Source of the DNA: Fischerella sp. JS2
GTDB lineage: Bacteria; Cyanobacteriota; Cyanobacteriia; Cyanobacteriales; Nostocaceae
NCBI RefSeq assembly: GCF_032393985.1
Contig: NZ_CP135918.1
Span: 2,914,001-2,978,000, forward strand
Direction: 5' to 3'
DNA: 64,000 bases
Shown: one piece after another, positions 1 to 64,000 of the stretch
Layout: the number at the start of each line of letters is the position of its first letter
How positions within the stretch are numbered: position 1 is the first letter of the stretch
Program-made: the position numbers and the translations under genes
The notes under the pieces: model-generated
Told to the model about the DNA's origin: nothing
The model's input: only the letters and a program-made list of their open reading frames with translations
Database searches by the model: none

Positions 1-1011
1 AGGAGTTTTTGGTAAGCAATGCAAACCAACTTCATACCATATAGATGGTATTTGTACACCCAAGTGGGGATCATTAGCGAGGATGGGTTTACCAGTTGCA
101 GTCCGCTGTCCCGAGATTACCCAGTTGTTGGAACCTATGCCACTGTCGAAGGAATGGGGGAGGAGAGATAAGGAAGAGGGGGGAGTGTGTAGACGCGTAG
201 CGGCTTCCCGTAAGGGTGGAGTGTGAGGAGTGTGTAGACGCGCAAGCGACTTCCCGCAGGGTGGAGTGGGGGGAGACAAGGAGGAAAGATCACCTCTTTG
301 TCCTCCTTGTTGTCCTCCTTGTCCAACTATGACGGGATGATCAGCAGGATAAGGGGGAATCAGTTGGTCTATTTGTTGTGATATGAGGGTTTTAAGTAGG
401 ATACTGCGTTCAATTTCTTTGTCTAGGTTGTCGCCGAGATCGTAGGACATGACTTTGCCCCACGTGAGTGTATGTAAAAGTTGCCAAGGTTCGGGTTTAT
501 AGTTAGGGTTGAGCAGTTTTAAAACAGCGTATTCTAAACTTAAGGCGCTATCTTGGTGGTTGGCAAGATAAGTATTAATTCCATCAGCGTAGGCTTGCAA
601 AAGATTTTTGGTTTCTGTATCCATCTGCTGTATTTCTGTTTGGGCTACTCGCGCCCATCCCAAGGTACGCAGGAATTTATCAGTATTAAGCTGCGACTGA
701 CCAAACATTTGTGCTAAGCGACCAGAACCAATGTGTCGCCAAAAATCCATTTGCCAAAAACGGTCTTGGGCATGAATATAGCCTTGGGCCATAAATAGAT
801 CGTGGGTATTTTGGGCATAGATGTGAGGAATACCCAACTGATCACGTTGGACTTCTACCTGTGCTTGCAATCCTGGTAATGTAATTTTGCCGCTTTCTTG
901 GGGCCAGGAATGACAAATAGTGTAAGCGATCGCACTACTTATTACCAAAGTTACAACTAGGATGCTGATGCTAATCAATTTAAGGATTTTGCTTTTGAAT
1001 AGCTTCTGCAT
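1..1011 (-). CDS. Penicillin acylase (penicillin amidase) family protein, 5' part only
   Basis: Reading the minus strand from an ATG at 1011 gives 337 codons without a stop, running off the left edge. The family is N-terminal-nucleophile (Ntn) amidohydrolases that cleave acyl amides (beta-lactams or acyl-homoserine lactones); the proenzyme is cut autocatalytically just before a Ser. Residues 1-30 are a signal peptide or membrane anchor (LISISILVVTLVISSAIA). Family-type segments follow, for example YIHAQDRFWQMDFWRH and the VAQTEIQQMD region. The nucleophile motif GSNNW is present, with Ser about residue 294 (codon complement 130-132). Residues about 228-288 are not acylase-like: they are translated G-rich dispersed repeats lying in frame in the spacer between the alpha and beta chains. 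The usual length is near 800 aa, so more than half is outside the window. The substrate is unknown. Confidence 0.85.
   Translation of the reverse strand, partial: MQKLFKSKILKLISISILVVTLVISSAIAYTICHSWPQESGKITLPGLQAQVEVQRDQLGIPHIYAQNTHDLFMAQGYIHAQDRFWQMDFWRHIGSGRLAQMFGQSQLNTDKFLRTLGWARVAQTEIQQMDTETKNLLQAYADGINTYLANHQDSALSLEYAVLKLLNPNYKPEPWQLLHTLTWGKVMSYDLGDNLDKEIERSILLKTLISQQIDQLIPPYPADHPVIVGQGGQQGGQRGDLSSLSPPTPPCGKSLARLHTPHTPPLREAATRLHTPPSSLSLLPHSFDSGIGSNNWVISGQRTATGKPILANDPHLGVQIPSIWYEVGLHCLPKTP
150..325. repeat. Low-complexity and dispersed hairpin repeat cassette inside the acylase gene
   Basis: Two copies of a TGTAGACGCG...CTTCCCG..GGGTGGAG hairpin element (about 188-220 and 233-264) sit in GGAG-rich sequence. 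The whole stretch is open in the acylase frame. The same element recurs at about 1494, 11916, 30737, 42421, 47079 and 58316. Confidence 0.75.
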
Positions 1012-1900
1012 GATTTATTCCGCAGATGAGAAATTTTTAGAATTGTAACATTGTCTATTTATAGATAATTTTGATACATCTATGTGTTGCCAGGTTTTTA
1101 AATCAGTGAATAGGAGTATGCTGGGGGATTTAAACCCAAGTGAATATGTACTCCTTACTGATAACCGATAATTGCTAAAATATCCTTCTCTAGCAAGGTT
1201 AAGCTTGCTTAACTAAACTTGTATCTTAAATAAAGAAAAAATAAAAAATATTTTAAGTAATTATACTTAAGTTTATCAATATGTACACTAAACAAACAGC
1301 AAATTAGCAGCACAAAAACCAATAATTTATAGTTGCTGAAAGCTAATTATCAAGAAAGGCTTCGGGCAGATGGCAGATGGCGAAGATCTAAAGTTTTCGT
1401 TCGTGATTGAGCCATCTGTCCCCTCTACCAAATGGGTTTAAGACCCCCAGTAAATCGAAGATTTACTGGTCTGCAATGTTCCTGAGGGTCACAAGACGCG
1501 GAGCGGCTTCCGCAGGTATCCCCCTTTAATTCCCTTCTGCCCTCTGCCTCCGTACTTCTGCCTTCTTCAAAGTTGCTGAAAGCTAATTATTAAATTGAAT
1601 TTCAGCTTTAGGAATCAATTTAATTAATCTTTGTACATATACTTTAAAAGTATATACTCAGTCAATTGTTGCAAATTATTTAGTTACCAATTTCTAAGTA
1701 AAGTTTATTTTCATTTGATGCAGGAAGAATGAAAGTACTGTTAGCCTATTTAAGTAGGAAAAGAATAGTTTAAAAGTTATTAGAGGTAGATTTTTTTCTT
1801 AAAATATTTTAACAATTACCGCAGTGAATTGAAATTAAAAGAGATTCATCTAATTATTAAGATTAATCGAAATATTTATTTTTTGATTTTCTAATTATCT
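1012..1900. other. Intergenic region with a 20-bp direct repeat framing a repeat insert
   Basis: No gene is visible. A perfect 20-bp direct repeat beginning AGTTGCTGAAAGC lies at 1331-1350 and again at 1571-1590, exactly 240 bp apart. The enclosed segment holds a degenerate dispersed element (AGACGCGGAGCGGCTTCC at about 1495) and CT-rich text. The flanks are A/T-rich. This looks like an insertion or duplication footprint. Confidence 0.6.
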
Positions 1901-1936
1901 ATGTTGAACTTGTTGAAGCGAATTGGTAGTGGAAAT

Positions 1937-2260
1937 ATGAAACATTACTCTGATGCATGGATTGAGGAATGGTGCCAAGAAAATGGCTGGACGGATTTAT
2001 TTATTGAGCGCTGTAATAGTTATTGGGCTTTTCCTCCTGGTGCAGTAATGCCTGAACCAATTCCGATGCAAGTTCTCAGAGTCATTAAAGCTGAAAAGGG
2101 ATTAACCTGTGAGGAACGTTTTTGGTCGATCACAGCAGTGATTGCAACCATGATTGCAGCTTTTGTTACCTATTGGCTGAGATGTCCGATACCATTAGTT
2201 GCTGCTTTCGCTTTTAATGCGGTGACAGTGGCTCAGCTTGAGGTTGAGGATGCGTATTAA
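1937..2260 (+). CDS. Small conserved hypothetical protein
   Basis: I do not recognise a named family. I prefer the ATG at 1937 (107 aa), which follows a purine-rich AGTGGAA; an in-frame ATG at 1901 would add 12 residues. The N-terminal half is acidic and Trp-rich (DAWIEEWCQENGWTDLF). The segment RFWSITAVIATMIAAFVTYWL is hydrophobic enough to be one transmembrane helix, with a second hydrophobic patch (IPLVAAFAFNAVTVA). It stands alone downstream of an A/T-rich region and converges with the dehydrogenase at 2429. A small membrane-associated protein is the most that can be said. Confidence 0.6.
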   Translation: MKHYSDAWIEEWCQENGWTDLFIERCNSYWAFPPGAVMPEPIPMQVLRVIKAEKGLTCEERFWSITAVIATMIAAFVTYWLRCPIPLVAAFAFNAVTVAQLEVEDAY

Positions 2261-2428
2261 AGTAGAGGAAAGGTTAAAGGGTAAAGGGGAAAGAAAAAAT
2301 TTATTTTTGATCTTATACTCACAGGAGGTGTTGCGATCGCAGCGCCTTTTTTGATTATGTAGTGAGTAGGGGTACAAAGCTTTGCGCCCCTAAAAAATTT
2401 TGGTTCATACAGATGAAAACTGCTGTAA

Positions 2429-3142
2429 CTAAATTGCAGCAGAATAAGCTTCATCAACTTTAAGGGTTGTACCTGTGATAAACTTGGCATCCTCAGAAAT
2501 TAGAAAAGCAACTGTTTTCGCAAACTCAGCATAGGTAGCAGGACGACCAAACATCATGTCAGTCGGTAAATTCCAGCCTGCAAATTCTTCCATACTATCG
2601 CCAACAAAGTGAGGGGCAACAGAAATCATGCGAATTTTATCCGCTTTGTAACGCTTGGCATAGAGTTTTGTGAATCCTTCCATTGCAGTACGGAGTGTAC
2701 CGCTAAAGGGTGTCCCTAAATCTGGCTCATGGGAATCAGCTGCGGAAATGTTGACAATCACCCCACCCCCTTGTTGTTGCATAGGTTTTGTAACTAGCCT
2801 GACTATGCGAACAACGCTTAAAAATAGCATTTCAAAATTCTCTATCCACATTTCATCGGAAATTGATAGTAAATCTGGGCGGGGTGGATCTCCGAAACTA
2901 TTTACCACGGCATCAACGTGACCAAAGTTCGCCAGCGTCGTATCTACCAAGCGCTGTAAATCTTGGGGGTTTGTAATCGAACCCTGGATTGCAACACCGC
3001 CTAACTCTTCAGCTAACTGGAAGACACTCTTGCTTCGGGCTATGAGTGAAATTTTGTAGCCTCGTGCTGCTAACTCTCGCGCACAACCTGCTCCAATACC
3101 GCGACTTGCAGCCGTAACAATCGCAACTTTTTGCACATTCAT
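2429..3142 (-). CDS. SDR-family oxidoreductase lacking the canonical YxxxK motif
   Basis: 237 aa, the classical short-chain dehydrogenase length. The Rossmann-fold nucleotide loop is intact (TAASRGIGAG, residues 10-19), and the central NSFG (81-84) replaces NNAG. Strand and helix order is as expected, with VNISAADS at 130-137. Where the catalytic Tyr-x-x-x-Lys should lie, the alignable residues are Ser147 and Arg151 (SGTLRTAMEGF), so classical SDR proton transfer looks impossible. It may bind NAD(P)(H) without normal catalysis, or use other residues. It is transcribed divergently from the SufR-like regulator at 3242 across a 99-bp gap that holds two operator-like repeats, which suggests it is that regulator's target. 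Confidence 0.85.
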   Translation of the reverse strand: MNVQKVAIVTAASRGIGAGCARELAARGYKISLIARSKSVFQLAEELGGVAIQGSITNPQDLQRLVDTTLANFGHVDAVVNSFGDPPRPDLLSISDEMWIENFEMLFLSVVRIVRLVTKPMQQQGGGVIVNISAADSHEPDLGTPFSGTLRTAMEGFTKLYAKRYKADKIRMISVAPHFVGDSMEEFAGWNLPTDMMFGRPATYAEFAKTVAFLISEDAKFITGTTLKVDEAYSAAI

Positions 3143-3163
3143 ACTAGAAGCTTAACTTGAGAC

Positions 3164-3231
3164 TTTGTAAATTTTTTTCTTTAAAAAGTATCATAATCAC
3201 CCAGAGTTGACTTTGTAAAGAAATTTCTTTA
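3164..3231. promoter_or_regulatory. Paired operator-like repeats in a divergent promoter
   Basis: Two 20-bp copies of TTTGTAAA-N5-TTCTTTA lie at 3164-3183 and 3212-3231, 48 bp apart start to start and identical at 16 of 20 positions. The second contains a perfect 16-bp palindrome, TAAAGAAATTTCTTTA (3216-3231), 11 bp before the regulator's ATG. The likely ligand is the regulator encoded at 3242 (inference). Confidence 0.5.
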
Positions 3232-3241
3232 GTTTGTTTAC

Positions 3242-3898
3242 ATGACAAAAAATCCAAAAAAACAGTCAGCATCCGTCCGAACTCGGCGGGCGATTATTAA
3301 TTTACTCAAGCAAGAAGGGGCGATGGACTCGCAAGACCTAGCAGAACGCTTGAGTATTTCGGCAATGGCGGTACGTCAACACTTGTATGCACTGCAAGAT
3401 GAGCAATTAGTCACATATCAAGAAGAAGCCCGCCCAATGGGCCGACCCGCGAAGTTGTGGCAGTTAACGCCTGCGGCAAATCGCTTGTTTCCAGACAGAT
3501 ATGCTGAATTAACCCTAGAATTAATTGATTCTGTAACTGAAGCTTTTGGAGATACTGGACTAGAGAGACTTTTAGAGGTGAGAACTCGTAACCAAATTGC
3601 AGCTTATCAAGGGCAGGTTCCTATACAAGCTTCATTACAAGAGAAAGTGGATGTGATTGCACAGCTGCGAACAGAAGAAGGTTATATGGCAGAAACTCAA
3701 GCACTCTCAGATGGCTCGTTTCTTTTGATTGAGAATCATTGCCCAATTTGTGCGGCTGCTGTTGTTTGTACAGGATTGTGTGACAAAGAACTAGAAGTAT
3801 TTCAATGCATTTTAGGACAGGATGTTACAGTCGAACGGGCAGAACATATTGTTGCAGGTTCAAGGCGTTGTGCTTATCAGGTTTCTTATTCCGTTTGA
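3242..3898 (+). CDS. SufR-like Fe-S sensing winged-helix transcriptional regulator
   Basis: 218 aa. Residues 13-75 form a DeoR/ArsR-like winged helix (DLAERLSISAMAVRQHL, then MGRPAKLWQLT), the layout of cyanobacterial SufR. The C-terminal half has six cysteines (167, 170, 176, 180, 189, 210) in ENHCPIC / CTGLC / GSRRCAYQV, resembling the Fe-S ligand region of SufR. The true sufR sits beside sufBCDS, which is absent here, so this is probably a paralogue. A redox- or iron-responsive repressor is inferred from the cysteines. It is divergent from the SDR gene at 2429, and the palindrome directly before its start suggests autoregulation. Confidence 0.8.
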   Translation: MTKNPKKQSASVRTRRAIINLLKQEGAMDSQDLAERLSISAMAVRQHLYALQDEQLVTYQEEARPMGRPAKLWQLTPAANRLFPDRYAELTLELIDSVTEAFGDTGLERLLEVRTRNQIAAYQGQVPIQASLQEKVDVIAQLRTEEGYMAETQALSDGSFLLIENHCPICAAAVVCTGLCDKELEVFQCILGQDVTVERAEHIVAGSRRCAYQVSYSV

Positions 3899-3990
3899 CA
3901 GTCTATAAACTATTGATAAATAAAATTTAAGTACCATTAATTTCGGTGTGTTGCGCTAGGATCTAACGCGCCCTCCAAAGTTTAAAATTA

Positions 3991-6150
3991 TTAACGTAAA
4001 ACTTTCCGCAGAATTAATGTTGTTGGATTTGTTGGTTGGCTTGGCGCTACACCAGGTTTTGTCGGAGTTAATATTACTGGATTTGGTTTGATCACTGACA
4101 ATTGACTTTGCGCTTTGTCGCGTGCTTGGATAGCTTGCTGAGAGTCTGGTTTGATTTTGATCGCTTGATTGTAAGAGGCGATCGCTTCTTGATAACGTAG
4201 TAAGTTAAATAGGGCATTACCTCTAGAAAACCAGCTTTCGTAGTGTTGGGGATTGTAGCGTACGGCACGGTTATATGAGGCGATCGCTTCTTCATATTTT
4301 TGCAAATTGTATAGCGAATTACCCCGGCTATACCAAAGCTGATAATCGTTTCGTTTCAATTCAGCCGCTTGATCGTAAGCTGCTAATGCTTCGTTGTATC
4401 TTTGCATTTGATGTTGCGACCAGCCTTTAGCATACCATGCTTGGTAATTTTTGGGATTAATTTGAATAACTTGATTAAAGGATTCAACTGCTTCGGGATA
4501 GCGTTGTAAACTAATCAGAATATTACCTCTTGATAACCATGCTTGGTAAAAACTTGGATTAGTTTGCACAGCTTTATCATAGGCGGTAAATGCGTCTTGA
4601 TAGCGTTGTAAATTAACTAGAGCATTGCCACGATGATACCAAGCTTCGGCATAACTTGGTTTGATTTCTACAGCTTTATCGTATGCTCTTACTGCTTCTT
4701 CGTAGCGTTTTAAATTTTGCAGTGTTAGAGCTTTATTGTACCAAGCTTCGTAATCATCTTTTTTCAGATTAATCGCTTGCTCATAAGCCGATATGGCTTC
4801 ATCGTATCGCCTTAAACTGCTTAAAGCCTCTCCTTTTGCAGTCCAGACTTGAGGAGAGTTATTTTCTAGTTGTAAGGCTTTATCAAAAGAGGCGATCGCT
4901 TCTTGATATCGTTGCAAATTTTTTAATACAAAACCTCTACCTATCCAAGCTTCTAAATAATCTGGCTGAATTTGAATTGCTCTATCATAGGCTGTTAGCG
5001 CTGCTTTGTATTCTTTTAATTTACCGAGTGTACTACCTTGTCCATTCCAAGCTTCAGCATAATCTGGTCGAATTTTTATCGCTTTTTCATATGCAGATAA
5101 AGCTTCTTGATAGCGTTGTAATTCATAAAATGTATTGGCTTTTCTATATAATTCTGTAGCATTTACAGAATTAATACTATTCATAATATATAAAGATGCT
5201 CCTGTCCCTAACCCTAAAATTATTATTCCAGCTAAGATTTTTTTTGTAATATGTTTTTTGCGTTTATTATTTGTGATTGATGGTTGGTTGCTACTAGGAA
5301 CACTTAATGCTAATGTTTGAAAATTAGGATTATGCAAATCTTTTAAAGCTTGTAAAGCTACAGTTGCTGATGGGTAGCGTTCACGAAAATCATAGCGCAC
5401 CATTTTGTCTAAAAACTGAGCAAATTCTGGAGTGACTTCTGTATGCTTTTGCCAGATAATTTCATTCGTTTCTGCGTCTTGCTCAAATTCTTCAGGAGAT
5501 AAACCAGTGAGTGCTTGAATCCCAAGAATACCGACAGCATAGATATCGCTACTATATTTTGGGTTCCCTTGGGCTTGTTCTCCAGGAATATATCCAGGAG
5601 TCCCAATTGCAACGGTAAATTTAGTTTTAGCACTAGGATTAATTACCTGAGTTGTAATTTCTTTAACAGCCCCAAAATCAATTAAAACTAACTTACCATC
5701 TTGTTTTCTTCTCAGTAAATTATAGGGGTTGACATCACGATGGATGACTTTTTGCTGATGGACAAAATCTAAAATTTGTAAAATTTCTTGCAACAAAGAA
5801 ATAACTTGACCTTGGCTGAGGGGCTTTCCTGCTATGATTTCCTGGCTAAGATTATGACCTTCAATAAATTCTTGGACAAGATAAAATTCTTCGTTTTCCT
5901 CAAAATATGCCAAAAGTTGCGGAATCTGATTGTGCGTACCTAATTTATACAAAACTTGGGCTTCCGTATCAAATAAACGTCTTGCTGTTTGCAAAGTTGT
6001 TGGATCTGTTGCTTGGGGTTTAAGTTTCTTGACAACACATTTAGGTTTACCAGGTAATTGAGTATCATAAGCGACGAAAGTTTCACCAAAACCTCCCCCT
6101 CCCAAATGGCTGATAATTTGGTATCTTCCAACAAGCATGTTTCCCAGCAT
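3991..6150 (-). CDS. Ser/Thr protein kinase with C-terminal TPR array
   Basis: About 719 aa from the ATG at 6150 (ATG 6138 is also possible; a longer frame to 6249 only adds non-kinase residues encoded in a repeat-rich spacer). Residues 10-270 are a Hanks-type kinase: glycine loop GGGGFGET, ATP-binding Lys41, catalytic loop HRDVNPYN (Asp139), DFG at 158-160 and activation segment GTPGYIPGEQ. The Lys usual two places after the catalytic Asp is Asn141. A Pro/Asn linker and one transmembrane helix (KILAGIIILGLGTGASLYIM) follow, then about ten tetratricopeptide repeats (pattern Y.EAI.AYD.AI...P.....W...G). The TPRs probably face the periplasm and recruit partners. It is divergent from the rhomboid-like gene at 6298. 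Confidence 0.9.
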   Translation of the reverse strand: MLGNMLVGRYQIISHLGGGGFGETFVAYDTQLPGKPKCVVKKLKPQATDPTTLQTARRLFDTEAQVLYKLGTHNQIPQLLAYFEENEEFYLVQEFIEGHNLSQEIIAGKPLSQGQVISLLQEILQILDFVHQQKVIHRDVNPYNLLRRKQDGKLVLIDFGAVKEITTQVINPSAKTKFTVAIGTPGYIPGEQAQGNPKYSSDIYAVGILGIQALTGLSPEEFEQDAETNEIIWQKHTEVTPEFAQFLDKMVRYDFRERYPSATVALQALKDLHNPNFQTLALSVPSSNQPSITNNKRKKHITKKILAGIIILGLGTGASLYIMNSINSVNATELYRKANTFYELQRYQEALSAYEKAIKIRPDYAEAWNGQGSTLGKLKEYKAALTAYDRAIQIQPDYLEAWIGRGFVLKNLQRYQEAIASFDKALQLENNSPQVWTAKGEALSSLRRYDEAISAYEQAINLKKDDYEAWYNKALTLQNLKRYEEAVRAYDKAVEIKPSYAEAWYHRGNALVNLQRYQDAFTAYDKAVQTNPSFYQAWLSRGNILISLQRYPEAVESFNQVIQINPKNYQAWYAKGWSQHQMQRYNEALAAYDQAAELKRNDYQLWYSRGNSLYNLQKYEEAIASYNRAVRYNPQHYESWFSRGNALFNLLRYQEAIASYNQAIKIKPDSQQAIQARDKAQSQLSVIKPNPVILTPTKPGVAPSQPTNPTTLILRKVLR

Positions 6151-6242
6151 TTGGTTTACCCAGTTGAATACGCTACGCTCTGATTCCGATCTTGCCACAG
6201 TTTTTCTAAGCTGGTTAGTGCTTATTGTTAAATAACCAACAA

Positions 6243-6297
6243 CTAACAACTAACCACTAACAATTGACAATCGACCATTGACAATTGACTAATCCCA
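6243..6297. repeat. Short tandem repeat spacer (AACTAACAA / CAATTGAC units)
   Basis: Tandem-like copies of ACTAAC and TTGACAATTGAC words separate the kinase-TPR gene from the rhomboid-like gene. The same words recur at about 18705-18740, 38380-38515 and 58370-58405. Confidence 0.5.
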
Positions 6298-7008
6298 ATG
6301 ATTCCTATCAGTGATAATCTTTTCATTAGCACGCGTAAAAAGCCGATAATTATTTACTGGTTACTTGGTATTAATATTTTGATTTTTCTATGGGAATTAA
6401 AGCTAGAAATTAGTGGAGAATTAGGTATTTTTATTAGTAATTGGGGTATGCTTCCAGCACAGATACATGGTGCGATCGCTAATTTATTAGCTGGTAATTC
6501 TGCTGCTGGGATTTTTGTGTTGTCGCGTTCTCTGTCTTTATTCACAGCCATGTTTCTTCATGGCAGTTTTAGCCAAATTTTAGGTAATCTACTATTTTTA
6601 TGGGTTTTTGGCAGAAATTTAGAAAATCTTCTGGGACATGGACGGTTTTTAGGATTTTATCTAATGTGTGGTGTTTTGACAGGAATAATACAAATTCTTG
6701 CTGATCCCAGCTTGACCATACCATTGATTGGTGCAAATGGTGCGATCGCATCTGTTTTAGGGGCATATATCTTCAAATTTCCCAAAGTAAAAATTGACAC
6801 TGTTATGCCTCTGTTAATTATATTTATTCCTATGCAAATTCCAGCTATTTTCTACACAATTTGGTGGTTTGTACAACAGTCATTTTATGGCATTGGTAGT
6901 TTAAATATTCCGGGTGGTGTCAACCCACTTAATAGTATTAATTACTGGGCGCAAATTGCAGGCTTTATTATGGGCATAACCACAATGCGACAATTACAAA
7001 AACGATAG
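6298..7008 (+). CDS. Rhomboid-family membrane protein, catalytic residues missing (pseudoprotease)
   Basis: 236 aa with about six hydrophobic helices and the rhomboid framework: AMFLHGSFSQILGNLLFLWVFGRNLE (84-109) and the GFYLMCGVLTG helix. The family active site is GxSG in helix 4 plus His in helix 6. Here the first is GANG (Asn147 in place of Ser) and the second is WAQIAGF (Gln219 in place of His). The DNA at that site reads GGT GCA AAT GGT. Both halves of the catalytic dyad are therefore substituted, so the protein is unlikely to be a protease and may act as a membrane adaptor or chaperone, as inactive rhomboids do in eukaryotes. It lies divergent from the kinase-TPR gene. Confidence 0.85.
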   Translation: MIPISDNLFISTRKKPIIIYWLLGINILIFLWELKLEISGELGIFISNWGMLPAQIHGAIANLLAGNSAAGIFVLSRSLSLFTAMFLHGSFSQILGNLLFLWVFGRNLENLLGHGRFLGFYLMCGVLTGIIQILADPSLTIPLIGANGAIASVLGAYIFKFPKVKIDTVMPLLIIFIPMQIPAIFYTIWWFVQQSFYGIGSLNIPGGVNPLNSINYWAQIAGFIMGITTMRQLQKR

Positions 7009-7222
7009 AATGTGCCAGCACAAATGATATCAAGTTTGCATCCGTCAGCGCTGAGATCGTATTTGTAGAGGCTGATTACGCAACAATACACCTCCCACAC
7101 TCCCCTCTCTCCAACTCCTTGATGAAGAAAAAATAAATAAACCTTGAGCAATTTCTTGGTAGCCGGGATAACGCGCTATCATCGGTTATTGGCATGTTAA
7201 AAATGTGTATCCCTAAACATCC

Positions 7223-9868
7223 ATGACCGCTTCTTACTCTGCATCCCAGCCAAACGCCAGCAACAATGCGAACACATTTATTACTGACCATCGACTGGTG
7301 GATCGCAGTAAGCTGACTCAAATGTTTCAGCATTATGTGGAAACGAAGGAGAAGTATCCCCATGCGGTGTTGCTGTATCGGGTGGGAGACTTTTTTGAAT
7401 GCTATTTTGAAGATGCTGTAATTTTGGCGCAGGAATTAGAACTTTATCTCACCAGTAAGCCTGTAGGAGAAGTGGGAAGGGTGTCAATGAGTGGTGTCCC
7501 GCATCATGCTTGGGAACGCCATGCTACCCTGTTGGTAGAAAAAGGGTATGCGGTTGTAATTTGTGATCAAGTCGAAGATGCTTCGGAAGCTGTTGGTAGA
7601 TTAGTACGGCGCGAAGTAACGCGGATTCTCACTCCTGGCACTTTGCTAGAAGAAGGTATGCTAAAAGCTAGTCGCAATAATTACCTGGCGGCTGTGGTCA
7701 TAGCTGGGGAACATTGGGGTTTGGCTTACGCAGATATTTCTACAGGGGAATTCCTTACAACCCAAGGTAGCAGCAGTGAACATTTAACCCAAGAGTTAAT
7801 GCGTTTGCAGCCGGCAGAAGTATTGATTCCTACGAATGCACCTGATTTGGGAAGTTTACTACGTCCAGGGGAAAAGTCTGAGCATTTACCGGAATGTTTA
7901 CCACCGACATTTTGTTACGCGTTGCGATCGCAACTACCTTTTTCCGCCGGGGAAGCGAGATCTAGGTTATTGCAGAAATTTAAAGTGCGATCGCTTGAAG
8001 GTTTGGGTTGTGAACACCTCCCCCTTGCAGTCCGGGCGGCTGGCGGTCTTTTAGAATATTTGGAAGATACACAAAAAGATAATTCTATCCCGCTACAGCT
8101 GCTCCGCACTTATACAATTACTGACTACTTAATTGTAGATCATCAAACTCGCCGCAACCTAGAAATTACGCAAACTGTCCGCGATGGTAGTTTTCACGGC
8201 TCCTTACTGTGGGCGTTAGATAGAACTTCTACAGCAATGGGTAGTCGGGCTTTACGACGTTGGTTGTTACAACCGCTACTTGATATCAAAGGTATCCGGG
8301 CACGGCAAGATACAATTCAAGAATTGGTAGAAAATACACCTCTGCGTCAAGATTTGCGGCAGTTGTTACGGCAAATTTATGACTTAGAACGTCTGACAGG
8401 AAGGGCTGGTTCTGGTACGGCAAATGCCAAAGATTTGGTGGCTTTGGCTGATTCTGTGTCCAAGTTGCCGGAATTAGCGCTGTTAGTGATGGATGCTTCT
8501 TCTGTGTTTTTGAAAGCCTTGCAGAAAGTTCCCCCCGGTTTAGAGGAGTTAGGGCAAAAAATCCGTAGTTATATTGTGGAGTCACCACCGATACATATTA
8601 AAGAAGGCGGATTAATTCGTCAGGGAGTTAATCCCCATTTGGATGAAAGACGTAGTTTGGTGGAAGAAGACCAAAAATGGATTGCAAATTTAGAAGTTGA
8701 TGAACGGGCAAGGACGGGGATTCAAACGCTGAAGGTGGGATTTAATAAAACTTTTGGTTATTACATCAGTATTTCCCGTGCCAAAGCTGACCAAGTACCG
8801 TCAAATTATATACGCAAACAAACTTTGACGAATGAAGAACGCTACATTACTCCAGAGTTGAAGGAACGAGAAGCGCGGATTCTAACGGCGCGGGATGATT
8901 TGAACCAGATGGAGTATGAAATTTTTGTGGCGTTACGGGAGGAAGTTGCAGCCCAGGCGGAGGTGATTCGGAATCTTTCGCGGGCCGTGGCGGCAGTGGA
9001 TGTGTTGTGCGGTTTGGCGGAGTTGGCTGTATATCAAGGTTACTGTCGCCCCGAGATGGTGGAGGGACGAGAGATTTATGTTGTCGATGGGCGTCATCCG
9101 GTGGTGGAACAGTCTTTGCCGACGGGGTTTTTTGTGCCAAATTCGACTTGTTTGGGAGGAAAGTCCACAACTGATTGGGAGATGGGGAGAACCGGAGATA
9201 GGGAGAATTCACACCACCCCACCACCCCACCACCCCATCCTGACTTAATTATCCTTACGGGGCCGAATGCGAGTGGTAAGAGTTGTTATTTGAGGCAGGT
9301 GGGGTTAATTCAGTTGATGGCGCAAATTGGTAGTTTTGTGCCAGCTAGGTATGCGAAGTTGAGTGTGTGCGATCGCATTTTTACCCGTGTGGGTGCGGTA
9401 GATGATTTGGCTACGGGTCAATCTACGTTTATGGTGGAGATGAATGAGACTGCGAATATTCTCAATCATGCCACATCGCGATCACTGGTATTGTTGGACG
9501 AAATTGGACGAGGGACGGCAACTTTTGACGGGCTTTCGATCGCTTGGGCAGTGGCGGAATATTTAGCGGCTGAGATTGAGGCGCGGACGATTTTTGCGAC
9601 GCACTACCACGAGTTGAATGAGTTAGCATCACTATTACCCAATGTGGCTAATTATCAGGTGACAGTGAAGGAGTTACCAGACCAAATCATCTTTTTGCAT
9701 CAGGTGCAGCCAGGGGGTGCGGATAAGTCTTATGGTATTGAAGCGGGAAGGTTGGCAGGTTTACCTGGGATAGTAATTCAACGGGCAAAGCAGGTGATGG
9801 GACAAATTGAAAAGCACAGTAAGATTGCCATTGGTTTGCAAAGTTTGGAGTCAAGCGATCGCACTTAA
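7223..9868 (+). CDS. mutS: DNA mismatch repair protein MutS
   Basis: 881 aa. MutS recognises mispaired and looped bases and recruits MutL; cyanobacteria carry this MutS1 type. The N-terminal mismatch-binding motif GDFFE is near residue 56. Walker [10 protein letters not shown] is at 679-687, followed by Walker [11 protein letters not shown] and the ATHYHEL segment. Residues about 647-672 are a Thr/His/Pro stretch ([10 protein letters not shown]) encoded by low-complexity sequence and placed in frame just before Walker A, which is unusual for the family. All other conserved blocks are intact, so the protein is probably active. It appears monocistronic, with tRNA-Ala downstream. Confidence 0.97.
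9162..9240. repeat. In-frame low-complexity insert within mutS
   Basis: GGGAGATGGGGAG- and CACCCCACCACC-type sequence, identical in style to the intergenic repeats of this genome, is read through in the mutS frame. Confidence 0.6.
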
Positions 9869-10057
9869 CTTGTGGAGTTTGACAGAACAAAGGCGATGTC
9901 TGTTGACTCAATCCTATTAGGATTTACGCACACTCTACCAATCCTTGGGGTTTTCGGCATCTTGGCGAGAGTCTACAATAAGCCGCTCTATGTCTATAAT
10001 AAATTAAGCAATAAATTAAGCTTTTTCTTTAGATTTACATAACTTAACAAAGTTGTG

Positions 10058-10086
10058 TTGACTTAATTTACATAAACTTGCATACT
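10058..10086 (+). promoter_or_regulatory. Predicted sigma70-type promoter for tRNA-Ala
   Basis: TTGACT (10058-10063), a 17-bp spacer and CATACT (10081-10086) lie about 65 bp before the mature tRNA. This is a motif match only. Confidence 0.45.
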
Positions 10087-10152
10087 AGTAAAGCAAAGAC
10101 AACCCAAAAAACTGGTTTAAAAAGCTTAAATAGCTTACCAGTCAAAGATTCT

Positions 10153-10225
10153 GGGGTTATAGCTCAGTTGGTAGAGCACCTCAATGGCATTGAGGGGGTC
10201 AGCGGTTCGAATCCGCTTAGCTCCA
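10153..10225 (+). tRNA. trnA-GGC: tRNA-Ala (GGC)
   Basis: 73 nt with a full cloverleaf. The acceptor GGGGTTA pairs with TAGCTCC (one G-T wobble). The anticodon stem is CCTCA/TGAGG with loop ATGGCAT, giving anticodon GGC. The T arm is GCGGTTCGAATCCGC. CCA is not encoded beyond the discriminator A, and a T run directly after it may terminate transcription. Confidence 0.97.
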
Positions 10226-10299
10226 TTTTTTTATATTAAATAAATACTAGAACCACAATTGGGATATCCCCATCTACAGTGATAACCGGAGACTGAACA

Positions 10300-11811
10300 A
10301 TGACAGAAGCATCACAGCGTAAAAAGGTGATAGTTGTTGGTGCAGGTTGGGCTGGGTTAGGTGCAACCTATCACCTCGCAAAACAAGGTTACGATGTGAC
10401 TCTTCTGGAAGCAGGTTCCTACCCCGGTGGACTTGTCGCAGGTTGGAAAACCCCAGGAGGACGGTCAGTAGAAGCAGGAATTCATGGTTTTTGGTATCCT
10501 TACAGAAATATTTTTGCCCTTATCAATGAACTAAAGATTAACCCCTTTACCAGTTGGACTCGTTCTTCCCAATATTCACCCGCAGGTTTAGAAGTTGAAT
10601 CACCAATTTTTCAAGATTTACCCCAACTTCCCACACCTCTGGGGACTTTTATCTATACTCAATTTAAACGCCTGCCATTAATTGACCGCCTCAGCGCCTT
10701 ATCTTTACTTTATGCTGTCATTGATTTTGATAATTCTGATGCAGCTTGGCGGCAATATGATTTTGTGACTGCGCGGGAATTGTTCAAAGATTTTGGAGTT
10801 TCGGCACGACTTTACAGCGAGTCATTTGAACCAATGTTATTGGTGGGCTTGTTTGCACCTGGTGAACAATGTTCCGCAGCAGCAACTTTAGGGATGCTCT
10901 ACTTTTTTATTCTGGCACATCAACCTAATTTTGATGTGGTTTGGTGTCGCGGAACCGTGGGAGAAAAAATATTTCGTCCTTGGATACAATACATTGAAAA
11001 GCTAGGGGGAAAATTCCTTACCAGTAAACGGGTAACTGACTTAATTATCGATAGTAATAATCAGGCGACAGGTGTAGTTTGCGGTGAAGAAGTGTTTGAT
11101 GCGGATGCAGTAATTTTCGCTGTCGGCGTCACTGGGATAAAAAAGATTGTCTCCAGTAGCAGCAGTTTACAAACTCGTACAGAATTCCGCAATTTAAATA
11201 ACCTAGTGGCGATTGATGTTTTAGCAACTCGTCTTTGGTTTGACCGTAAAATTACAATTCCTCGTCCTTCTAATGCTTGCTTTGGCTTTGATCAGACTAC
11301 AGGGTGGACATTTTTTGATTTGAACGCGCTACATGATGAATATCAACATGAACCAGGGACAGTAGTAGAAGTTGATTTTTATCATGCTAATCAATTTATC
11401 CCCCTAGAAGATCAGGAAATTGTATCGATAGTCCAGCGTTATTTAGCAACTTGCATACCAGAATTTCAGCAAGCAAAAGTAATTGATCGCAGTGTCCTTC
11501 GTTTACCACAAGCAGTAACTCACTTTGCCCCTGGTAGCTATCGCTATATGCTACCAGCTACAACTAGTGTAAAAAATGTATTTATGAGTGGTGATTGGAT
11601 TATTAGCCGCCACGGTTCTTGGTCTCAAGAAAAAGCTTATGTCACAGGATTAGAAGCAGCAAATTTAGTAATTTCTCATTTAGGCGAGGGAACACCAGCG
11701 CAAATTTTACCAGTAGCAGCTGATGAACCTCATATTCAACTAGCAAGGACAGTCAATAGAACAGTGCGTCATATAAGTAAGTCTATCTTGCCTAATTTTT
11801 GGCTACCCTAA
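10300..11811 (+). CDS. FAD-dependent oxidoreductase (amine oxidase / carotene-desaturase-like)
   Basis: 503 aa. The dinucleotide-binding fold is at the N-terminus (VVGAGWAGLGATYHL, residues 12-26), followed by LLEAGSYPGG, the layout of the phytoene and zeta-carotene desaturase / protoporphyrinogen oxidase / amine oxidase superfamily. The C-terminal FAD contact is NVFMSGDWI...GSWSQEKAYVTGLEAA. It probably acts on a hydrophobic substrate at the membrane, but neither CrtP nor CrtQ identity can be assigned by eye. It is a single gene, 75 bp downstream of tRNA-Ala. Confidence 0.85.
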   Translation: MTEASQRKKVIVVGAGWAGLGATYHLAKQGYDVTLLEAGSYPGGLVAGWKTPGGRSVEAGIHGFWYPYRNIFALINELKINPFTSWTRSSQYSPAGLEVESPIFQDLPQLPTPLGTFIYTQFKRLPLIDRLSALSLLYAVIDFDNSDAAWRQYDFVTARELFKDFGVSARLYSESFEPMLLVGLFAPGEQCSAAATLGMLYFFILAHQPNFDVVWCRGTVGEKIFRPWIQYIEKLGGKFLTSKRVTDLIIDSNNQATGVVCGEEVFDADAVIFAVGVTGIKKIVSSSSSLQTRTEFRNLNNLVAIDVLATRLWFDRKITIPRPSNACFGFDQTTGWTFFDLNALHDEYQHEPGTVVEVDFYHANQFIPLEDQEIVSIVQRYLATCIPEFQQAKVIDRSVLRLPQAVTHFAPGSYRYMLPATTSVKNVFMSGDWIISRHGSWSQEKAYVTGLEAANLVISHLGEGTPAQILPVAADEPHIQLARTVNRTVRHISKSILPNFWLP

Positions 11812-11874
11812 CTTTCTTGGCTTGAAAGAAGGATATATGAAGAGTATGAGAAGTATGAGAAGAAAAGGCATTAT

Positions 11875-12000
11875 ATGTCTTCTTTACTCCTCACACTCCC
11901 CCGACTTCCCCCACTCCACCCTGCGGGAAGTCGCTTGCGCGTCTACACACTCCTCCCACTCCCCCCACTTCCCCCACTCCTCCCACTCCCCCATCTCCCA
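11875..12000. repeat. CT-rich repeat block with one dispersed hairpin element
   Basis: CCCACTCC / CTTCCCCC words surround a reverse-oriented copy (about 11916-11948) of the GTAGACGCG...CGGGAAG hairpin repeat. Short open frames here are repeat translation, not genes. The block abuts the stop codon of the next minus-strand gene. Confidence 0.65.
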
Positions 12001-12435
12001 CTACCTGCGCCGTACATGCAAGCTATCAAGTCCTTGCTTGATCCAACTCAGACATTCATATTCTGATGTGAAGATTTTGGGTGCTGCAATATTATTTAAT
12101 GAATCTGGTGGATAGTGGTCGTAAAAATATTTACCCTCTTCTCGATAAATAATGATGAGGCTATTACGGTAAACATAGCGATTCTTAAAGTAATCGCCTT
12201 GACTGACCAATTCTGAATTTTGGTCTATATGTTCTTTGGCAATATCCAGAATATTACTGATACTACTGCCATATATTTGTGCTGGATTTTCCACTTTGTG
12301 AAATTTACTTGTGTAACCAATTTCTGAGAGTAATTTATACGAATAAATCTCGTAATTATCCGCTTTTCCAAAAACAAAAGGAATGATTAAATATCCCTTG
12401 TAAGACAACGATTCTTCGTAGAGTAGACGACCCAT
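12001..12435 (-). CDS. Hypothetical protein
   Basis: 144 aa, ATG at 12435. No family is recognised and there is no signal peptide or membrane helix. The protein is rich in Tyr, Ile and Lys (YLIIPFVFGKADNYEIYSYKLL) and looks soluble. The final residues (DSLHVRRR) are encoded right at the border of the repeat block, so the natural C-terminus may have been altered by the repeat. A paralogous or stress role cannot be judged. Confidence 0.6.
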   Translation of the reverse strand: MGRLLYEESLSYKGYLIIPFVFGKADNYEIYSYKLLSEIGYTSKFHKVENPAQIYGSSISNILDIAKEHIDQNSELVSQGDYFKNRYVYRNSLIIIYREEGKYFYDHYPPDSLNNIAAPKIFTSEYECLSWIKQGLDSLHVRRR

Positions 12436-12900
12436 CTTTACCTCCTATTTTGTCACTTTGCTAGAAAGTCTCCTCACTTTTCACCACAACAATAATTATC
12501 TCTCTTTTTGCAAATAATTCTGATTTGTTTCACAATAAATTAGGCTGCTCGCTCTTTGTATTGTATCTCCTCAACCAAACTCACCAATTGTTTATTGATG
12601 TATTTGTGAGGGAGATTTTTTAAGTGCGATCGCCAATAATATCATTCACTCAATATTGCAAGTATGATGGGTATCACCCATCATGCTAATTTATGATTTT
12701 AAATTGCAATTATTAATATTTATGTTGTTTAATAAATTTTGTAGAAATCTAACTAATCAACTCTCGTATTAGTTTAGATACAGATTTGGAAACTGAAGCT
12801 TAGTATTTGAAACAATGCAAACTAAAAATGAGCTTTATTTATAGATAATTGGATAAAGTAGAGACACAATGCGTTGCATCTCTACTCAGTTAATTAGAGG
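12436..12900. other. Intergenic region with two hairpins
   Basis: No gene is seen. 12661-12687 is a 12-bp-stem hairpin (ATGATGGGT-ATC-ACCCATCAT core, one G-T pair) with no T run. 12858-12885 is a GTAGAGA...TCTCTAC inverted repeat of a type common in cyanobacterial spacers. One HIP1 site lies at about 12627. Confidence 0.55.
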
Positions 12901-13119
12901 TTAAGAAGATTTTGTATTTCTATAATTTGCATCTATCCAACAGCGTGGTAGACTTTCACCCGAAGGAAAAACGAGATCTTCTTTTTTATAAGATTCTGGT
13001 GATTGTTCTTCTTGACCTTCTTGATCTCTAGCATGAATACTATCAATGCTGGGGTCAATTAACTCTTGAACATCAACTATTTTCAATAATTCCCCACTAT
13101 CCTTAAGTTGTAGCAACAT
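12901..13119 (-). CDS. Small conserved cyanobacterial protein, function unknown
   Basis: 72 aa. It starts MLLQLKDSGELLKIVDVQEL and ends with the conserved-looking LVFPSGESLPRCWIDANYR. I recall similar 60-70-residue proteins in Nostocales, sometimes carrying an acetyltransferase label, but no acetyltransferase fold can fit in this length. It is acidic in the middle and lacks membrane segments. The A/T-rich 13120-13341 gap upstream presumably holds its promoter. Confidence 0.7.
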   Translation of the reverse strand: MLLQLKDSGELLKIVDVQELIDPSIDSIHARDQEGQEEQSPESYKKEDLVFPSGESLPRCWIDANYRNTKSS

Positions 13120-13341
13120 AATACATAACCTCCGTAAATTTATATTGCTTGAATAGAAAATCGAAAATAAACCATAAAAAAACTGTGTAACAGTATTCCC
13201 TCTCTAGTTTTTGCAAATACTTTTGCTACTAGAGTGGATTGATGAATAAAACTGATACGCAGTTATGGGTTCTCTTTGTTAAAAGAGAATAGTTAAATAA
13301 GTCAAGTAATTTTAAATCTACTTAACACAACAGAAAAAAGA

Positions 13342-13653
13342 TTACATTTCGCGTTGGAATTTTTCTAATATATCTACTAAATTCACCTGACATTGCAGAG
13401 GCAATAAATCAATCAGAGGAATTTCCCTTCTACCACCACCAATTTTCACAGGAATAGATTCCAGAACCTGAATTACATCATCCTCATCTACAGGCTTATT
13501 AGCAGTGATTAGGGGATAAACTTGTTCTGCAACTACAGTATGTAATTTGGCATTTGATAGATATAAATGCCATTTGGCAATATCCATGTAAACATTTTCG
13601 CCAATTTCATTTGCTAGGGCTTCCAGTAATTCTGTGGTGTTAGTCTTAGCCAT
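13342..13653 (-). CDS. DUF3181-family protein
   Basis: 103 aa. It matches my memory of the cyanobacteria-specific DUF3181 family: N-terminal ELLEALANEIGENVYMDIAKWHLYL, then a PLI...VDEDDVIQVLESIPVKIGGG segment and a hydrophobic C-terminus. It is probably a small cytosolic alpha-helical protein of unknown function. It lies in a run of small minus-strand genes (12901-14504) that may form a loose cluster, but the spacing (over 100 bp) argues against one tight operon. Confidence 0.75.
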   Translation of the reverse strand: MAKTNTTELLEALANEIGENVYMDIAKWHLYLSNAKLHTVVAEQVYPLITANKPVDEDDVIQVLESIPVKIGGGRREIPLIDLLPLQCQVNLVDILEKFQREM

Positions 13654-13767
13654 AAAAATAACCCTAATGAACGGCAGCGAATTTATAAACTATTTACTAT
13701 TATCGCTCAATTACCAGAAGACTCTACAGCCACAAGTTACAATTGCCCCAGCTTCATCAGTCCATCT

Positions 13768-14025
13768 TCAGGTGGATTTGGGCGGTATCTCAGAATAGTC
13801 AGCGATCGCAGCAATATAAATCAGGTGAACTAACAATACCACTAACCACCCTGCTGTTACCCAAGGTAGCCATTCCCAAGTAGCTTTTAAGAAATTGTGA
13901 AAGAACCACAACCCCGAATTACAGGCTGCAAATATTGCCACATGGACAGCAAAATTCATTCGGTCATCTAGTTTGCGGTAAGCTGGGTCTTTACGATCTG
14001 GTTTACGAGGCCAACGAGGAGGCAT
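13768..14025 (-). CDS. 2TM domain-containing membrane protein
   Basis: 85 aa. A basic N-terminus (MPPRWPRKPDRKDPAYRKLDDR) precedes two hydrophobic helices (FAVHVAIFAACNSGLWFFH and WLPWVTAGWLVVLLVHLIYI) in the pattern of the 2TM domain family. It probably sits in the inner or thylakoid membrane with both ends cytosolic. Function unknown. Confidence 0.75.
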   Translation of the reverse strand: MPPRWPRKPDRKDPAYRKLDDRMNFAVHVAIFAACNSGLWFFHNFLKATWEWLPWVTAGWLVVLLVHLIYIAAIADYSEIPPKST

Positions 14026-14198
14026 ATAGGTTGTTACAGATTTTAATACAATTTGGTTTCTGACCCATTTTAGGATTTTTTCGGTTGTTGTTACCGTCTG
14101 ATTGGAAACCTAAGAAAAACTCTGCTACCTGGTGCGTGTTCTCTGCGATCCTTTGCGTTAAAAAAGACTTTGCTTTTAGCTTTTACAAAAAGCCATAG

Positions 14199-14504
14199 CT
14201 AAGATTGCCGAGATTTGTAAACTTGCAACTGTGCCCGCAGTTGGGCAATTTCTTCAGCCATATCTAGAACCATTGCTGCACCCACTAAATTTAATCCTAA
14301 ATCTCGACGTAGGCGCAGAATTTGAGCAACACGAGCAATATCGCGCGATCGCAACATCGAATTAATCGGTGAAATCAACCCCAAAGCCGCAAAGCGTTCT
14401 ATCAGTGCAGTTGATGTTTGTGTCACAAAAGCTGCATATTCAAAAGTGTAAAGGCGATCGCCTTCTTCAGACACAACCACCCGTGACAGACTAACTTGAT
14501 TCAT
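14199..14504 (-). CDS. CbpM-like / MerR-type chaperone modulator
   Basis: 101 aa. It has a short MerR-like helix-turn-helix region ([17 protein letters not shown]) and a C-terminal coiled coil ([15 protein letters not shown]), the layout of CbpM, which binds and inhibits the J-domain protein CbpA. Its ATG overlaps the stop of the dnaJ-type gene by 4 bp, so the two are translationally coupled. The adjacency strongly supports the CbpM assignment. Confidence 0.75.
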
Positions 14505-15493
14505 ATTTTCACCTCTTCTAGGGTAGCACGCGGATCAAAAGTGCTACTGTCGCGGATTTTTTCATAACACTCGCGTTCGGTCGCACTCAAATCCTTAGGA
14601 GATACAATTTGTAGTTTGACAATTAAATCACTACGTCCCCCTTTAGGTAGTGTCCAGCCTTTACCCCGTAAACGCAAGGATTGCCCAGAACGCACACCCG
14701 CCGGAATTTTCATCGTGACGCTACCATCTGGTGTGGGAACTTTTACTTCCGCCCCCAATACAGCTTCATCCGGTCGAATGGGAATTTCACAAGCAATGTT
14801 ATCATCTGCAAATTGAAAGAAGGGATGGGGCAATACTTCAATGATTAAATACAAATCTCCCCGTTGTTGAGAAAACGGGCTGGAACGTCCTTTACCCTTG
14901 ATGCGGAGACGACTTCCGGGTTTTGTCCCTGGAGGAATTCGGACAGTAACCGTTTCCCCATCGATTTGCAGACGTTTTTGTGTACCGTGAAATGCTTCAG
15001 AAAAAGTAAGGGAAATAGCTGCTTCTGTATCAGGTGCAGGTGCTTGTGTGGCAACATTTTCAAAAAAATCGCTATAGTCGCGATCGCCACCTGTATAGGT
15101 ACGATAGGTATAAGTTCTGCCACCTCTAGCCGCGCCACCGAAGCGGCCAAGCAAGTCATTGATGAAATCATCAAAATTACCGTACTGATCGAAATCAACC
15201 CCACCAACATCTACTCTTGTACCTTGACGACCGCGTGGCGTTGCACCACTTGTCGCCGCTTGCTGCCAGTATTGACCAAAAGCGTCGTATTTTTGACGTT
15301 TTTCTGGATCGGAGAGTACCTCGTTAGCTTCATTAATTTCTTTAAAGCGTTCCTCCGCTTTTTGATCTCCAGGGTTGATATCAGGGTGGTACTTACGTGC
15401 CAGCTTGCGGTAAGCCTGTTTGATCTCCTCCTGTGTGGCGTTTTTGCTTACCCCTAGAATCTGATAATAATCCTTGAAGTCGCTTGCTGGCAT
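14501..15493 (-). CDS. DnaJ/CbpA-type J-domain co-chaperone
   Basis: 330 aa from the ATG at 15493; an upstream in-frame extension to 15637 has no J-domain similarity. The N-terminal J domain ([21 protein letters not shown]...HPD) stimulates DnaK ATPase. It is followed by a Gly/Arg-rich linker and the DnaJ C-terminal substrate-binding domain ([25 protein letters not shown]). There is no zinc-finger CxxCxGxG repeat, so it is the CbpA class rather than canonical DnaJ. It heads a two-gene unit with the CbpM-like gene, and Hsp20 is encoded just upstream on the same strand, giving a small chaperone island. Confidence 0.93.
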
Positions 15494-15747
15494 AGCTTTG
15501 TCATTGCTGAATTGAAAGCTTGACTTTAGTCTACTTAATATAATTGCTGGCGAAAATCTGTCGTCAGTATGGCATTGTTCATAGAAAAGTCCAGGTGAGT
15601 TAATTTGATTTGAGCAAAAAAATAGGACTGACAGCACAATTATTGTTGTGAATTATCCTGTCAATCCTGTTAAGTATATTTTTATGGTAGTATTTGTGAG
15701 ACTACTAGAGATATCAACGGCTGATTAACTTTAAGTTAAAACTAACG

Positions 15748-16287
15748 CTATTGAGTTTGTAGTTGCTGTTGAGTTTGTCTATCGTATTGTTCGCCGATAA
15801 CTGGAGTCTGTTGTCCTTCTAAACTAACAGTGACAACCTTATTCCTTTCTTCCTCAGCTTTCGGCATTGTCAGACACAAAACACCGTTCTTAAATTCCGC
15901 TTGTACCTGATCGTTTTGAATTCTACTAGGTAAAGGAATTATCCGTTGGAATCTGCCGTAGCGGAATTCCGAACGTCTCATGCCTTTTTCTTCAGCTCTA
16001 GTTTCAACTTTGCGTTCACCACTGATTGAAACAGCTTCGGCGGTAACTTTGACGTCCAAATCTTTAGCTTCCATACCTGGAAGTTCTACCCGAAGTTCAA
16101 TATTATCGGGATTTTCGTGCATTTCAGCTGCTGGCATAAAAGCATATCCAGCCATTTCACCGCCATCGCCACTAGTAGTCATCATGCGATCAAACAGGCG
16201 ATTCATTTCGCGTTGCAAGTTAGAAATTTCTCGGAAAGGATCGTATCGCTCCATTTCCCGAAAAGGGTCCCAACGTATTAATGCCAT
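15748..16287 (-). CDS. Hsp20/alpha-crystallin small heat shock protein
   Basis: 179 aa. The N-terminal arm is MALIRWDPFREMERYDPFRE. The alpha-crystallin domain (about 50-150) has the AEMHENPDNIELRVELPGME start, and the family signature appears as FKNGVLCLTMPKAEE (usually NGVLxVxxPK). The C-terminal VIGEQ may serve as the I-x-I-like anchor, and the tail is Gln-rich. It is an ATP-independent holdase, the cyanobacterial HspA type that protects membranes and phycobilisomes. I saw no CIRCE element in the 184 bp upstream. Confidence 0.93.
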   Translation of the reverse strand: MALIRWDPFREMERYDPFREISNLQREMNRLFDRMMTTSGDGGEMAGYAFMPAAEMHENPDNIELRVELPGMEAKDLDVKVTAEAVSISGERKVETRAEEKGMRRSEFRYGRFQRIIPLPSRIQNDQVQAEFKNGVLCLTMPKAEEERNKVVTVSLEGQQTPVIGEQYDRQTQQQLQTQ

Positions 16288-16513
16288 ATTTCAGCCCTCC
16301 GATATCTATCCGATATCTATCTGATGCAAGATTTACAATCTTCTTGCTTCTACCTCAAACTATCAAGGGCAAAAAATTGCCTCATCAGCCAAATGGATGA
16401 CCTTTTATTGTTGAGAAAATCAAACTACCTAATCTTCTTGATAGAGGTAACAACTCTATCTGGCTGTAAACATGAAAATGACATTTAAAGGTGGAATTTT
16501 GGAGGTCAAGAAA

Positions 16514-16708
16514 ATGGCTAAAATCAACCCTATTCAACTACAAAAACATTTAAAAGGCATAGATTATCCGGCTAGCAAAGAAGAATTGATTCAGCACGCT
16601 CGACAAAATGGTGCTGATGAGAATGCTATTTCTGTATTACAGCAATTGCCAGAACAGGAATATCAAACTCCAACTGATGTTAGCGAAGCTGTCGGTGCGA
16701 TTGAATAA
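16514..16708 (+). CDS. DUF2795 domain protein
   Basis: 64 aa from the ATG at 16514, chosen because a perfect GGAGGT lies 7 bp upstream (16501-16506); the frame opens further upstream at 16472. The sequence MAKINPIQLQKHLKGIDYPASKEELIQHARQ matches the DUF2795 pattern (helical, often near stress genes). It is divergent from hsp20, so the pair may share stress regulation (inference). Confidence 0.8.
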   Translation: MAKINPIQLQKHLKGIDYPASKEELIQHARQNGADENAISVLQQLPEQEYQTPTDVSEAVGAIE

Positions 16709-16767
16709 GGGGAAAGGGGAATAGGTAGTAAAATCGCAATTAATAATTACCAATTACCAATTACCAA

Positions 16768-17274
16768 TTACCTATTAACTAAATAATCCCCTGATTTGCC
16801 ACCAGTCTTACTGATCAATCGAATTGATTCAATTTGAATCGATTTTTCTAAAGCTTTGGCCATGTCATAAAGGGTAAGAGCAGCAACACAAACAGCTGTG
16901 AGGGCTTCCATTTCTACCCCCGTTTCGGCTTTGGTTTTAACTGTGGCCTGAATTTGATAACCAGGCAGTTGCGGATCTGGTGTTAAAAGTACTTCAACTT
17001 TGTGCAAAGGTAAAGGATGACATAGAGGAATCAAGCTAGCTGTCTGTTTCGCAGCCATAATTCCTGCTAGTCGCGCTGTTGCGAGTACATCTCCTTTCGG
17101 AGTGTTTCCCGCTTGAATGGCGGCAAAGGTTTCGCTTAGCATTCGCACTCTTGCACCTGCTGTTGCTTGGCGGACTGTGGACGGTTTCCCTGATACATCT
17201 ACCATCTGGGCTTGCCCTTGCTGATCCAGGTGGGTAAGGTCAAAAGAAGAATTTTGAAAATTATCTTGTGTCAT
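16768..17274 (-). CDS. moaC: Cyclic pyranopterin monophosphate synthase MoaC
   Basis: 168 aa from the ATG at 17274. It catalyses the second half of the first molybdenum-cofactor step, turning 3',8-cyclo-GTP into cyclic pyranopterin phosphate. The motifs [26 protein letters not shown] (substrate loop), [11 protein letters not shown] and YDMAKALEK...ISKTGGKSG are all present. The frame runs further upstream but through the antisense of tRNA-Arg, so that extension is rejected. No other mo genes are in the window. Confidence 0.96.
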
Positions 17275-17313
17275 ATGATAAAGATGTGTTAATATTAGAT
17301 CCTGTGACCGCAA

Positions 17314-17387
17314 GGGCGTGTAGCTCAGTGGACTAGAGCACGTGGCTACGGACCACGGTGTCGGGGGTTCGAATCCCTCCTCGCCCG
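17314..17387 (+). tRNA. trnR-ACG: tRNA-Arg (ACG)
   Basis: 74 nt. The acceptor GGGCGTG pairs with CTCGCCC (one T-T mismatch). The anticodon stem CGTGG/CCACG encloses CTACGGA, anticodon ACG (read as inosine). The T loop is TTCGAAT. It is followed by a palindrome GTCTTAAATTTAAGAC and then a terminator hairpin. Confidence 0.96.
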
Positions 17388-17410
17388 TCTTAAATTTAAG
17401 ACAAAAAATT

Positions 17411-17440
17411 AAAAATGAAGAAATTAAATTCTTCATTTTT
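17411..17440. terminator. Bidirectional terminator between tRNA-Arg and MFS gene
   Basis: A perfect 12-bp stem AAAAATGAAGAA / TTCTTCATTTTT with loop ATTAAA has A and T tracts on both sides, so it can act on either strand. Confidence 0.75.
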
Positions 17441-17446
17441 TAATTT

Positions 17447-18685
17447 TTAATCTCGAATTCCATTTAAAGCATAACTATCTTGACCACGACCAAGGGCAAA
17501 ACGTAGAGAAGTGGCAAGGTTTTTACTGCACTGGGTAAGGAAAACAATTATACCAAGTCCGGTTAGAGCAGCCGCTAAACCGAAGCTAAGGCGATAGCCA
17601 AATTGATCAGCAGCAAAACCCCCAATTGGGCCTGCGATCGCTATGCCAAAATCAAACCCAGCTATGCAGATAGCAAAAATACGTCCCCTTTCTTGGGGAA
17701 GCGAACGATCTGCCATTAAGGTTGAAATCATCGGAATTAATGTACCACCTCCCGCACCTTCAATCAGGGCAGCGAGTAAAAAAGTACTGGCATTGTTGGC
17801 TACACACATCAGTACCATCGATAGAGAGTAAAAAGCTAAACCTACAGTCACAAACAGTCCTCGCCCCAAGCGATCGCTTGCCCTTCCAGTAAATAACCTA
17901 CCACTAAAGCTAGAAATTGCCGAAGCTGTGTAAAACAACCCAGGATTTAAGTCAATCTGAGTAGATTTGATAAACAAGGGTGCAAAAGTATGCAAAGTTC
18001 CGACAGTCAAACCAACCATTAACATTACGAATGCTGGTATTCTCACTCTAGGACTAACCAACATTTGCCAAAAATTAGAGTTGCGGTTTTCGACTTGCGG
18101 TTGCTTGTGGACTGGTGGATTGACAATTGGCAAAATACATAACACCCCTAACCCACCTAAACCCGTAGATAACAAAAATAATGCGGTATTACCAGCCGCA
18201 GCCTGTAAATAACCACCCAAAGCGGGACCGAGTGCTAAACCAATCGGATTCACCAAACTCATGTAGCCAATAATCTCACCCCGATGACTAGGTGATGCTA
18301 AATCTGCTACCAGCGCTATATAACCAGTAGCAAAAGCAGCGATACTAATGCCATGAAACGCACGCAACACCATTAAAAAAGGCATATAGGTCGTGAGTTC
18401 ATAACCAAGGGGAGCGATCGCTACCACCACCATCCCAATCAGTAGTACAATTTTGCGACCCCGTTGATCTGCTAAATTCCCCAACCAAGGACGAAATAAC
18501 AGCAGTCCGATCGCAAAACTGCCCATCAAAATCCCGATTTGTTGTTTACTCGCCCCCACTTCTTCTAGATAAAGTGGTAAGGTTGGCAACAAAGAAGCCA
18601 AACTAGACCAGAATAATAAACCTGCGGCAAATAAAACCAGCAGGTTACGTCGTAATTGAGTATCAATTTTACTAAATACTTTCAC
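17447..18685 (-). CDS. MFS transporter
   Basis: 412 aa with twelve hydrophobic segments. The start is GTG at 18685 (MKVFSKIDTQLRRNLLVLF). The major-facilitator signature lies between helices 2 and 3: RPWLGNLADQRGRKIVLLIG (D-x-x-x-R/K-R), repeated in the second half as GRASDRLGRG. It resembles the drug or sugar efflux DHA1 branch, but the substrate cannot be told. It is a single gene whose stop abuts the bidirectional terminator. Confidence 0.92.
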   Translation of the reverse strand: MKVFSKIDTQLRRNLLVLFAAGLLFWSSLASLLPTLPLYLEEVGASKQQIGILMGSFAIGLLLFRPWLGNLADQRGRKIVLLIGMVVVAIAPLGYELTTYMPFLMVLRAFHGISIAAFATGYIALVADLASPSHRGEIIGYMSLVNPIGLALGPALGGYLQAAAGNTALFLLSTGLGGLGVLCILPIVNPPVHKQPQVENRNSNFWQMLVSPRVRIPAFVMLMVGLTVGTLHTFAPLFIKSTQIDLNPGLFYTASAISSFSGRLFTGRASDRLGRGLFVTVGLAFYSLSMVLMCVANNASTFLLAALIEGAGGGTLIPMISTLMADRSLPQERGRIFAICIAGFDFGIAIAGPIGGFAADQFGYRLSFGLAAALTGLGIIVFLTQCSKNLATSLRFALGRGQDSYALNGIRD

Positions 18686-18933
18686 AGCAAATGCACTTAA
18701 ATTAAGTCAAGAGTCAATCGTCAATTGTCAATTGTCATTGGATTTTAGGCTTGGCATTATGGAATTTGAATCCTTGACTATAGACTTGGGACTTATGACT
18801 AACAATCATTGTTACATTACTTAATAATAACTAATACTTCATAATTATGGCAGTTAGTAGACTTATTGCAAAAGTCAAATTAACCTCCTTACTCCCCCCA
18901 CTCCCTTGTCTTCCTTGTCCTGACTATTGACAA

Positions 18934-19893
18934 TCAAGCATTAGCGGGTTGATGGTAACGAGTACAACTGAGTACAGTTGCCACTAGCTGTGCAGATAAA
19001 TGAATTAGTTTGAGTTCATCTTCTCGTAATGTGCAGGGTTTTTTCCATTGGAGAGATAACACCGCTAAAACATTACGTGCATAGGTAATTGGGATGATTA
19101 AATGCGCTTCTACACCAGAGTCTGTATAGTGTGCTACACCAGCAAGTTTTTCATCATTGGGGACATTAACTGAGACTTGCATTTGACCAGTGGCGATCGC
19201 TTCACTAGTCAATGGGTCAACTGCTAACCAGTTTTCTATAGAACCTCCACTGCTGTAACTGCCTTGGGTAGTAACCAGATTATTATTTTCGACTAATTGC
19301 AAAATACAGCCATCGGCGCTAAAACTTTCACCAAAAGCTGTAGCAATGGGATTTAATATAGCTTCTAAACTAGATGCTTGTTGAGCAACCTGCACTAAAA
19401 CAGTTAACAGTGCCATTTGAGCATTAGCACGACGTAATTCTTCTGTGCGTTGCTTGAGTAAATCATAGGTTTCTGCCGCTCTTTGCACCACAGCTTTTAG
19501 TTCTGCTGGGTCCCAAGGTTTTGTGATATATTTGTATACCTGACCAGCATTTATTGCTTCTACTAAGTCTTCAATATCAGTGAAACCTGTGAGAATAATC
19601 CTGACAGTGTTGGGAAACTGAGGTACTGTTTTGCTCAAAAATTCAGTCCCCTTCATTTCTGGCATTCGCTGATCGGAAATAATTACTGCAACTTCCCCTT
19701 CTGCTGCTAACACTTGCAAAGCGTTCATGCCACTATCGGCTTTCAATACTTGGAAATCTCGGCGAAAGGTACGATACAACAGATCTAAGTTATCTGGCTC
19801 ATCATCAACTACTAAAATTTTCTGCTTTTTTGGCTTTTCCAGAGTCATCAATTGACGACGTATTTTATCAAATTCGGGAATGGGGTTATTCAT
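18934..19893 (-). CDS. Response regulator with REC and GAF domains
   Basis: 319 aa. The receiver domain (24-145) has acidic DDE, phosphoacceptor Asp74 in the ISDQRMPEMKG motif, T/S switch ILTGF and Lys in ITKPW. A helical linker (QRTEELRRANAQM) leads to a GAF domain (about 165-310) with LSLQW. There is no output helix-turn-helix, kinase or cyclase, so it probably signals by protein contact or ligand-gated dimerisation. The SDQRMP variant is common in receivers of the RpfG/HupR kind. It is a lone gene with no partner kinase adjacent. Confidence 0.9.
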   Translation of the reverse strand: MNNPIPEFDKIRRQLMTLEKPKKQKILVVDDEPDNLDLLYRTFRRDFQVLKADSGMNALQVLAAEGEVAVIISDQRMPEMKGTEFLSKTVPQFPNTVRIILTGFTDIEDLVEAINAGQVYKYITKPWDPAELKAVVQRAAETYDLLKQRTEELRRANAQMALLTVLVQVAQQASSLEAILNPIATAFGESFSADGCILQLVENNNLVTTQGSYSSGGSIENWLAVDPLTSEAIATGQMQVSVNVPNDEKLAGVAHYTDSGVEAHLIIPITYARNVLAVLSLQWKKPCTLREDELKLIHLSAQLVATVLSCTRYHQPANA

Positions 19894-20513
19894 AGATAAT
19901 TCCTTTAACTGTTAATCACTTTGTTATATTCCATACAAAGCCTGATTGAGAATATAAAATCAGCATTTTGTAACTGCTATTTGATTAAAGTAATCATGAA
20001 GCAGTTTCCAGAAGGAGAAAGTAGAAAAATAAAGAATTCTACTTTTGAGTATCTTACGTGCAATTACGTAATTTCTCTTATCTATGTCTTATAATTTTTA
20101 TTCAGAACTCATAATTTTACTTAAGGTTAGAGGTGTAGAAAGGAGCTAAGAGACTAGTGTTGTGACATACTAACTTTGCAATATTTCTAGTAAGCGAAGA
20201 CAGCACTCATTGAAGCACGCTTGATGCTTACTACAAAACTTGTAAATTTTGTGTGAGAAACTACTAGTACCCTATATTGAGAGGAAATTAATTACAGTAA
20301 GCTGTTAACACCATATTTCTTCTATAGAGAAACTACGACATCAGCCTTAAAATAGACACTTGGCATAAAAATTTTAAAATTATATTGATCAACTTGTCGT
20401 GAAATTGCTGAAATATCTAAATCATCACTGATTTAATTTGTTTTCCAGTGGATGACAAGCATGTTTCCGAATAAGGATTTTTACGGTTTTTAATTTTTCA
20501 TATTTAATCGCTT
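19894..20513. other. Long A/T-rich intergenic region, divergent promoters
   Basis: 620 bp between the divergent response regulator and raf1. I see no ORF, tRNA or dispersed repeat. It presumably carries both promoters and long 5' leaders. Confidence 0.5.
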
Positions 20514-21602
20514 ATGACTGATCAACCACCCAACGCTCAAAATCTCAACAATAACGATCACAATGACATCACTCAAGAATTGCTAATCAAACTGCGACAA
20601 AAACAAGGTTACTGGGTGGAATGGGGACAAGCTTGCGCTTATCTACAAAAAGCAGGTTACAGTCCCCAAGCGATTTTTGAAGCTACAGGCTTTGAGCCCA
20701 TACAACAGAATCAGGTGATTGTCGGCGCACAAGTTTACAACTCTATAGAAAAAGTAGGAGCATCACAAGATGTGATCTCTCATTATCAACAGCGTGGCAG
20801 TGATATCTTGTACGAGTTACGCTTGCTGACTCAAGAAGAACGAGCCGCCGCCGCTACGCTTACCTTTCAACACAAAATTGATGCTGACGAAGCACGGGAA
20901 ATTGCCAGAGCAATCAAAGATTTCTCTCGTTTTCGTAATCCTCCAGAGGGCTTTTCTCAGCATCCCGGAGATGCGGTTGCTTATCAATGTTGGAAACTTG
21001 CCCGTCAGAATTCAGATTTTCAAACGCGATCACGTTTAATTGCCAAAGGCTTAAAGTTTGCCCATACGCAAACTGCTAGGCAGAAAATAGAACAGTTACT
21101 TACAGATTTTACAGTCGTACCCAAAAAACCAGCACCTACTCTACCCTATTACAGACCACAATCAGCCGAAGAAACACCGCGTCTAGTACCAGTAGTGGGT
21201 GAGTTACCATTAGCACCAAAAGACCTACAAGCAGTTCCCCTGGTAGAAGAAATGGAGCCTTTCCGCATCGTTAAATTTGCTGGAGAACAAGCTTGGGTTC
21301 CCTTACCAGGTTGGCAAACAATATTGGGTGCAGAAGATCCTGTGGTGATTTTATGCAATAGCGATCGCCTACCCAGCCAAACAAAAAGTAACCCAGAACC
21401 AGTTATGGTAGTTATTGATCGCGCCCAACGAGAATGGAACTCAGGTAGTTACTTTGTAGTAGATAACTCTGGAGAATTAGATTTTCAATGGTTTGAAACT
21501 GCACCGGAAGTACCTTTGTTAGGACGAGTAATTGTCATTGTTCTACCAAAGAAGATTTTGGATGAGGAATTGACAAAAGATTCTTGGCAGATAGATGAGT
21601 AG
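20514..21602 (+). CDS. raf1: Rubisco accumulation factor 1 (Raf1)
   Basis: 362 aa. Raf1 is a dimeric chaperone that brackets RbcL dimers and drives assembly of the RbcL8 core. The N-terminal alpha domain (LLIKLRQKQGYWVEWGQACAYLQKAGY ... RFRNPPEGFSQHPGDAVAYQCW) and the C-terminal beta domain (EPFRIVKFAGEQAWVPLPGWQ) match the family, with a Pro-rich linker between. Length is normal. The rbc operon is not in the window. It is followed closely by the helicase gene on the same strand. Confidence 0.93.
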   Translation: MTDQPPNAQNLNNNDHNDITQELLIKLRQKQGYWVEWGQACAYLQKAGYSPQAIFEATGFEPIQQNQVIVGAQVYNSIEKVGASQDVISHYQQRGSDILYELRLLTQEERAAAATLTFQHKIDADEAREIARAIKDFSRFRNPPEGFSQHPGDAVAYQCWKLARQNSDFQTRSRLIAKGLKFAHTQTARQKIEQLLTDFTVVPKKPAPTLPYYRPQSAEETPRLVPVVGELPLAPKDLQAVPLVEEMEPFRIVKFAGEQAWVPLPGWQTILGAEDPVVILCNSDRLPSQTKSNPEPVMVVIDRAQREWNSGSYFVVDNSGELDFQWFETAPEVPLLGRVIVIVLPKKILDEELTKDSWQIDE

Positions 21603-21666
21603 CTGTTGGGGAGTGTGGGGAGTGTGAGGAGAATAAAAAGTGACAATTGACAAATGACTAATACAA

Positions 21667-22965
21667 ATGACAACCACCAACCACCAAGCTGATCCTCAGT
21701 CGCCTTCATCTTCTCTGAGAGAAAGTGCGATTTTAAGCATTCGCAATAGTCTGCGTCTAGGACAGCAACAAATGGCTGATTGGCACTCTGGGCCATTGGC
21801 TGTCTCTGCGGTTCCTGGGGCTGGTAAATCTACAGGAATGGCGGCGGCGGCAGCGATCGCGATCGCACATCAGTATCAGCGTTCCAATTCTTCGCGTTCG
21901 TCGGAACGTCAGCAGTTGGTAGTTGTTACATTTACTCGTTCTGCTGTTGCTAATATCAAAGCAAAAATCCGCAAATACTTGCGTGACGATTTATCTTTAC
22001 CTCAAACTGGTTTTGTTGTATATACTTTGCACGGTCTGGCTTTGAACATTGCCAGTCGTCATCCGAATTTGTCAGGCTTACAATTAAATAATGTCACATT
22101 AATTACACCAACTCAAAGTCATCGCTTCATCCGTACTGCTGTTGAACAATGGATTGCTAGTTATCCAGGGCATTATTTTCGCTTACTAGAAGGTAAGCAA
22201 TTTGACGGCGAAGAAACAGAAAGATTGCGTCGTCAGTCAGTATTGCGAACAGAAGTATTACCAGACTTGGCAACAACCGTGATTCATGAGGCTAAAAGTT
22301 CGGGAATGTTCCCAGAAGATTTACGGCGCTTCAGTGAACAAACTATAGATAATTATGAAATTTTAACTGTTGCTGCGGGATTGTACGAGCAATATCAAAA
22401 CTTAATGCGATCGCGTGAGTTTATTGACTACGACGACATGATTTTAGCTGCACTGCGAGTCTTAGAAAATCCTAGCGCCCGTAGAATCGAACAAAACCAA
22501 GTCTTTGCGGTTTTTGAAGACGAAGCCCAAGACTCTAGTCCACTACAAACCAAACTACTACAAATTCTTGCCACTGACCCCAACAACCCCGACCAACCCA
22601 ACTTGATTCGTGTTGGCGACCCCAACCAAGCGATTAACTCTACCTTTACCCCCGCAGACCCTATTTATTTCCGTGAGTTTTGCGAAGATTGCAACCACAA
22701 AAATCGTCTGGCAACAATGGATCAAGCAGGACGCAGCACCAAAATCATCATTGATGCTGCCAATTTTGTCTTGCAGTGGGTCAATAGTGCCTATCACCCC
22801 AAAACTCAAAATTCCCCCACTCCCCACACCTCCCCACCTCCCCACCTCCCCTTATCCCCAGAGGGGACCCCCGCCTTCCCCACCTTCCCCTCCCCTTCCG
22901 TCCTCAAACCATTCGCCTTGTTGATCCTGATGATCCTCAACCCGATGCGAATCCTCAACCAGTAG
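21667..22965 (+). pseudogene. UvrD/Rep-like superfamily 1 helicase, N-terminal part (frameshifted)
   Basis: 432 codons. It has Walker A VPGAGKST, motif Ia TFTRSAV, Walker B variant EDEAQD (DExxQ type) and motif III RVGDPNQAI. After about residue 375 the reading becomes repeat-derived (PTPHTSPPPHLPLSPEG) and ends prematurely at 22965. The native continuation (QTIRLVDPDDPQPDANPQPV) is readable in another frame from about 22905 and runs into the downstream part at 23040. The break coincides with a CCCCACCTCC repeat insert whose length is not a multiple of three. One gene split in two is the simplest reading. Confidence 0.8.
22805..22900. repeat. C-rich low-complexity insert that shifts the helicase frame
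   Basis: CCCCACTCCCCACACC / CCCCACCTCC repeats of the kind dispersed through this genome interrupt the helicase. Both the upstream and downstream frames are open across it, so the exact shift point cannot be placed. Confidence 0.65.
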
Positions 22966-23039
22966 GGCGGGGACTAGAACTGTATACTCCACGTGATATT
23001 CATCACACAGTTCAATTACTCTCCCAAAGAGTCATTCAG

Positions 23040-24056
23040 TTGTTTGCTCAAGAGCCAAGTTCTTTTAGTGCAGCAATATTAGTTAGGGAAAACCGTCAAG
23101 GTAGATGGTTGGCAGAGGCACTTGCACCTATATGTAAAGAGCATCAAATTACACTTTATGATGTGGGAGAACGCGATCGCCATTCTCATGTACCACAAGA
23201 AATTTTAGCATTACTGCAATTTTGCGATCGCCCCCATTCACCCGACTATTTGAAAGCAGCTTTAGAAGTCTTTGTAGAACGGCAGTTAATTCCTACTCAA
23301 GACCTCAATGCCCCTGCTTCTGTACCTGAAGAATTCTTGTATCCAGGTCCTTTGTCTGCACCCCAACCGGAACCAGTACAAAAAGCCGCGCACTTGTGTC
23401 GTAGTTTGCTACGCGCCCGGATGGAACTACCTCTGTATCAGCTAATTTCCTTCCTAGCTTTGGCATTAAATTACGACCAAGCAGAACTAGCAACTGCTGA
23501 CAAACTTGCAGAAAGGGTTAATTTGCAAATAGCTGGTCATGCTTCCATGACAAATATGCTGGGTACACTGAGTGAAATTGTTAGTTCCGAAAGATTTGAA
23601 CCCGTAGAAACAGAAGATTTAGAAGCCCGCTACACTCGTCGCGGTCAATTAACAATTATCACTATGCATAAAGCCAAAGGGCTGGACTGGGACTACGTAT
23701 TTATTCCCTTTCTACATGAAAACTTAATACCCGGTCGCTTTTGGGTTCCTCCCCAAAGCCAGTTTTTAGGAGACTTTACCCTATCAGAAGTTGCCCGCGC
23801 CCAAATTCGCGCTGCACTTCACAATCAAGCGAGTTTACCAGATGTTACACAAGCTTGGGAGCAAGCAAAATACCTAAAAACAGCCGAAGAGTATCGTTTG
23901 CTTTACGTTGCTATGACACGGGCAAAACGCTTGTTGTGGATGTCTGCTGCCCAAAAAGCGCCTTTTACTTGGAGTAAACCAGAGAATTTGCAAGCTTCAG
24001 CCCCTTGCCCAGTGTTCCCAACCCTGAAGCGGCAATTCCCTGAGTGTGTAATATAG
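23040..24056 (+). pseudogene. UvrD/Rep-like helicase, C-terminal part (frameshifted)
   Basis: 338 codons from the first ATG, but the same frame opens upstream to about 22905. It contains helicase domain 2A motifs: motif V-like ITMHKAKGLDWDYVFIP and motif VI LLYVAMTRAKRLLWM. It has no P-loop of its own, so it cannot work alone. With the preceding fragment it rebuilds one PcrA/UvrD-like protein of about 790 aa. Function could survive only by ribosomal frameshifting, subunit complementation, or if the shift is a sequencing error. Confidence 0.8.
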
Positions 24057-24090
24057 CTATTTTATTCACAAGGCAATCTCATTGAAAAAA

Positions 24091-24396
24091 TTATCTAATT
24101 TCATTCTCAGACTTCCACAGTGCTGCCGGTAATCGCCAGTAGAAACCCTTTTCTCTTTCCATAAGTTGATAACCGATCATTTCCCGTCGTAGTGTCGCGT
24201 AGTCTGAGTGATGCTGAGAAATAATTTCGTTGACTTGGCGTTCTGTATAAGTCACTTTTTCTTCAAATTTTCTAACTAACCACCTCAGTATAACTAAACG
24301 TTTTTTTCGAGAAGCAGGGATTTTCTTTAGTTGCGTACCATCAAGATAATTATTCAGTACTTTTTCTTCCCAATTCTCTAATTTATTGTTGTTCAT
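24091..24396 (-). CDS. DUF2087 domain protein
   Basis: 101 aa. It has the DUF2087 layout: basic helical start (LNNYLDGTQLKKIPASRKKRLVILRWL), the EVNxxI-like TERQVNEIISQHHSDYATLRREMI core and an aromatic end (YQLMEREKGFYWRL). The family often occurs as a small regulator or C-terminal to a helix-turn-helix. It sits immediately downstream of the decayed RNA-ligase tail on the same strand and could have been co-transcribed with the ligase. Confidence 0.82.
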   Translation of the reverse strand: MNNNKLENWEEKVLNNYLDGTQLKKIPASRKKRLVILRWLVRKFEEKVTYTERQVNEIISQHHSDYATLRREMIGYQLMEREKGFYWRLPAALWKSENEIR

Positions 24397-24400
24397 AATT

Positions 24401-24661
24401 CTACCTATTGAAATAATGTTTAACTAATTCTTCTGATGCTTTTTGCAATTGACTTAGCATATTTTGTTGAATCTCATTTTTGAGTAAACAAAAAAATACT
24501 GCCATAATCTTCGTAAAATTTTTCTAATATATCATCCATTAATTGTGCTACTAGTTCCTGAATTTTATTTATATCGTTTTGCGAAATCTCCCTAATTTAT
24601 AAATCACGTTATTTCATCTTGTTTGTGTAACTAATGCCAACATTTCTTGAGTTAATTCCTC
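24401..24661 (-). pseudogene. Decayed C-terminal coding remnant of the adjacent RNA ligase
   Basis: Directly after the ligase stop the same frame reads EELTQEMLALVTQTR, then stops. A second frame gives DINKIQELVAQLMDDILEKF with EDYGSIF, and a third gives IQQNMLSQLQKASEELVKHYF up to a stop at 24401. These helical, charged fragments follow each other in order and resemble one former C-terminal helical domain cut by at least two stops and two frameshifts. Confidence 0.55.
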
Positions 24662-25489
24662 TTATATACTTAGGCCTCCCTTGTCTAACGGCAGTTGTTG
24701 AAAGTTCCATTTTTTGGCTTGATGAAAGCGACTATCTTCTGAAAAAACAGGAATTTTTTTCTTAATTACCGGACGAATATTACCTTTAGAGGTTAGTAAA
24801 TAAATAGTTTTTAACGGTTTAATAACTATTCCTTCAGCTTTATTAGCAAAGGTTAGCTTAGGTAAACCCAAAGTCTCTGGAATTTTAGATTCAAACTCGA
24901 TGGAATATGCCATAGCATCTTCATATTTACCAATGAATAATGATTCAGCACTCATCATTCCTACTTGATGAAATAAATCAAGTGCATGGTCATAATTTAA
25001 GTAAGTTTTTTCTAAAGATGTTTGATTTTCTAAAATTGCTATATCAAAAGCATAATATTCTATTTTAGGTGAATAATAAACACCTGTTTGCACAGCCTGC
25101 ACACTAACACCAGGCACAGCCTTTACTTCTGGATGGGGATACTCACCACCAAATAATTCTCCATAAATATAAATTCTCTGCAACTGCGTGGTAGGCTGCA
25201 AAAGCCAGAAGATTTCTTTTGCTTGCTGTGCTAGTTTGGTTCGTAGAGATAAATAATTGAAAAAATCTTCTCCTAGCTGCAAAAATTCCTTTCTCCTGGC
25301 AAAACGTACCTCTAATCCATTGGTAGTTATACCAAAGTTTGCACCATGAATTTTTTCTGTTACTACCCAATCTGTTTTCTTAAACAACCAATAATCTGAT
25401 TCTGTCAGTTGCCATTGATGAAGGTTTTCTGGTATTTTTTCATAGGTGATAGATTTCCACTCTGTGGTATCACTACTCACTACGTCCAT
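24662..25489 (-). CDS. RNA ligase, T4 Rnl2-like (DRB/RNL2 family)
   Basis: 275 aa from the ATG at 25489; the in-frame TTG at 25501 is less likely. All nucleotidyltransferase motifs are present: motif I with nucleophile Lys46 (VVTEKIHGANF), motif III (IYIYGELFGG), motif IIIa (EYYAFDI), motif IV (AEGIVIKP) and motif V (RPVIKKKIP). Such enzymes seal 3'-OH/5'-phosphate RNA nicks through a covalent AMP intermediate. The C-terminal helical domain that Rnl2 needs for full ligation appears decayed (24401-24661), so adenylylation may remain while sealing is impaired (inference). A role in RNA repair is likely; the natural substrate is unknown. Confidence 0.85.
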   Translation of the reverse strand: MDVVSSDTTEWKSITYEKIPENLHQWQLTESDYWLFKKTDWVVTEKIHGANFGITTNGLEVRFARRKEFLQLGEDFFNYLSLRTKLAQQAKEIFWLLQPTTQLQRIYIYGELFGGEYPHPEVKAVPGVSVQAVQTGVYYSPKIEYYAFDIAILENQTSLEKTYLNYDHALDLFHQVGMMSAESLFIGKYEDAMAYSIEFESKIPETLGLPKLTFANKAEGIVIKPLKTIYLLTSKGNIRPVIKKKIPVFSEDSRFHQAKKWNFQQLPLDKGGLSI

Positions 25490-25501
25490 GAAAGTAAGCA
25501 A

Positions 25502-25908
25502 ACTTGTAACTATTATTGTAGTATAGCGTAATTCAAAAGGTAAAAAGGCTTTGATTTGATAATTATGTTTAATATCAAATCAACAGGCGAAATGTTTATA
25601 AAAGTGAACACCAACACATACTGTTAACTGACTTCTGTGTTCATCCGTGTTCGTTTTTTTCTCTACTAGACTTAACCGCAAGCCACTATATTTTGGAGAA
25701 ATCGAACACCGATACACACCGATACACACCGATGCACACAGATAGATGGTGCGTTGGTGTCAATCTGTGTTCTATGAGTGTTTGTTTCTAAAAGCTAAAA
25801 GCTTGATCTTTGTTATAATTTCAATCCACGCCAGATGTTAATTGGCAGCTAGAGTTTATACAATAGTAGGAAAATCCTTTAAATTTTAGTGCTTAAGTGT
25901 AATTGCTC
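25502..25908. other. Intergenic region with 10-bp tandem CACCGATACA repeats
   Basis: 25707-25743 holds three near-perfect 10-bp units (CACCGATACA, CACCGATACA, CACCGATGCA) and then CACAGAT. Related CCGATGCACACAGAT text occurs at about 42406 and, inverted, at 47112-47135. No gene is seen; divergent promoters for the ligase and miaB must lie here. Confidence 0.6.
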
Positions 25909-27273
25909 ATGACCACTTCACGCCGCCATTATCACATAACTACTTTCGGTTGCCAAATGAATAAAGCTGACTCAGAGCGTATGGCTGGCATTTTAGAAGA
26001 CATGGGCTTTGAGTGGTCAGAAGACCCAAATCAGGCAGATGTAATACTCTATAACACCTGCACTATCCGGGATAATGCAGAGCAAAAAGTATATTCTTAT
26101 CTAGGTAGGCAAGCAAAGCGCAAGCACGAACAACCGGATTTAACATTAATTGTTGCTGGTTGTGTTGCTCAACAGGAGGGAGAAACCTTACTGCGGCGAG
26201 TACCAGAATTAGATTTAGTTATGGGGCCGCAACATGCCAACCGTCTGAAAGATTTGTTGCAACAAGTATTTGATGGCAATCAGGTTGTGGCCACAGAACC
26301 AATTCATATTATTGAGGATATTACCAAGCCACGCCGAGATAGTAAGGTAACGGCTTGGGTGAACGTGATTTACGGTTGCAACGAACGCTGTACTTATTGT
26401 GTAGTACCGAATGTCCGGGGTGTGGAACAGTCTCGGACACCAGAAGCAATTCGCGCCGAAATGGAGGAACTAGGGCGTCAGGGTTATAAGGAAGTTACAC
26501 TCTTGGGTCAAAATATTGACGCCTACGGGCGGGATTTACCAGGAGTGACACCGGAAGGTCGTCACCAGCATACATTGACAGATTTGCTGTACTATGTACA
26601 TGATGTTCCGGGAGTGGAAAGAATTAGATTTGCTACTAGTCATCCCCGTTATTTTACTGAGCGCTTGATCCGCGCTTGTGCAGAATTACCCAAAGTATGC
26701 GAACACTTCCACATTCCATTTCAATCTGGGGATAACGAAGTTTTAAAACGTATGGCACGGGGTTATACCCATGAAAAATATCGCCGAATTATCAATACAA
26801 TCCGTAAGTATGTGCCAGATGCGGCGATTAGTGCTGATGCAATTGTTGGTTTTCCAACAGAAACAGAAGAACAGTTTGAGAATACTCTCAAATTAGTTGC
26901 GGATATTGGTTTTGACCAGTTGAATACTGCTGCTTATTCTCCCCGCCCAGGAACACCTGCCGCAGTTTGGGAAAATCAACTCAGTGAAGAGGTGAAAAGC
27001 GATCGCCTCCAAAGATTAAACCATTTAGTGGCAACAATCGCAGCCGAGCGATCGCAACGTTATATGGGACGCTTAGAAGAAGTGCTAGTAGAAGACCAAA
27101 ACCCCAAAGACAAAACCCAAGTCATGGGACGTACCCGCACTAACCGTCTGACTTTCTTTACTGGTGACATCAACGAACTCAAAGGTAAGTTAGTGAAGGT
27201 AAGAATCAGCGAAGTTCGGGCTTTTAGTTTGACGGGTGAACCAGTGGAGGTACGGGAGGTGGTATCAGTTTGA
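25909..27273 (+). CDS. miaB: tRNA-2-methylthio-N6-dimethylallyladenosine synthase MiaB
   Basis: 454 aa from the ATG at 25909. This radical-SAM methylthiotransferase adds the ms2 group to i6A37 of tRNAs reading UNN codons. The N-terminal UPF0004 domain supplies Cys ligands ([27 protein letters not shown]). The radical SAM motif is [12 protein letters not shown] (CxxxCxxC), and the C-terminal TRAM domain contains the segment [13 protein letters not shown]. Length and motifs are full. An intrinsic terminator lies about 165 bp downstream. Confidence 0.97.
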
Positions 27274-27528
27274 ATTATCTAATTTTTCTGTATCATTACT
27301 ATTTCCCTGTAACCTTATGGAACCAAAAGCATAGCCAATTGCTACTTTAGCGATATTAAAATATGCAGGACGATTTTCTTTATTAAGGATGGCCAAGGAC
27401 AGCGATCCTGTCACTAAGATTATTAATATTGGCGGAAGCACCCCTGTCCAAAGGGTGCTGTTTTTTTTGACATACTGCGTAAAATACCGTATTTTTCTTG
27501 AACTATAAAAAATTAGTTCACCAATCAA
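27265..27528 (-). CDS. Doubtful small membrane protein
   Basis: 87 codons, only a TTG start and no clear ribosome-binding site. One convincing hydrophobic helix is present ([22 protein letters not shown]). It overlaps the last 9 bp of miaB convergently, and the miaB terminator hairpin lies inside it. It could be a real small protein conserved in relatives or a chance frame. No family is recognised. Confidence 0.35.
27437..27468 (+). terminator. Intrinsic terminator downstream of miaB
   Basis: AGCACCC (27437-27443), a 9-nt loop and GGGTGCT (27453-27459) are followed by eight Ts (27461-27468). Confidence 0.8.
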
Positions 27529-27576
27529 CAGCTTGTGTTACGCTATGTGCATTTAAGGTGTGGAGGTATCTTAAAG

Positions 27577-28689
27577 ATGACAAAGTTGCGGGTAGGGTTG
27601 CTGTTTGGTGGTTGTTCCGGAGAACATGAGGTATCGATCACCTCAGCAAGAGCGATCGCAAAAGCATTGAGTTCAGGGCAAAATACCAGTAAGTATGAAA
27701 TCTTGCCTTTTTACATTCAAAAAGATGGACGCTGGTTGGCAGGAGATACACCGCAACAAGTCTTAGCTTCAGGAAAACCACTGTCATTGCCTAACTCTGA
27801 AACTGGTAATCAATTAGTTAGCGCTAGTTCCCAATCTCTCAGTCGTTGGCAATCTCCTCCACAAGTTGGGGAAGTCAATGTTTGGTTTCCGATTCTGCAT
27901 GGGCCCAACGGGGAAGATGGTACAGTGCAGGGTTTACTGACTTTAATGCAAGTGCCTTTTGTGGGTTCTGGAGTGTTAGGTTCAGCACTGGGAATGGATA
28001 AAATAGCTATGAAAATGGTTTTTGCCCAAGCTGGATTGCCACAAGTCAAATACAAAGCGGTGAACCGTTTCCAAATTTGGTCAAATCCTTGTGTTTTTCC
28101 CAAACTTTGTGATGACATTGAATTAACTTTGGGTTATCCCTGTTTCATCAAACCTGCAAATTTAGGTTCATCGGTGGGAATTGCCAAGGTGCGATCGCGT
28201 CAAGAATTAGAAGCAGCATTGGATAATGCAGCCAGTTATGATCGCCGCATCATTGTAGAAGCAGCAGTTGTTGCCAGAGAATTAGAATGTGCTGTTTTAG
28301 GAAACGATCAACCTAAAGCTTCAGTAGTAGGTGAAATTACCTATAAAAGTGAATTTTATGATTATGAAACTAAATATACAGAAGGTAAAGCAGATTTAAT
28401 TATTCCCGCAGCAGTGCCAAATGCTGTGACTCAGCAAATTCAGGAAATGGCTTTACAAGCTTTTGCGGCTGTTGACGCTGCGGGATTGGCAAGAGTAGAC
28501 TTTTTCTATGTAGAAGCAACAGGCGAAGTACTGATTAACGAGATTAACACCCTACCCGGCTTTACAGCCACAAGTATGTATCCCCTACTTTGGCAACACA
28601 GTGGTGTTTCATTCCCAGAACTAGTTGATCAATTAATTCAACTAGCTGTTGCAAGGTTCTCTCCTGTAGAAGTAGCAGGATCGAATTAG
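27577..28689 (+). CDS. ddl: D-alanine--D-alanine ligase
   Basis: 370 aa from the ATG at 27577, chosen over an upstream frame opening because GGAGG lies about 10 bp before it. It makes D-Ala-D-Ala for peptidoglycan stem peptides in the cytosol. The N-terminal [13 protein letters not shown], the ATP-grasp core ([19 protein letters not shown]) and the Mg/ATP site ([13 protein letters not shown]) are intact. Typical length for cyanobacterial Ddl. No mur genes adjoin. Confidence 0.96.
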
Positions 28690-28866
28690 TGGTTGTCTTA
28701 GTACTAATCAAGTAGTAAAAAATACTAAAGCTTAAGAATAATTCGGTTTGGGTAGTCTTATTCTTTATAAAAAGGCTACTTAAATCCGAAATTTTGTTAC
28801 GGATACGTGATCGCTCACTCCTCCAGTACAATTAATGACAAGAGGGGTACACATTTGAAAGTAGTC

Positions 28867-29517
28867 ATGGAAAATACTCAAGCTGTACAGCAGCCATTGG
28901 AGGCAAAAGCACCCGTAACTGAAGCTGTAAAAAGTGGATCTCAACTACAAACAAGCAAAAACTCTCTACTACATCTGTTAGTCCAACACCCTTGGTTACT
29001 ATTTGTTGGAGCATTACTGACTTTACTCAGTACTACTGCTATAGCTGTGTATAGTCTTGGTTATGTAGGACGTGTAGAGCGTGAAGAACCAGAATTCGTA
29101 CAACTTGAAGCAGAATCACCGATCACTATAACCCCTCAAACCACCAAAGTATCCAAGAGTCCCATATCCTTACAGATGATAGCAGCGATCGCTATGAGTT
29201 GCGCCAGTGGATGCTTTGTCGTTTTTCTCTGGCTCAACCGTCCGAAACAGCAAAAAGTTCAAACAAATCCTCATCGTCGCCCTCAATTACGCTGGAGACA
29301 ACGCCGTCAAGAGGCGCAAGAACCACTTCCTACCAATAATTTAGCAGTGTTTGTACCACCAGTACCGCAATCTTCTCAGACACCTCCAGAACCAGAAAAA
29401 CCCATAGTTACTGTTTTGCCGCCAGAAGCAGAATTTAATAAAGATGGTAAAGACTCTTTAGCAAGCATGATGGATATTCGTAAACAGACTTCTTTGTCTG
29501 CATTGTTGCGCGAGTAA
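28867..29517 (+). CDS. Hypothetical two-transmembrane protein
   Basis: 216 aa from the ATG at 28867 (a GTG at 28807 is in frame). Two membrane helices are visible: LLFVGALLTLLSTTAIAVYSL (about 40-62) and MIAAIAMSCASGCFVVFLWL (about 102-121). The loop between them is short and acidic. The C-terminal third is basic (RRPQLRWRQRRQEAQ) and then Pro-rich (PPVPQSSQTPPEPEKP). There is no enzymatic motif. A membrane anchor or cell-envelope role is plausible, but nothing specific can be claimed. Confidence 0.7.
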   Translation: MENTQAVQQPLEAKAPVTEAVKSGSQLQTSKNSLLHLLVQHPWLLFVGALLTLLSTTAIAVYSLGYVGRVEREEPEFVQLEAESPITITPQTTKVSKSPISLQMIAAIAMSCASGCFVVFLWLNRPKQQKVQTNPHRRPQLRWRQRRQEAQEPLPTNNLAVFVPPVPQSSQTPPEPEKPIVTVLPPEAEFNKDGKDSLASMMDIRKQTSLSALLRE

Positions 29518-30540
29518 ATTATTGGAATAGCCTTGAAAAAGTAAAAACAAATGCATAGAATCCCTATAAATAAATTTAGAGGATTTGATATGGATGCATT
29601 ATATCTTAACCTGCTTTTCATCCAGTCAAGAAATAAATTTTAAGAACTCATACCAATTTTGGATTTTAGATTTTGGATTAAAACCATTGATTAATTGGCT
29701 TAAGACTCCCTATGCCAATTTAAAAGAAATACAATTTTTCTCTTATATCCTTACATCCCTATACCGCCTGTGTTTCTTGAGAGATTAGGCATTTTTAATT
29801 GAAATAATTATTTAAATCAAATTCTTAATATTATTGCCATTCATATTAAATATTAAAGAGGAAGTTTCAATCATACCCCTTTATTAAAATTATGTGCATT
29901 TTCCATAAGATACTAAAAATCGAATTAAATAATTGCCATTCTGCCAAAACCAGATTTTTCATACATAAATTTATATTTAGCTACTACAAATACCGATGAT
30001 TATATATAGGGGCTATAGCTCATGAAGGGTCATACCACTCACCCTAGATATTAGCTAAAACTTAAAAAATTCAGGTAATTATCTAAACAATATAAAATTA
30101 GTAAATATCTTTTTTAGTCTTTATATAGGTAAGCATAAATAATGTTCAAGGAGTTACACAATTCTGGTAAAATTAGCATTTTTATGTGATTAATAGGTAT
30201 TTTTTCAACTTTTTTTTGAGGAGAAATACTTGCCAATCTGGCAACTAAGCTCCAATTTATTCAGCTAAATTAAATCCAAGATAAACGACTTCAAGGGTGT
30301 TGTTATCAGGGTGTACCACAATAAAATATCTTTTATGTGGTATACCTCTATTGAATTATTTGAAGGCAATTTTAAAATATATCTAAATATGATATATGTA
30401 ATAATTGCCTATTCAAATAAAAATAGTTTACACGTAATTAAATATTATTAGAGAGGATATTCTTGATAATTTATTAGTTGTTAAACATTGATTTTTTCCT
30501 AAGAATAAACAATAAACAACAAATACCCAATTAAATTTGA
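29518..30540. other. Gene-poor A/T-rich region
   Basis: No credible coding sequence; a 67-codon frame at 29585 is low-complexity and rejected. A hairpin lies at 30314-30342 (TACCAC-A-ATAAAA / TTTTAT-GTGGTA, loop TATC). Otherwise the region is A/T-rich without recognisable features. Confidence 0.5.
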
Positions 30541-30566
30541 CATTTACCGCACCAGGAAATTACATA
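30537..30566 (+). promoter_or_regulatory. Predicted promoter of candidate small RNA
   Basis: TTGACA (30537-30542) and TACATA (30561-30566) are spaced 18 bp apart, predicting a start near 30573, just before a stem-loop and 130 bp before a strong terminator. Confidence 0.4.
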
Positions 30567-30572
30567 TGTATT

Positions 30573-30700
30573 GGCGTTGTTGTTCCACACTTAGCCCCCT
30601 AAACAAATAACAACGCTTGTGCATATTCCTGTTCTCTTCAGTGGTAAATGTTTGGGTGGGAGTCAAAAGCGATTGGTATGCTGACTCCCACTCTTTTTTT
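30573..30700 (+). ncRNA. Candidate structured small RNA with intrinsic terminator
   Basis: From the predicted start, GCGTTGTT (30574-30581) pairs with AACAACGC (30609-30616) around a 27-nt loop containing CCACACTTAGCCCCC. A single-stranded-looking stretch follows, then a terminator: GTGGGAGTC (30656-30664) pairs with GACTCCCAC (30683-30691), followed by a T run to 30700. No coding frame ends here, so the terminator is unexplained otherwise. If transcription began upstream, CATTTACC, CAGGAA and ATATG could extend the first stem with GGTAAATG, TTCCTG and CATAT. I cannot match it to a known family. Confidence 0.4.
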
Positions 30701-30934
30701 ATGGGGTGATGGGGTGGTGGGGCAGTGGGGAGAGTCTGTAGACGCGCCTTCTTCGGCTTCCCGTAGGGTGGAGTGGGGCAGTGGGGAGATGGGGATGGGG
30801 AACTCACCGGCCCCCACTCCCTTGGAGGAGTGGGGATTAGGGGCAATGGGGGAAGTGGCGAATAACCACTAACCACTAATGTACAGACGCGATGTTCCTC
30901 GCGTCTCTACCCACTAACCACTAACCACTAACTA
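30701..30934. repeat. G-rich repeat block, dispersed hairpin element and CACTAAC tandem repeats
   Basis: GGGGTGGTGGGGCAG text is followed by a dispersed element at 30737-30771 (TGTAGACGCG...CTTCCCGTAGGGTGG), an AGACGCG...CGCGTCT hairpin (about 30884-30905), and CCACTAA heptamers (30910-30930). The Tn3 element is inserted directly into the end of these heptamers. Confidence 0.65.
30930..30934. repeat. Target-site duplication, left copy
   Basis: AACTA directly abuts the left transposon end and is identical to the right copy at 34962-34966. Five base pairs is the length typical of Tn3-family insertions. Confidence 0.85.
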
Positions 30935-30971
30935 GGCGAAAATAGAAGGTTCGTGTCATCAGGTGCAGCCT
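30935..30971 (+). repeat. Left terminal inverted repeat of the Tn3-family element
   Basis: GGCGAAAATAGAAGG... continuing to ...CAGGTGCAGCCT. It is complementary to 34925-34961 with only two mismatches in the first 36 positions. Confidence 0.9.
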
Positions 30972-31196
30972 GTGGCTAGAACACTTGATATATATGGATT
31001 CTAGCCTCTGAAGAACTTTTCTCTCTCAGATCCCTTTTTGCACATAATTCATAATTTTTCTAAATATATATTTTTTCAAGCATTTGACAAATAGTCTAAA
31101 ATCTGTATTGTTGATTAATTTCTCATAGTGCAACAATCTTTTCTCATACACTCGCTTGAGAAATACTCAGGCTTTCAAACGATGGGAAGAAGATGA

Positions 31197-34176
31197 ATGG
31201 TCAAGCCAAATTGGGATACAGAAGAATTAATTGAAAACTGGACACTTCTGCCAACGGAATTAGAATTAGTCAGAAACAAAGTCGGCGGTAATCAGATTGG
31301 ATTTGCTCTGTTATTAAAACATTTTCAGATTTTTACCTGTTTTCCTGACGAAAAATCGTCTATTCCCCAAATTATTATCTCTTACATAGCAAATCAACTT
31401 AAAATTCCTGAAAGCTCATACTCAGATTATGATTGGCAAGGACGAACCGCAAAAGTTTATCGTGTTGAAATTCGTCGTTTATTTAATTTTAGAGTAGCTA
31501 CCGTCCAAGATTCAGTAGAAATGAGCGACTGGCTCATTAAAGAAGTATTACCTCACGAACAAAAGTTTGAATCACTTGTTGAAAGTGTCTATCAAAGATG
31601 GAGAGAATTGCAAATCGAACCGCCCACATCAGGAAGGATTGAGCGTTTGATTCGTAGTGCTATCAGTCAGTATGAAAGTGAATTCTGCTATCATACACTT
31701 TCTGCGTTATCAAAAGAAAACCTGGCTGAAATTGATATTCTATTAATCACAGAACATTCTCTGAATGCAGAAGAAAAACAGGATTCTCTGAAGCTAAAAA
31801 CTTCCGAGTTTGCCTTTCTCAAAACAGATCCAGGGCCTGTGGGCTTAGAAAGTTTCTTAACTGAAATCGAAAAACTCAAACGGATTCGCAGTATTGGTTT
31901 ATCCCTTGACTTATTTAAAGGAATATCAACCAAACTAATTAAAACCTACCGTCATCGGGCAGCTACAGAAACTCCTTACCTTTTACGACAACATCCCCCA
32001 GCGATTCGCTATACTCTGATGGCAGCGTTTTGTGTTCAACGCGCTCAAGAGATTACTGATAATCTCATCGAATTACTAATGTCAATTATTCAACGAATTG
32101 GGACAAGAGCGGAAAGGCGTATCAACAAAGAATTAGTCTCCGACTTTAAAGAAGTAACCGGAAAAACTAATATTTTATTTCGCATTGCAGAAGTAGCTGT
32201 AGCTGAACCTTCGGGAGTTATTGAAAAAGTTATATATCCTGTAGTTTCTCAGAAAACTCTTAGAGATTTAGTGGCTGAATATAAAGCAACTGGTACAGCT
32301 TATCGTCAAAGAGTACATACTGTAATGCGTTCTTCTTTTGCTAGCCACTATCGACGGCTGATTCCGCAACTATTAGAAGTCTTAGAATTTTGTTCTAATA
32401 ATGACATTCATCGCCCTGTAATTCAGGCATTAGAACTACTAAAAAAATATGCTCAAAGTAAATCCCGATATTATGATAACGGAGAAACTATACCAATTGA
32501 TGGAGTCCTCAAAAGTGGTTGGAAAGAAATTCTCTTAGAAAAAGATTCTGATGGCAAAGATAGAATCAATCGAATTAACTACGAAATTAGCGTTTTACAA
32601 GCTCTGAGAGAAAGACTCAGTTGTAAAGAAATTTGGGTAGTAGGAGCATCTCGTTATGGTAATCCAGATCATGATTTACCTACTGATTTTGAACAACACC
32701 GTCAAGTTTACTATCAGGCTTTAAGCCTTCCATTAGATGTAGAAACCTTTATCTCAAGCTTACAAGAACAAATGGCACAGGGGCTAGAAAAATTAGATAA
32801 AGGAATGCCCAAGAACCAAGATGTTACTATTATCGGGAAGAAAGGTCAAAGTTTTATTAGACTTAGCCCTATAGACCCTGCGCCCGAACCCATTAATCTT
32901 AAACAACTCAAGGGAGAAATTAACAAAATTTGGGAGCATACCAGTCTTTTAGACATTCTCAAGGAAACGGATTTAAGAGTAGATTTTACCCGTAACTTCA
33001 CAAGTATGGGTGCAAGAGAGATTATAGACAGAGAAACACTACAAAAGCGATTATTACTGTGTCTTTATGGCATGGGAACTAATACTGGATTAAAGAGAAT
33101 TAATACAGGTATTAATGGCGAAAACTATCAAGATTTACTTTATGTACGTCGTCGGTATATCCACAAAGACCAGTTACGCAGTGCAATTGGTGATGTTATT
33201 AATGCTATTTTCTCTATTCGCTTACCTCATATTTGGGGAGAAGGAACTACTACCTGCGCCAGTGATAGCAAACATTTTGGCGCATGGGATCAGAATCTTC
33301 TAACCCAGTATCATCTCCGTTATGGGGGTCGAGGAGTCATGATTTATTGGCACGTCGAGAAAAAATCTACCTGTATTTATTCCCAACTCAAAACTTGTTC
33401 TAGTAGTGAGGTGGCGGCGATGATTGAAGGGGTTTTACGCCACTGTACTAATATGAATGTGCAGAAAAATTATGTTGATAGTCATGGTCAAAGTGAAGTG
33501 GCGTTTGCTTTTACTCACTTATTAGGATTTCAGTTAATGCCCAGATTGAAACGGATTAAGGTACAAAAGTTATATCGTCCTCACGTTGGACAAAGTGATG
33601 CTTACCCTAATCTACAACCGATTCTGACTCGCCCAATCAACTGGGATTTGATTCGTCAACAGTATGACCAGATGGTGAAGTTTACTACTGCTTTAAAGTT
33701 GGGAACGGCTGAAACAGAATCAATTCTCAAACGGTTTAGCAAAAATCCCTTTAAACATCCCACTTATCTGGCATTATTGGAATTAGGTCGAGTGATAAAA
33801 ACGATTTTCTTGTGTCAGTACCTTGACTCAGGAGAAGTCCGGCGAGAAGTTAATGAAGGATTAAATGTAGTGGAAAGATGGAATGGGGTTAATGATTTTA
33901 TCTTTTACGGTAAAGGTGGAGAGTTTGCTTCTAATCGCTTGGAAAGTCAGGAGTTATCGGTTTTATCTTTACACAAGAGTGCAGATATGTTTAGTCTATG
34001 TGAATACTTTGATGATTCAGAGTGTTCTGGAGCAGAAGCATTGGCAGCAAAAGTTAACTGAAGTCGATTTTAGAGCAATTACTCCTTTAATTTTCAGTCA
34101 TGTCAATCCTTATGGTACATTTAAGCTGGATCTCAACGAGAGAATTGCTGGTTTGACACAACAACTGGTTGCTTAA
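31197..34176 (+). pseudogene. tnpA: Tn3-family transposase TnpA (frameshifted near the 3' end)
   Basis: The first frame (31197-34061) gives 954 codons and covers almost all of TnpA. Catalytic acidic residues lie in [25 protein letters not shown] and the ERWNG region. At about 33975-33978 the frame is lost: frame one ends in an unrelated tail ([11 protein letters not shown]...). Another frame continues with the genuine family C-terminus ([14 protein letters not shown], then [13 protein letters not shown]) to a stop at 34176. A +1 insertion or 2-base loss in ACACAAGAG explains it. Full length would be about 990 aa, normal for TnpA. It overlaps the recombinase gene convergently by 4 bp. Confidence 0.9.
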
Positions 34177-34792
34177 TCTCTCCAAAACTTTTCAAATCTT
34201 TGAGGTGACATTTGAGTATAACGAACTGTGTGGTGTATATTCTTATGTCCTAAATAGTCTTGAATTGCTCTGGTATCATGACCTTGGGCAGCTAAATAGT
34301 AACACAAGCATGGCGCAGTTGATGGGGATGAACTGGTTCAGTAATTCCAGCACGCAAACCTGCTCGTGCAATAATGTGACGAACGGCTCTGGTTGATAGT
34401 GGAGCTTTGCGCTCGGACACAAAAACATAGGGAGTATCGGGATAATCCCGTTGCAGTTGGCGCAACGCTCTGAGTTCAGGAGCGCGTAACGGATGAACGG
34501 TATCATGCCCATGTTTAAGGCGATGAATGTCGATATGGCCCTCCGAAAAATCTATTTGTGACCACTTGAGTGCAATTAACTCAGCAGTCCGAAGTCCATG
34601 CCGGAACATAAGTAAAATCATCGCTGCATCCGGAGCCCCATGCCGACCGACAGAGCGCACCGCACTGATCATTGCTTCAACTTCCTTCGGTCGCAAATAT
34701 TCTCGTTCGCGTGCGGATGGGCGTTTTGCTGGTGGAGTCGAGTGGTTGGTTGACTTTGCCGAAAATGGAAGTTGAGTAGTGTGGGTAGACAT
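34173..34792 (-). pseudogene. Tyrosine recombinase / integrase (frameshifted)
   Basis: The open part is 166 codons (34292-34792). It has the first catalytic Arg (RHGLRTAELIALKW) and the H-x-x-R box (HPHQLRHAC), then meets a stop. In the next frame the expected continuation is intact: YYLAAQGHDTRAIQDYLGHK, then the nucleophile in TVRYTQMSP and a stop at 34173. Restoring one G (TGTG to TGTGG at about 34303) rebuilds RHACGYYLA, the usual sequence. It is therefore a one-base deletion that separates the Tyr nucleophile. The intact protein would be about 206 aa. Confidence 0.88.
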
Positions 34793-34924
34793 GGGTCAAA
34801 TCCTCATGTCTTGGCTGCTATCTCCATCATACTTTGCCTAAATTGAGACGAACTAGGCAAAGTTATCATTTGTATTTCTTATCAATTACCCCTAAAAAAT
34901 CGGTCATTTTTACAAAACTTTACA

Positions 34925-34961
34925 AGGCTGCACCTGGTGACACGAACCTTCTATTTTCACC
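34925..34961 (-). repeat. Right terminal inverted repeat of the Tn3-family element
   Basis: The reverse complement begins GGTGAAAATAGAAGG and ends CAGGTGCAGCCT, matching 30935-30971. Confidence 0.9.
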
Positions 34962-34966
34962 AACTA
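34962..34966. repeat. Target-site duplication, right copy
   Basis: AACTA, identical to 30930-30934. Its last three bases (34964-34966) are also the TAG stop of the hydrolase gene on the minus strand. Confidence 0.85.
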
Positions 34967-35899
34967 ACAGAATTGTGTATCCTGCAAAAATTCTAGGATT
35001 GCTGCATTTAGGACTTTGGAAGCACCAGTGGAAGCATCATGACAGCAGTTAGGCAGAATTTCTAACCTAGAATTAGGCAGGTGTTGATGCAATTTTTCTC
35101 CATGAGTAGCAGGAAACCAACTATCTTGTTTTCCCCATAGAATTAATGTCGGACAGTGGATAGAACTAAGATTATTTTGGATTTTACTCAACAAATTGGG
35201 TTTATTGGCTTTTAGGTTCTCAATTTCCTGTACTGCTATTTGTACCTCTTCGGCTACTTTGGTGAGAGTACCCCTGAGTTGAGTGTATGGATAAGTTATC
35301 CAGTAAACATCTTCCTGTGTTAAAACAGATGGATCAAACAGTACCCGACGCCGTTCTATTGCCATTACTTCTCTTACCAATGGAGCTAGTAAATTTGCTA
35401 AAGCTAATGTGTCGATCGCTTGTATAACTTCTAAAGGAGTTTGAGCAAGCAGTGACATGCCCCAATGGGGAAGACTTTCGGCAAAAATTGGTACATTTAC
35501 TACTACTAACCGTGCTATTAGTTGCGGATATTCTTGAGCTAAAGCCAGGGCAATTAATCCACCTAAAGATTCTGCCACAATTGCCACAGGCTCATCACTT
35601 AGTGATTGAATTATTCGCTCAAATTCTATGACTTGATGACCACTGTGTTCTCTGCGTAACAATGGTTTTTCGGAAAATCCATACCCTTTGGCATCAAAAC
35701 AAATTACCCGAAAGTATTTAGATAAAGGCTGAATACTGTGACGCCAATTATAACTCCAGCTACCCATGCCATGTAAAAAAAATATAGGTCTACCAGTACC
35801 TATTTCTCCATAAGCAATCTGTACAGGATAACCATGAGCATCAGAAATTGTAATACTTTGTCGCCCTTTGGGAAAAGTAACTTGCCACCAATCTTTCAT
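34964..35899 (-). CDS. Alpha/beta hydrolase
   Basis: 311 aa. It has the alpha/beta hydrolase fold with oxyanion-hole FLHGMGS (41-47), nucleophile elbow VAESLGG (Ser111; Ala replaces the first Gly of GxSxG), acid Asp259 (GKQDSWFP) and His287 (CCHDAS). It resembles the cyanobacterial esterase / haloperoxidase-like group, substrate unknown. There is no signal peptide, so it is cytosolic. The Tn3-family element inserted exactly at its stop codon; because the 5-bp duplication carries TAG, the protein is unchanged, but its native 3' end or terminator has been moved 4 kb away. Confidence 0.88.
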   Translation of the reverse strand: MKDWWQVTFPKGRQSITISDAHGYPVQIAYGEIGTGRPIFFLHGMGSWSYNWRHSIQPLSKYFRVICFDAKGYGFSEKPLLRREHSGHQVIEFERIIQSLSDEPVAIVAESLGGLIALALAQEYPQLIARLVVVNVPIFAESLPHWGMSLLAQTPLEVIQAIDTLALANLLAPLVREVMAIERRRVLFDPSVLTQEDVYWITYPYTQLRGTLTKVAEEVQIAVQEIENLKANKPNLLSKIQNNLSSIHCPTLILWGKQDSWFPATHGEKLHQHLPNSRLEILPNCCHDASTGASKVLNAAILEFLQDTQFC

Positions 35900-35918
35900 T
35901 CTTTTTGTAAAAACTCAT

Positions 35919-36425
35919 TTAACTACCGGTTAAGGCTCCCCACAGCAGTCTCATTATTATCACAGGCAATGCTACTAATACAATGGCAACAAACAGTAGT
36001 CCAATCAAAACTGCGAATACAAACCACTTATTAGCACTTTGATTTTGACTAGGAAACTTTAAATATTCTTCTAGCAGTCTGACATTACGCTCGTTTGCTG
36101 TCCAAGCAAAGTCAAACAAATCTCCCAATACTGGCGCAGCACCCACCAAACCATCAATGATGATATTAAACACCATTCTGCCTAAAGTTCTTGCTGGCAC
36201 ACCCAGGCGTGCTGATTCTAGGATAATGTAAGCAGAAAGCATGACACCTAAAAAATCACCACCAACGGGTATAAGTCCTAAAATTGGATCTAAACCAATG
36301 CCAACACTTGTTCCAGGAATAACGATGGCTTTATCTAGCAGGCGACTAAGCTGACGTAGACGCTTGAGAGTAGGTGCTTTAGCTTCAGGATCAATAGTGG
36401 AAAACCGACGAGATGGCTGAGACAT
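35919..36425 (-). CDS. DUF4112 domain membrane protein
   Basis: 168 aa from the ATG at 36425 (MSQPSRRFSTIDPEAK); upstream in-frame codons are not conserved-looking. The core LSRLLDKAIVIPGTSVGIGLDPILGLIPVGGDFLG is the hallmark of DUF4112. Two hydrophobic stretches follow, including a strong C-terminal helix (WFVFAVLIGLLFVAIVLVALPVIIM). Function unknown. It ends 20 bp before the hydrolase start and is probably co-transcribed with it. Confidence 0.85.
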   Translation of the reverse strand: MSQPSRRFSTIDPEAKAPTLKRLRQLSRLLDKAIVIPGTSVGIGLDPILGLIPVGGDFLGVMLSAYIILESARLGVPARTLGRMVFNIIIDGLVGAAPVLGDLFDFAWTANERNVRLLEEYLKFPSQNQSANKWFVFAVLIGLLFVAIVLVALPVIIMRLLWGALTGS

Positions 36426-36563
36426 GGAAGCGATCGCGTGTCTGTGATGAAATCCTAAACATTCTACTCCTCTACTGGGAGTTTGCAAGTATTTTTTGCT
36501 ATAAGTAACAATATTTACAAAAAAATTTGGTAGTTGGTAATTGCTAATTGGTATTTTTCTTCT

Positions 36564-36598
36564 CCATTACCCATTACCCATTACCCATTACCCATTAC
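36564..36598. repeat. Five tandem CCATTAC heptamers
   Basis: A perfect 7-bp short tandem repeat (CCATTAC x5) ends six bases before the ATG of the coiled-coil gene. It is therefore in the 5' untranslated region and could affect its translation or copy-number-dependent spacing. Confidence 0.85.
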
Positions 36599-36603
36599 AT
36601 CTT

Positions 36604-37074
36604 ATGAGTCAAGAATTAACACAGCAGTGGTTAACTGAAATTCAGACGCTAAAACAGCAAGTGGCACATTTGCAACAAGAACGGGATGCTGCTTGGGAAA
36701 GTGCACAAAAATGGCGGAAACTCTATAATACCGAAGCAGAACAACGTCGTACAGATACTCAACTCTCCAAACAGACGATCGCTTCCTTGCAAGCACAAAT
36801 TCAACGCTTGCAAGGTATTGAAGCAGCACAACTCAATGATGGTGCAGCGACAGCAGCTATTGTCCAAGAAATAGCCCAAATTAAATCAACAGAGGAATTA
36901 AAAGCGAAACTAGTTGCTGCCATCAAAGAACGCGATCGCCTACAACAGGCGTTGAAAAACGAACAAGATGAACACGCCCAAACTCGTAAAAGCCTAACTA
37001 CCGCCTTGGGTGATGCTATTGATAGCTTAACGCGCCAGCGTACAGAAACAGGAAAACAAACAGAGAAGATTTAA
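36604..37074 (+). CDS. Coiled-coil protein, function unknown
   Basis: 156 aa from the ATG at 36604; the frame upstream translates the CCATTAC repeat and is rejected. Almost the entire protein is predicted coiled coil by heptad pattern (LTEIQTLKQQVAHLQQERDA; LQAQIQRLQ; LKAKLVAAIKERDRLQQALK). No enzymatic motif or membrane segment. It could be a structural or scaffold protein of the cytoplasm; partners are not evident from neighbours. Confidence 0.75.
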   Translation: MSQELTQQWLTEIQTLKQQVAHLQQERDAAWESAQKWRKLYNTEAEQRRTDTQLSKQTIASLQAQIQRLQGIEAAQLNDGAATAAIVQEIAQIKSTEELKAKLVAAIKERDRLQQALKNEQDEHAQTRKSLTTALGDAIDSLTRQRTETGKQTEKI

Positions 37075-37237
37075 CTATTTCAGCGTAAGTTGTCCAATAG
37101 CCAAAATTCTGATTTTCAGATAGAGGCAATTCCTGAATTGCCTCTACAGCGTGTAGTTTAGCGTAAGTCCTAAACAAAGAATTGCATAAATACAAAGAAA
37201 GAATTGAAAATCCCACCTTTTAATTTAAAGATGAAAG

Positions 37238-37816
37238 TTAACCCACTTCTTCCCCAGATGCCGAAAGTTCACCTACACTGGCACTTTTGAGCGAAGCAGG
37301 TAAGGATTGAGAATTGCCAGCGTATGGCTGAGCTAGGTTAGAACGCAACTGACGCATCAGGCTACCCATTTCTAGCGCTGACATAGCATAGTCCCAGCCA
37401 TGATTACTTTTAATACCAGCCCGTTCTAAAGCTTGTTGCATGGTATCAGTTGTTAAGATGCCAAAAACTACTGGTACACCAGTTTGAAAGGAAGCAGCAG
37501 CAATACCTTTTGCCACCTCAGAGGAAACATAATCAAAATGAGGTGTTTGTCCTCGGATGACAGCACCCATACAAATGATGGCGTCGTAGCGTCCTGAAAG
37601 AGCAAGTTGGCGCGCTACTACTGGAACTTCAAAACTCCCTGGAACCCAAACATAATCTACTTGAGAACCATGAGGATCAACATCGACACCGTGGCGTTTT
37701 AAGCAATCTTGACACCCCTCTAGTAGCTTTGTGGTAACTAGATCATTGAATCGTCCAATTACCAATGCAAACCGCAAAGGTTCTGTCTGCGTAAAAGTTC
37801 CCTCGAAAACTGCCAT
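37238..37816 (-). CDS. ribH: 6,7-dimethyl-8-ribityllumazine synthase
   Basis: 192 aa. It condenses 5-amino-6-ribitylaminouracil with dihydroxybutanone phosphate in riboflavin synthesis, usually as a 60-mer capsid. The motifs [38 protein letters not shown] and [17 protein letters not shown] (containing the family's TxDT) are present. The last 30 residues ([22 protein letters not shown]) form a Ser-rich tail beyond the usual C-terminus. It lies beside psbZ on the same strand, an order I recall from other cyanobacteria. Confidence 0.96.
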
Positions 37817-37869
37817 GACCGCCTCTAAATCAACTATACTCTGCCACTATATACATTTCTTCTATTAAG

Positions 37870-38030
37870 ACAACAGGAGCAAAGAGGATGGGGAGATGGG
37901 GAGGTAGAGAAGTGGGGGGAGTGGGGGGAGTGTGAGGAGTGGAGATGTTCTCTTTGTCCTCCTTGTCTGGCTTGTCTCCCGTGTCCTCCTTGTCCTTCTT
38001 TTCCCCTGTATCCTTTTATTGCTCCTATTG
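37870..38030. repeat. G-rich / CT-rich low-complexity spacer between ribH and psbZ
   Basis: GGGGAGATGGGGAGG and TCCTCCTTGTC words. Open frames across it on the minus strand are repeat-derived and not genes. Confidence 0.5.
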
Positions 38031-38078
38031 CCCCTGTTGTTTTTATGCTATTAACTAGTTGTGTGTGGCGGCAGTTGC

Positions 38079-38267
38079 TTAAACTACGAAAAAGCTCAAG
38101 AGTGCAACTAAAATTACTAAGCCAATCCAAGCACCAGAACCAAGCCACAGCAATTTTTTCGACTCATTCCAGTTTTGGGGAGTGGCATAAGCAACAGGAA
38201 CGCCAATCACCATTGCAAAAGACACAAGTACCAGAGCTAACAAAGCAATTTGGAATATAATACTCAT
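38079..38267 (-). CDS. psbZ: Photosystem II reaction center protein Z
   Basis: 62 aa from the ATG at 38267 ([20 protein letters not shown]). Two transmembrane helices with the family loop [23 protein letters not shown], matching Ycf9/PsbZ exactly in layout. It sits in the thylakoid membrane at the PSII periphery, near CP43, and stabilises PSII supercomplexes. Placed directly upstream of ribH. Confidence 0.96.
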
Positions 38268-38379
38268 TTTCCCTTCTCCCAAGACAGCGAAGATTCTTAA
38301 AGATAGAATATCTACAGGGTTAAACCAACGTTATTCCTTATTGTTAAGCTAGCAGAAATTGCAACATTTTAGTCATCTG

Positions 38380-38515
38380 TCCTTTGTCATTTGTCATTAG
38401 TCCAGGGTCAAGTGTCAATTGTCCAGAGTCAAGTGTCAATTGTCATTTTTCCAGAGTTTTTACAAATGACCATTGACTATTGACCATTGACAAATGACTA
38501 ATGACTAATGACTAA
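38380..38515. repeat. Short tandem repeats (GTCAATTGTC / GACTAAT units)
   Basis: Repeated CAAGTGTCAATTGTC and ATGACTAATGACTAATG words fill the divergent spacer between psbZ and the nucleotidyltransferase fusion, right up to its ATG. Confidence 0.65.
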
Positions 38516-38518
38516 ACT

Positions 38519-41236
38519 ATGGATCTAATTCTTTGTCATACAACGGCTGATTTTGATGCCTTGGGGGCAGCCATAGGGCTGACACGTTTGCTCCCAGGTA
38601 GCAAGATTGTATTAACAGGCGGCGCTCACCCACCAGTGCGGGATTTTTTGGCATTATATCGCGATGAATATCAGTTGATTGAACGGCGTTCTGTCAATCC
38701 GAAAAAAATTCGTTCTTTGACTGTGGTAGACACTCAATATCGCGATCGCTTGGGTAAAGCAGCAGAATGGTTAGATTTACCCCATCTTAAAGAAATCACA
38801 GTTTATGACCATCACCTCGAACAACATGGTGATATTTCTGCAACAAAATTACATATTGCCCCTGTAGGCGCTACCACAACTGTGATAGTGGAAGAATTGC
38901 AAAAACAGCAAATTTCCCTATCGACAGCAGAAGCAACAGCTATGGCATTGGGTATCCATGTTGACACAGGTTCCCTTACCTACGACCATACTACACCACG
39001 GGATGCCCTCGCCTTAGCTTGGCTGATGCAGCAAGGAGCTAATTTATCAGTTGTTGCTGAGTATGTAGAACCTGGCTTGTCTCCACAATTACAGCAGTTA
39101 TTATCAGAAGCGCTTGACGATTTGCAATATTTATGCATGCGAGGTTCCACTGTAGCTTGGGTAATACTGGTAACTGATGGTTATGTACCAGGTTTATCGA
39201 GCTTAGCCTCCGAATTGATGGAGTTGACAGAAATAGATGCTTTATTGTTGGCGAACAAATATGGTGTGGGAGAAGGTGATTCACGCTTCACAGTAATTGG
39301 GCGATCACGAATTGCTGATGTCAACCTCAACCAAATCTTTCAACCATTTGGTGGCGGTGGACATTCGCAAGCAACATCACTGAATCTGCGGGGTGTAAAT
39401 TGCCAAGAAATACTCAATCAACTATTAGAAGGGTTAAAAGCGCAAATTCCCCATCCACCCACAGCACGAGATTTGATGTCATCCCCGGTTCGTACGATTC
39501 GTCCAGATACCACAATCGAGGAAGCACAGCGAATTTTGTTACGCTACGGACACTCTGGTTTATCTGTAGTCGATGCCCAAGGCAAACTACTAGGTATTAT
39601 CTCGCGTCGGGATATAGATATTGCTTTACATCACGGCTTTAGTCATGCACCTGTCAAAGGTTACATGACGATCAACCTGAAAACAATTAGCCCTGATACC
39701 ACCTTGCCAGAAATCGAGTCATTAATGGTGACTTATGATATCGGACGATTGCCTGTATTAGAACACGGGCAATTAGTAGGTATAGTCACCCGCACAGATG
39801 TTTTGCGGGAGTTGCATCAGCAAAATGATAGCGAGAAGGGGAGAGGAAGGGAAAAGGGAACAGAAGGAGATGATGTTGAGATTCCGACATTGGGAGAATT
39901 GCGCGATCGCCTGAATCCGAAACTTTGGGAATTACTCACCAAAGCATCTGCCCAAGCTAAGCAACGGGGCTGGCATTTATATTTAGTAGGGGGAGCAGTA
40001 CGCGACTTACTCCTAGCTAAAGAAGCATCTGGTAGCTTGTTAATCCAAGATATCGACTTAGTAGTCGATGGGTTTCACAAAGCCGCAGATGTCGGTGCAG
40101 GTGTAGAGTTAGCCAAGGCACTCCAGCAACTTTACCCAGCAGCACGGTTAGAGATTCACGGTGCTTTTCAAACTGCTGCCTTACTTTGGCACAAAGATCC
40201 AGAATTAGATTCTTTATGGGTAGATATTGCCACTGCTAGAACAGAGTTTTATCCTTACCCAGCTGCAAATCCTGAAGTCGAAGCAAGTTCTATTCGCCAA
40301 GATTTGTATCGGCGTGATTTTACCATCAATGCCTTAGCACTGCGACTTACGCCTCCTCGTGCTGGCAAACTCCTAGATTTTTTTGGTGGTTTGCTAGATT
40401 TACAAGCAAAGCAAATTCGGGTTTTACACGCCAACAGCTTTATTGAAGATCCCACCCGCATTTACCGGGGTGTGCGCTTTGCTGTACGCTTTGGATTTAA
40501 AATTGAACCGCAAACAGAAGAATATATCCGTTATGCGATCAACAGTGGTGTTTACGATCGCACTACCAAAGAAAATAATAAAACCCCTGCACTGCAAACC
40601 CGTCTGAAAGCAGAAATTAAACACATCCTGGAAGCAACCTATTGGCAAGCTGCTTTAGAGTTACTCGGAGATTTGGGGGCGTTACAGTGTATTCATCCGA
40701 GTCTGAAAACACTAGACGAAAAGTTATTGCGACAATTACGGTTGCTAGAACGCTGTTTACGCAAATTTGATACTGAACAAACTTTGCTAACTCACTGGCA
40801 AATGCGCCTAGAAGCGATGATCGCTTACCTCGCCCCAGAATACCGGGCAAAGGTGGCAAAGAATCTGCAATTACAGGAAGATAGCATTGAACGCTTGGAA
40901 AAATTAGCTCAAGCACAAGCTGAGATCACAAATGCTTTACCCACTTGCCAACTCAAAAGCCAAGTGGTGAAGTTGTTAAGAGCCTACGACTTGCCAATAC
41001 TGATCTTAGTGGCTTTACATAGTTCCCGATCTATTAGAAAGATCCTGTGGCATTACTTAACAGTTTGGGTCCATATTCAGCCTATTTTAAATGGTAATGA
41101 TTTGAAAAAACTTGGTTACAAACCCGGGCCACAGTATCGGCAAATGCTAGATGATCTACTAGCTGCAACATTAGATGAAGAGATTCGCGATCGCACTCAA
41201 GCAGAGAAATTTTTGACACAGCACTATTCTCAGTAG
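38519..41236 (+). CDS. DHH phosphoesterase - CBS - tRNA nucleotidyltransferase fusion
   Basis: 905 aa. Residues 1-310 form a DHH/DHHA1 phosphoesterase-type domain ([37 protein letters not shown]). Residues about 315-440 hold two CBS domains ([12 protein letters not shown]..., [12 protein letters not shown]...). A charged linker ([14 protein letters not shown]) follows, encoded by purine-rich low-complexity DNA. From about 470 on lies a class II CCA/A-adding enzyme: [18 protein letters not shown] (metal-binding DxD) and [11 protein letters not shown]. It probably adds A or CCA to tRNA 3' ends; the CBS pair suggests adenylate sensing and the DHH part nuclease activity. This fusion is known in cyanobacteria and some thermophiles. 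Confidence 0.93.
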
Positions 41237-41358
41237 ATTATTGGGTTGAAGTTGGTTCCACTGCGTTGTTAGGTGTTAGTTATGCGGAAACAAATAACCG
41301 TCAATAAACAACTATTCCAGTAAAATCCAAACAACAAACAACTGACAACAAAATTATT

Positions 41359-42315
41359 ATGACCAAAAAGCGAATTTTTGTGACCGGTGCAAGTGGCTGT
41401 ATTGGTCACTATCTTAGTGAAGCATTAATTCAAGAAACAGACTACGAGTTATATCTTCTAGTTAGGAACCCAGAGAAATTAAAAATTGATACGCAATTTC
41501 GTCCGGGTATCACAGTCTTGCAAGGTGATATGCAACAAATTCGGCAATTTGCGGACTTGCTGAAAACAATAGATGTCGCAGTATTGACAGCTACAGCTTG
41601 GGGTGGGGCGGCAACATTTGATGTTAATGTCGTCAAAACTCTAGAATTACTGAGTTATTTAGATCCAACTATCTGTGAACAGGTAATTTATTTTTCGACC
41701 GCAAGTGTTTTAGACAGCAAAAACCAACCACTTAAAGAAGCCGGAGAACTGGGTACAGACTATATCCGTTCTAAATATGATTGCTTACAGAAAATTGGGA
41801 AATTAGCGATCGCACCTAAAATCACAGAAGTTTTCCCCACGTTAGTTTTGGGTGGCGATGATAATAAACCCTATTCGCACCTAACACCAGGCATTCCTGA
41901 AGTTAAAAAATACATAGATTTCATTCGTTTTTTTCAAGCAGACGGTAGTTTTCACTTTATTCATGCTCGAGACATTGCCACAGTCGTATGCTATTTGATA
42001 GACAATCCGCCTCAAGAAAATGAAAGCAGGCAATTAGTTTTAGGTCAAGCACCATTAACCGCCAACCAAGCAATAGAAGAAGTGTGCGCTTATCTAGGCA
42101 AAAAAATTTACTTTCGTATGCCTTTGTCCTTTTCATTAGCTAACTTATTAATAGTCTTATTTCGCATCCGAATGGCAGCTTGGGATAGATTTTGTATGAA
42201 ATATCGGCATTTTACTTATCAAAAATTTGTCAATCCTGATAGTTTTGGCTTACCGAATTACTGCGCTACTATTAGCGATGTTCTACGAATTAGTGGTGTG
42301 CAAAGTTATCGGTAA
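41359..42315 (+). CDS. NAD-dependent epimerase/dehydratase family protein (extended SDR)
   Basis: 318 aa. The Rossmann motif is GASGCIG (residues 10-16), and the catalytic Tyr-Lys pair is intact in DYIRSKYDC, with the Ser in YFSTASVLD. The domain layout (FHFIHARDIATVVCYLIDNP) is that of extended SDRs acting on nucleotide sugars, or of plant-type cinnamoyl/anthocyanidin reductase relatives. The substrate is unassigned. It is a lone gene 123 bp downstream of the nucleotidyltransferase and could be co-transcribed with it. Confidence 0.85.
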   Translation: MTKKRIFVTGASGCIGHYLSEALIQETDYELYLLVRNPEKLKIDTQFRPGITVLQGDMQQIRQFADLLKTIDVAVLTATAWGGAATFDVNVVKTLELLSYLDPTICEQVIYFSTASVLDSKNQPLKEAGELGTDYIRSKYDCLQKIGKLAIAPKITEVFPTLVLGGDDNKPYSHLTPGIPEVKKYIDFIRFFQADGSFHFIHARDIATVVCYLIDNPPQENESRQLVLGQAPLTANQAIEEVCAYLGKKIYFRMPLSFSLANLLIVLFRIRMAAWDRFCMKYRHFTYQKFVNPDSFGLPNYCATISDVLRISGVQSYR

Positions 42316-42622
42316 CTTCTGTATTTTCATCGGTGTGTATTGGTGTTTATCTGTGGTCGAGTTTTTTAAGATTGTGGCGAAGTTGCAGGGAAAATAATTA
42401 CGAACACCGATGCACACAGATGTAGACGCGCTTTGCGCGGCTTTCCGTAGGGTATACGGATGATGATAATTTTATTTTTCACTGTTCATTAAAGCAGCAA
42501 TTCATCATTCATGGCGAAATTCGTTAAGAATCCCAGAGTTTTAAGAAAATTTGCTTAAAGTCGGTCATTACCCTAGCGTGGGAAAATCAGTATATAAGAT
42601 CTAGAGAGGAAAACGCTATAGT
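42316..42622. repeat. Repeat-rich spacer upstream of dxs
   Basis: Inverted CATCGGTGTG and ACACCGATGCACACAGATG segments frame about 80 bp, followed by a dispersed hairpin element at 42421-42455 (TGTAGACGCGCTTTGCGCGG...). The remaining 160 bp lead to dxs, with AGAGAGGA before its ATG. Confidence 0.6.
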
Positions 42623-44530
42623 ATGCATTTGAGCGAAATCACTCATCCCAACCAGTTGCACGGTTTATCAATTCGCCAGTTGCAACAGATTGCCCGCCAA
42701 ATTCGGGATAAGCATCTGCAAACCGTAGCATCGACTGGAGGGCATTTAGGACCAGGGTTGGGTGTTGTAGAGTTGACCTTAGGTCTATATCAAACACTAG
42801 ATTTAGACCGTGATAAAGTCATTTGGGATGTCGGACACCAAGCCTATCCCCACAAACTGATTACAGGACGCTACAGTAATTTCCATACTCTACGGCAAAA
42901 AGATGGAATTGCTGGTTATCTCAAGCGCTGTGAAAGCAAATTCGATCATTTCGGCGCTGGACATGCTTCTACCAGTATTTCCGCAGCTTTAGGTATGGCT
43001 TTAGCGCGAGATGCCAAAGGAGAAAAATTTAAAGTTGTTGCTATTATCGGTGATGGGGCATTGACTGGCGGTATGGCATTAGAAGCCATCAACCACGCGG
43101 GACACCTACCGAAAACTAATTTATTAGTTGTCCTTAATGACAACGAAATGTCCATATCTCCCAATGTTGGGGCTATTCCCCGCTACCTTAACAAAATGCG
43201 TCTTAGCGGCCCAGTGCAATTTTTCAAAGATAGTTTTGAGGAACAATTTAAGCAAATTCCTTTTGTGGGTGAGTCTCTTTCTCCTGAACTAGGACGCATT
43301 AAAGAAGGAATGAAGCGGCTAGCTGTGCCAAAAGTGGGTGCTGTTTTTGAAGAACTTGGCTTTACCTATATGGGGCCAGTAGATGGGCATAATTTAGAAG
43401 AATTGATTGCTACTTTCCAACAGGCACATCAAATTACTGGACCTGTATTAGTGCATGTGGCAACGACAAAGGGCAAAGGTTATGAAATTGCTGAACAAGA
43501 TCAAGTTGGTTATCATGCCCAATCTCCCTTTAACTTGACTACTGGTAAAGCTATCCCTTCCAGTAAACCCAAACCTCCTGCTTACTCAAAAGTATTTGCC
43601 CACACCTTAGTCAAACTTGCCGAACAAAACCCAAAAATTATCGGTATTACTGCCGCAATGGCAACGGGAACTGGTTTAGACAAACTGCAAGCAAAGCTAC
43701 CCAATCAATATATAGATGTAGGTATTGCCGAACAACATGCCGTCACCCTAGCCGCCGGACTAGCAGCTGAAGGTATGCGTCCTGTTGCTGCAATCTATTC
43801 TACTTTCCTACAACGTGCCTACGACCAAATCATCCACGATGTTTGCATCCAAAACTTACCTGTGTTCTTCTGTATGGATCGTGCAGGAATTGTTGGTGCT
43901 GATGGCCCTACCCACCAAGGGATGTATGATATTGCCTATCTGCGCTGTATTCCCAACATGGTATTGATGGCACCCAAGGACGAAGCTGAACTCCAGCGCA
44001 TGGTCGTTACAGGTGTGAACCATACTACTGGACCGATCGCTATGCGTTTCCCTCGTGGTAATGGCTATGGTGTCCCCTTGATGGAAGAAGGCTGGGAACC
44101 CTTGGAAATAGGTAAAGCTGAAATTCTCCGTCATGGAGATGATTTACTTATCTTGGGCTATGGCACAATGGTAAATCCAGCCATGCAAGTTGCAGAAATT
44201 CTTAGTGAACATGGGATTGAAACTACCGTGGTCAATGCCCGCTTTGCCAAGCCTCTAGATACAGAATTAATTTTCCCTCTTGCACAAAAAATTGAACGTG
44301 TTGTTACCTTGGAAGAAGGCTGTGTGATGGGTGGCTTTGGTTCCGCAGTAGCTGAAGCATTGTTAGATGCTGATATTGTCGTGCCAATCAAGCGAGTTGG
44401 TGTACCAGATGTGTTAGTTGAACATGCCGAACCAAATCAATCTAAAGCTGAATTGGGTTTAACAAGTCCACAAATTGCTGAAAAGGTTTTACAAGCTTTC
44501 TTTAATCAGCAAAAATCCGCAGTTATGTAA
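42623..44530 (+). CDS. dxs: 1-deoxy-D-xylulose-5-phosphate synthase
   Basis: 635 aa. The thiamine-diphosphate enzyme condenses pyruvate with glyceraldehyde 3-phosphate, the entry step of the MEP isoprenoid pathway supplying carotenoids, phytol and quinones. The N-terminal [16 protein letters not shown], ThDP motif [15 protein letters not shown]...[10 protein letters not shown], the transketolase Pyr domain ([17 protein letters not shown]) and C-terminal domain are all present. Full length. The start follows AGAGAGGA. mtnA lies downstream. Confidence 0.98.
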
Positions 44531-44729
44531 TAAAATTAACCTCAAACAAGGGAAAGGGGACACCGAGCAGAGGAGCAGGGGAATAGGGGAGACGCACCGG
44601 ACGCAAAGAATAACCAATACCCAAGCAATACCCAATCCCCGTTGCCCCTTATCCCACTCCCTACGACCGTGGCGACCCCGAGTTCCTCCCCTTTCTCCGT
44701 TCCCTATTCCCTATAACTTGCAAAGAATT

Positions 44730-45791
44730 ATGATGTTTCAAACTAACCAAGTATACCCTGTCATCTGGCACAACGACTCAGTTTCGCTGATTGACCAAAC
44801 GCGTTTGCCAAATGAGTATGCATTTGTAGAAATTAGTCGCAGTGAAGATATGGCAGTTGCCATCAAAACCATGATTGTCCGGGGTGCGCCCGCGATTGGT
44901 GTTGCTGCTGCCTATGGCATTTATCTTGGTGCGAGAGAAATTCATACAGACAACCGAGATGAGTTTTTGCACCACTTGGAAAATGTCGCCCAAATGCTGC
45001 GTTCTACCCGCCCCACAGCAGTCAATTTATTTTGGGCAATCTCCCGGATGATGAAAGTAGCCTATGAAACGATTGGTACAGTAGATGAGATTAGAAAAGC
45101 TCTCTTCCAAACTGCCCAAGCTATCAATGCTGAAGATTTACAAACTTGCCAAGATATCGGTGACAATGGCTTAAAAGCCTTACCTACTCAACCAGGACAA
45201 CTAACCTTGCTCACCCACTGTAACGCTGGCGCATTAGCAACCGCAGGTTACGGTACAGCTTTGGGTGTAGTACGTTCTGCTTGGCGAGAAGGACGCTTGG
45301 CACGCTTATTTGCCGATGAAACTAGACCCAGATTGCAGGGTGCAAAACTCACAGCTTGGGAATGTGTACAAGAAAGCATTCCGGTTACGGTAATTACTGA
45401 TAGTATGGCTGCCCACTGCATGAAACAAGGTTTAATTCATGCTGTCGTTGTAGGTGCTGACAGAATTGCCGCTAATGGAGATACGGCAAATAAAATTGGT
45501 ACGTATAGTTTAGCATTAGTATCCAAAGCACATAACATTCCTTTCTTTGTTGCTGCACCCCTTTCTACTGTAGATTTTGACTTAGGTGATGGTAGCCAAA
45601 TTCCAATTGAAGAGCGCCACCCAGGAGAAATTTACCAAATTGATGATACTATTTTGACGCCTGAAGGTGTGGAATTCTACAATCCTGCTTTTGATGTCAC
45701 CCCAGCAGAATTAATTACAGCCATCATTACTGAGAATGGTGTGTTTGCCCCCAGTGAGTTAAAACAACTAGAAGCCAGAAAAGCAGCTTAA
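44730..45791 (+). CDS. mtnA: S-methyl-5-thioribose-1-phosphate isomerase
   Basis: 353 aa from the ATG at 44730; the frame is open back to 44475 but that part is repeat-derived and overlaps dxs. The enzyme isomerises methylthioribose-1-P to methylthioribulose-1-P in the methionine salvage pathway. Family motifs are [37 protein letters not shown] (catalytic Cys) and [19 protein letters not shown] (catalytic Asp). It is homologous to eIF2B subunits. Confidence 0.95.
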
Positions 45792-45861
45792 GGACTTCCA
45801 AATAAAATCTAATTGCAGGAGACAAGGGAGATTTGATGACAACAAATGCGATCGCTTGCTT

Positions 45862-47043
45862 ATGAAGATTAAATGCAAAGCCAACTGGACACGATATTTA
45901 CTAAAAACAAGTGTAACTATCATTACAACTACTGGATTACTTGGTACGTTAAAATCGACCACTGCTCAGATTCCAGCCAATCAGCTTGGTCAACAACTCC
46001 TGCAACAAACAAGTCAATGTATTAAGAGTAAATTTACTGACACTGCTCCATCTAATTTGCAAGCTTTGCAAACAGCTTCTATGCAATGCGTCTTGCAGGT
46101 AACAATGTTAGCAGAAGATGGTAGCATTCGTCCTGATGCAAGCGATCGGATTACCGCTTTAGTTGCAGCTACCGGAGTCAGCCTTCCTCAACCTGTTAGC
46201 CAAGGGCAAGCTAACATCCCACTCAAATTACTTCCTAACACCAATGTTTTTACTCTTCCAGTTCAAATCGGTGGACAAAGCAAAACCTTTCTTTTAGATA
46301 CAGGTGCCTCTGCTTCTATTATTAACAATGAAACAGCTACACAATTAAAGCTTCAGGGTACACCTGTTCCTAACGACTTCATCAAATATTTAGTTGTAGG
46401 AAATGACTGTTCAAAAGTACAAGCTAGTTTCCATAGCTTGCCGCTTTTAGCTGTAAATAAAGCTCAAGTTCAAGGTTTATTTGGCATAGGCATGGGTCAA
46501 AATTCAATTCCAGTCAATACATCTGGAGTTTTGGGATTAGATTTTTTAAGCAATTTTGATGTTGTGATTAATCCTAAAAAATTGCAACTGCAACTTTTAC
46601 CACCTTCACCACCAGTGACAGGGGCAATTCCCCTACAAGGCAAACTAGGCAATATGATTGCCCAAGCTAAAATTAACGGTCAAGGGCCTTTTAATTTCCT
46701 ACTAGATACAGGCGCTGAAACAACAGTTATATCCAAATCATTAGCTAAAAAACTAAAAATAGACCAAACTAAATTAAGCAAAACAGAAGTAAATGGATTT
46801 TGTGGAACAGAAAAAGCGCAAAAAATCAAGTTATCACAACTAAACTTACAGCAACATCAAGCTACTCTAATTGATGCAGTGATTTTAGAAAGCGATAACA
46901 TTTTTAACGTCTTAGGAATTCAAGGCATTATTGGTCAAAACGTTCTCAATAGGTATCAGCAACATTGGCGTTTTGGTAAGCGTAATCCCCTTGGCTACAC
47001 CGAATCAGGCAGCTTAGTATTAATACCTGTATCAAAGAAATAA
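45862..47043 (+). CDS. Retropepsin-like aspartic protease, two tandem domains
   Basis: 393 aa from the ATG at 45862 (TTG 45856 is in frame). The N-terminus (TRYLLKTSVTIITTTGLLGTL) is a signal peptide or anchor, then a Cys-bearing helical segment. Two retropepsin domains follow: the first with FLLDTGASASI (about residue 148) and the second with FLLDTGAETTV (about 286), each with a family-type flap and GVLGLDFL / GIIGQNVL end. Retroviral-type proteases normally dimerise, so one chain with two DTGA motifs could form an intramolecular active site like pepsin. A 9-codon frame (MTTNAIACL, 45836-45865) precedes it with overlapping stop/start ATGA. Confidence 0.85.
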   Translation: MKIKCKANWTRYLLKTSVTIITTTGLLGTLKSTTAQIPANQLGQQLLQQTSQCIKSKFTDTAPSNLQALQTASMQCVLQVTMLAEDGSIRPDASDRITALVAATGVSLPQPVSQGQANIPLKLLPNTNVFTLPVQIGGQSKTFLLDTGASASIINNETATQLKLQGTPVPNDFIKYLVVGNDCSKVQASFHSLPLLAVNKAQVQGLFGIGMGQNSIPVNTSGVLGLDFLSNFDVVINPKKLQLQLLPPSPPVTGAIPLQGKLGNMIAQAKINGQGPFNFLLDTGAETTVISKSLAKKLKIDQTKLSKTEVNGFCGTEKAQKIKLSQLNLQQHQATLIDAVILESDNIFNVLGIQGIIGQNVLNRYQQHWRFGKRNPLGYTESGSLVLIPVSKK

Positions 47044-47078
47044 TCAGACTATTTTGGATTGACTCCAAAACCATTAGT

Positions 47079-47114
47079 GTACCCTACGGGAAGCCGCCCT
47101 TAGGGGCGTCTACA
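47079..47114 (-). repeat. Dispersed hairpin repeat (reverse orientation)
   Basis: GTACCCTACGGGAAGCC...GGGGCGTCTACA, a copy of the GTAGACGCC/G...CTTCCCGTAGGGTA element, followed by inverted CATCCGTGTGCATTCGTGT text related to 25707 and 42406. Confidence 0.65.
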
Positions 47115-47247
47115 TCCGTGTGCATTCGTGTTTGTCAATACCACCCTCATCCGCACACGCCAAAAATTTTGTTGGCATAATATCTCGCCTGCGATGCCTC
47201 CATAACATCTAATATAAATTTGTAAAGACGCTCACTTTGACTGGAGC

Positions 47248-49074
47248 ATGACCATAACACAGTTAAATAATCGCTATAAAGTTATCCAAGTACTTGGTGC
47301 AGGTGGGTTTGGCGAAACATTTTTGGCAGAAGATACCCACATGCCTTCTCGGCGTCGCTGTGTGATCAAGCAACTCAAACCAGTGACAAACGACCCGCAA
47401 ACCTACAAAATGATTCAACAACGGTTTGAACGGGAAGCAGCTACCTTAGAACTTTTAGGTGAAAGTAGTGACCAAATTCCCAAACTCTACGCTTATTTTT
47501 CCGAACACGGACAATTTTATCTTGTCCAAGAATGGATTCAAGGTCAAACCCTAACAAATCTTGTCGAAACTCAAGGGCCAATCAGTGAAAATCAAGTTAG
47601 AGAAATTTTATTGAGTCTTTTATCAGTCTTAGACTATGTCCATAGTAAAGGCATTATTCACCGAGATATCAAGCCTGATAATATTATTCTTCGTACAGTT
47701 AATAATCAACCTGTTCTGATTGATTTTGGCGCAGTTAAAGAAACGATACGTTCAATCATCGCTACACCAAATTACTTAACCCAATCTCTAGTAATTGGTA
47801 CGCCTGGGTATATGCCCAGCGAACAAGCCGTAGGACGCCCAGTGTATGCTACTGATATCTATAGCTTAGGTTTGACAGCAATTTATCTGCTGACAGGCAA
47901 ACCGCCACACGAGTTACCAACTAACCAACAAACAGGGGAAGTCATTTGGCAGGATTTGGTTCCCAGCGTATCACCAGAATTAGCGATGATCCTCAAACAA
48001 GCAACTCATCCTCAAGCCAGCGATCGCTACTCCACCGCTAGTAAAATGTTACATGCTTTGCAATCTGCAAGCACCATTCCCCCGAAACCATCATACTCAT
48101 CAACTCAATCTACAATCGCCCTGTCTCCTGCTGTGGCACACACCCAGCAAACCCAACCATTAGCTTCTGCCCAAAAGTCTGCTTTTATCCCTGCATCTAC
48201 CACTTCTAACAATTGGCAAAAACCTGCTGTAATTTTTGGTAGTTTGGTTGTGGGTGGCTTAGTTGCTGGGATCGCGATCGCAAATATCACTCGCCAGCCA
48301 CAAATAGAAGCAAATATTGATACAACCTCTGTCCCAGAAAAAACAGAATCACCGTTCGCTACCAATCCCACTTCTACACCATTATCTGTAGCTCCCACTA
48401 CTGAATCTACCGATACACCTGTTGCTTCCCAGCCTCCTTTAATACCTACCTCTCCACAACAACCAGAAACTTCTATTCCTACTACACCTCCAGTTGTATC
48501 TGCACCGCAGCAACAACCACCAACATTTGCACCAGTCCCAGAAGATTCTCAAACTGCGGCAGTCCCCACACCAGAACAGCAACAGCCTGCTGAAGATCCT
48601 ACTCCTGCTATACCTACACCACCCCCACAGCCAGAAAATCAACCCAAAGTTGCCACTGCTAACACTAGTAGCCTTAGTGTTCCTGCTTATCCCACAGGTA
48701 CTTCTGAAAATACAGTGAAATCAACACTAGGAAAACCCGCAAAAGTTTCTCGAGGCTTATGGAACACCCGCGCTTATCTTTATCGTTTACACCCAAACCA
48801 GGTTGATCTTGGTTATTTATTTGACCGTAAAACTGGGGTATTACGGCAAACGGAAGTATCCTTTGCCCAATCTGTTCCACCCCAGGTAATGCAATCTACT
48901 TTGCAAGGAATGCTGGGAGGAAATGCCTCTGGTGAAATAAATAAAGCCCTGCAACGAGTGCATGAGCGTCAAATTAACCAATACTCATTCAGTGTTGGCA
49001 CAGTAGAAGGTGTGATTCAACGCAACCAAGAGGATCAAATTTATATTGGTGTCTGGGATGCAGATTTGCATTAA
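47248..49074 (+). CDS. Ser/Thr protein kinase with extracytoplasmic C-terminal domain (paralogue 1)
   Basis: 608 aa. Kinase domain 10-275: glycine loop GAGGFGET, Lys41, HRDIKPDN (Asp140), DFG at 159-161, activation segment GTPGYMPSEQ. One transmembrane helix (VIFGSLVVGGLVAGIAIANI) is followed by a Pro/Thr/Gln-rich stalk of about 130 residues, then a conserved module of about 125 residues (VPAYPTGTSENTVKSTLGKP ... GVIQRNQEDQIYIGVWDADLH). The same module ends the neighbouring paralogue. It is probably a membrane sensor kinase whose module reads an external cue. A strong terminator follows immediately. Confidence 0.93.
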   Translation: MTITQLNNRYKVIQVLGAGGFGETFLAEDTHMPSRRRCVIKQLKPVTNDPQTYKMIQQRFEREAATLELLGESSDQIPKLYAYFSEHGQFYLVQEWIQGQTLTNLVETQGPISENQVREILLSLLSVLDYVHSKGIIHRDIKPDNIILRTVNNQPVLIDFGAVKETIRSIIATPNYLTQSLVIGTPGYMPSEQAVGRPVYATDIYSLGLTAIYLLTGKPPHELPTNQQTGEVIWQDLVPSVSPELAMILKQATHPQASDRYSTASKMLHALQSASTIPPKPSYSSTQSTIALSPAVAHTQQTQPLASAQKSAFIPASTTSNNWQKPAVIFGSLVVGGLVAGIAIANITRQPQIEANIDTTSVPEKTESPFATNPTSTPLSVAPTTESTDTPVASQPPLIPTSPQQPETSIPTTPPVVSAPQQQPPTFAPVPEDSQTAAVPTPEQQQPAEDPTPAIPTPPPQPENQPKVATANTSSLSVPAYPTGTSENTVKSTLGKPAKVSRGLWNTRAYLYRLHPNQVDLGYLFDRKTGVLRQTEVSFAQSVPPQVMQSTLQGMLGGNASGEINKALQRVHERQINQYSFSVGTVEGVIQRNQEDQIYIGVWDADLH

Positions 49075-49076
49075 AA

Positions 49077-49098
49077 AAAGCCCGCTTGTGCGGGCTTT
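49077..49098. terminator. Intrinsic terminator after kinase paralogue 1
   Basis: AAAGCCCGC / GCGGGCTTT with a TTGT loop, two bases after the stop codon; near-symmetric, so it may act in both directions. Confidence 0.85.
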
Positions 49099-49362
49099 GT
49101 AAATTAATAATTTGATTGCAATAAGTAGAACAACAAAATTAATCATAGAGGCGCACCAGAACGCAGAGAAATAAGAGGTTATCAGGACATAAAAGTTTAT
49201 TTCATTAATCTAGCTAATAGTAGAGTTTTCAACTTGCAGAATACATATTTTATCTCGTATAAACTTTATTTCTTTTTCGGGACGCTTTAGCTATAGGTAT
49301 TTAGCTACATTTGAAGAGGGCTAACCTCTACGGAGGAATTTGAAAAACGCTAGCAAAAGAGC

Positions 49363-50898
49363 ATGGCAACGACGCTGCTAAACAATCGCTATCAAGTGAT
49401 CGAAGTACTCGGTATTGGTGGCTTTAGCGAAACCTTTTTGGCAGAAGATACTTATCTGCCATCTCGTCGTCGTTGTGTGATTAAGCAACTTAAACCTGCA
49501 ACAAATGACCCAAAAATTTATGACAAAATTCAACGACGGTTTGAACGGGAAGCGATTACCTTAGAGTTTTTGGGCGAAGGTAGTGACCAAATCCCCAAAC
49601 TCTATGCTTACTTTTATGAGAATGGACAATTTTACTTAGTTCAAGAATGGATTCAAGGTCAAACCTTATCAAATATTATTAAAGCTCAAGGTTCACTGAG
49701 CGAAACCGCAGTCAGAGAAATTTTATTGAGTCTGCTGTCAGTTCTAGATTACATCCACAGCAAAGGCATCATCCACCGTGATATCAAGCCAGATAACATT
49801 ATTCTACGCTCATCTAATCACAAGCCTGTATTGATTGACTTTGGTGCAGTTAAGGAAACAATCCGTTCAGTGGCAAATTCTTCAGGATACAGCACTCAGT
49901 CATTAGTGATGGGTACGCCAGGGTATATGCCCAGTGAGCAATTTACAGGACGCCCAGTTTATGCTACCGATATTTATAGCTTAGGATTGACAGCAATTTA
50001 TCTACTAACTGGCAAACATCCCCGACAGCTACAAACTGAGCCACGAACAGGTGAAATACTCTGGCAATATTATGCTCCTGGGGTATCGCCACAATTGGCA
50101 ATGATATTAAGTCGGGCAATTAAACCCCAAGCAGGCGATCGCTACAGTACTGCTAGCCAAATGTTACATGCCTTGCAATCTGTTCCTGCTTCACAGCAAC
50201 TAATTGCTAGCTCTTCTATACCAACACCTACTACCCAACCTACAGTCCCGCCAGATATCACTACTGCTACATCTTTACAAACTCAGTCATTGCCTTCTTA
50301 TTCTGGCACTCCAGATACCCTTACCTATCCAATTCCTAAAAAATGGCAAAAACCAATTTGGATTCTTGGCAGTCTAGTTGTAGCAGGCTTAATTGGTACA
50401 GTAGCAATTATTAGTATTACCCACAAGCCAGAGTCTGTAAACTCACCAGTATCAACATCTACACCAATTTCAAAATCTGAAACTACAAATCCTCCAGAAT
50501 CGCCAGAACCCACAGATTCTACTGTTAAACAAAGCAATACACCTGTGGCTTCGCAGCCATCACCCAAGCAGCCTGTTTCTTCACCTTCTCCCTCCTCAGT
50601 TGCACCTGTGCCACCAGAACCTGAAGATGCTCCTGTAGTTTCTCAACCAAATAACAGCATCCCTCATCGCACTCACTCACCTAACACTGCCAATATTCGC
50701 AAATTTCCGGGATTTTCTGTCGGTACATCAAGAAGTACTGTAGAAGCTGCCCTTGGCAGACCAACACAAGATTCAAGAGGTGTTTGGGGTAATACTCGTG
50801 CTGTCAGTTATATATTAGTGCCAAATCAAATTCAGCTTGGCTACTTATTTGACCGTAATTCTGGAAGAATTCGTCAAACTGAGATTGCTTTTGCTTAA
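49363..50898 (+). CDS. Ser/Thr protein kinase (paralogue 2), C-terminal domain truncated by in-frame TAA
   Basis: 511 aa to the first stop. Kinase domain as in paralogue 1: Lys41, HRDIKPDN, DFG; the third glycine of the loop is Ser (GIGGFSET). A transmembrane helix (PIWILGSLVVAGLIGTVAIISI) and a Pro/Ser-rich stalk follow, then the first half of the shared C-terminal module (FPGFSVGTSRSTVEAALGRP). At 50896-50898 a TAA stands where the paralogue has CAA (FAQSV versus FA-stop-SV). The rest of the module is intact in the same frame to 51135. The kinase should still fold; the external sensor module would be cut. Confidence 0.9.
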   Translation: MATTLLNNRYQVIEVLGIGGFSETFLAEDTYLPSRRRCVIKQLKPATNDPKIYDKIQRRFEREAITLEFLGEGSDQIPKLYAYFYENGQFYLVQEWIQGQTLSNIIKAQGSLSETAVREILLSLLSVLDYIHSKGIIHRDIKPDNIILRSSNHKPVLIDFGAVKETIRSVANSSGYSTQSLVMGTPGYMPSEQFTGRPVYATDIYSLGLTAIYLLTGKHPRQLQTEPRTGEILWQYYAPGVSPQLAMILSRAIKPQAGDRYSTASQMLHALQSVPASQQLIASSSIPTPTTQPTVPPDITTATSLQTQSLPSYSGTPDTLTYPIPKKWQKPIWILGSLVVAGLIGTVAIISITHKPESVNSPVSTSTPISKSETTNPPESPEPTDSTVKQSNTPVASQPSPKQPVSSPSPSSVAPVPPEPEDAPVVSQPNNSIPHRTHSPNTANIRKFPGFSVGTSRSTVEAALGRPTQDSRGVWGNTRAVSYILVPNQIQLGYLFDRNSGRIRQTEIAFA

Positions 50899-50901
50899 TC
50901 T

Positions 50902-51135
50902 GTGGATCTTCAGCTAATACTAACGACTTTAGAACAAATGTTAGACGGTAAGTTAACTGAAGAAATTAAGCAAGGGCTACTGCAAGTTATCCAGCGACGG
51001 TTGGATCATTTCCGTTTTAGCATAGGTTCTCTCAAAGGTCAGATTGTGCGTCAAAATTGCGGTCTTATCTACATCAGTATTTGGGATGCTAAATTACATG
51101 ATTTTGTCAATCCTGCGGATGCTAGAAGGTGTTAA
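50902..51135 (+). pseudogene. Severed C-terminal part of kinase paralogue 2
   Basis: 78 codons in the same frame as the kinase, directly after its TAA. It matches the end of paralogue 1 (RLDHFRFSIGSLKGQIVRQ..., LIYISIWDAKLHDF versus QIYIGVWDADLH). It has no start codon or ribosome-binding site of its own. It would be translated only by readthrough or tRNA suppression. Confidence 0.8.
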
Positions 51136-51160
51136 ATCTGTGTTTTTATTAGATTTAAAA

Positions 51161-51183
51161 AAGGAGCCTGATATAGGCTCCTT
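51161..51183. terminator. Intrinsic terminator after kinase paralogue 2
   Basis: AAGGAGCCT / AGGCTCCTT, a perfect 9-bp stem with GATAT loop, with an A tract before it and TAT after. Confidence 0.75.
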
Positions 51184-51255
51184 ATAAATTCGGAATCTAC
51201 AATTAATATCAAGTTTGCATGGCTACTTATTATTTCCGTTTAACCTTACCCCCAT

Positions 51256-51280
51256 CCCCTCTCCTTGCTAAGGAGAGGGG
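51256..51280. repeat. CCCCTCTCCTT hairpin repeat
   Basis: A perfect 11-bp inverted repeat with GCT loop, in the spacer between the convergent kinase and rplL. The CCCCTCTCCTT...AAGGAGAGGGG element is a common intergenic repeat in Nostocales (recollection). Confidence 0.65.
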
Positions 51281-51362
51281 TGCCGCAGGCGAGGTGAGGT
51301 CTTGTATTATAAGTGGTTCACCGAACTGGATATTACTTACAAATAATTCCGAATTGGAATAA

Positions 51363-51761
51363 CTACTTCACACTCGCCTTACCGCCAGCTTCTTCGATAC
51401 GCTTCTTCGCATCTTCGGCAGCTTCCTTAGCAATAGCTTCCTTAATAGGCTTAGGCGCAGATTCTACCAAGTCTTTTGCTTCCTTCAGACCCAAACCGGT
51501 CAATTCGCGTACGACTTTGAGGATAGCAATCTTCTTATCAGCTGGAACATCTTCGAGAATCACGTCAAATTCGGTCTTCTCTTCTACAGGTTCAGCAGCC
51601 GCAGCAGCACCAGCACCGGGAGCAGCCATCATCATCATGCCACCAGCAGGTGCTGCAGCACTAACACCAAAAGCATCTTCAATTTGCTTAACCAATTCAG
51701 CGGCTTCTAGCAGAGTCAGGGATTTTAATTTTTCCAAAATTTCATCAGTTGCAGCAGACAT
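51363..51761 (-). CDS. rplL: 50S ribosomal protein L7/L12
   Basis: 132 aa. It has an N-terminal dimerisation domain ([23 protein letters not shown]), an Ala/Gly/Met hinge and the C-terminal factor-binding domain ([40 protein letters not shown]). It forms the ribosomal stalk with L10 and recruits GTPase factors. Last gene of the rpl cluster, 90 bp after rplJ. Confidence 0.98.
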
Positions 51762-51851
51762 TGATATAACTCCTGTAATTTAAATTTGTTAATGATTAGT
51801 AGTTAGTAGTTAGTAGTTAGTAGTTGGTTTTTCACCACTAACTACTATCCA

Positions 51852-52394
51852 CTAACCACTAACTTCTTCGCCTTTTTCTTTATCGGCATAGGCCTGCAAA
51901 GCACGAGCGAAGGAACTGGGAACCTCGTTGATACCAACGGCAACTTTGGTAGCCAGGGCGTTGATTGCTCCGGCAATTTGTGCCATGAGTTGCTCTTTAG
52001 ATGGCAAATCGCCTAGTGCCTTAACATCCGGCTCTTTTAGCAGGCGACCTTCCATGACGCCGCCGCGTAGTTCTGTCTTTTTGGTGGCTTTTTGGAAATC
52101 TTGGTAAGCTTTAATCGCAGCCGAGAAATCCTCTTGAACCAACAAAAAAGCGGAAGAACCTTTGAGCAATTCCGACATGGGTTGCCATTTTTCATCATCT
52201 TGAATGGCAATACCCATTAGGGTATTTTTTGTTACCGTGCATGTTGCTCCTGCTGGACGCAGCCGTCGCCGTAGGTCTGTAATTTCGGCAACTGTTAGTC
52301 CTTGATAATCAATCACTAGCGCTAGTTGTGACTGACTCAAAGTTTCTTTGAGTTCAGCAACAATCTCTTTTTTGTTTTCTATAGTTCTACCCAT
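51852..52394 (-). CDS. rplJ: 50S ribosomal protein L10
   Basis: 180 aa from the ATG at 52394, preceded by a strong AGGAGGTG; the longer frame is rejected. The family start is [19 protein letters not shown], with the core [21 protein letters not shown]. It anchors L7/L12 dimers to the stalk base. Its leader carries the L10 autoregulatory RNA, so rplJ-rplL expression is feedback-controlled. Confidence 0.98.
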
Positions 52395-52466
52395 ACTTGT
52401 TTCACCTCCTTTAAAGGTTTTGTTATTTGTTGTTTGGAGCAACTAACAAACAACTACTAACACTCA

Positions 52467-52501
52467 CCGAAAACAATAAACCCCAGCTGCAAAAGCCGGG
52501 G
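52467..52501 (-). terminator. Attenuator-like hairpin in the rplJ leader
   Basis: On the minus strand CCCCGGC and GCTGGGG (one G-T pair) enclose TTTTGCA, followed by TTTATTGTTTT. It lies at the 3' end of the L10 leader, where a read-through or termination switch would be placed. Confidence 0.55.
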
Positions 52502-52641
52502 ATTTGGTTGAAAGGTAGATTTGCAACTACCCTTCTCCTGATGCCAGAACTACCACACCAAAGAAGGGTAGAAATTCAAGCAATTTGGATGTAAACCTCG
52601 GCAGGATATTAAGCCAACGGCACCTGCTGTCTCCGGCTTTG
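52481..52641 (-). promoter_or_regulatory. Ribosomal protein L10 leader RNA
   Basis: The minus-strand transcript between rplA and rplJ contains GGAGACAGCAGGTGCC, then TTAATATCCTGCCGAGG. This is the signature of the L10 leader in which CAGCAGG pairs with CCTGC around a kink-turn-like site bound by the L10-(L12)4 complex. A second stem pairs CTACCCTTCT with AGAAGGGTAG. It is expected to repress rplJ-rplL when free L10 accumulates. Confidence 0.82.
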
Positions 52642-52722
52642 TTATTTAATTTTGTTGTGAGTTATTGGCCATTAGTTATTAGCAAATGACAAAGGACAAA
52701 TAACCAATAACTAACTTTATCT

Positions 52723-53436
52723 TTATGCTGCTTCTGTTTTTAGGTCGCGTAAGGCGTTGATATCGACTTTAATCGATGGCCCCATAGTGGCAGACACGTA
52801 CATTGTGCGCCAATAACGACCTTTTGCTCCTGAAGGGCGATTACGGTCAATTGTTTCTTGTAAGGCTTTTAAATTTACCAGTAAATCTTCTGGTGAGAAT
52901 GACGCCTTACCAAACATAACATGGACAATACCTGTACGATCAGCACGAAACTCTAATTTACCAGCTTTGAATTCTGCGATCGCATTTGCTAGGTCAAATG
53001 TTACTGTACCACCTTTGGGTGAGGGCATCAAACCACGTGGACCAAGCAATTTACCAAGCTTCGCTACCTGTGGCATAACATCAGGTGTGGCGATGAGCTT
53101 GTCAAAGTCCATCATTCCTTTTTGAATTTCGTCTATCAGTTCTTCTGAACCGACGATATCCGCCCCTGCGTTGGTTGCTTCTGTGACTTTTTCACCTCTA
53201 GCAATGACTGCCACTCGTACTTCTTGTCCTGTACCTTTAGGCAGTACAACCGTTGTCCGCAATTGTTGATCAGTATACTTCGGATCAATTCCCAAGCGAA
53301 TGTGTGCTTCTGCTGCTTCGGGAAATTTTGCTGTTGCTGTCTGTTTTAAAAGACTTAAAGCATCTAAGGGAGCATACTCCCTATCTTCTACTTTCTCTAA
53401 CAGCGCCTGTAAACGACGCGATACTCTTTTTGTCAT
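52723..53436 (-). CDS. rplA: 50S ribosomal protein L1
   Basis: 237 aa. Family motifs include [48 protein letters not shown] and [15 protein letters not shown], ending in the RNA-binding region MGPSIKVDI. It forms the mobile L1 stalk that moves deacylated tRNA out of the E site. It lies 97 bp after rplK in the usual order. Confidence 0.98.
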
Positions 53437-53533
53437 TTTTCTCTCCTGGGGTCCTTAGCGAGATAATTTCTCTCCCCCAAAACAATTTTGGATTTTGTCT
53501 TAAATCTGTTGCATTTTGACTGTTGACCAATGA

Positions 53534-53959
53534 CTAATCAGTCACTGTTACGCCCATGTTCTTGGCAGTGCCTGCAATAATCTTCATCGCTGCTTCAATA
53601 TCATTGGCGTTAAGGTCAGGCATTTTGGTTTGGGCTATCTGCCGCAGTTGCTCTTGTGTAATTGAACCTACTTTCTTTTTGTTGGGTTCGCTAGAGCCTT
53701 TATCGATTTTTGCTGCTTTGGTAATCAACACCGATGCGGGTGGAGTCTTAAGTACAAAAGTGAAACTCCGGTCTTCATATACCGAAATTTCTACTGGTAT
53801 TACCGTCCCAGCTTGGTCTGCTGTTTTGGCGTTGTACTCTTTGCAGAACATCATAATATTAACACCATGCTGACCCAAGGCGGGCCCAACTGGCGGTGCT
53901 GGGTTGGCTTTCCCAGCATTCAGGGCCAATTTAATGACCGCTACTACTTTTTTCGCCAT
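53534..53959 (-). CDS. rplK: 50S ribosomal protein L11
   Basis: 141 aa. [25 protein letters not shown] at the N-terminus is the L11 signature, followed by the rRNA-binding C-terminal domain ending in the family-type [12 protein letters not shown]. It binds the GTPase-associated centre of 23S rRNA. Only 6 bp separate it from the nusG stop, so they are co-transcribed. Confidence 0.98.
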
Positions 53960-53965
53960 TTGTGA

Positions 53966-54604
53966 TTAGCTCTGTTTTTGAACCTGATTAAATTCCAATT
54001 CTACTGGTGTATCTCGTCCAAATATCGACAGCAAGGCTTTGAGTTTACTCCGTTCTGGGCTAACCTCTATGACCTCACCTTCAAAATCTTTAAACGGACC
54101 AGTAAGCACGACTATCTTATCACCAGTAGCCATATCAATTTTGACAATTGGCTCTTGTTCTGTGGTCTGTTTGAAGATTCTTTCTACTTCTGTATGACTC
54201 AATGGCATCGGTTTAACGTGACCGCGACCTTTGCCACTCCCACGTCTTTGTTCTGCTCCCACAAAATTAATTACATGGGAGGTATTTCGCACCACTTGCC
54301 AAGTGTCATCATCCATAATCATTCTTACCAGCACATAACCAGGAAATACTTTTTCCTCGGTGTGCTGACGGCTGCCATCCTTACGGATTTTCACTGCTGG
54401 CGTGTGCGGAATCTCCACCCGGAGAATTTTGTCAGCTACATCAAAGGTTTGGATGCGCTGTTCTAGGTTTGTTTTAACACGCTTTTCACAGCCAGAGGCT
54501 ACTTGTACTGCATACCAGCGGGCTTCTTGCTCTCTTGCCGCAGGTTCTGAGCTATCATCTGACTGTAAAGCCAAATTGTGACCTTCGTCTGTTGCAGAAG
54601 TCAT
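53966..54604 (-). CDS. nusG: Transcription termination/antitermination factor NusG
   Basis: 212 aa from the ATG at 54604, which overlaps the secE stop in ATGA. The NGN domain (RWYAVQVASGCEKRVKTNLEQRI ... KVFPGYVLVRM) and C-terminal KOW domain (GDKIVVLTGPFKDFEGEVIEV) are intact. An N-terminal acidic extension of about 35 residues precedes the NGN domain, as in other cyanobacteria. It binds RNA polymerase and couples it to ribosomes. Confidence 0.97.
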   Translation of the reverse strand: MTSATDEGHNLALQSDDSSEPAAREQEARWYAVQVASGCEKRVKTNLEQRIQTFDVADKILRVEIPHTPAVKIRKDGSRQHTEEKVFPGYVLVRMIMDDDTWQVVRNTSHVINFVGAEQRRGSGKGRGHVKPMPLSHTEVERIFKQTTEQEPIVKIDMATGDKIVVLTGPFKDFEGEVIEVSPERSKLKALLSIFGRDTPVELEFNQVQKQS

Positions 54605-54843
54605 CCGAACACCTGTTGTGCTGCCCAAGTAAAGAATTTATCGACCAAAAAAATTAAAGATGCAGAGAGTGACACCATTAATAACACAGCTGCTGATTCA
54701 CTCACCAACTGCTTTCGACTGGGCCAAACTACTTTTTCAAATTCTTCTTTAATTCCTTGAAAGAAGTTCCCCAAGCTAAAACCATTGCTGGTTTCTTCCA
54801 TTTCTGCTTCATTTTTCTTGGCCACGGTCGCTTGCTCCCCCAT
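54601..54843 (-). CDS. secE: Preprotein translocase subunit SecE
   Basis: 80 aa from the ATG at 54843; an in-frame upstream ATG (54957) would add 38 residues not typical of SecE. It has an acidic start (KKNEAEMEETS), an amphipathic helix with the signature EEFEKVVWPSRKQLV, and a single transmembrane helix (VLLMVSLSASLIFLVDKFF). It clamps SecY in the membrane. Its TGA overlaps the nusG ATG by 4 bp. Confidence 0.93.
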   Translation of the reverse strand: MGEQATVAKKNEAEMEETSNGFSLGNFFQGIKEEFEKVVWPSRKQLVSESAAVLLMVSLSASLIFLVDKFFTWAAQQVFG

Positions 54844-55021
54844 TGCCTGATAGCTATTAACTGGATAATTTTCTATTGATAACTGTAGCTCTGGCTCAAA
54901 CCAAATTTGCTTGAGGCTAGAGGCTACAAGTATAGATTCAATTATACCCAAAATCAAATACTAGCAAAGCTACCATAATAGCGATCGCATTTGCCTTGGT
55001 TTTTTTTGTTCTCAGTTACAG

Positions 55022-55094
55022 CGCGCCCTGGAGGACTTGAACCCCCGACATCAGGTTTTGGAGACCTGCGTTCTACCAACTGAACTAAGAGCGC
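55022..55094 (-). tRNA. trnW-CCA: tRNA-Trp (CCA)
   Basis: 73 nt on the minus strand. The acceptor GCGCTCT pairs with AGGGCGC, with discriminator G. The anticodon stem GCAGG/CCTGA-type arm has loop CTCCAAA, anticodon CCA. T arm GGGGGTTCAAGTCCTC. Located between rplS and secE as in many cyanobacteria. Confidence 0.96.
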
Positions 55095-55241
55095 ATATGC
55101 TGCCTTTGATTCAGCTATCGCGTTTTACCTTTACTAGTTTAACGCAATTTGGCATTTTTGGTTAACTTTTTTAGTCGGGGGACAAATCAGCGGCTGATGC
55201 CGCTTGATGATTGAGTTTTCTCCCATATCTTAACTGATAGA

Positions 55242-55604
55242 TCACAAAGGGCGGTCAAAGCGTTGTTTAATCCGAGTAGCTTTGCCAACACGATTGCGTA
55301 GGTAGTAAAGCTTCGCACGCCGCACCTTACCGCGACGTATGACTTTAATGCTGTCAATACGAGGAGAGTGAATCAGAAAAACCCGCTCAACGCCAACACC
55401 TTGGAACACACGCCGGACTGTAATGGTTTCATTAATGCCGCCGTTGCGTTTAGCGATGACAACTCCTTCGTAGGGCTGTACGCGGTATTTGTCTCCTTCT
55501 TTAATTTTGACTCCGACTTTAACGGTGTCACCGACATATATATCGGGCACATTAGATTTTAGCTGTTCCGCTTCAATTGAGCGGATAATCTCTTGAGCGT
55601 TCAT
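55242..55604 (-). CDS. rplS: 50S ribosomal protein L19
   Basis: 120 aa from the ATG at 55604 (a TTG at 55610 is in frame). It contains the L19 pattern [33 protein letters not shown], then [23 protein letters not shown] and [19 protein letters not shown]. It sits at the 30S/50S interface. First gene of the cluster reading leftwards. Confidence 0.97.
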
Positions 55605-55889
55605 AGTCAATCAAAAACTCACAATCATCCATAATAAATCCACTATTGCTTTTGAGTCTAGTAAATTTTCACCAAGCCCTTCGGGCAGGCAATGGGAATA
55701 GGCAACAGGCAATAGTATATAGCACTCAATAGCACTCAATTTGGCGACGCTATGAAAGCTACCCATGCCTCATCAATCTAAAGTCTAAAATTCAAAATCT
55801 AAAATTCTGGTAGCGGATGACGTTTCCGGGAGTTGTGTCGTCAAATAGAAGATGTATTTGAAGATGGCTTTGCCACAGGTGTGAGTGTT

Positions 55890-56858
55890 ATGAAATTTAG
55901 TGTGGTCATCACGACCTACAACCGCTTAAACTTGCTCAAAAGAGCAATAAATTCTGCTTTAAACCAGACGATTGCTACTGAAGTAGTGGTAGCTGATGAT
56001 TGTTCTTCTGATGGTACGCAAGAGTATGTAAATGGCTTAATGAAAAAGCTGTCACTTAGTGAAGACTCACGACTTGTATACCATCGCAATGAAGTAAACT
56101 CTGGTCATTCGGCAACTGTCAATGCTGGTATTGCTAAAGCTAGCGGTGAATGGATTAAGTTTTTGGATGATGACGACTACTTAGCTGTCAATTGTCTAGA
56201 AGAAATGGCAAGGGCGATCGCACTCCAACCTCAAGCAGTGATTTGTTCCTGTATTGCCGCTCAAGTGGATGAAAATGAAGTTGAGTGCGATCGCACTCCT
56301 CAAGTAGGACCTGGTTTAGCTTTTTATGTCCCGCAAGCTGATATTCATTACGGCATGTTGCTGGAACTTCTGCCTTTTGGTACACCTGTACAAGTAGCTT
56401 GCCGTCGAGATGCTTTTTTGCAAACAGGGGGTTGGGATTCTACATTTGATGCTAATTGTGATGATATTGATTCTTGGATTCACATTGCCAAATTTGGAGA
56501 TGCGATTTTTCTCAATCAATGTCTTGCTTACCGCACCATATGGCCCGGTGCTTATAACCACAAGTTTTCTCCATCTCGGCGCTTGAATGCAAATATTTTA
56601 ATCAAAGAAAAGATCTATGCTTTAGTAGATGAAATGCATTATTCTCATATCCCTAATTTTAAGGATATTAAAGATTATTTGAAATTACATTGGTTTATAG
56701 TAGCTCTTAAGCAACAAAAAATTCATAATATCATTAATATAATCTTTCCTTCTTTCTTTTCTTGGAAAGCTTGGCAACTTTTGTTAAATGCTGTAATAGC
56801 ACGTCGTTTTCAGTATCAAAATAATCATGTTCGTAAAGTTGTACTGATTGAGTTATGA
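55890..56858 (+). CDS. Family 2 glycosyltransferase
   Basis: 322 aa from the ATG at 55890. The GT-A fold start (KFSVVITTYNRLNLLKRAINSAL) is followed by VVADDCSSDGTQEYV and the metal-binding DDDD in KFLDDDDYLA, all GT2 features. The CDDIDSWIHIAKFGD segment plays the acceptor-side acid role. There are no membrane helices. It probably transfers a sugar to a polysaccharide or lipid; donor and acceptor are unknown. A family-4 glycosyltransferase follows on the same strand after 340 bp. Confidence 0.9.
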   Translation: MKFSVVITTYNRLNLLKRAINSALNQTIATEVVVADDCSSDGTQEYVNGLMKKLSLSEDSRLVYHRNEVNSGHSATVNAGIAKASGEWIKFLDDDDYLAVNCLEEMARAIALQPQAVICSCIAAQVDENEVECDRTPQVGPGLAFYVPQADIHYGMLLELLPFGTPVQVACRRDAFLQTGGWDSTFDANCDDIDSWIHIAKFGDAIFLNQCLAYRTIWPGAYNHKFSPSRRLNANILIKEKIYALVDEMHYSHIPNFKDIKDYLKLHWFIVALKQQKIHNIINIIFPSFFSWKAWQLLLNAVIARRFQYQNNHVRKVVLIEL

Positions 56859-57197
56859 TTGTTTGGCAATGCTGTAAATATTTTTGCGTAAGGTCTGTAT
56901 AGTAGTTAATGATTTGCTTTGAATGAATAATATTTAATAATTCATAGTGGAAGTTAAAAAATAATACCAATTTGAGAAATGAGTGTGGCAGATAGATTTA
57001 CAGAACCTATAGACATCCGGTTTTATTTATGAGCTTACTCGTGAAGACCGGGAACTCTTAACAGAAAATGTATTGAGCTTTTCGCAAAAATCAAATATAA
57101 ATCCTATATACCTAGATCAGTAGCTCAATCTAAAATCCAAAATCCTATTAGCTGTATTTCAACATATCTACTTATATCAAGATATTGATTATTAATT
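56859..57197. other. A/T-rich spacer between the two glycosyltransferases
   Basis: No gene, repeat family or terminator recognised. It contains TCTAAAATCCAAAATC text of a kind common between Nostoc genes. Confidence 0.4.
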
Positions 57198-58265
57198 ATG
57201 CGAATTATACATATTTTAAATGAGGTTCAAGAAATTGGTAACGGTATTGTCAATGTAGCTGTCGATTTAGCTTGTCTGCAAGCAAAAGATGGCCATGAGG
57301 TGGCAGTAATATCTAGTGGTGGAAGTTACGAAAATTTATTAGCAAATTATGGTGTTAAGCACTATCAATTAGATCAAACACGCAAACCAGTCAATCTCAT
57401 CAAAGCCGCTATTAGATATCGGGCAATCGTCAAAGAATTTCAGCCAGATATTGTTCATGCCCATATGATGACAGGAGTAATATTAGCAGCTTTTTTGAGA
57501 AACAAAGGTAAAAGTAGATATAGCTTAGTTTCGACTGTACACAATGAATTTCAACGCAGCAGTATATTTATGGGGCTAGCTGACCGAGTAATTGCTGTTA
57601 GTAAAGCAGTTGCTGAGGCTATGGCACAGCGTGGTATTTCTCAAGAAAAACTGTGGGTAGTATGTAATGGTACTTTAGGAAGCCCCCGCAGCCGACCCCT
57701 CCAAGAGTATAAACCTTTACCTTTACAACATCCAGCGATCGCGACTGTGGCAGGGATGTATTATCGTAAAGGTATAGCCGAGTTAATTGCAGCTTTTGAG
57801 CAAGTAGCCTCAGATTTTCCCCAAGCACATTTATACATAGTCGGAAACGGACCTGATCGCCATGAGTTTGAGGAACAAGCAAGCAAAACATCTGTCAGTT
57901 CACGCATCCACTTTGAAGGCTTTCAACCAGAACCCCAATGTTATCTACTAGCTTGTGATATATTTGTCCTCGCTTCTCACCGTGATCCTTGCCCCTTAGT
58001 AATTTCCGAAGCCCGCGAAGCTAGTTGTGCAATTGTAGCTACAGAAGTAGATGGCATTCCCGAAGCATTGGATTATGGAAAAGCTGGTATTTTAGTACCA
58101 GCAAAAGACCCAAATACTTTAGCAGCAGCTTTAGTTAAACTGCTGAGTAACCCAGAAACACTCCACCAGTGGAAGGTAAAGGCAATTCAAAATCTAGAAC
58201 GGTTAAACGTTTACCGTGTTCATCAAGAAACACTAGCAGTGTATCAAGGGTTAGTTAGTGGTTAG
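57198..58265 (+). CDS. Family 4 glycosyltransferase (GT-B fold)
   Basis: 355 aa. The N-terminal acceptor domain starts MRIIHILNEVQEIGNGIVNVAVDLA and includes PDIVHAHMMTG. The C-terminal nucleotide-sugar domain has the GNGPDR loop and the E-x7-E region (CPLVISEAREASCAIVATEVDGIPE). It is a retaining glycosyltransferase of the kind that builds exopolysaccharide, LPS O-chains or heterocyst envelope polysaccharide. With the upstream GT2 it may form a small surface-glycan pair. Confidence 0.92.
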   Translation: MRIIHILNEVQEIGNGIVNVAVDLACLQAKDGHEVAVISSGGSYENLLANYGVKHYQLDQTRKPVNLIKAAIRYRAIVKEFQPDIVHAHMMTGVILAAFLRNKGKSRYSLVSTVHNEFQRSSIFMGLADRVIAVSKAVAEAMAQRGISQEKLWVVCNGTLGSPRSRPLQEYKPLPLQHPAIATVAGMYYRKGIAELIAAFEQVASDFPQAHLYIVGNGPDRHEFEEQASKTSVSSRIHFEGFQPEPQCYLLACDIFVLASHRDPCPLVISEAREASCAIVATEVDGIPEALDYGKAGILVPAKDPNTLAAALVKLLSNPETLHQWKVKAIQNLERLNVYRVHQETLAVYQGLVSG

Positions 58266-58405
58266 TGGATATTGGGGAGATGGGGAGATGAGGGGTGTGA
58301 GGGGTGTGAGGGGTGTGTAGACGCGCTTTGCGCGGCTTAAGGTAAGGGTGGGGTGTGAGAAGTGGTAAACAACTAACCACTAACCACTAACCACTAACTA
58401 CTAAC
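58266..58405. repeat. G-rich repeats, dispersed hairpin element and CCACTAA heptamers
   Basis: GAGGGGTGTGAGGGGTGTG tandem copies lead into a dispersed element (58316-58351, GTAGACGCGCTTTGCGCGGC), then AACCACTAACCACTAACC heptamers up to the kinase stop region. Confidence 0.65.
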
Positions 58406-58407
58406 AA

Positions 58408-60453
58408 TTATTTTTTCAAAGTAGCTGATGCATTAAGTTTGTAACTGGCTATAACTTGGTTAACTGTTGGTAATAGTTCTTTATATTGCTCACTAGGTAC
58501 AATATAGGAGTCAATGGAAATTTTGTCACCTTGGGATTTGATAAAACTATTAGCTGTGAGTGATCCGGAGGCATTTCCGCTTTTAGCTGTATAACTCCAA
58601 GTAATCCTCACACTGCCGTCATTTTGTCTGACAGGCTGATCCATTCTAAAGTCTGGTTCTGACTCAAATTTGTTAATAAACCGCTTCAAAATATTGGTTA
58701 ATTCTTCTTGAGTGGGAGTGTTTTCAGTGTTGAAAACATTGACTTGAATCAGACCATTCTCAGTTGGATCAAGCCAATAGATAATTACTTCGTTGGCATT
58801 ACTGTTATCCCTGAGATTCCAGCCTTGGGGAACATCGATAGAGAACAAACCAGTGTCGTAGGAATAGGTTTGTAGGTTGCGTATTACGACTGGTCGGAAG
58901 TTACCAGTTGTGGTTCCGGAGGTTGAAGTCGAAGAACTTGAAGAATTGGAAGAACTTGAAGAACTTGAAGAATTGGAAGAACTTGAGGTAGAAGGTTCAC
59001 TAGGAGTAGGACTGACCTGAGTCGGAGTTGCTACTGGTGTGTCAGAGTTAGAGTTATCTTGTTCGGAAATACTAGCACCGATAAAAGCCAATGCTACAAT
59101 TAAGACCCCTAAAGCCCCAAGGCAAGAATAAAGAATGATTGCTGCTTTTGTCCAAGCTCTTTGGTGGGCTTTAAAGTCTTCAATACTACGCCACTGCCGA
59201 CTTCTCCAAGCCCATGTGTTACCTTTTGCACCCAAGACAAAAGGCATCGGTATACCCACGTAAGGAACCCAAGATAACAGTCCAATCCAGACTTGATTGG
59301 TGATACTCCACAATGGAGACATCAAAAATGCTCCCCAGTTCCAACCTTGAATTTCCGGAGGTACGGGAACATTGGTATTAAATGTGCCACCTCCACCTAG
59401 CCAGTCAGAATTCGTGGTTGCAGCAGGTGAGACGTATTGTTGAGGATTGTAACTTCCGCCCGACCAGTTTGGGTTAGAACCCAGGGGAGTAACAACAGGT
59501 TGGATGTGCTGGGGGGGTTGTCCACCTGAGTTGATAACTGTGGGTGGTGGGGAATATCCTCCAGGGTTTAGTGATGCAGGTGTATTGTATTGGGGAGAAG
59601 GTTCTGTGGGTGCAACGTAATTATTAACCGCAGGAGACTGTAAAGCATCAATCATGTCTTTGGCGGTAGGATAGCGATCGCCTGGATGATATGCGATCGC
59701 TTTATCTAGTACCATCCGTAAACTAGGACTGACATTCATGGCATACTGATGCCACATGATCTCTCCAGTTCTGGGATCTGTTTGCAACTCCTGTGGCATT
59801 CTCCCAGTCAACAAATAAATCATTGTGATCGCTAAGCTGTAGAGATCACTGCTGTAAACAGGCCTACCAGCTGCTTGTTCTGGAGGCATAAATCCTGGTG
59901 TGCCGATGACAATCGAACTAGTGGGGTTGCCTTGAGAGTTAACGATTGTACCCATCGATTCCCGTACTGCCCCAAAGTCAATCAGCACCGGTATATTATC
60001 TGCATCTCGCAGAATTATATTGTCTGGTTTAATATCCCGATGGATGATGTGTCTGCTGTGTACGAAGTTGAGAACGTACAACAAACTCTTGAGTATTTCC
60101 CGCACAGCACTCTCACTCATTACTCCTTCAGTGTGTACTTTTTCAGTGAGAGTTTTACCTTCTACATATTCTTGAACTAAATAAAACTGACCTTGTTCAG
60201 CAAAATACGCATACAAATTGGGAATCCGGTTGTTGCTGTTTCCCAAATCCTCCAAAATGGCAGCTTCTCGCTGGAACCTGTCTTGTACCATTTTATATAT
60301 CTGCGGATTCTCTGTAACAGGCTTCAGCTGCTTAATGACACAACGACGACCGGAAGGCAAATGTGTATCTTCTGTTAGAAAAGTTTTGCCGAAACCACCT
60401 TCTCCTAAAACTTTCACAATCTTGTAACGATTGTTGATAATAGTTTGTAACAT
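58408..60453 (-). CDS. Ser/Thr protein kinase with multi-domain membrane tail
   Basis: 681 aa from the ATG at 60453. Kinase domain 8-275: GEGGFGKT, VIKQLKP Lys, HRDIKPDN, DFGAVRE, GTPGFMPPEQ. A Pro/Asn/Gly-rich linker (about 290-370) follows, then a membrane-associated segment (GWNWGAFLMSPLWSITNQVWIGLLSWVPYVG) and another helix (AAIILYSCLGALGVLIVALAFIG). Next comes a long Ser-rich stretch and a C-terminal domain of about 150 residues (YDTGLFSIDVPQGWNLRDN...) resembling the PsbP/DUF1795 type of ligand-binding fold. It is likely a transmembrane sensor kinase. Divergent from the FHA-PrsW gene. Confidence 0.92.
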   Translation of the reverse strand: MLQTIINNRYKIVKVLGEGGFGKTFLTEDTHLPSGRRCVIKQLKPVTENPQIYKMVQDRFQREAAILEDLGNSNNRIPNLYAYFAEQGQFYLVQEYVEGKTLTEKVHTEGVMSESAVREILKSLLYVLNFVHSRHIIHRDIKPDNIILRDADNIPVLIDFGAVRESMGTIVNSQGNPTSSIVIGTPGFMPPEQAAGRPVYSSDLYSLAITMIYLLTGRMPQELQTDPRTGEIMWHQYAMNVSPSLRMVLDKAIAYHPGDRYPTAKDMIDALQSPAVNNYVAPTEPSPQYNTPASLNPGGYSPPPTVINSGGQPPQHIQPVVTPLGSNPNWSGGSYNPQQYVSPAATTNSDWLGGGGTFNTNVPVPPEIQGWNWGAFLMSPLWSITNQVWIGLLSWVPYVGIPMPFVLGAKGNTWAWRSRQWRSIEDFKAHQRAWTKAAIILYSCLGALGVLIVALAFIGASISEQDNSNSDTPVATPTQVSPTPSEPSTSSSSNSSSSSSSSNSSSSSTSTSGTTTGNFRPVVIRNLQTYSYDTGLFSIDVPQGWNLRDNSNANEVIIYWLDPTENGLIQVNVFNTENTPTQEELTNILKRFINKFESEPDFRMDQPVRQNDGSVRITWSYTAKSGNASGSLTANSFIKSQGDKISIDSYIVPSEQYKELLPTVNQVIASYKLNASATLKK

Positions 60454-60975
60454 TATAATACACAACCTCTATGTTATCTTAATTACTTGATATAGGAAGT
60501 ATCTAGTGCAATACGGCGGAAATAATTTAGAATTTTAAGATATGGACAAAAATCTTATGTGACGATTTTTACCTTTTGCCTCCTGTGTGTTGGCTGGTGG
60601 TGCTAGTGATCTAGTAATTAAAACAATCCATGCAGCTGAGATTACGGAAAATCACTATCAGGAAATAATCTTTAGATTGAGTGAATTCACAAGGTAGATA
60701 CCTGAGTCAACTTAGTTCACAAAAAATTTATGAATTTCTTTACCTTTTCATTGTTGTTTTTTTTGCTGGTTTAATAGTAAACAATGATTAGTTATTTTTT
60801 GATGACAAATAATCAATGATTTTAGCTGTATCAAATCAGCTTTGAAACTGTTTGATATACTTTTATAATTATCTTAATGTTTAAAAACTTACTATATTTT
60901 TTGCGCCTTTTGTGTAAAGAATTAATATTTTATGTGTATTGATAATTACTATTGGCTGGGTAGGGGAGTAGCCTA
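60454..60975. other. Divergent intergenic region between kinase and FHA-PrsW gene
   Basis: 522 bp, A/T-rich, no ORF, tRNA or known repeat. It must hold both promoters. Nothing specific recognised. Confidence 0.45.
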
Positions 60976-62334
60976 ATGAGTAATGCATTTTTACGTATGG
61001 TTGCTGGTAGTCAAGAGTATTCCTACTCGCTGCTAACCACTGGTGAGATGGTACTGGGACGTGACCCCAGTAGTTGTCAAATTGTCTTAGATTCCAATGT
61101 CTACAATATGGTTTCGCGGCGTCATGCGGTCATTCGTCCATCTCAAACACCAGATGGTAGAACTAGCTTTCTAGTTTGCGATCTCAATAGTGCTAATGGA
61201 ACTTATTTAAACGGACAGATTTTGCAGGGATGTCAGGAATTGCAAAATGGCGATCGCATTACTCTTGGTAATAATGGTCCAGAATTCTTTTTCGAATATC
61301 AGTATCAGTACAATCCTCAGCCTATTAGTATACCACAGCCAGCACCTGTAACAAATAATGCAGCCTTTAACTATTCAGCGCCTTCACCTAGTACCAATGA
61401 TGATACTAGCCTGTCGCAACTAATACCGCTTTTGTCAACACCCAAAGATTTAACTCGCAAAGCCTACTTAGTACCAGGCATCATTACCGTTATCTTCGTG
61501 GTACTACTGTTTTTTGTCCAAGGTTATTTATATCAAATATTACTAGGGGCATACTTGGCTGGGGCAACCTTATATTTTATCTACCAGTTATGTGGCAAAC
61601 CTAAACCCTGGTGGGTGTTAATTGCTTCAATCATCACCACAATGGTAGTTTTGGCTAGCCCCATACTTGATCTTTTCATCATTGTGTTTCGCGGCATTCT
61701 ACAAGGAAGCATACCTGAAGATCCCAGTAGCCTCAGTTTTCCCGAATTATTTCTTCGCTTCTTTATAGGCGCTGGGTTACTAGAAGAATTAGTCAAAGCC
61801 TTACCCATCATCGTATTTTATTTAATTGGCAAATCGCTAGTATCCCCTAAACGGGAGCGTATCGGTGTTTGGGAACCCTTGGATGGAATTTTGCTGGGGG
61901 CAGCTTCCGCAGTTGGCTTTACTTTGTTTGAAACCTTGGGTCAATATGTGCCTGGTAGAATTGCAGAAGTGGCCCAAGAGATGGGAACAGAAGCGGCTTT
62001 GGGAGCAGGGTTGCAATTACTGATTCCACGAATACTAGGCGAAGTTGCAGGACATATGGCTTGGAGTGGCTGGTTTGGATATTGTATTGGTTTGGGTATC
62101 CTCAAGCCACGTCTAGCTTCGCGAATTCTGCCCATAGGATACTTAAGTGCTGCTGGGCTGCATGGTTTGTGGAACAGCAGCGCGGGTTTAGCGGGATCGT
62201 TGGGAGTTTTCGTTTTAGGGTTGTTGGTAGTAGTTGGGGGAATATCTTATGCTTTGTTGGTAACAGCAATTATCAAAGCACGTGCTTTGTCGCCGACGCG
62301 TGAGCAGAATTTCGCCACTCGCTTTTTTAAGTAA
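60976..62334 (+). CDS. FHA domain fused to PrsW-type intramembrane metalloprotease
   Basis: 452 aa. Residues 18-105 form an FHA domain, a phosphothreonine reader, with GRDPSSCQIVLDS, VSRRHAVI and DLNSANGTYLNG all intact. After a Pro-rich linker come about eight transmembrane helices with PrsW protease motifs: EELVK (Glu270, Glu271, Lys274), FETLGQY (316-324), His360 (GHMAWSGWFGY) and His396 (LHGLWN). PrsW cleaves anti-sigma factors at site 1 in Bacillus. Here the FHA part suggests recruitment to, or control by, phosphoproteins made by the adjacent kinase. It is directly upstream of the TerB-GTPase. Confidence 0.9.
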   Translation: MSNAFLRMVAGSQEYSYSLLTTGEMVLGRDPSSCQIVLDSNVYNMVSRRHAVIRPSQTPDGRTSFLVCDLNSANGTYLNGQILQGCQELQNGDRITLGNNGPEFFFEYQYQYNPQPISIPQPAPVTNNAAFNYSAPSPSTNDDTSLSQLIPLLSTPKDLTRKAYLVPGIITVIFVVLLFFVQGYLYQILLGAYLAGATLYFIYQLCGKPKPWWVLIASIITTMVVLASPILDLFIIVFRGILQGSIPEDPSSLSFPELFLRFFIGAGLLEELVKALPIIVFYLIGKSLVSPKRERIGVWEPLDGILLGAASAVGFTLFETLGQYVPGRIAEVAQEMGTEAALGAGLQLLIPRILGEVAGHMAWSGWFGYCIGLGILKPRLASRILPIGYLSAAGLHGLWNSSAGLAGSLGVFVLGLLVVVGGISYALLVTAIIKARALSPTREQNFATRFFK

Positions 62335-62562
62335 TGACCCGAAAGTTGATTTTTAAACGCAGAGTCACGCAGAGGTTTTCGCAAAGGAACGCAAAGTGTT
62401 AATAAGAGCTACTTCGCTTTGTGTTTTGAAAAATTTGGGATGCTCTCGTAGAGGTTGGTGAGCAGGTAAGTAGGAAGTCTCATAATTTCCCGTAATTTTT
62501 CTGACGTTGGCGATTATCATTATTGCTTACCCTTATTCTAGGATTGACACTCAGGGTTCAAG
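62335..62562. other. Spacer with CGCAGAG-type repeat
   Basis: AAACGCAGAGTCACGCAGAGG and AAAGGAACGCAAAG words, a dispersed intergenic repeat also visible at about 14125-14161 (inverted) and 49148-49170. No terminator is obvious, so read-through from the FHA-PrsW gene is possible. Confidence 0.45.
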
Positions 62563-64000
62563 ATGTCGCCACTAACCTCTAAGCAAATAAACTACCAATT
62601 TTTACTCCTCACACATATGGTGTGTGCTGATGAGCAGATTCACAGCGAAGAAGCAAAGGTGCTGCGAGAGTTAGCACAAAATACGAACATGGGAACACAT
62701 ACCATCGAAGAGATGGAGAAAATATTGAGTCAAGATGAAAACTTTGTATCTGTTGAGAATGTAGCACGTCAAATCCAACAGAGTGAGCAAAGTGAGGCAA
62801 TGCGACAGATAATAGCTATTGCCTATATTGACGGTTATTTTTCACCATTAGAACGGGAGATGGCAGACCATATTGCAAAAATTTGGAACTGGTCGAATTC
62901 AGAAATCGAAAGGTTGCTGGAACAAACCGAAAAATTAGACAGAGTTAAACGCACTACTGACAATAGAGACGAATCAGAATTATCTGTGGGTGCGCGTCTT
63001 TTAAAGGGGGTAGATTCGGTTTTATCTCGCGCATTAGTAGATAATTTAGCAAAAGTTGCTCCTGAAAATCTTGGACGTAGAATTGAGCAATTGCGGAAGG
63101 AAATATTACTAGCGGGACCTGAGTATGACGATGCAATCCAGCGATGTACAGTCATAGCAACTGAAGATTACAATTATGCAGAAAATTCACTCAAAAGTGC
63201 TTATTCTGCTCTTGCGAGTTTAGCTAAAAATCTTGAAAAAGCTACTGAGGCAATACAGCAAAAAACAAGCAATAAAGGACAAGCTAATCAAGCTAAAAAA
63301 GTAGCAGAACAGCTTGAAAGTACGAGAAATGCTCTCTCCGCTAAAACTCTCAAAGAGCTTGAAGGGGTACGTGAATTGCTGCGTGCAAAACAACGTGCTT
63401 TAAAGCATTTCAGTATCGCCTTCATAGGTAAAACTAAGGCAGGCAAAAGCACTCTCCATGCGATTATTACAGGTGGTGGCTGGGATGCTATTGGTGTAGG
63501 TAAACAGCGTACTACTCGTTTTAATCGAGTTTATGAGTGGAAAAATATTCGGATTATTGATACTCCTGGGATTGGTGCACCTGGTGGTAAAAGTGATGAA
63601 GAAATTGCCGAAAGCATTATCGAAGAATCTGATGTTATTTGTTATGTAGTCACAAATGACAGCATTCAAGAAACAGAATTTAAATTTTTACAGTTGTTAA
63701 AAGAAAAATCAAAACCATTAATTATATTACTTAACGTTAAAAATAATCTTCGAGACACTCGAAGGTTAGAACATTTCTTAAAAGACTCAGATAAATTGTT
63801 TGTAATGGATAGTAAAAGCGGTTTAGGTGGACATATTGAACGCATCCGTCGCTACGCCAAACAGCATTACGCTAACGACTACTTTGATATTATTCCTGTA
63901 ATGCTTTTGGCTGCACAAATGTCACGGGAATCAGAGCATCAAAAATATAAAGACAAACTATTTAAAGCAAGCCGTATACAGAATTTTCTTGATGCTATTC
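62563..64000 (+). CDS. TerB-like domain / dynamin-style GTPase protein, 5' part only
   Basis: 479 codons from the ATG at 62563, open to the right edge. Residues 1-130 form a TerB-like helical domain: two DG/DE-E repeats (MVCADEQIHSEEAKVLREL and IAYIDGYFSPLEREMADHI) of the tellurite-resistance type. Residues about 180-285 are a charged coiled coil. A GTPase domain follows: P-loop GKTKAGKST (289-297), switch I TTRFN, G3 DTPGIG (333-338), and an atypical G4, NVKNN, in place of NKxD. The architecture resembles large membrane-remodelling or stress GTPases. It probably follows the FHA-PrsW gene in one transcription unit. Confidence 0.82.
   Translation, partial: MSPLTSKQINYQFLLLTHMVCADEQIHSEEAKVLRELAQNTNMGTHTIEEMEKILSQDENFVSVENVARQIQQSEQSEAMRQIIAIAYIDGYFSPLEREMADHIAKIWNWSNSEIERLLEQTEKLDRVKRTTDNRDESELSVGARLLKGVDSVLSRALVDNLAKVAPENLGRRIEQLRKEILLAGPEYDDAIQRCTVIATEDYNYAENSLKSAYSALASLAKNLEKATEAIQQKTSNKGQANQAKKVAEQLESTRNALSAKTLKELEGVRELLRAKQRALKHFSIAFIGKTKAGKSTLHAIITGGGWDAIGVGKQRTTRFNRVYEWKNIRIIDTPGIGAPGGKSDEEIAESIIEESDVICYVVTNDSIQETEFKFLQLLKEKSKPLIILLNVKNNLRDTRRLEHFLKDSDKLFVMDSKSGLGGHIERIRRYAKQHYANDYFDIIPVMLLAAQMSRESEHQKYKDKLFKASRIQNFLDAI

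Follow-up and report, generated by a model that had tools for sequence, protein, structure and literature searches.

The open reading frame at the end of the window, the 64,000-nucleotide stretch of the Fischerella sp. JS2 chromosome analyzed here, is almost certainly the front part of TerB-LeoBC, which leads a two-gene dynamin cassette (LeoBC, then LeoA) of the Eleos/Dynamins type, and the cassette is a recent pseudogene pair in this genome. Both the identity and the pseudogene status are firm, with the LeoBC and LeoA assignments made via PADLOC resting on family names. Overall, the explanation that we favor, and consider likely, is an anti-phage-type dynamin cassette, TerB-LeoBC/LeoA, whose two genes have recently decayed in this strain.

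Architecture of TerB-LeoBC

The window (G000:C1:2914001-2978000) belongs to a genome assembled as a single 7.02-Mb contig, and its end was extended in the whole genome as locus L002, in which window position 62563 corresponds to position 2564. The gene had been noted to run off the window. This is confirmed: the plus-strand open frame (62563..64000) is cut by the window end and reaches a TAA after a further 108 bp (L002 4108), giving a product of 514 amino acids. Beyond the window, the same frame extends to its natural end at codon 835, with TAA at codons 515 and 562. PADLOC identifies LeoBC in the 514-aa frame (1.5e-80) and again in the part beyond the stops (4.6e-22), with model positions 389–584 falling after the second stop. 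When the copy is read through, a whole-genome model search returns one LeoBC match that covers positions 18–584 of 601 with two TAA codons inside (6.2e-111). Directly 5' of the start is a conserved leader of ∼70 bp (62490..62562, plus strand), detected by blastn and alignment and common to relatives whose farther flanks differ; its conservation fits a cassette that may move with its own leader. A paired stem in the leader (TTACCCT/AGGGTAA) was rejected, as substitutions read from the alignment break pairs with no compensation.

Pfam places a TerB domain (PF05099) at residues 15–118 (62605..62916, plus strand; E=1.4e-6, 29.0 bits against a cut-off of 24.4), and an independent profile of the module matches the solved TerB proteins 2ou3 (2.5e-7) and 2jxu (2e-4). 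Modeled alone, the module has a pLDDT of 85.6 and superposes on 2ou3 with a Z of 9.7 (rmsd 3.5 Å, 118 of 125 residues; next row Z 6.8), and the nearest solved fold is that of a Nostoc TerB protein. The predicted structure thus confirms an all-helical TerB fold, and the TerB domain proposed in the initial annotation, which had raised the absence of a TerB match as a possible objection, stands on agreeing Pfam, profile and fold matches. Two acidic motifs, CADEQIHSEE and DGYFSPLERE, are candidate metal sites of TerB, and they are poorly kept in some distant members of the alignment.

Behind TerB, a long helical or coiled-coil stretch (residues ∼186–278; 63118..63396, plus strand) leads into the G domain in the predicted structure of an intact relative. 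The dynamin-like G domain starts at residue 283 (63409..64000, plus strand) and, by profile and predicted structure, continues past the window end; it is complete in the 514-aa product. Pfam matches to MMR_HSR1 (1e-14) and Dynamin_N (1.1e-5) at residues 285–391, together with a single-frame architecture that is intact in many relatives, bear out the earlier view of a fusion to a dynamin-style GTPase. The G1/P-loop GKTKAGKS (63427..63450, plus strand) is kept in 50 of 50 aligned relatives bar conservative changes and the G3 DTPG (63559..63570, plus strand) is invariant; across these relatives, G1, the G2 Thr, and G3 are as a set near-invariant. G1, G3, and NVKNN at G4 (63733..63747, plus strand) read as first described.

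The G4 motif departs from the canonical (N/T)KxD, as the annotation had pointed out, but the departure is not peculiar to this gene and is family-wide in the alignment. All 50 sequences have Asn391 and nearly all have Asn395; NKKD occurs in just three distant members, so most of the family has other residues in place of the G4 Lys and Asp. Judged from the alignment, NVKNN is a trait of the LeoBC family, a variation inside it, and damage as the source of the odd G4 was ruled out by the same 50 sequences. The replacement of Lys and Asp may alter nucleotide choice or affinity. Membership in the LeoBC family follows from profile and fold, despite the G4 variation.

Intact relatives are ∼836–850 aa long and consist of TerB, coil, G domain, neck/trunk/paddle, and a small C-terminal domain. 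The model of one of them, L054 (pLDDT 77.9), has as its best Foldseek matches BDLP, LeoA and IniA, followed by mitofusin and Cj-DLP; searches of PDB sequences with single proteins returned mostly generic GTPases. After the G domain, the model contains helices at 472–775 with a low-confidence hydrophobic tip around 627–682, which we read as predicted neck/trunk bundles with a hydrophobic paddle. The corresponding part of the window gene comes after the two stops. The annotation had asked whether the C-terminus carries membrane helices or an effector: what lies beyond the stops is a dynamin neck/trunk with a hydrophobic paddle, and there is no separate effector.

Decay in Fischerella sp. JS2 and loss among congeners

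An adjacent LeoA (L002 5597-7486) is present in the window genome, and both members of the pair are broken. Codons 515 and 562 of LeoBC are TAA in the window copy and CAA (Gln) in the close relatives L053, L054, and L057, showing that each stop is a single C-to-T change. A stop at codon 836 was considered as a third lesion and ruled out, being the natural C-terminus in the closest relatives. LeoA is recognized by PADLOC as two halves (7.2e-86 and 5.4e-32), split by ∼100 bp (L002 6614-6715) that hold a long palindrome, CCTCACCCCGCC... This palindrome is dispersed in dozens of copies (97 blastn matches in the genome, both arms counted); a further copy lies near window 51212-51303. The sequence therefore indicates that two TAA codons in LeoBC and a repeat insertion in LeoA have, very probably, killed both genes by independent lesions. 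No second copy of LeoBC or LeoA was found elsewhere in the genome, and the locus is a pseudogene member of the family rather than a pair with both genes intact; any suggestion that the window copy works lacks support.

Past the stops, dN/dS is 0.24–0.38 for the window copy versus 0.22–0.35 between other relatives, and it is low before the stops too. Since selection past the stops is not clearly relaxed, it does not alone show the age of gene death, and relaxed selection was set aside as proof of pseudogene age. The 525-bp intergenic gap was considered as a possible place for a frameshifted LeoBC tail. This was ruled out, as the gap holds a different, small membrane-protein-like open reading frame (L002:5138-5386) with one membrane helix, beginning MQ(V/L)..A(E/D)FCGRWGC(S/T)W. 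The same small frame occurs in the LeoBC–LeoA gap of L053 and L055 and at L156:6205-6561 near a TerB-Dynamin_N gene; it has no Pfam match and is rare (4 of 60 genomes).

The pair is flanked here by an FHA-PrsW gene, a Uma2-like gene, and an AcrB-type pump. In congener G001, the FHA-PrsW (95% identical protein) and AcrB-type (96%) genes are side by side, and blastn finds 44 bp around the LeoBC start joined straight to DNA just 3' of LeoA, a deletion scar. In the scar (L135, about 2915–2965), ∼35 bp from the start of the LeoBC coding sequence remain together with the end of the leader, with a few bases of microhomology. In congener G002, the two flanking genes are 148 bp apart with no remnant of the cassette. 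On these sequences, the cassette was probably in the common ancestor of at least Fischerella sp. JS2 and G001 and is being lost. The three congeners present a defense-type cassette caught mid-loss, at three different stages.

The FHA-PrsW gene (window 60976-62334), an FHA domain fused to a PrsW-type intramembrane protease, is not part of the cassette because it adjoins the AcrB-type gene in the congeners too. The adjacency of these two genes in congeners without the pair also speaks against the suggested link to ter, kinase or toxin genes at the window locus. No TerC/TerD-type ter gene is among the genes flanking the pair in the window genome; in relatives, ter linkage was assessed from sampled neighbors. 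Elsewhere in the window (58408-60465, minus strand), a Ser/Thr kinase contains a long stretch rich in Ser and a probable membrane segment.

TerB and LeoBC–LeoA pairs across bacteria

Matches were found in 25 of 149 near genomes, with 14 covering the whole or most of the 514 aa, and a scan of species genomes returned 80 loci in Cyanobacteriota, Bacillota, Bacteroidota, Spirochaetota, Myxococcota, Pseudomonadota, and Fibrobacterota. Distribution is sporadic, with LeoBC of any kind in 24 of 386 cyanobacterial genomes, and phages yielded no LeoBC matches. In many genomes an intact TerB-LeoBC is followed directly by LeoA (∼585 aa); the median gap is 18 bp in 26 cyanobacterial pairs and 2 bp in 22 others, and L049 and L050 are natural single-chain LeoBC–LeoA fusions. 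Breaks occur in 8 of 45 complete LeoBC and 7 of 41 complete LeoA of cyanobacteria, counts that are inflated by draft errors. Copies outside the cyanobacteria have no clear break, the two that were flagged being threshold cases.

Within this LeoBC clade, proteins from Cyanobacteriota and six further phyla usually begin with TerB; as the scan patterns were taken from TerB-bearing members, this is not a share of all LeoBC. Pfam TerB is matched directly by 39 of 50 aligned full-length relatives (E<=0.01), and the profile of the module, built without the distant members, recovers these at 1e-10 or better but recovers neither the TerB-less L098 nor the LeoBC of a Klebsiella plasmid. The PADLOC LeoBC model (601 positions) has no counterpart of TerB, as its position 18 aligns at residue 206. 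On the G-domain tree, phyla tend to cluster as single groups, and three changes are required to explain where TerB is present; L098 and L117 look like TerB losses, and the placement of the long Klebsiella branch is unsure.

TerB also precedes a dynamin GTPase of another class. Genome G089 encodes an 867-aa TerB-Dynamin_N protein (L156:681-3281, minus strand; TerB 6.6e-11, Dynamin_N [PF00350] 8.5e-28), which is like TerB-LeoBC in the order of the domains and unlike it in the class of dynamin. Full-length relatives of this BDLP-type protein (∼865 aa) are in about 14 cyanobacterial genomes (L160–L178). TerB is therefore joined to two dynamin classes, and TerB-Dynamin_N is apparently a separate fusion, independent of TerB-LeoBC. 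Other architectures were seen among the loci. In L052:1330-4026 (minus strand), the same TerB cassette, at 47% identity, sits on a protein of 898 aa with a GUN4 domain at its end and no GTPase match. LeoBC carries a C-terminal YbjN domain in L048:7610-10540 (minus strand) and N-terminal TPR repeats in L050:7520-12655, and a TerB-less LeoBC (L047:44-2248, minus strand) ends in a short Hsp70-like "GIDLGTTNS" stub.

Neighborhoods differ among hosts. The 74 neighbors of noncyanobacterial pairs match 66 PADLOC families at E<=1e-15, one protein often matching several families; the 77 cyanobacterial neighbors match only 9, amounting to little defense enrichment; both figures are raw tallies, not neighborhood statistics. 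In Bacillus sp. ISL-41, ZorA (7e-304) adjoins the pair; a type IIG restriction-methylase (1e-274) and a DrmD/BrxH-like helicase are near that of Marinobacter, and a Lachnospiraceae pair has MkoA/MkoC-like neighbors. On pPg_04, a mobilizable plasmid of Pseudanabaena galeata, the pair is located between helicase/methyltransferase genes and a Tn3 transposase. The family itself (LeoBC/LeoA, Eleos/Dynamins) and the neighborhoods of several relatives agree with the phage-defense-like link proposed at the outset.

Predicted role and relation to known systems

LeoA and LeoBC are described as paired bacterial dynamins, LeoA being inactive alone and LeoBC being proposed as its needed partner (PMC4159319). 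Inactivity of paired dynamins when alone is established for Cj-DLP1/2, in which an N-terminal 119-aa assembly domain of Cj-DLP1 is needed for pairing and binds the N-terminal helix of DLP2 (PMC6104087). The dynamin DynA delays lysis after phage infection (PMC8844932), TerB is present in the proven anti-phage system Shango (PMC10250203), and Eleos has been likened to Dynamins, with which it is often coupled (PMC11811056). By analogy with Cj-DLP1/2, TerB-LeoBC and LeoA would form a heterotypic pair of dynamins, each idle without the other. TerB would sense a membrane or ionic change, or dock the two proteins together, upon which the two G domains would dimerize and GTP would be hydrolyzed. The hydrophobic paddles would then bind, tether, or seal the membrane at sites damaged by infection, delaying lysis and phage release. 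Assembly with the partner is suggested by the Campylobacter pair and membrane action by the predicted fold. Because of the literature on Cj-DLP1/2, LeoA, DynA, Shango and Eleos, we infer that TerB may serve to trigger or to dock a pair that guards the membrane, and the membrane-sensing machine first envisaged is plausible.

Family name and neighborhoods make a defense role of the intact system probable. A competing explanation is that the pair remodels membranes as a housekeeping or envelope-stress function (vesicles, repair, thylakoids) and is listed as defense by family name only. Loss of LeoA/B approximately halves vesicle release in ETEC (PMC4159319), BDLP, SynDLP and DynA remodel membranes, and the cyanobacterial neighbors are mostly nondefense genes. 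However, a housekeeping gene is not expected in just 24 of 386 cyanobacterial genomes, nor to be lost outright in two congeners and often broken in cyanobacteria, and defense genes neighbor the pair in several other genomes. We consider the remodeler unlikely, though it is the strongest of the competing explanations.

The remaining ones concern the gene itself. The 514-aa TerB-GTPase could be one working gene and the C-terminal fragment after it another, in the manner of the naturally split LeoC/LeoB of E. coli (PMC4159319), and the complete G domain of the shorter product and the low dN/dS on both sides of the stops are compatible with this. But the break is after the G domain and not inside it, with two stops, each CAA>TAA, set 47 codons apart. 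The final fragment could start only at a TTG codon, and LeoA, the partner, has been split on its own account by a repeat insertion. Together these points make two working genes very improbable. A TerB-centered gene for tellurite or metal stress, ter-operon-like, is suggested by the TerB domain and its acidic motifs, yet no ter gene flanks the pair in the window genome and the partner throughout is LeoA rather than TerC or TerD; we give this reading even less weight. The chance join of two genes or frame artifact that the annotation had allowed for found no supporting evidence and is refuted by the relatives, as dozens of genomes from seven phyla carry the same fusion intact and in a single frame; its probability is close to nil.

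In the current view, a bacterial dynamin acts only with a partner and in response to a trigger. A conserved TerB front, present in most of the clade and in a second dynamin class, is a testable candidate for the trigger or docking part of LeoBC/LeoA pairs, and we lean slightly toward TerB being a sensor or assembly domain. It is a bolder, tentative proposal, which we think somewhat doubtful, that TerB is a dedicated control module of dynamins, a sensor or pairing switch that fires remodeling on attack, and that TerB-dynamins are a distinct, widespread class of defense. TerB on dynamins ties a poorly understood domain to membrane-acting defense. The papers searched contained no experiment on a TerB-bearing LeoBC and none had both a TerB domain and a GTPase; with the subscription literature mostly outside the search, an earlier mention of TerB on LeoBC is possible.

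Among known systems, Eleos/Dynamins of DefenseFinder and PADLOC is similar in its adjacent LeoBC then LeoA, strong profile matches, and accessory distribution, and differs in that TerB here is outside the 601-position model, G4 is usually N-x-x-x-N, and the present copy is broken. ETEC LeoABC likewise combines a LeoA family partner and a LeoBC dynamin in one operon. In contrast, the E. coli LeoBC is split inside the G domain, LeoA is tied to vesicle release, not phage defense, and LeoC has a predicted membrane anchor, with no TerB seen in the text consulted (PMC4159319). Cj-DLP1/Cj-DLP2 are paired dynamins of which the first has an extra N-terminal globular domain of ∼120 aa, as here, but that assembly domain is reported to be Campylobacter-specific (PMC6104087). 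Shango has a TerB-like protein, but combines it with an ATPase and a helicase instead of dynamins (PMC10250203).
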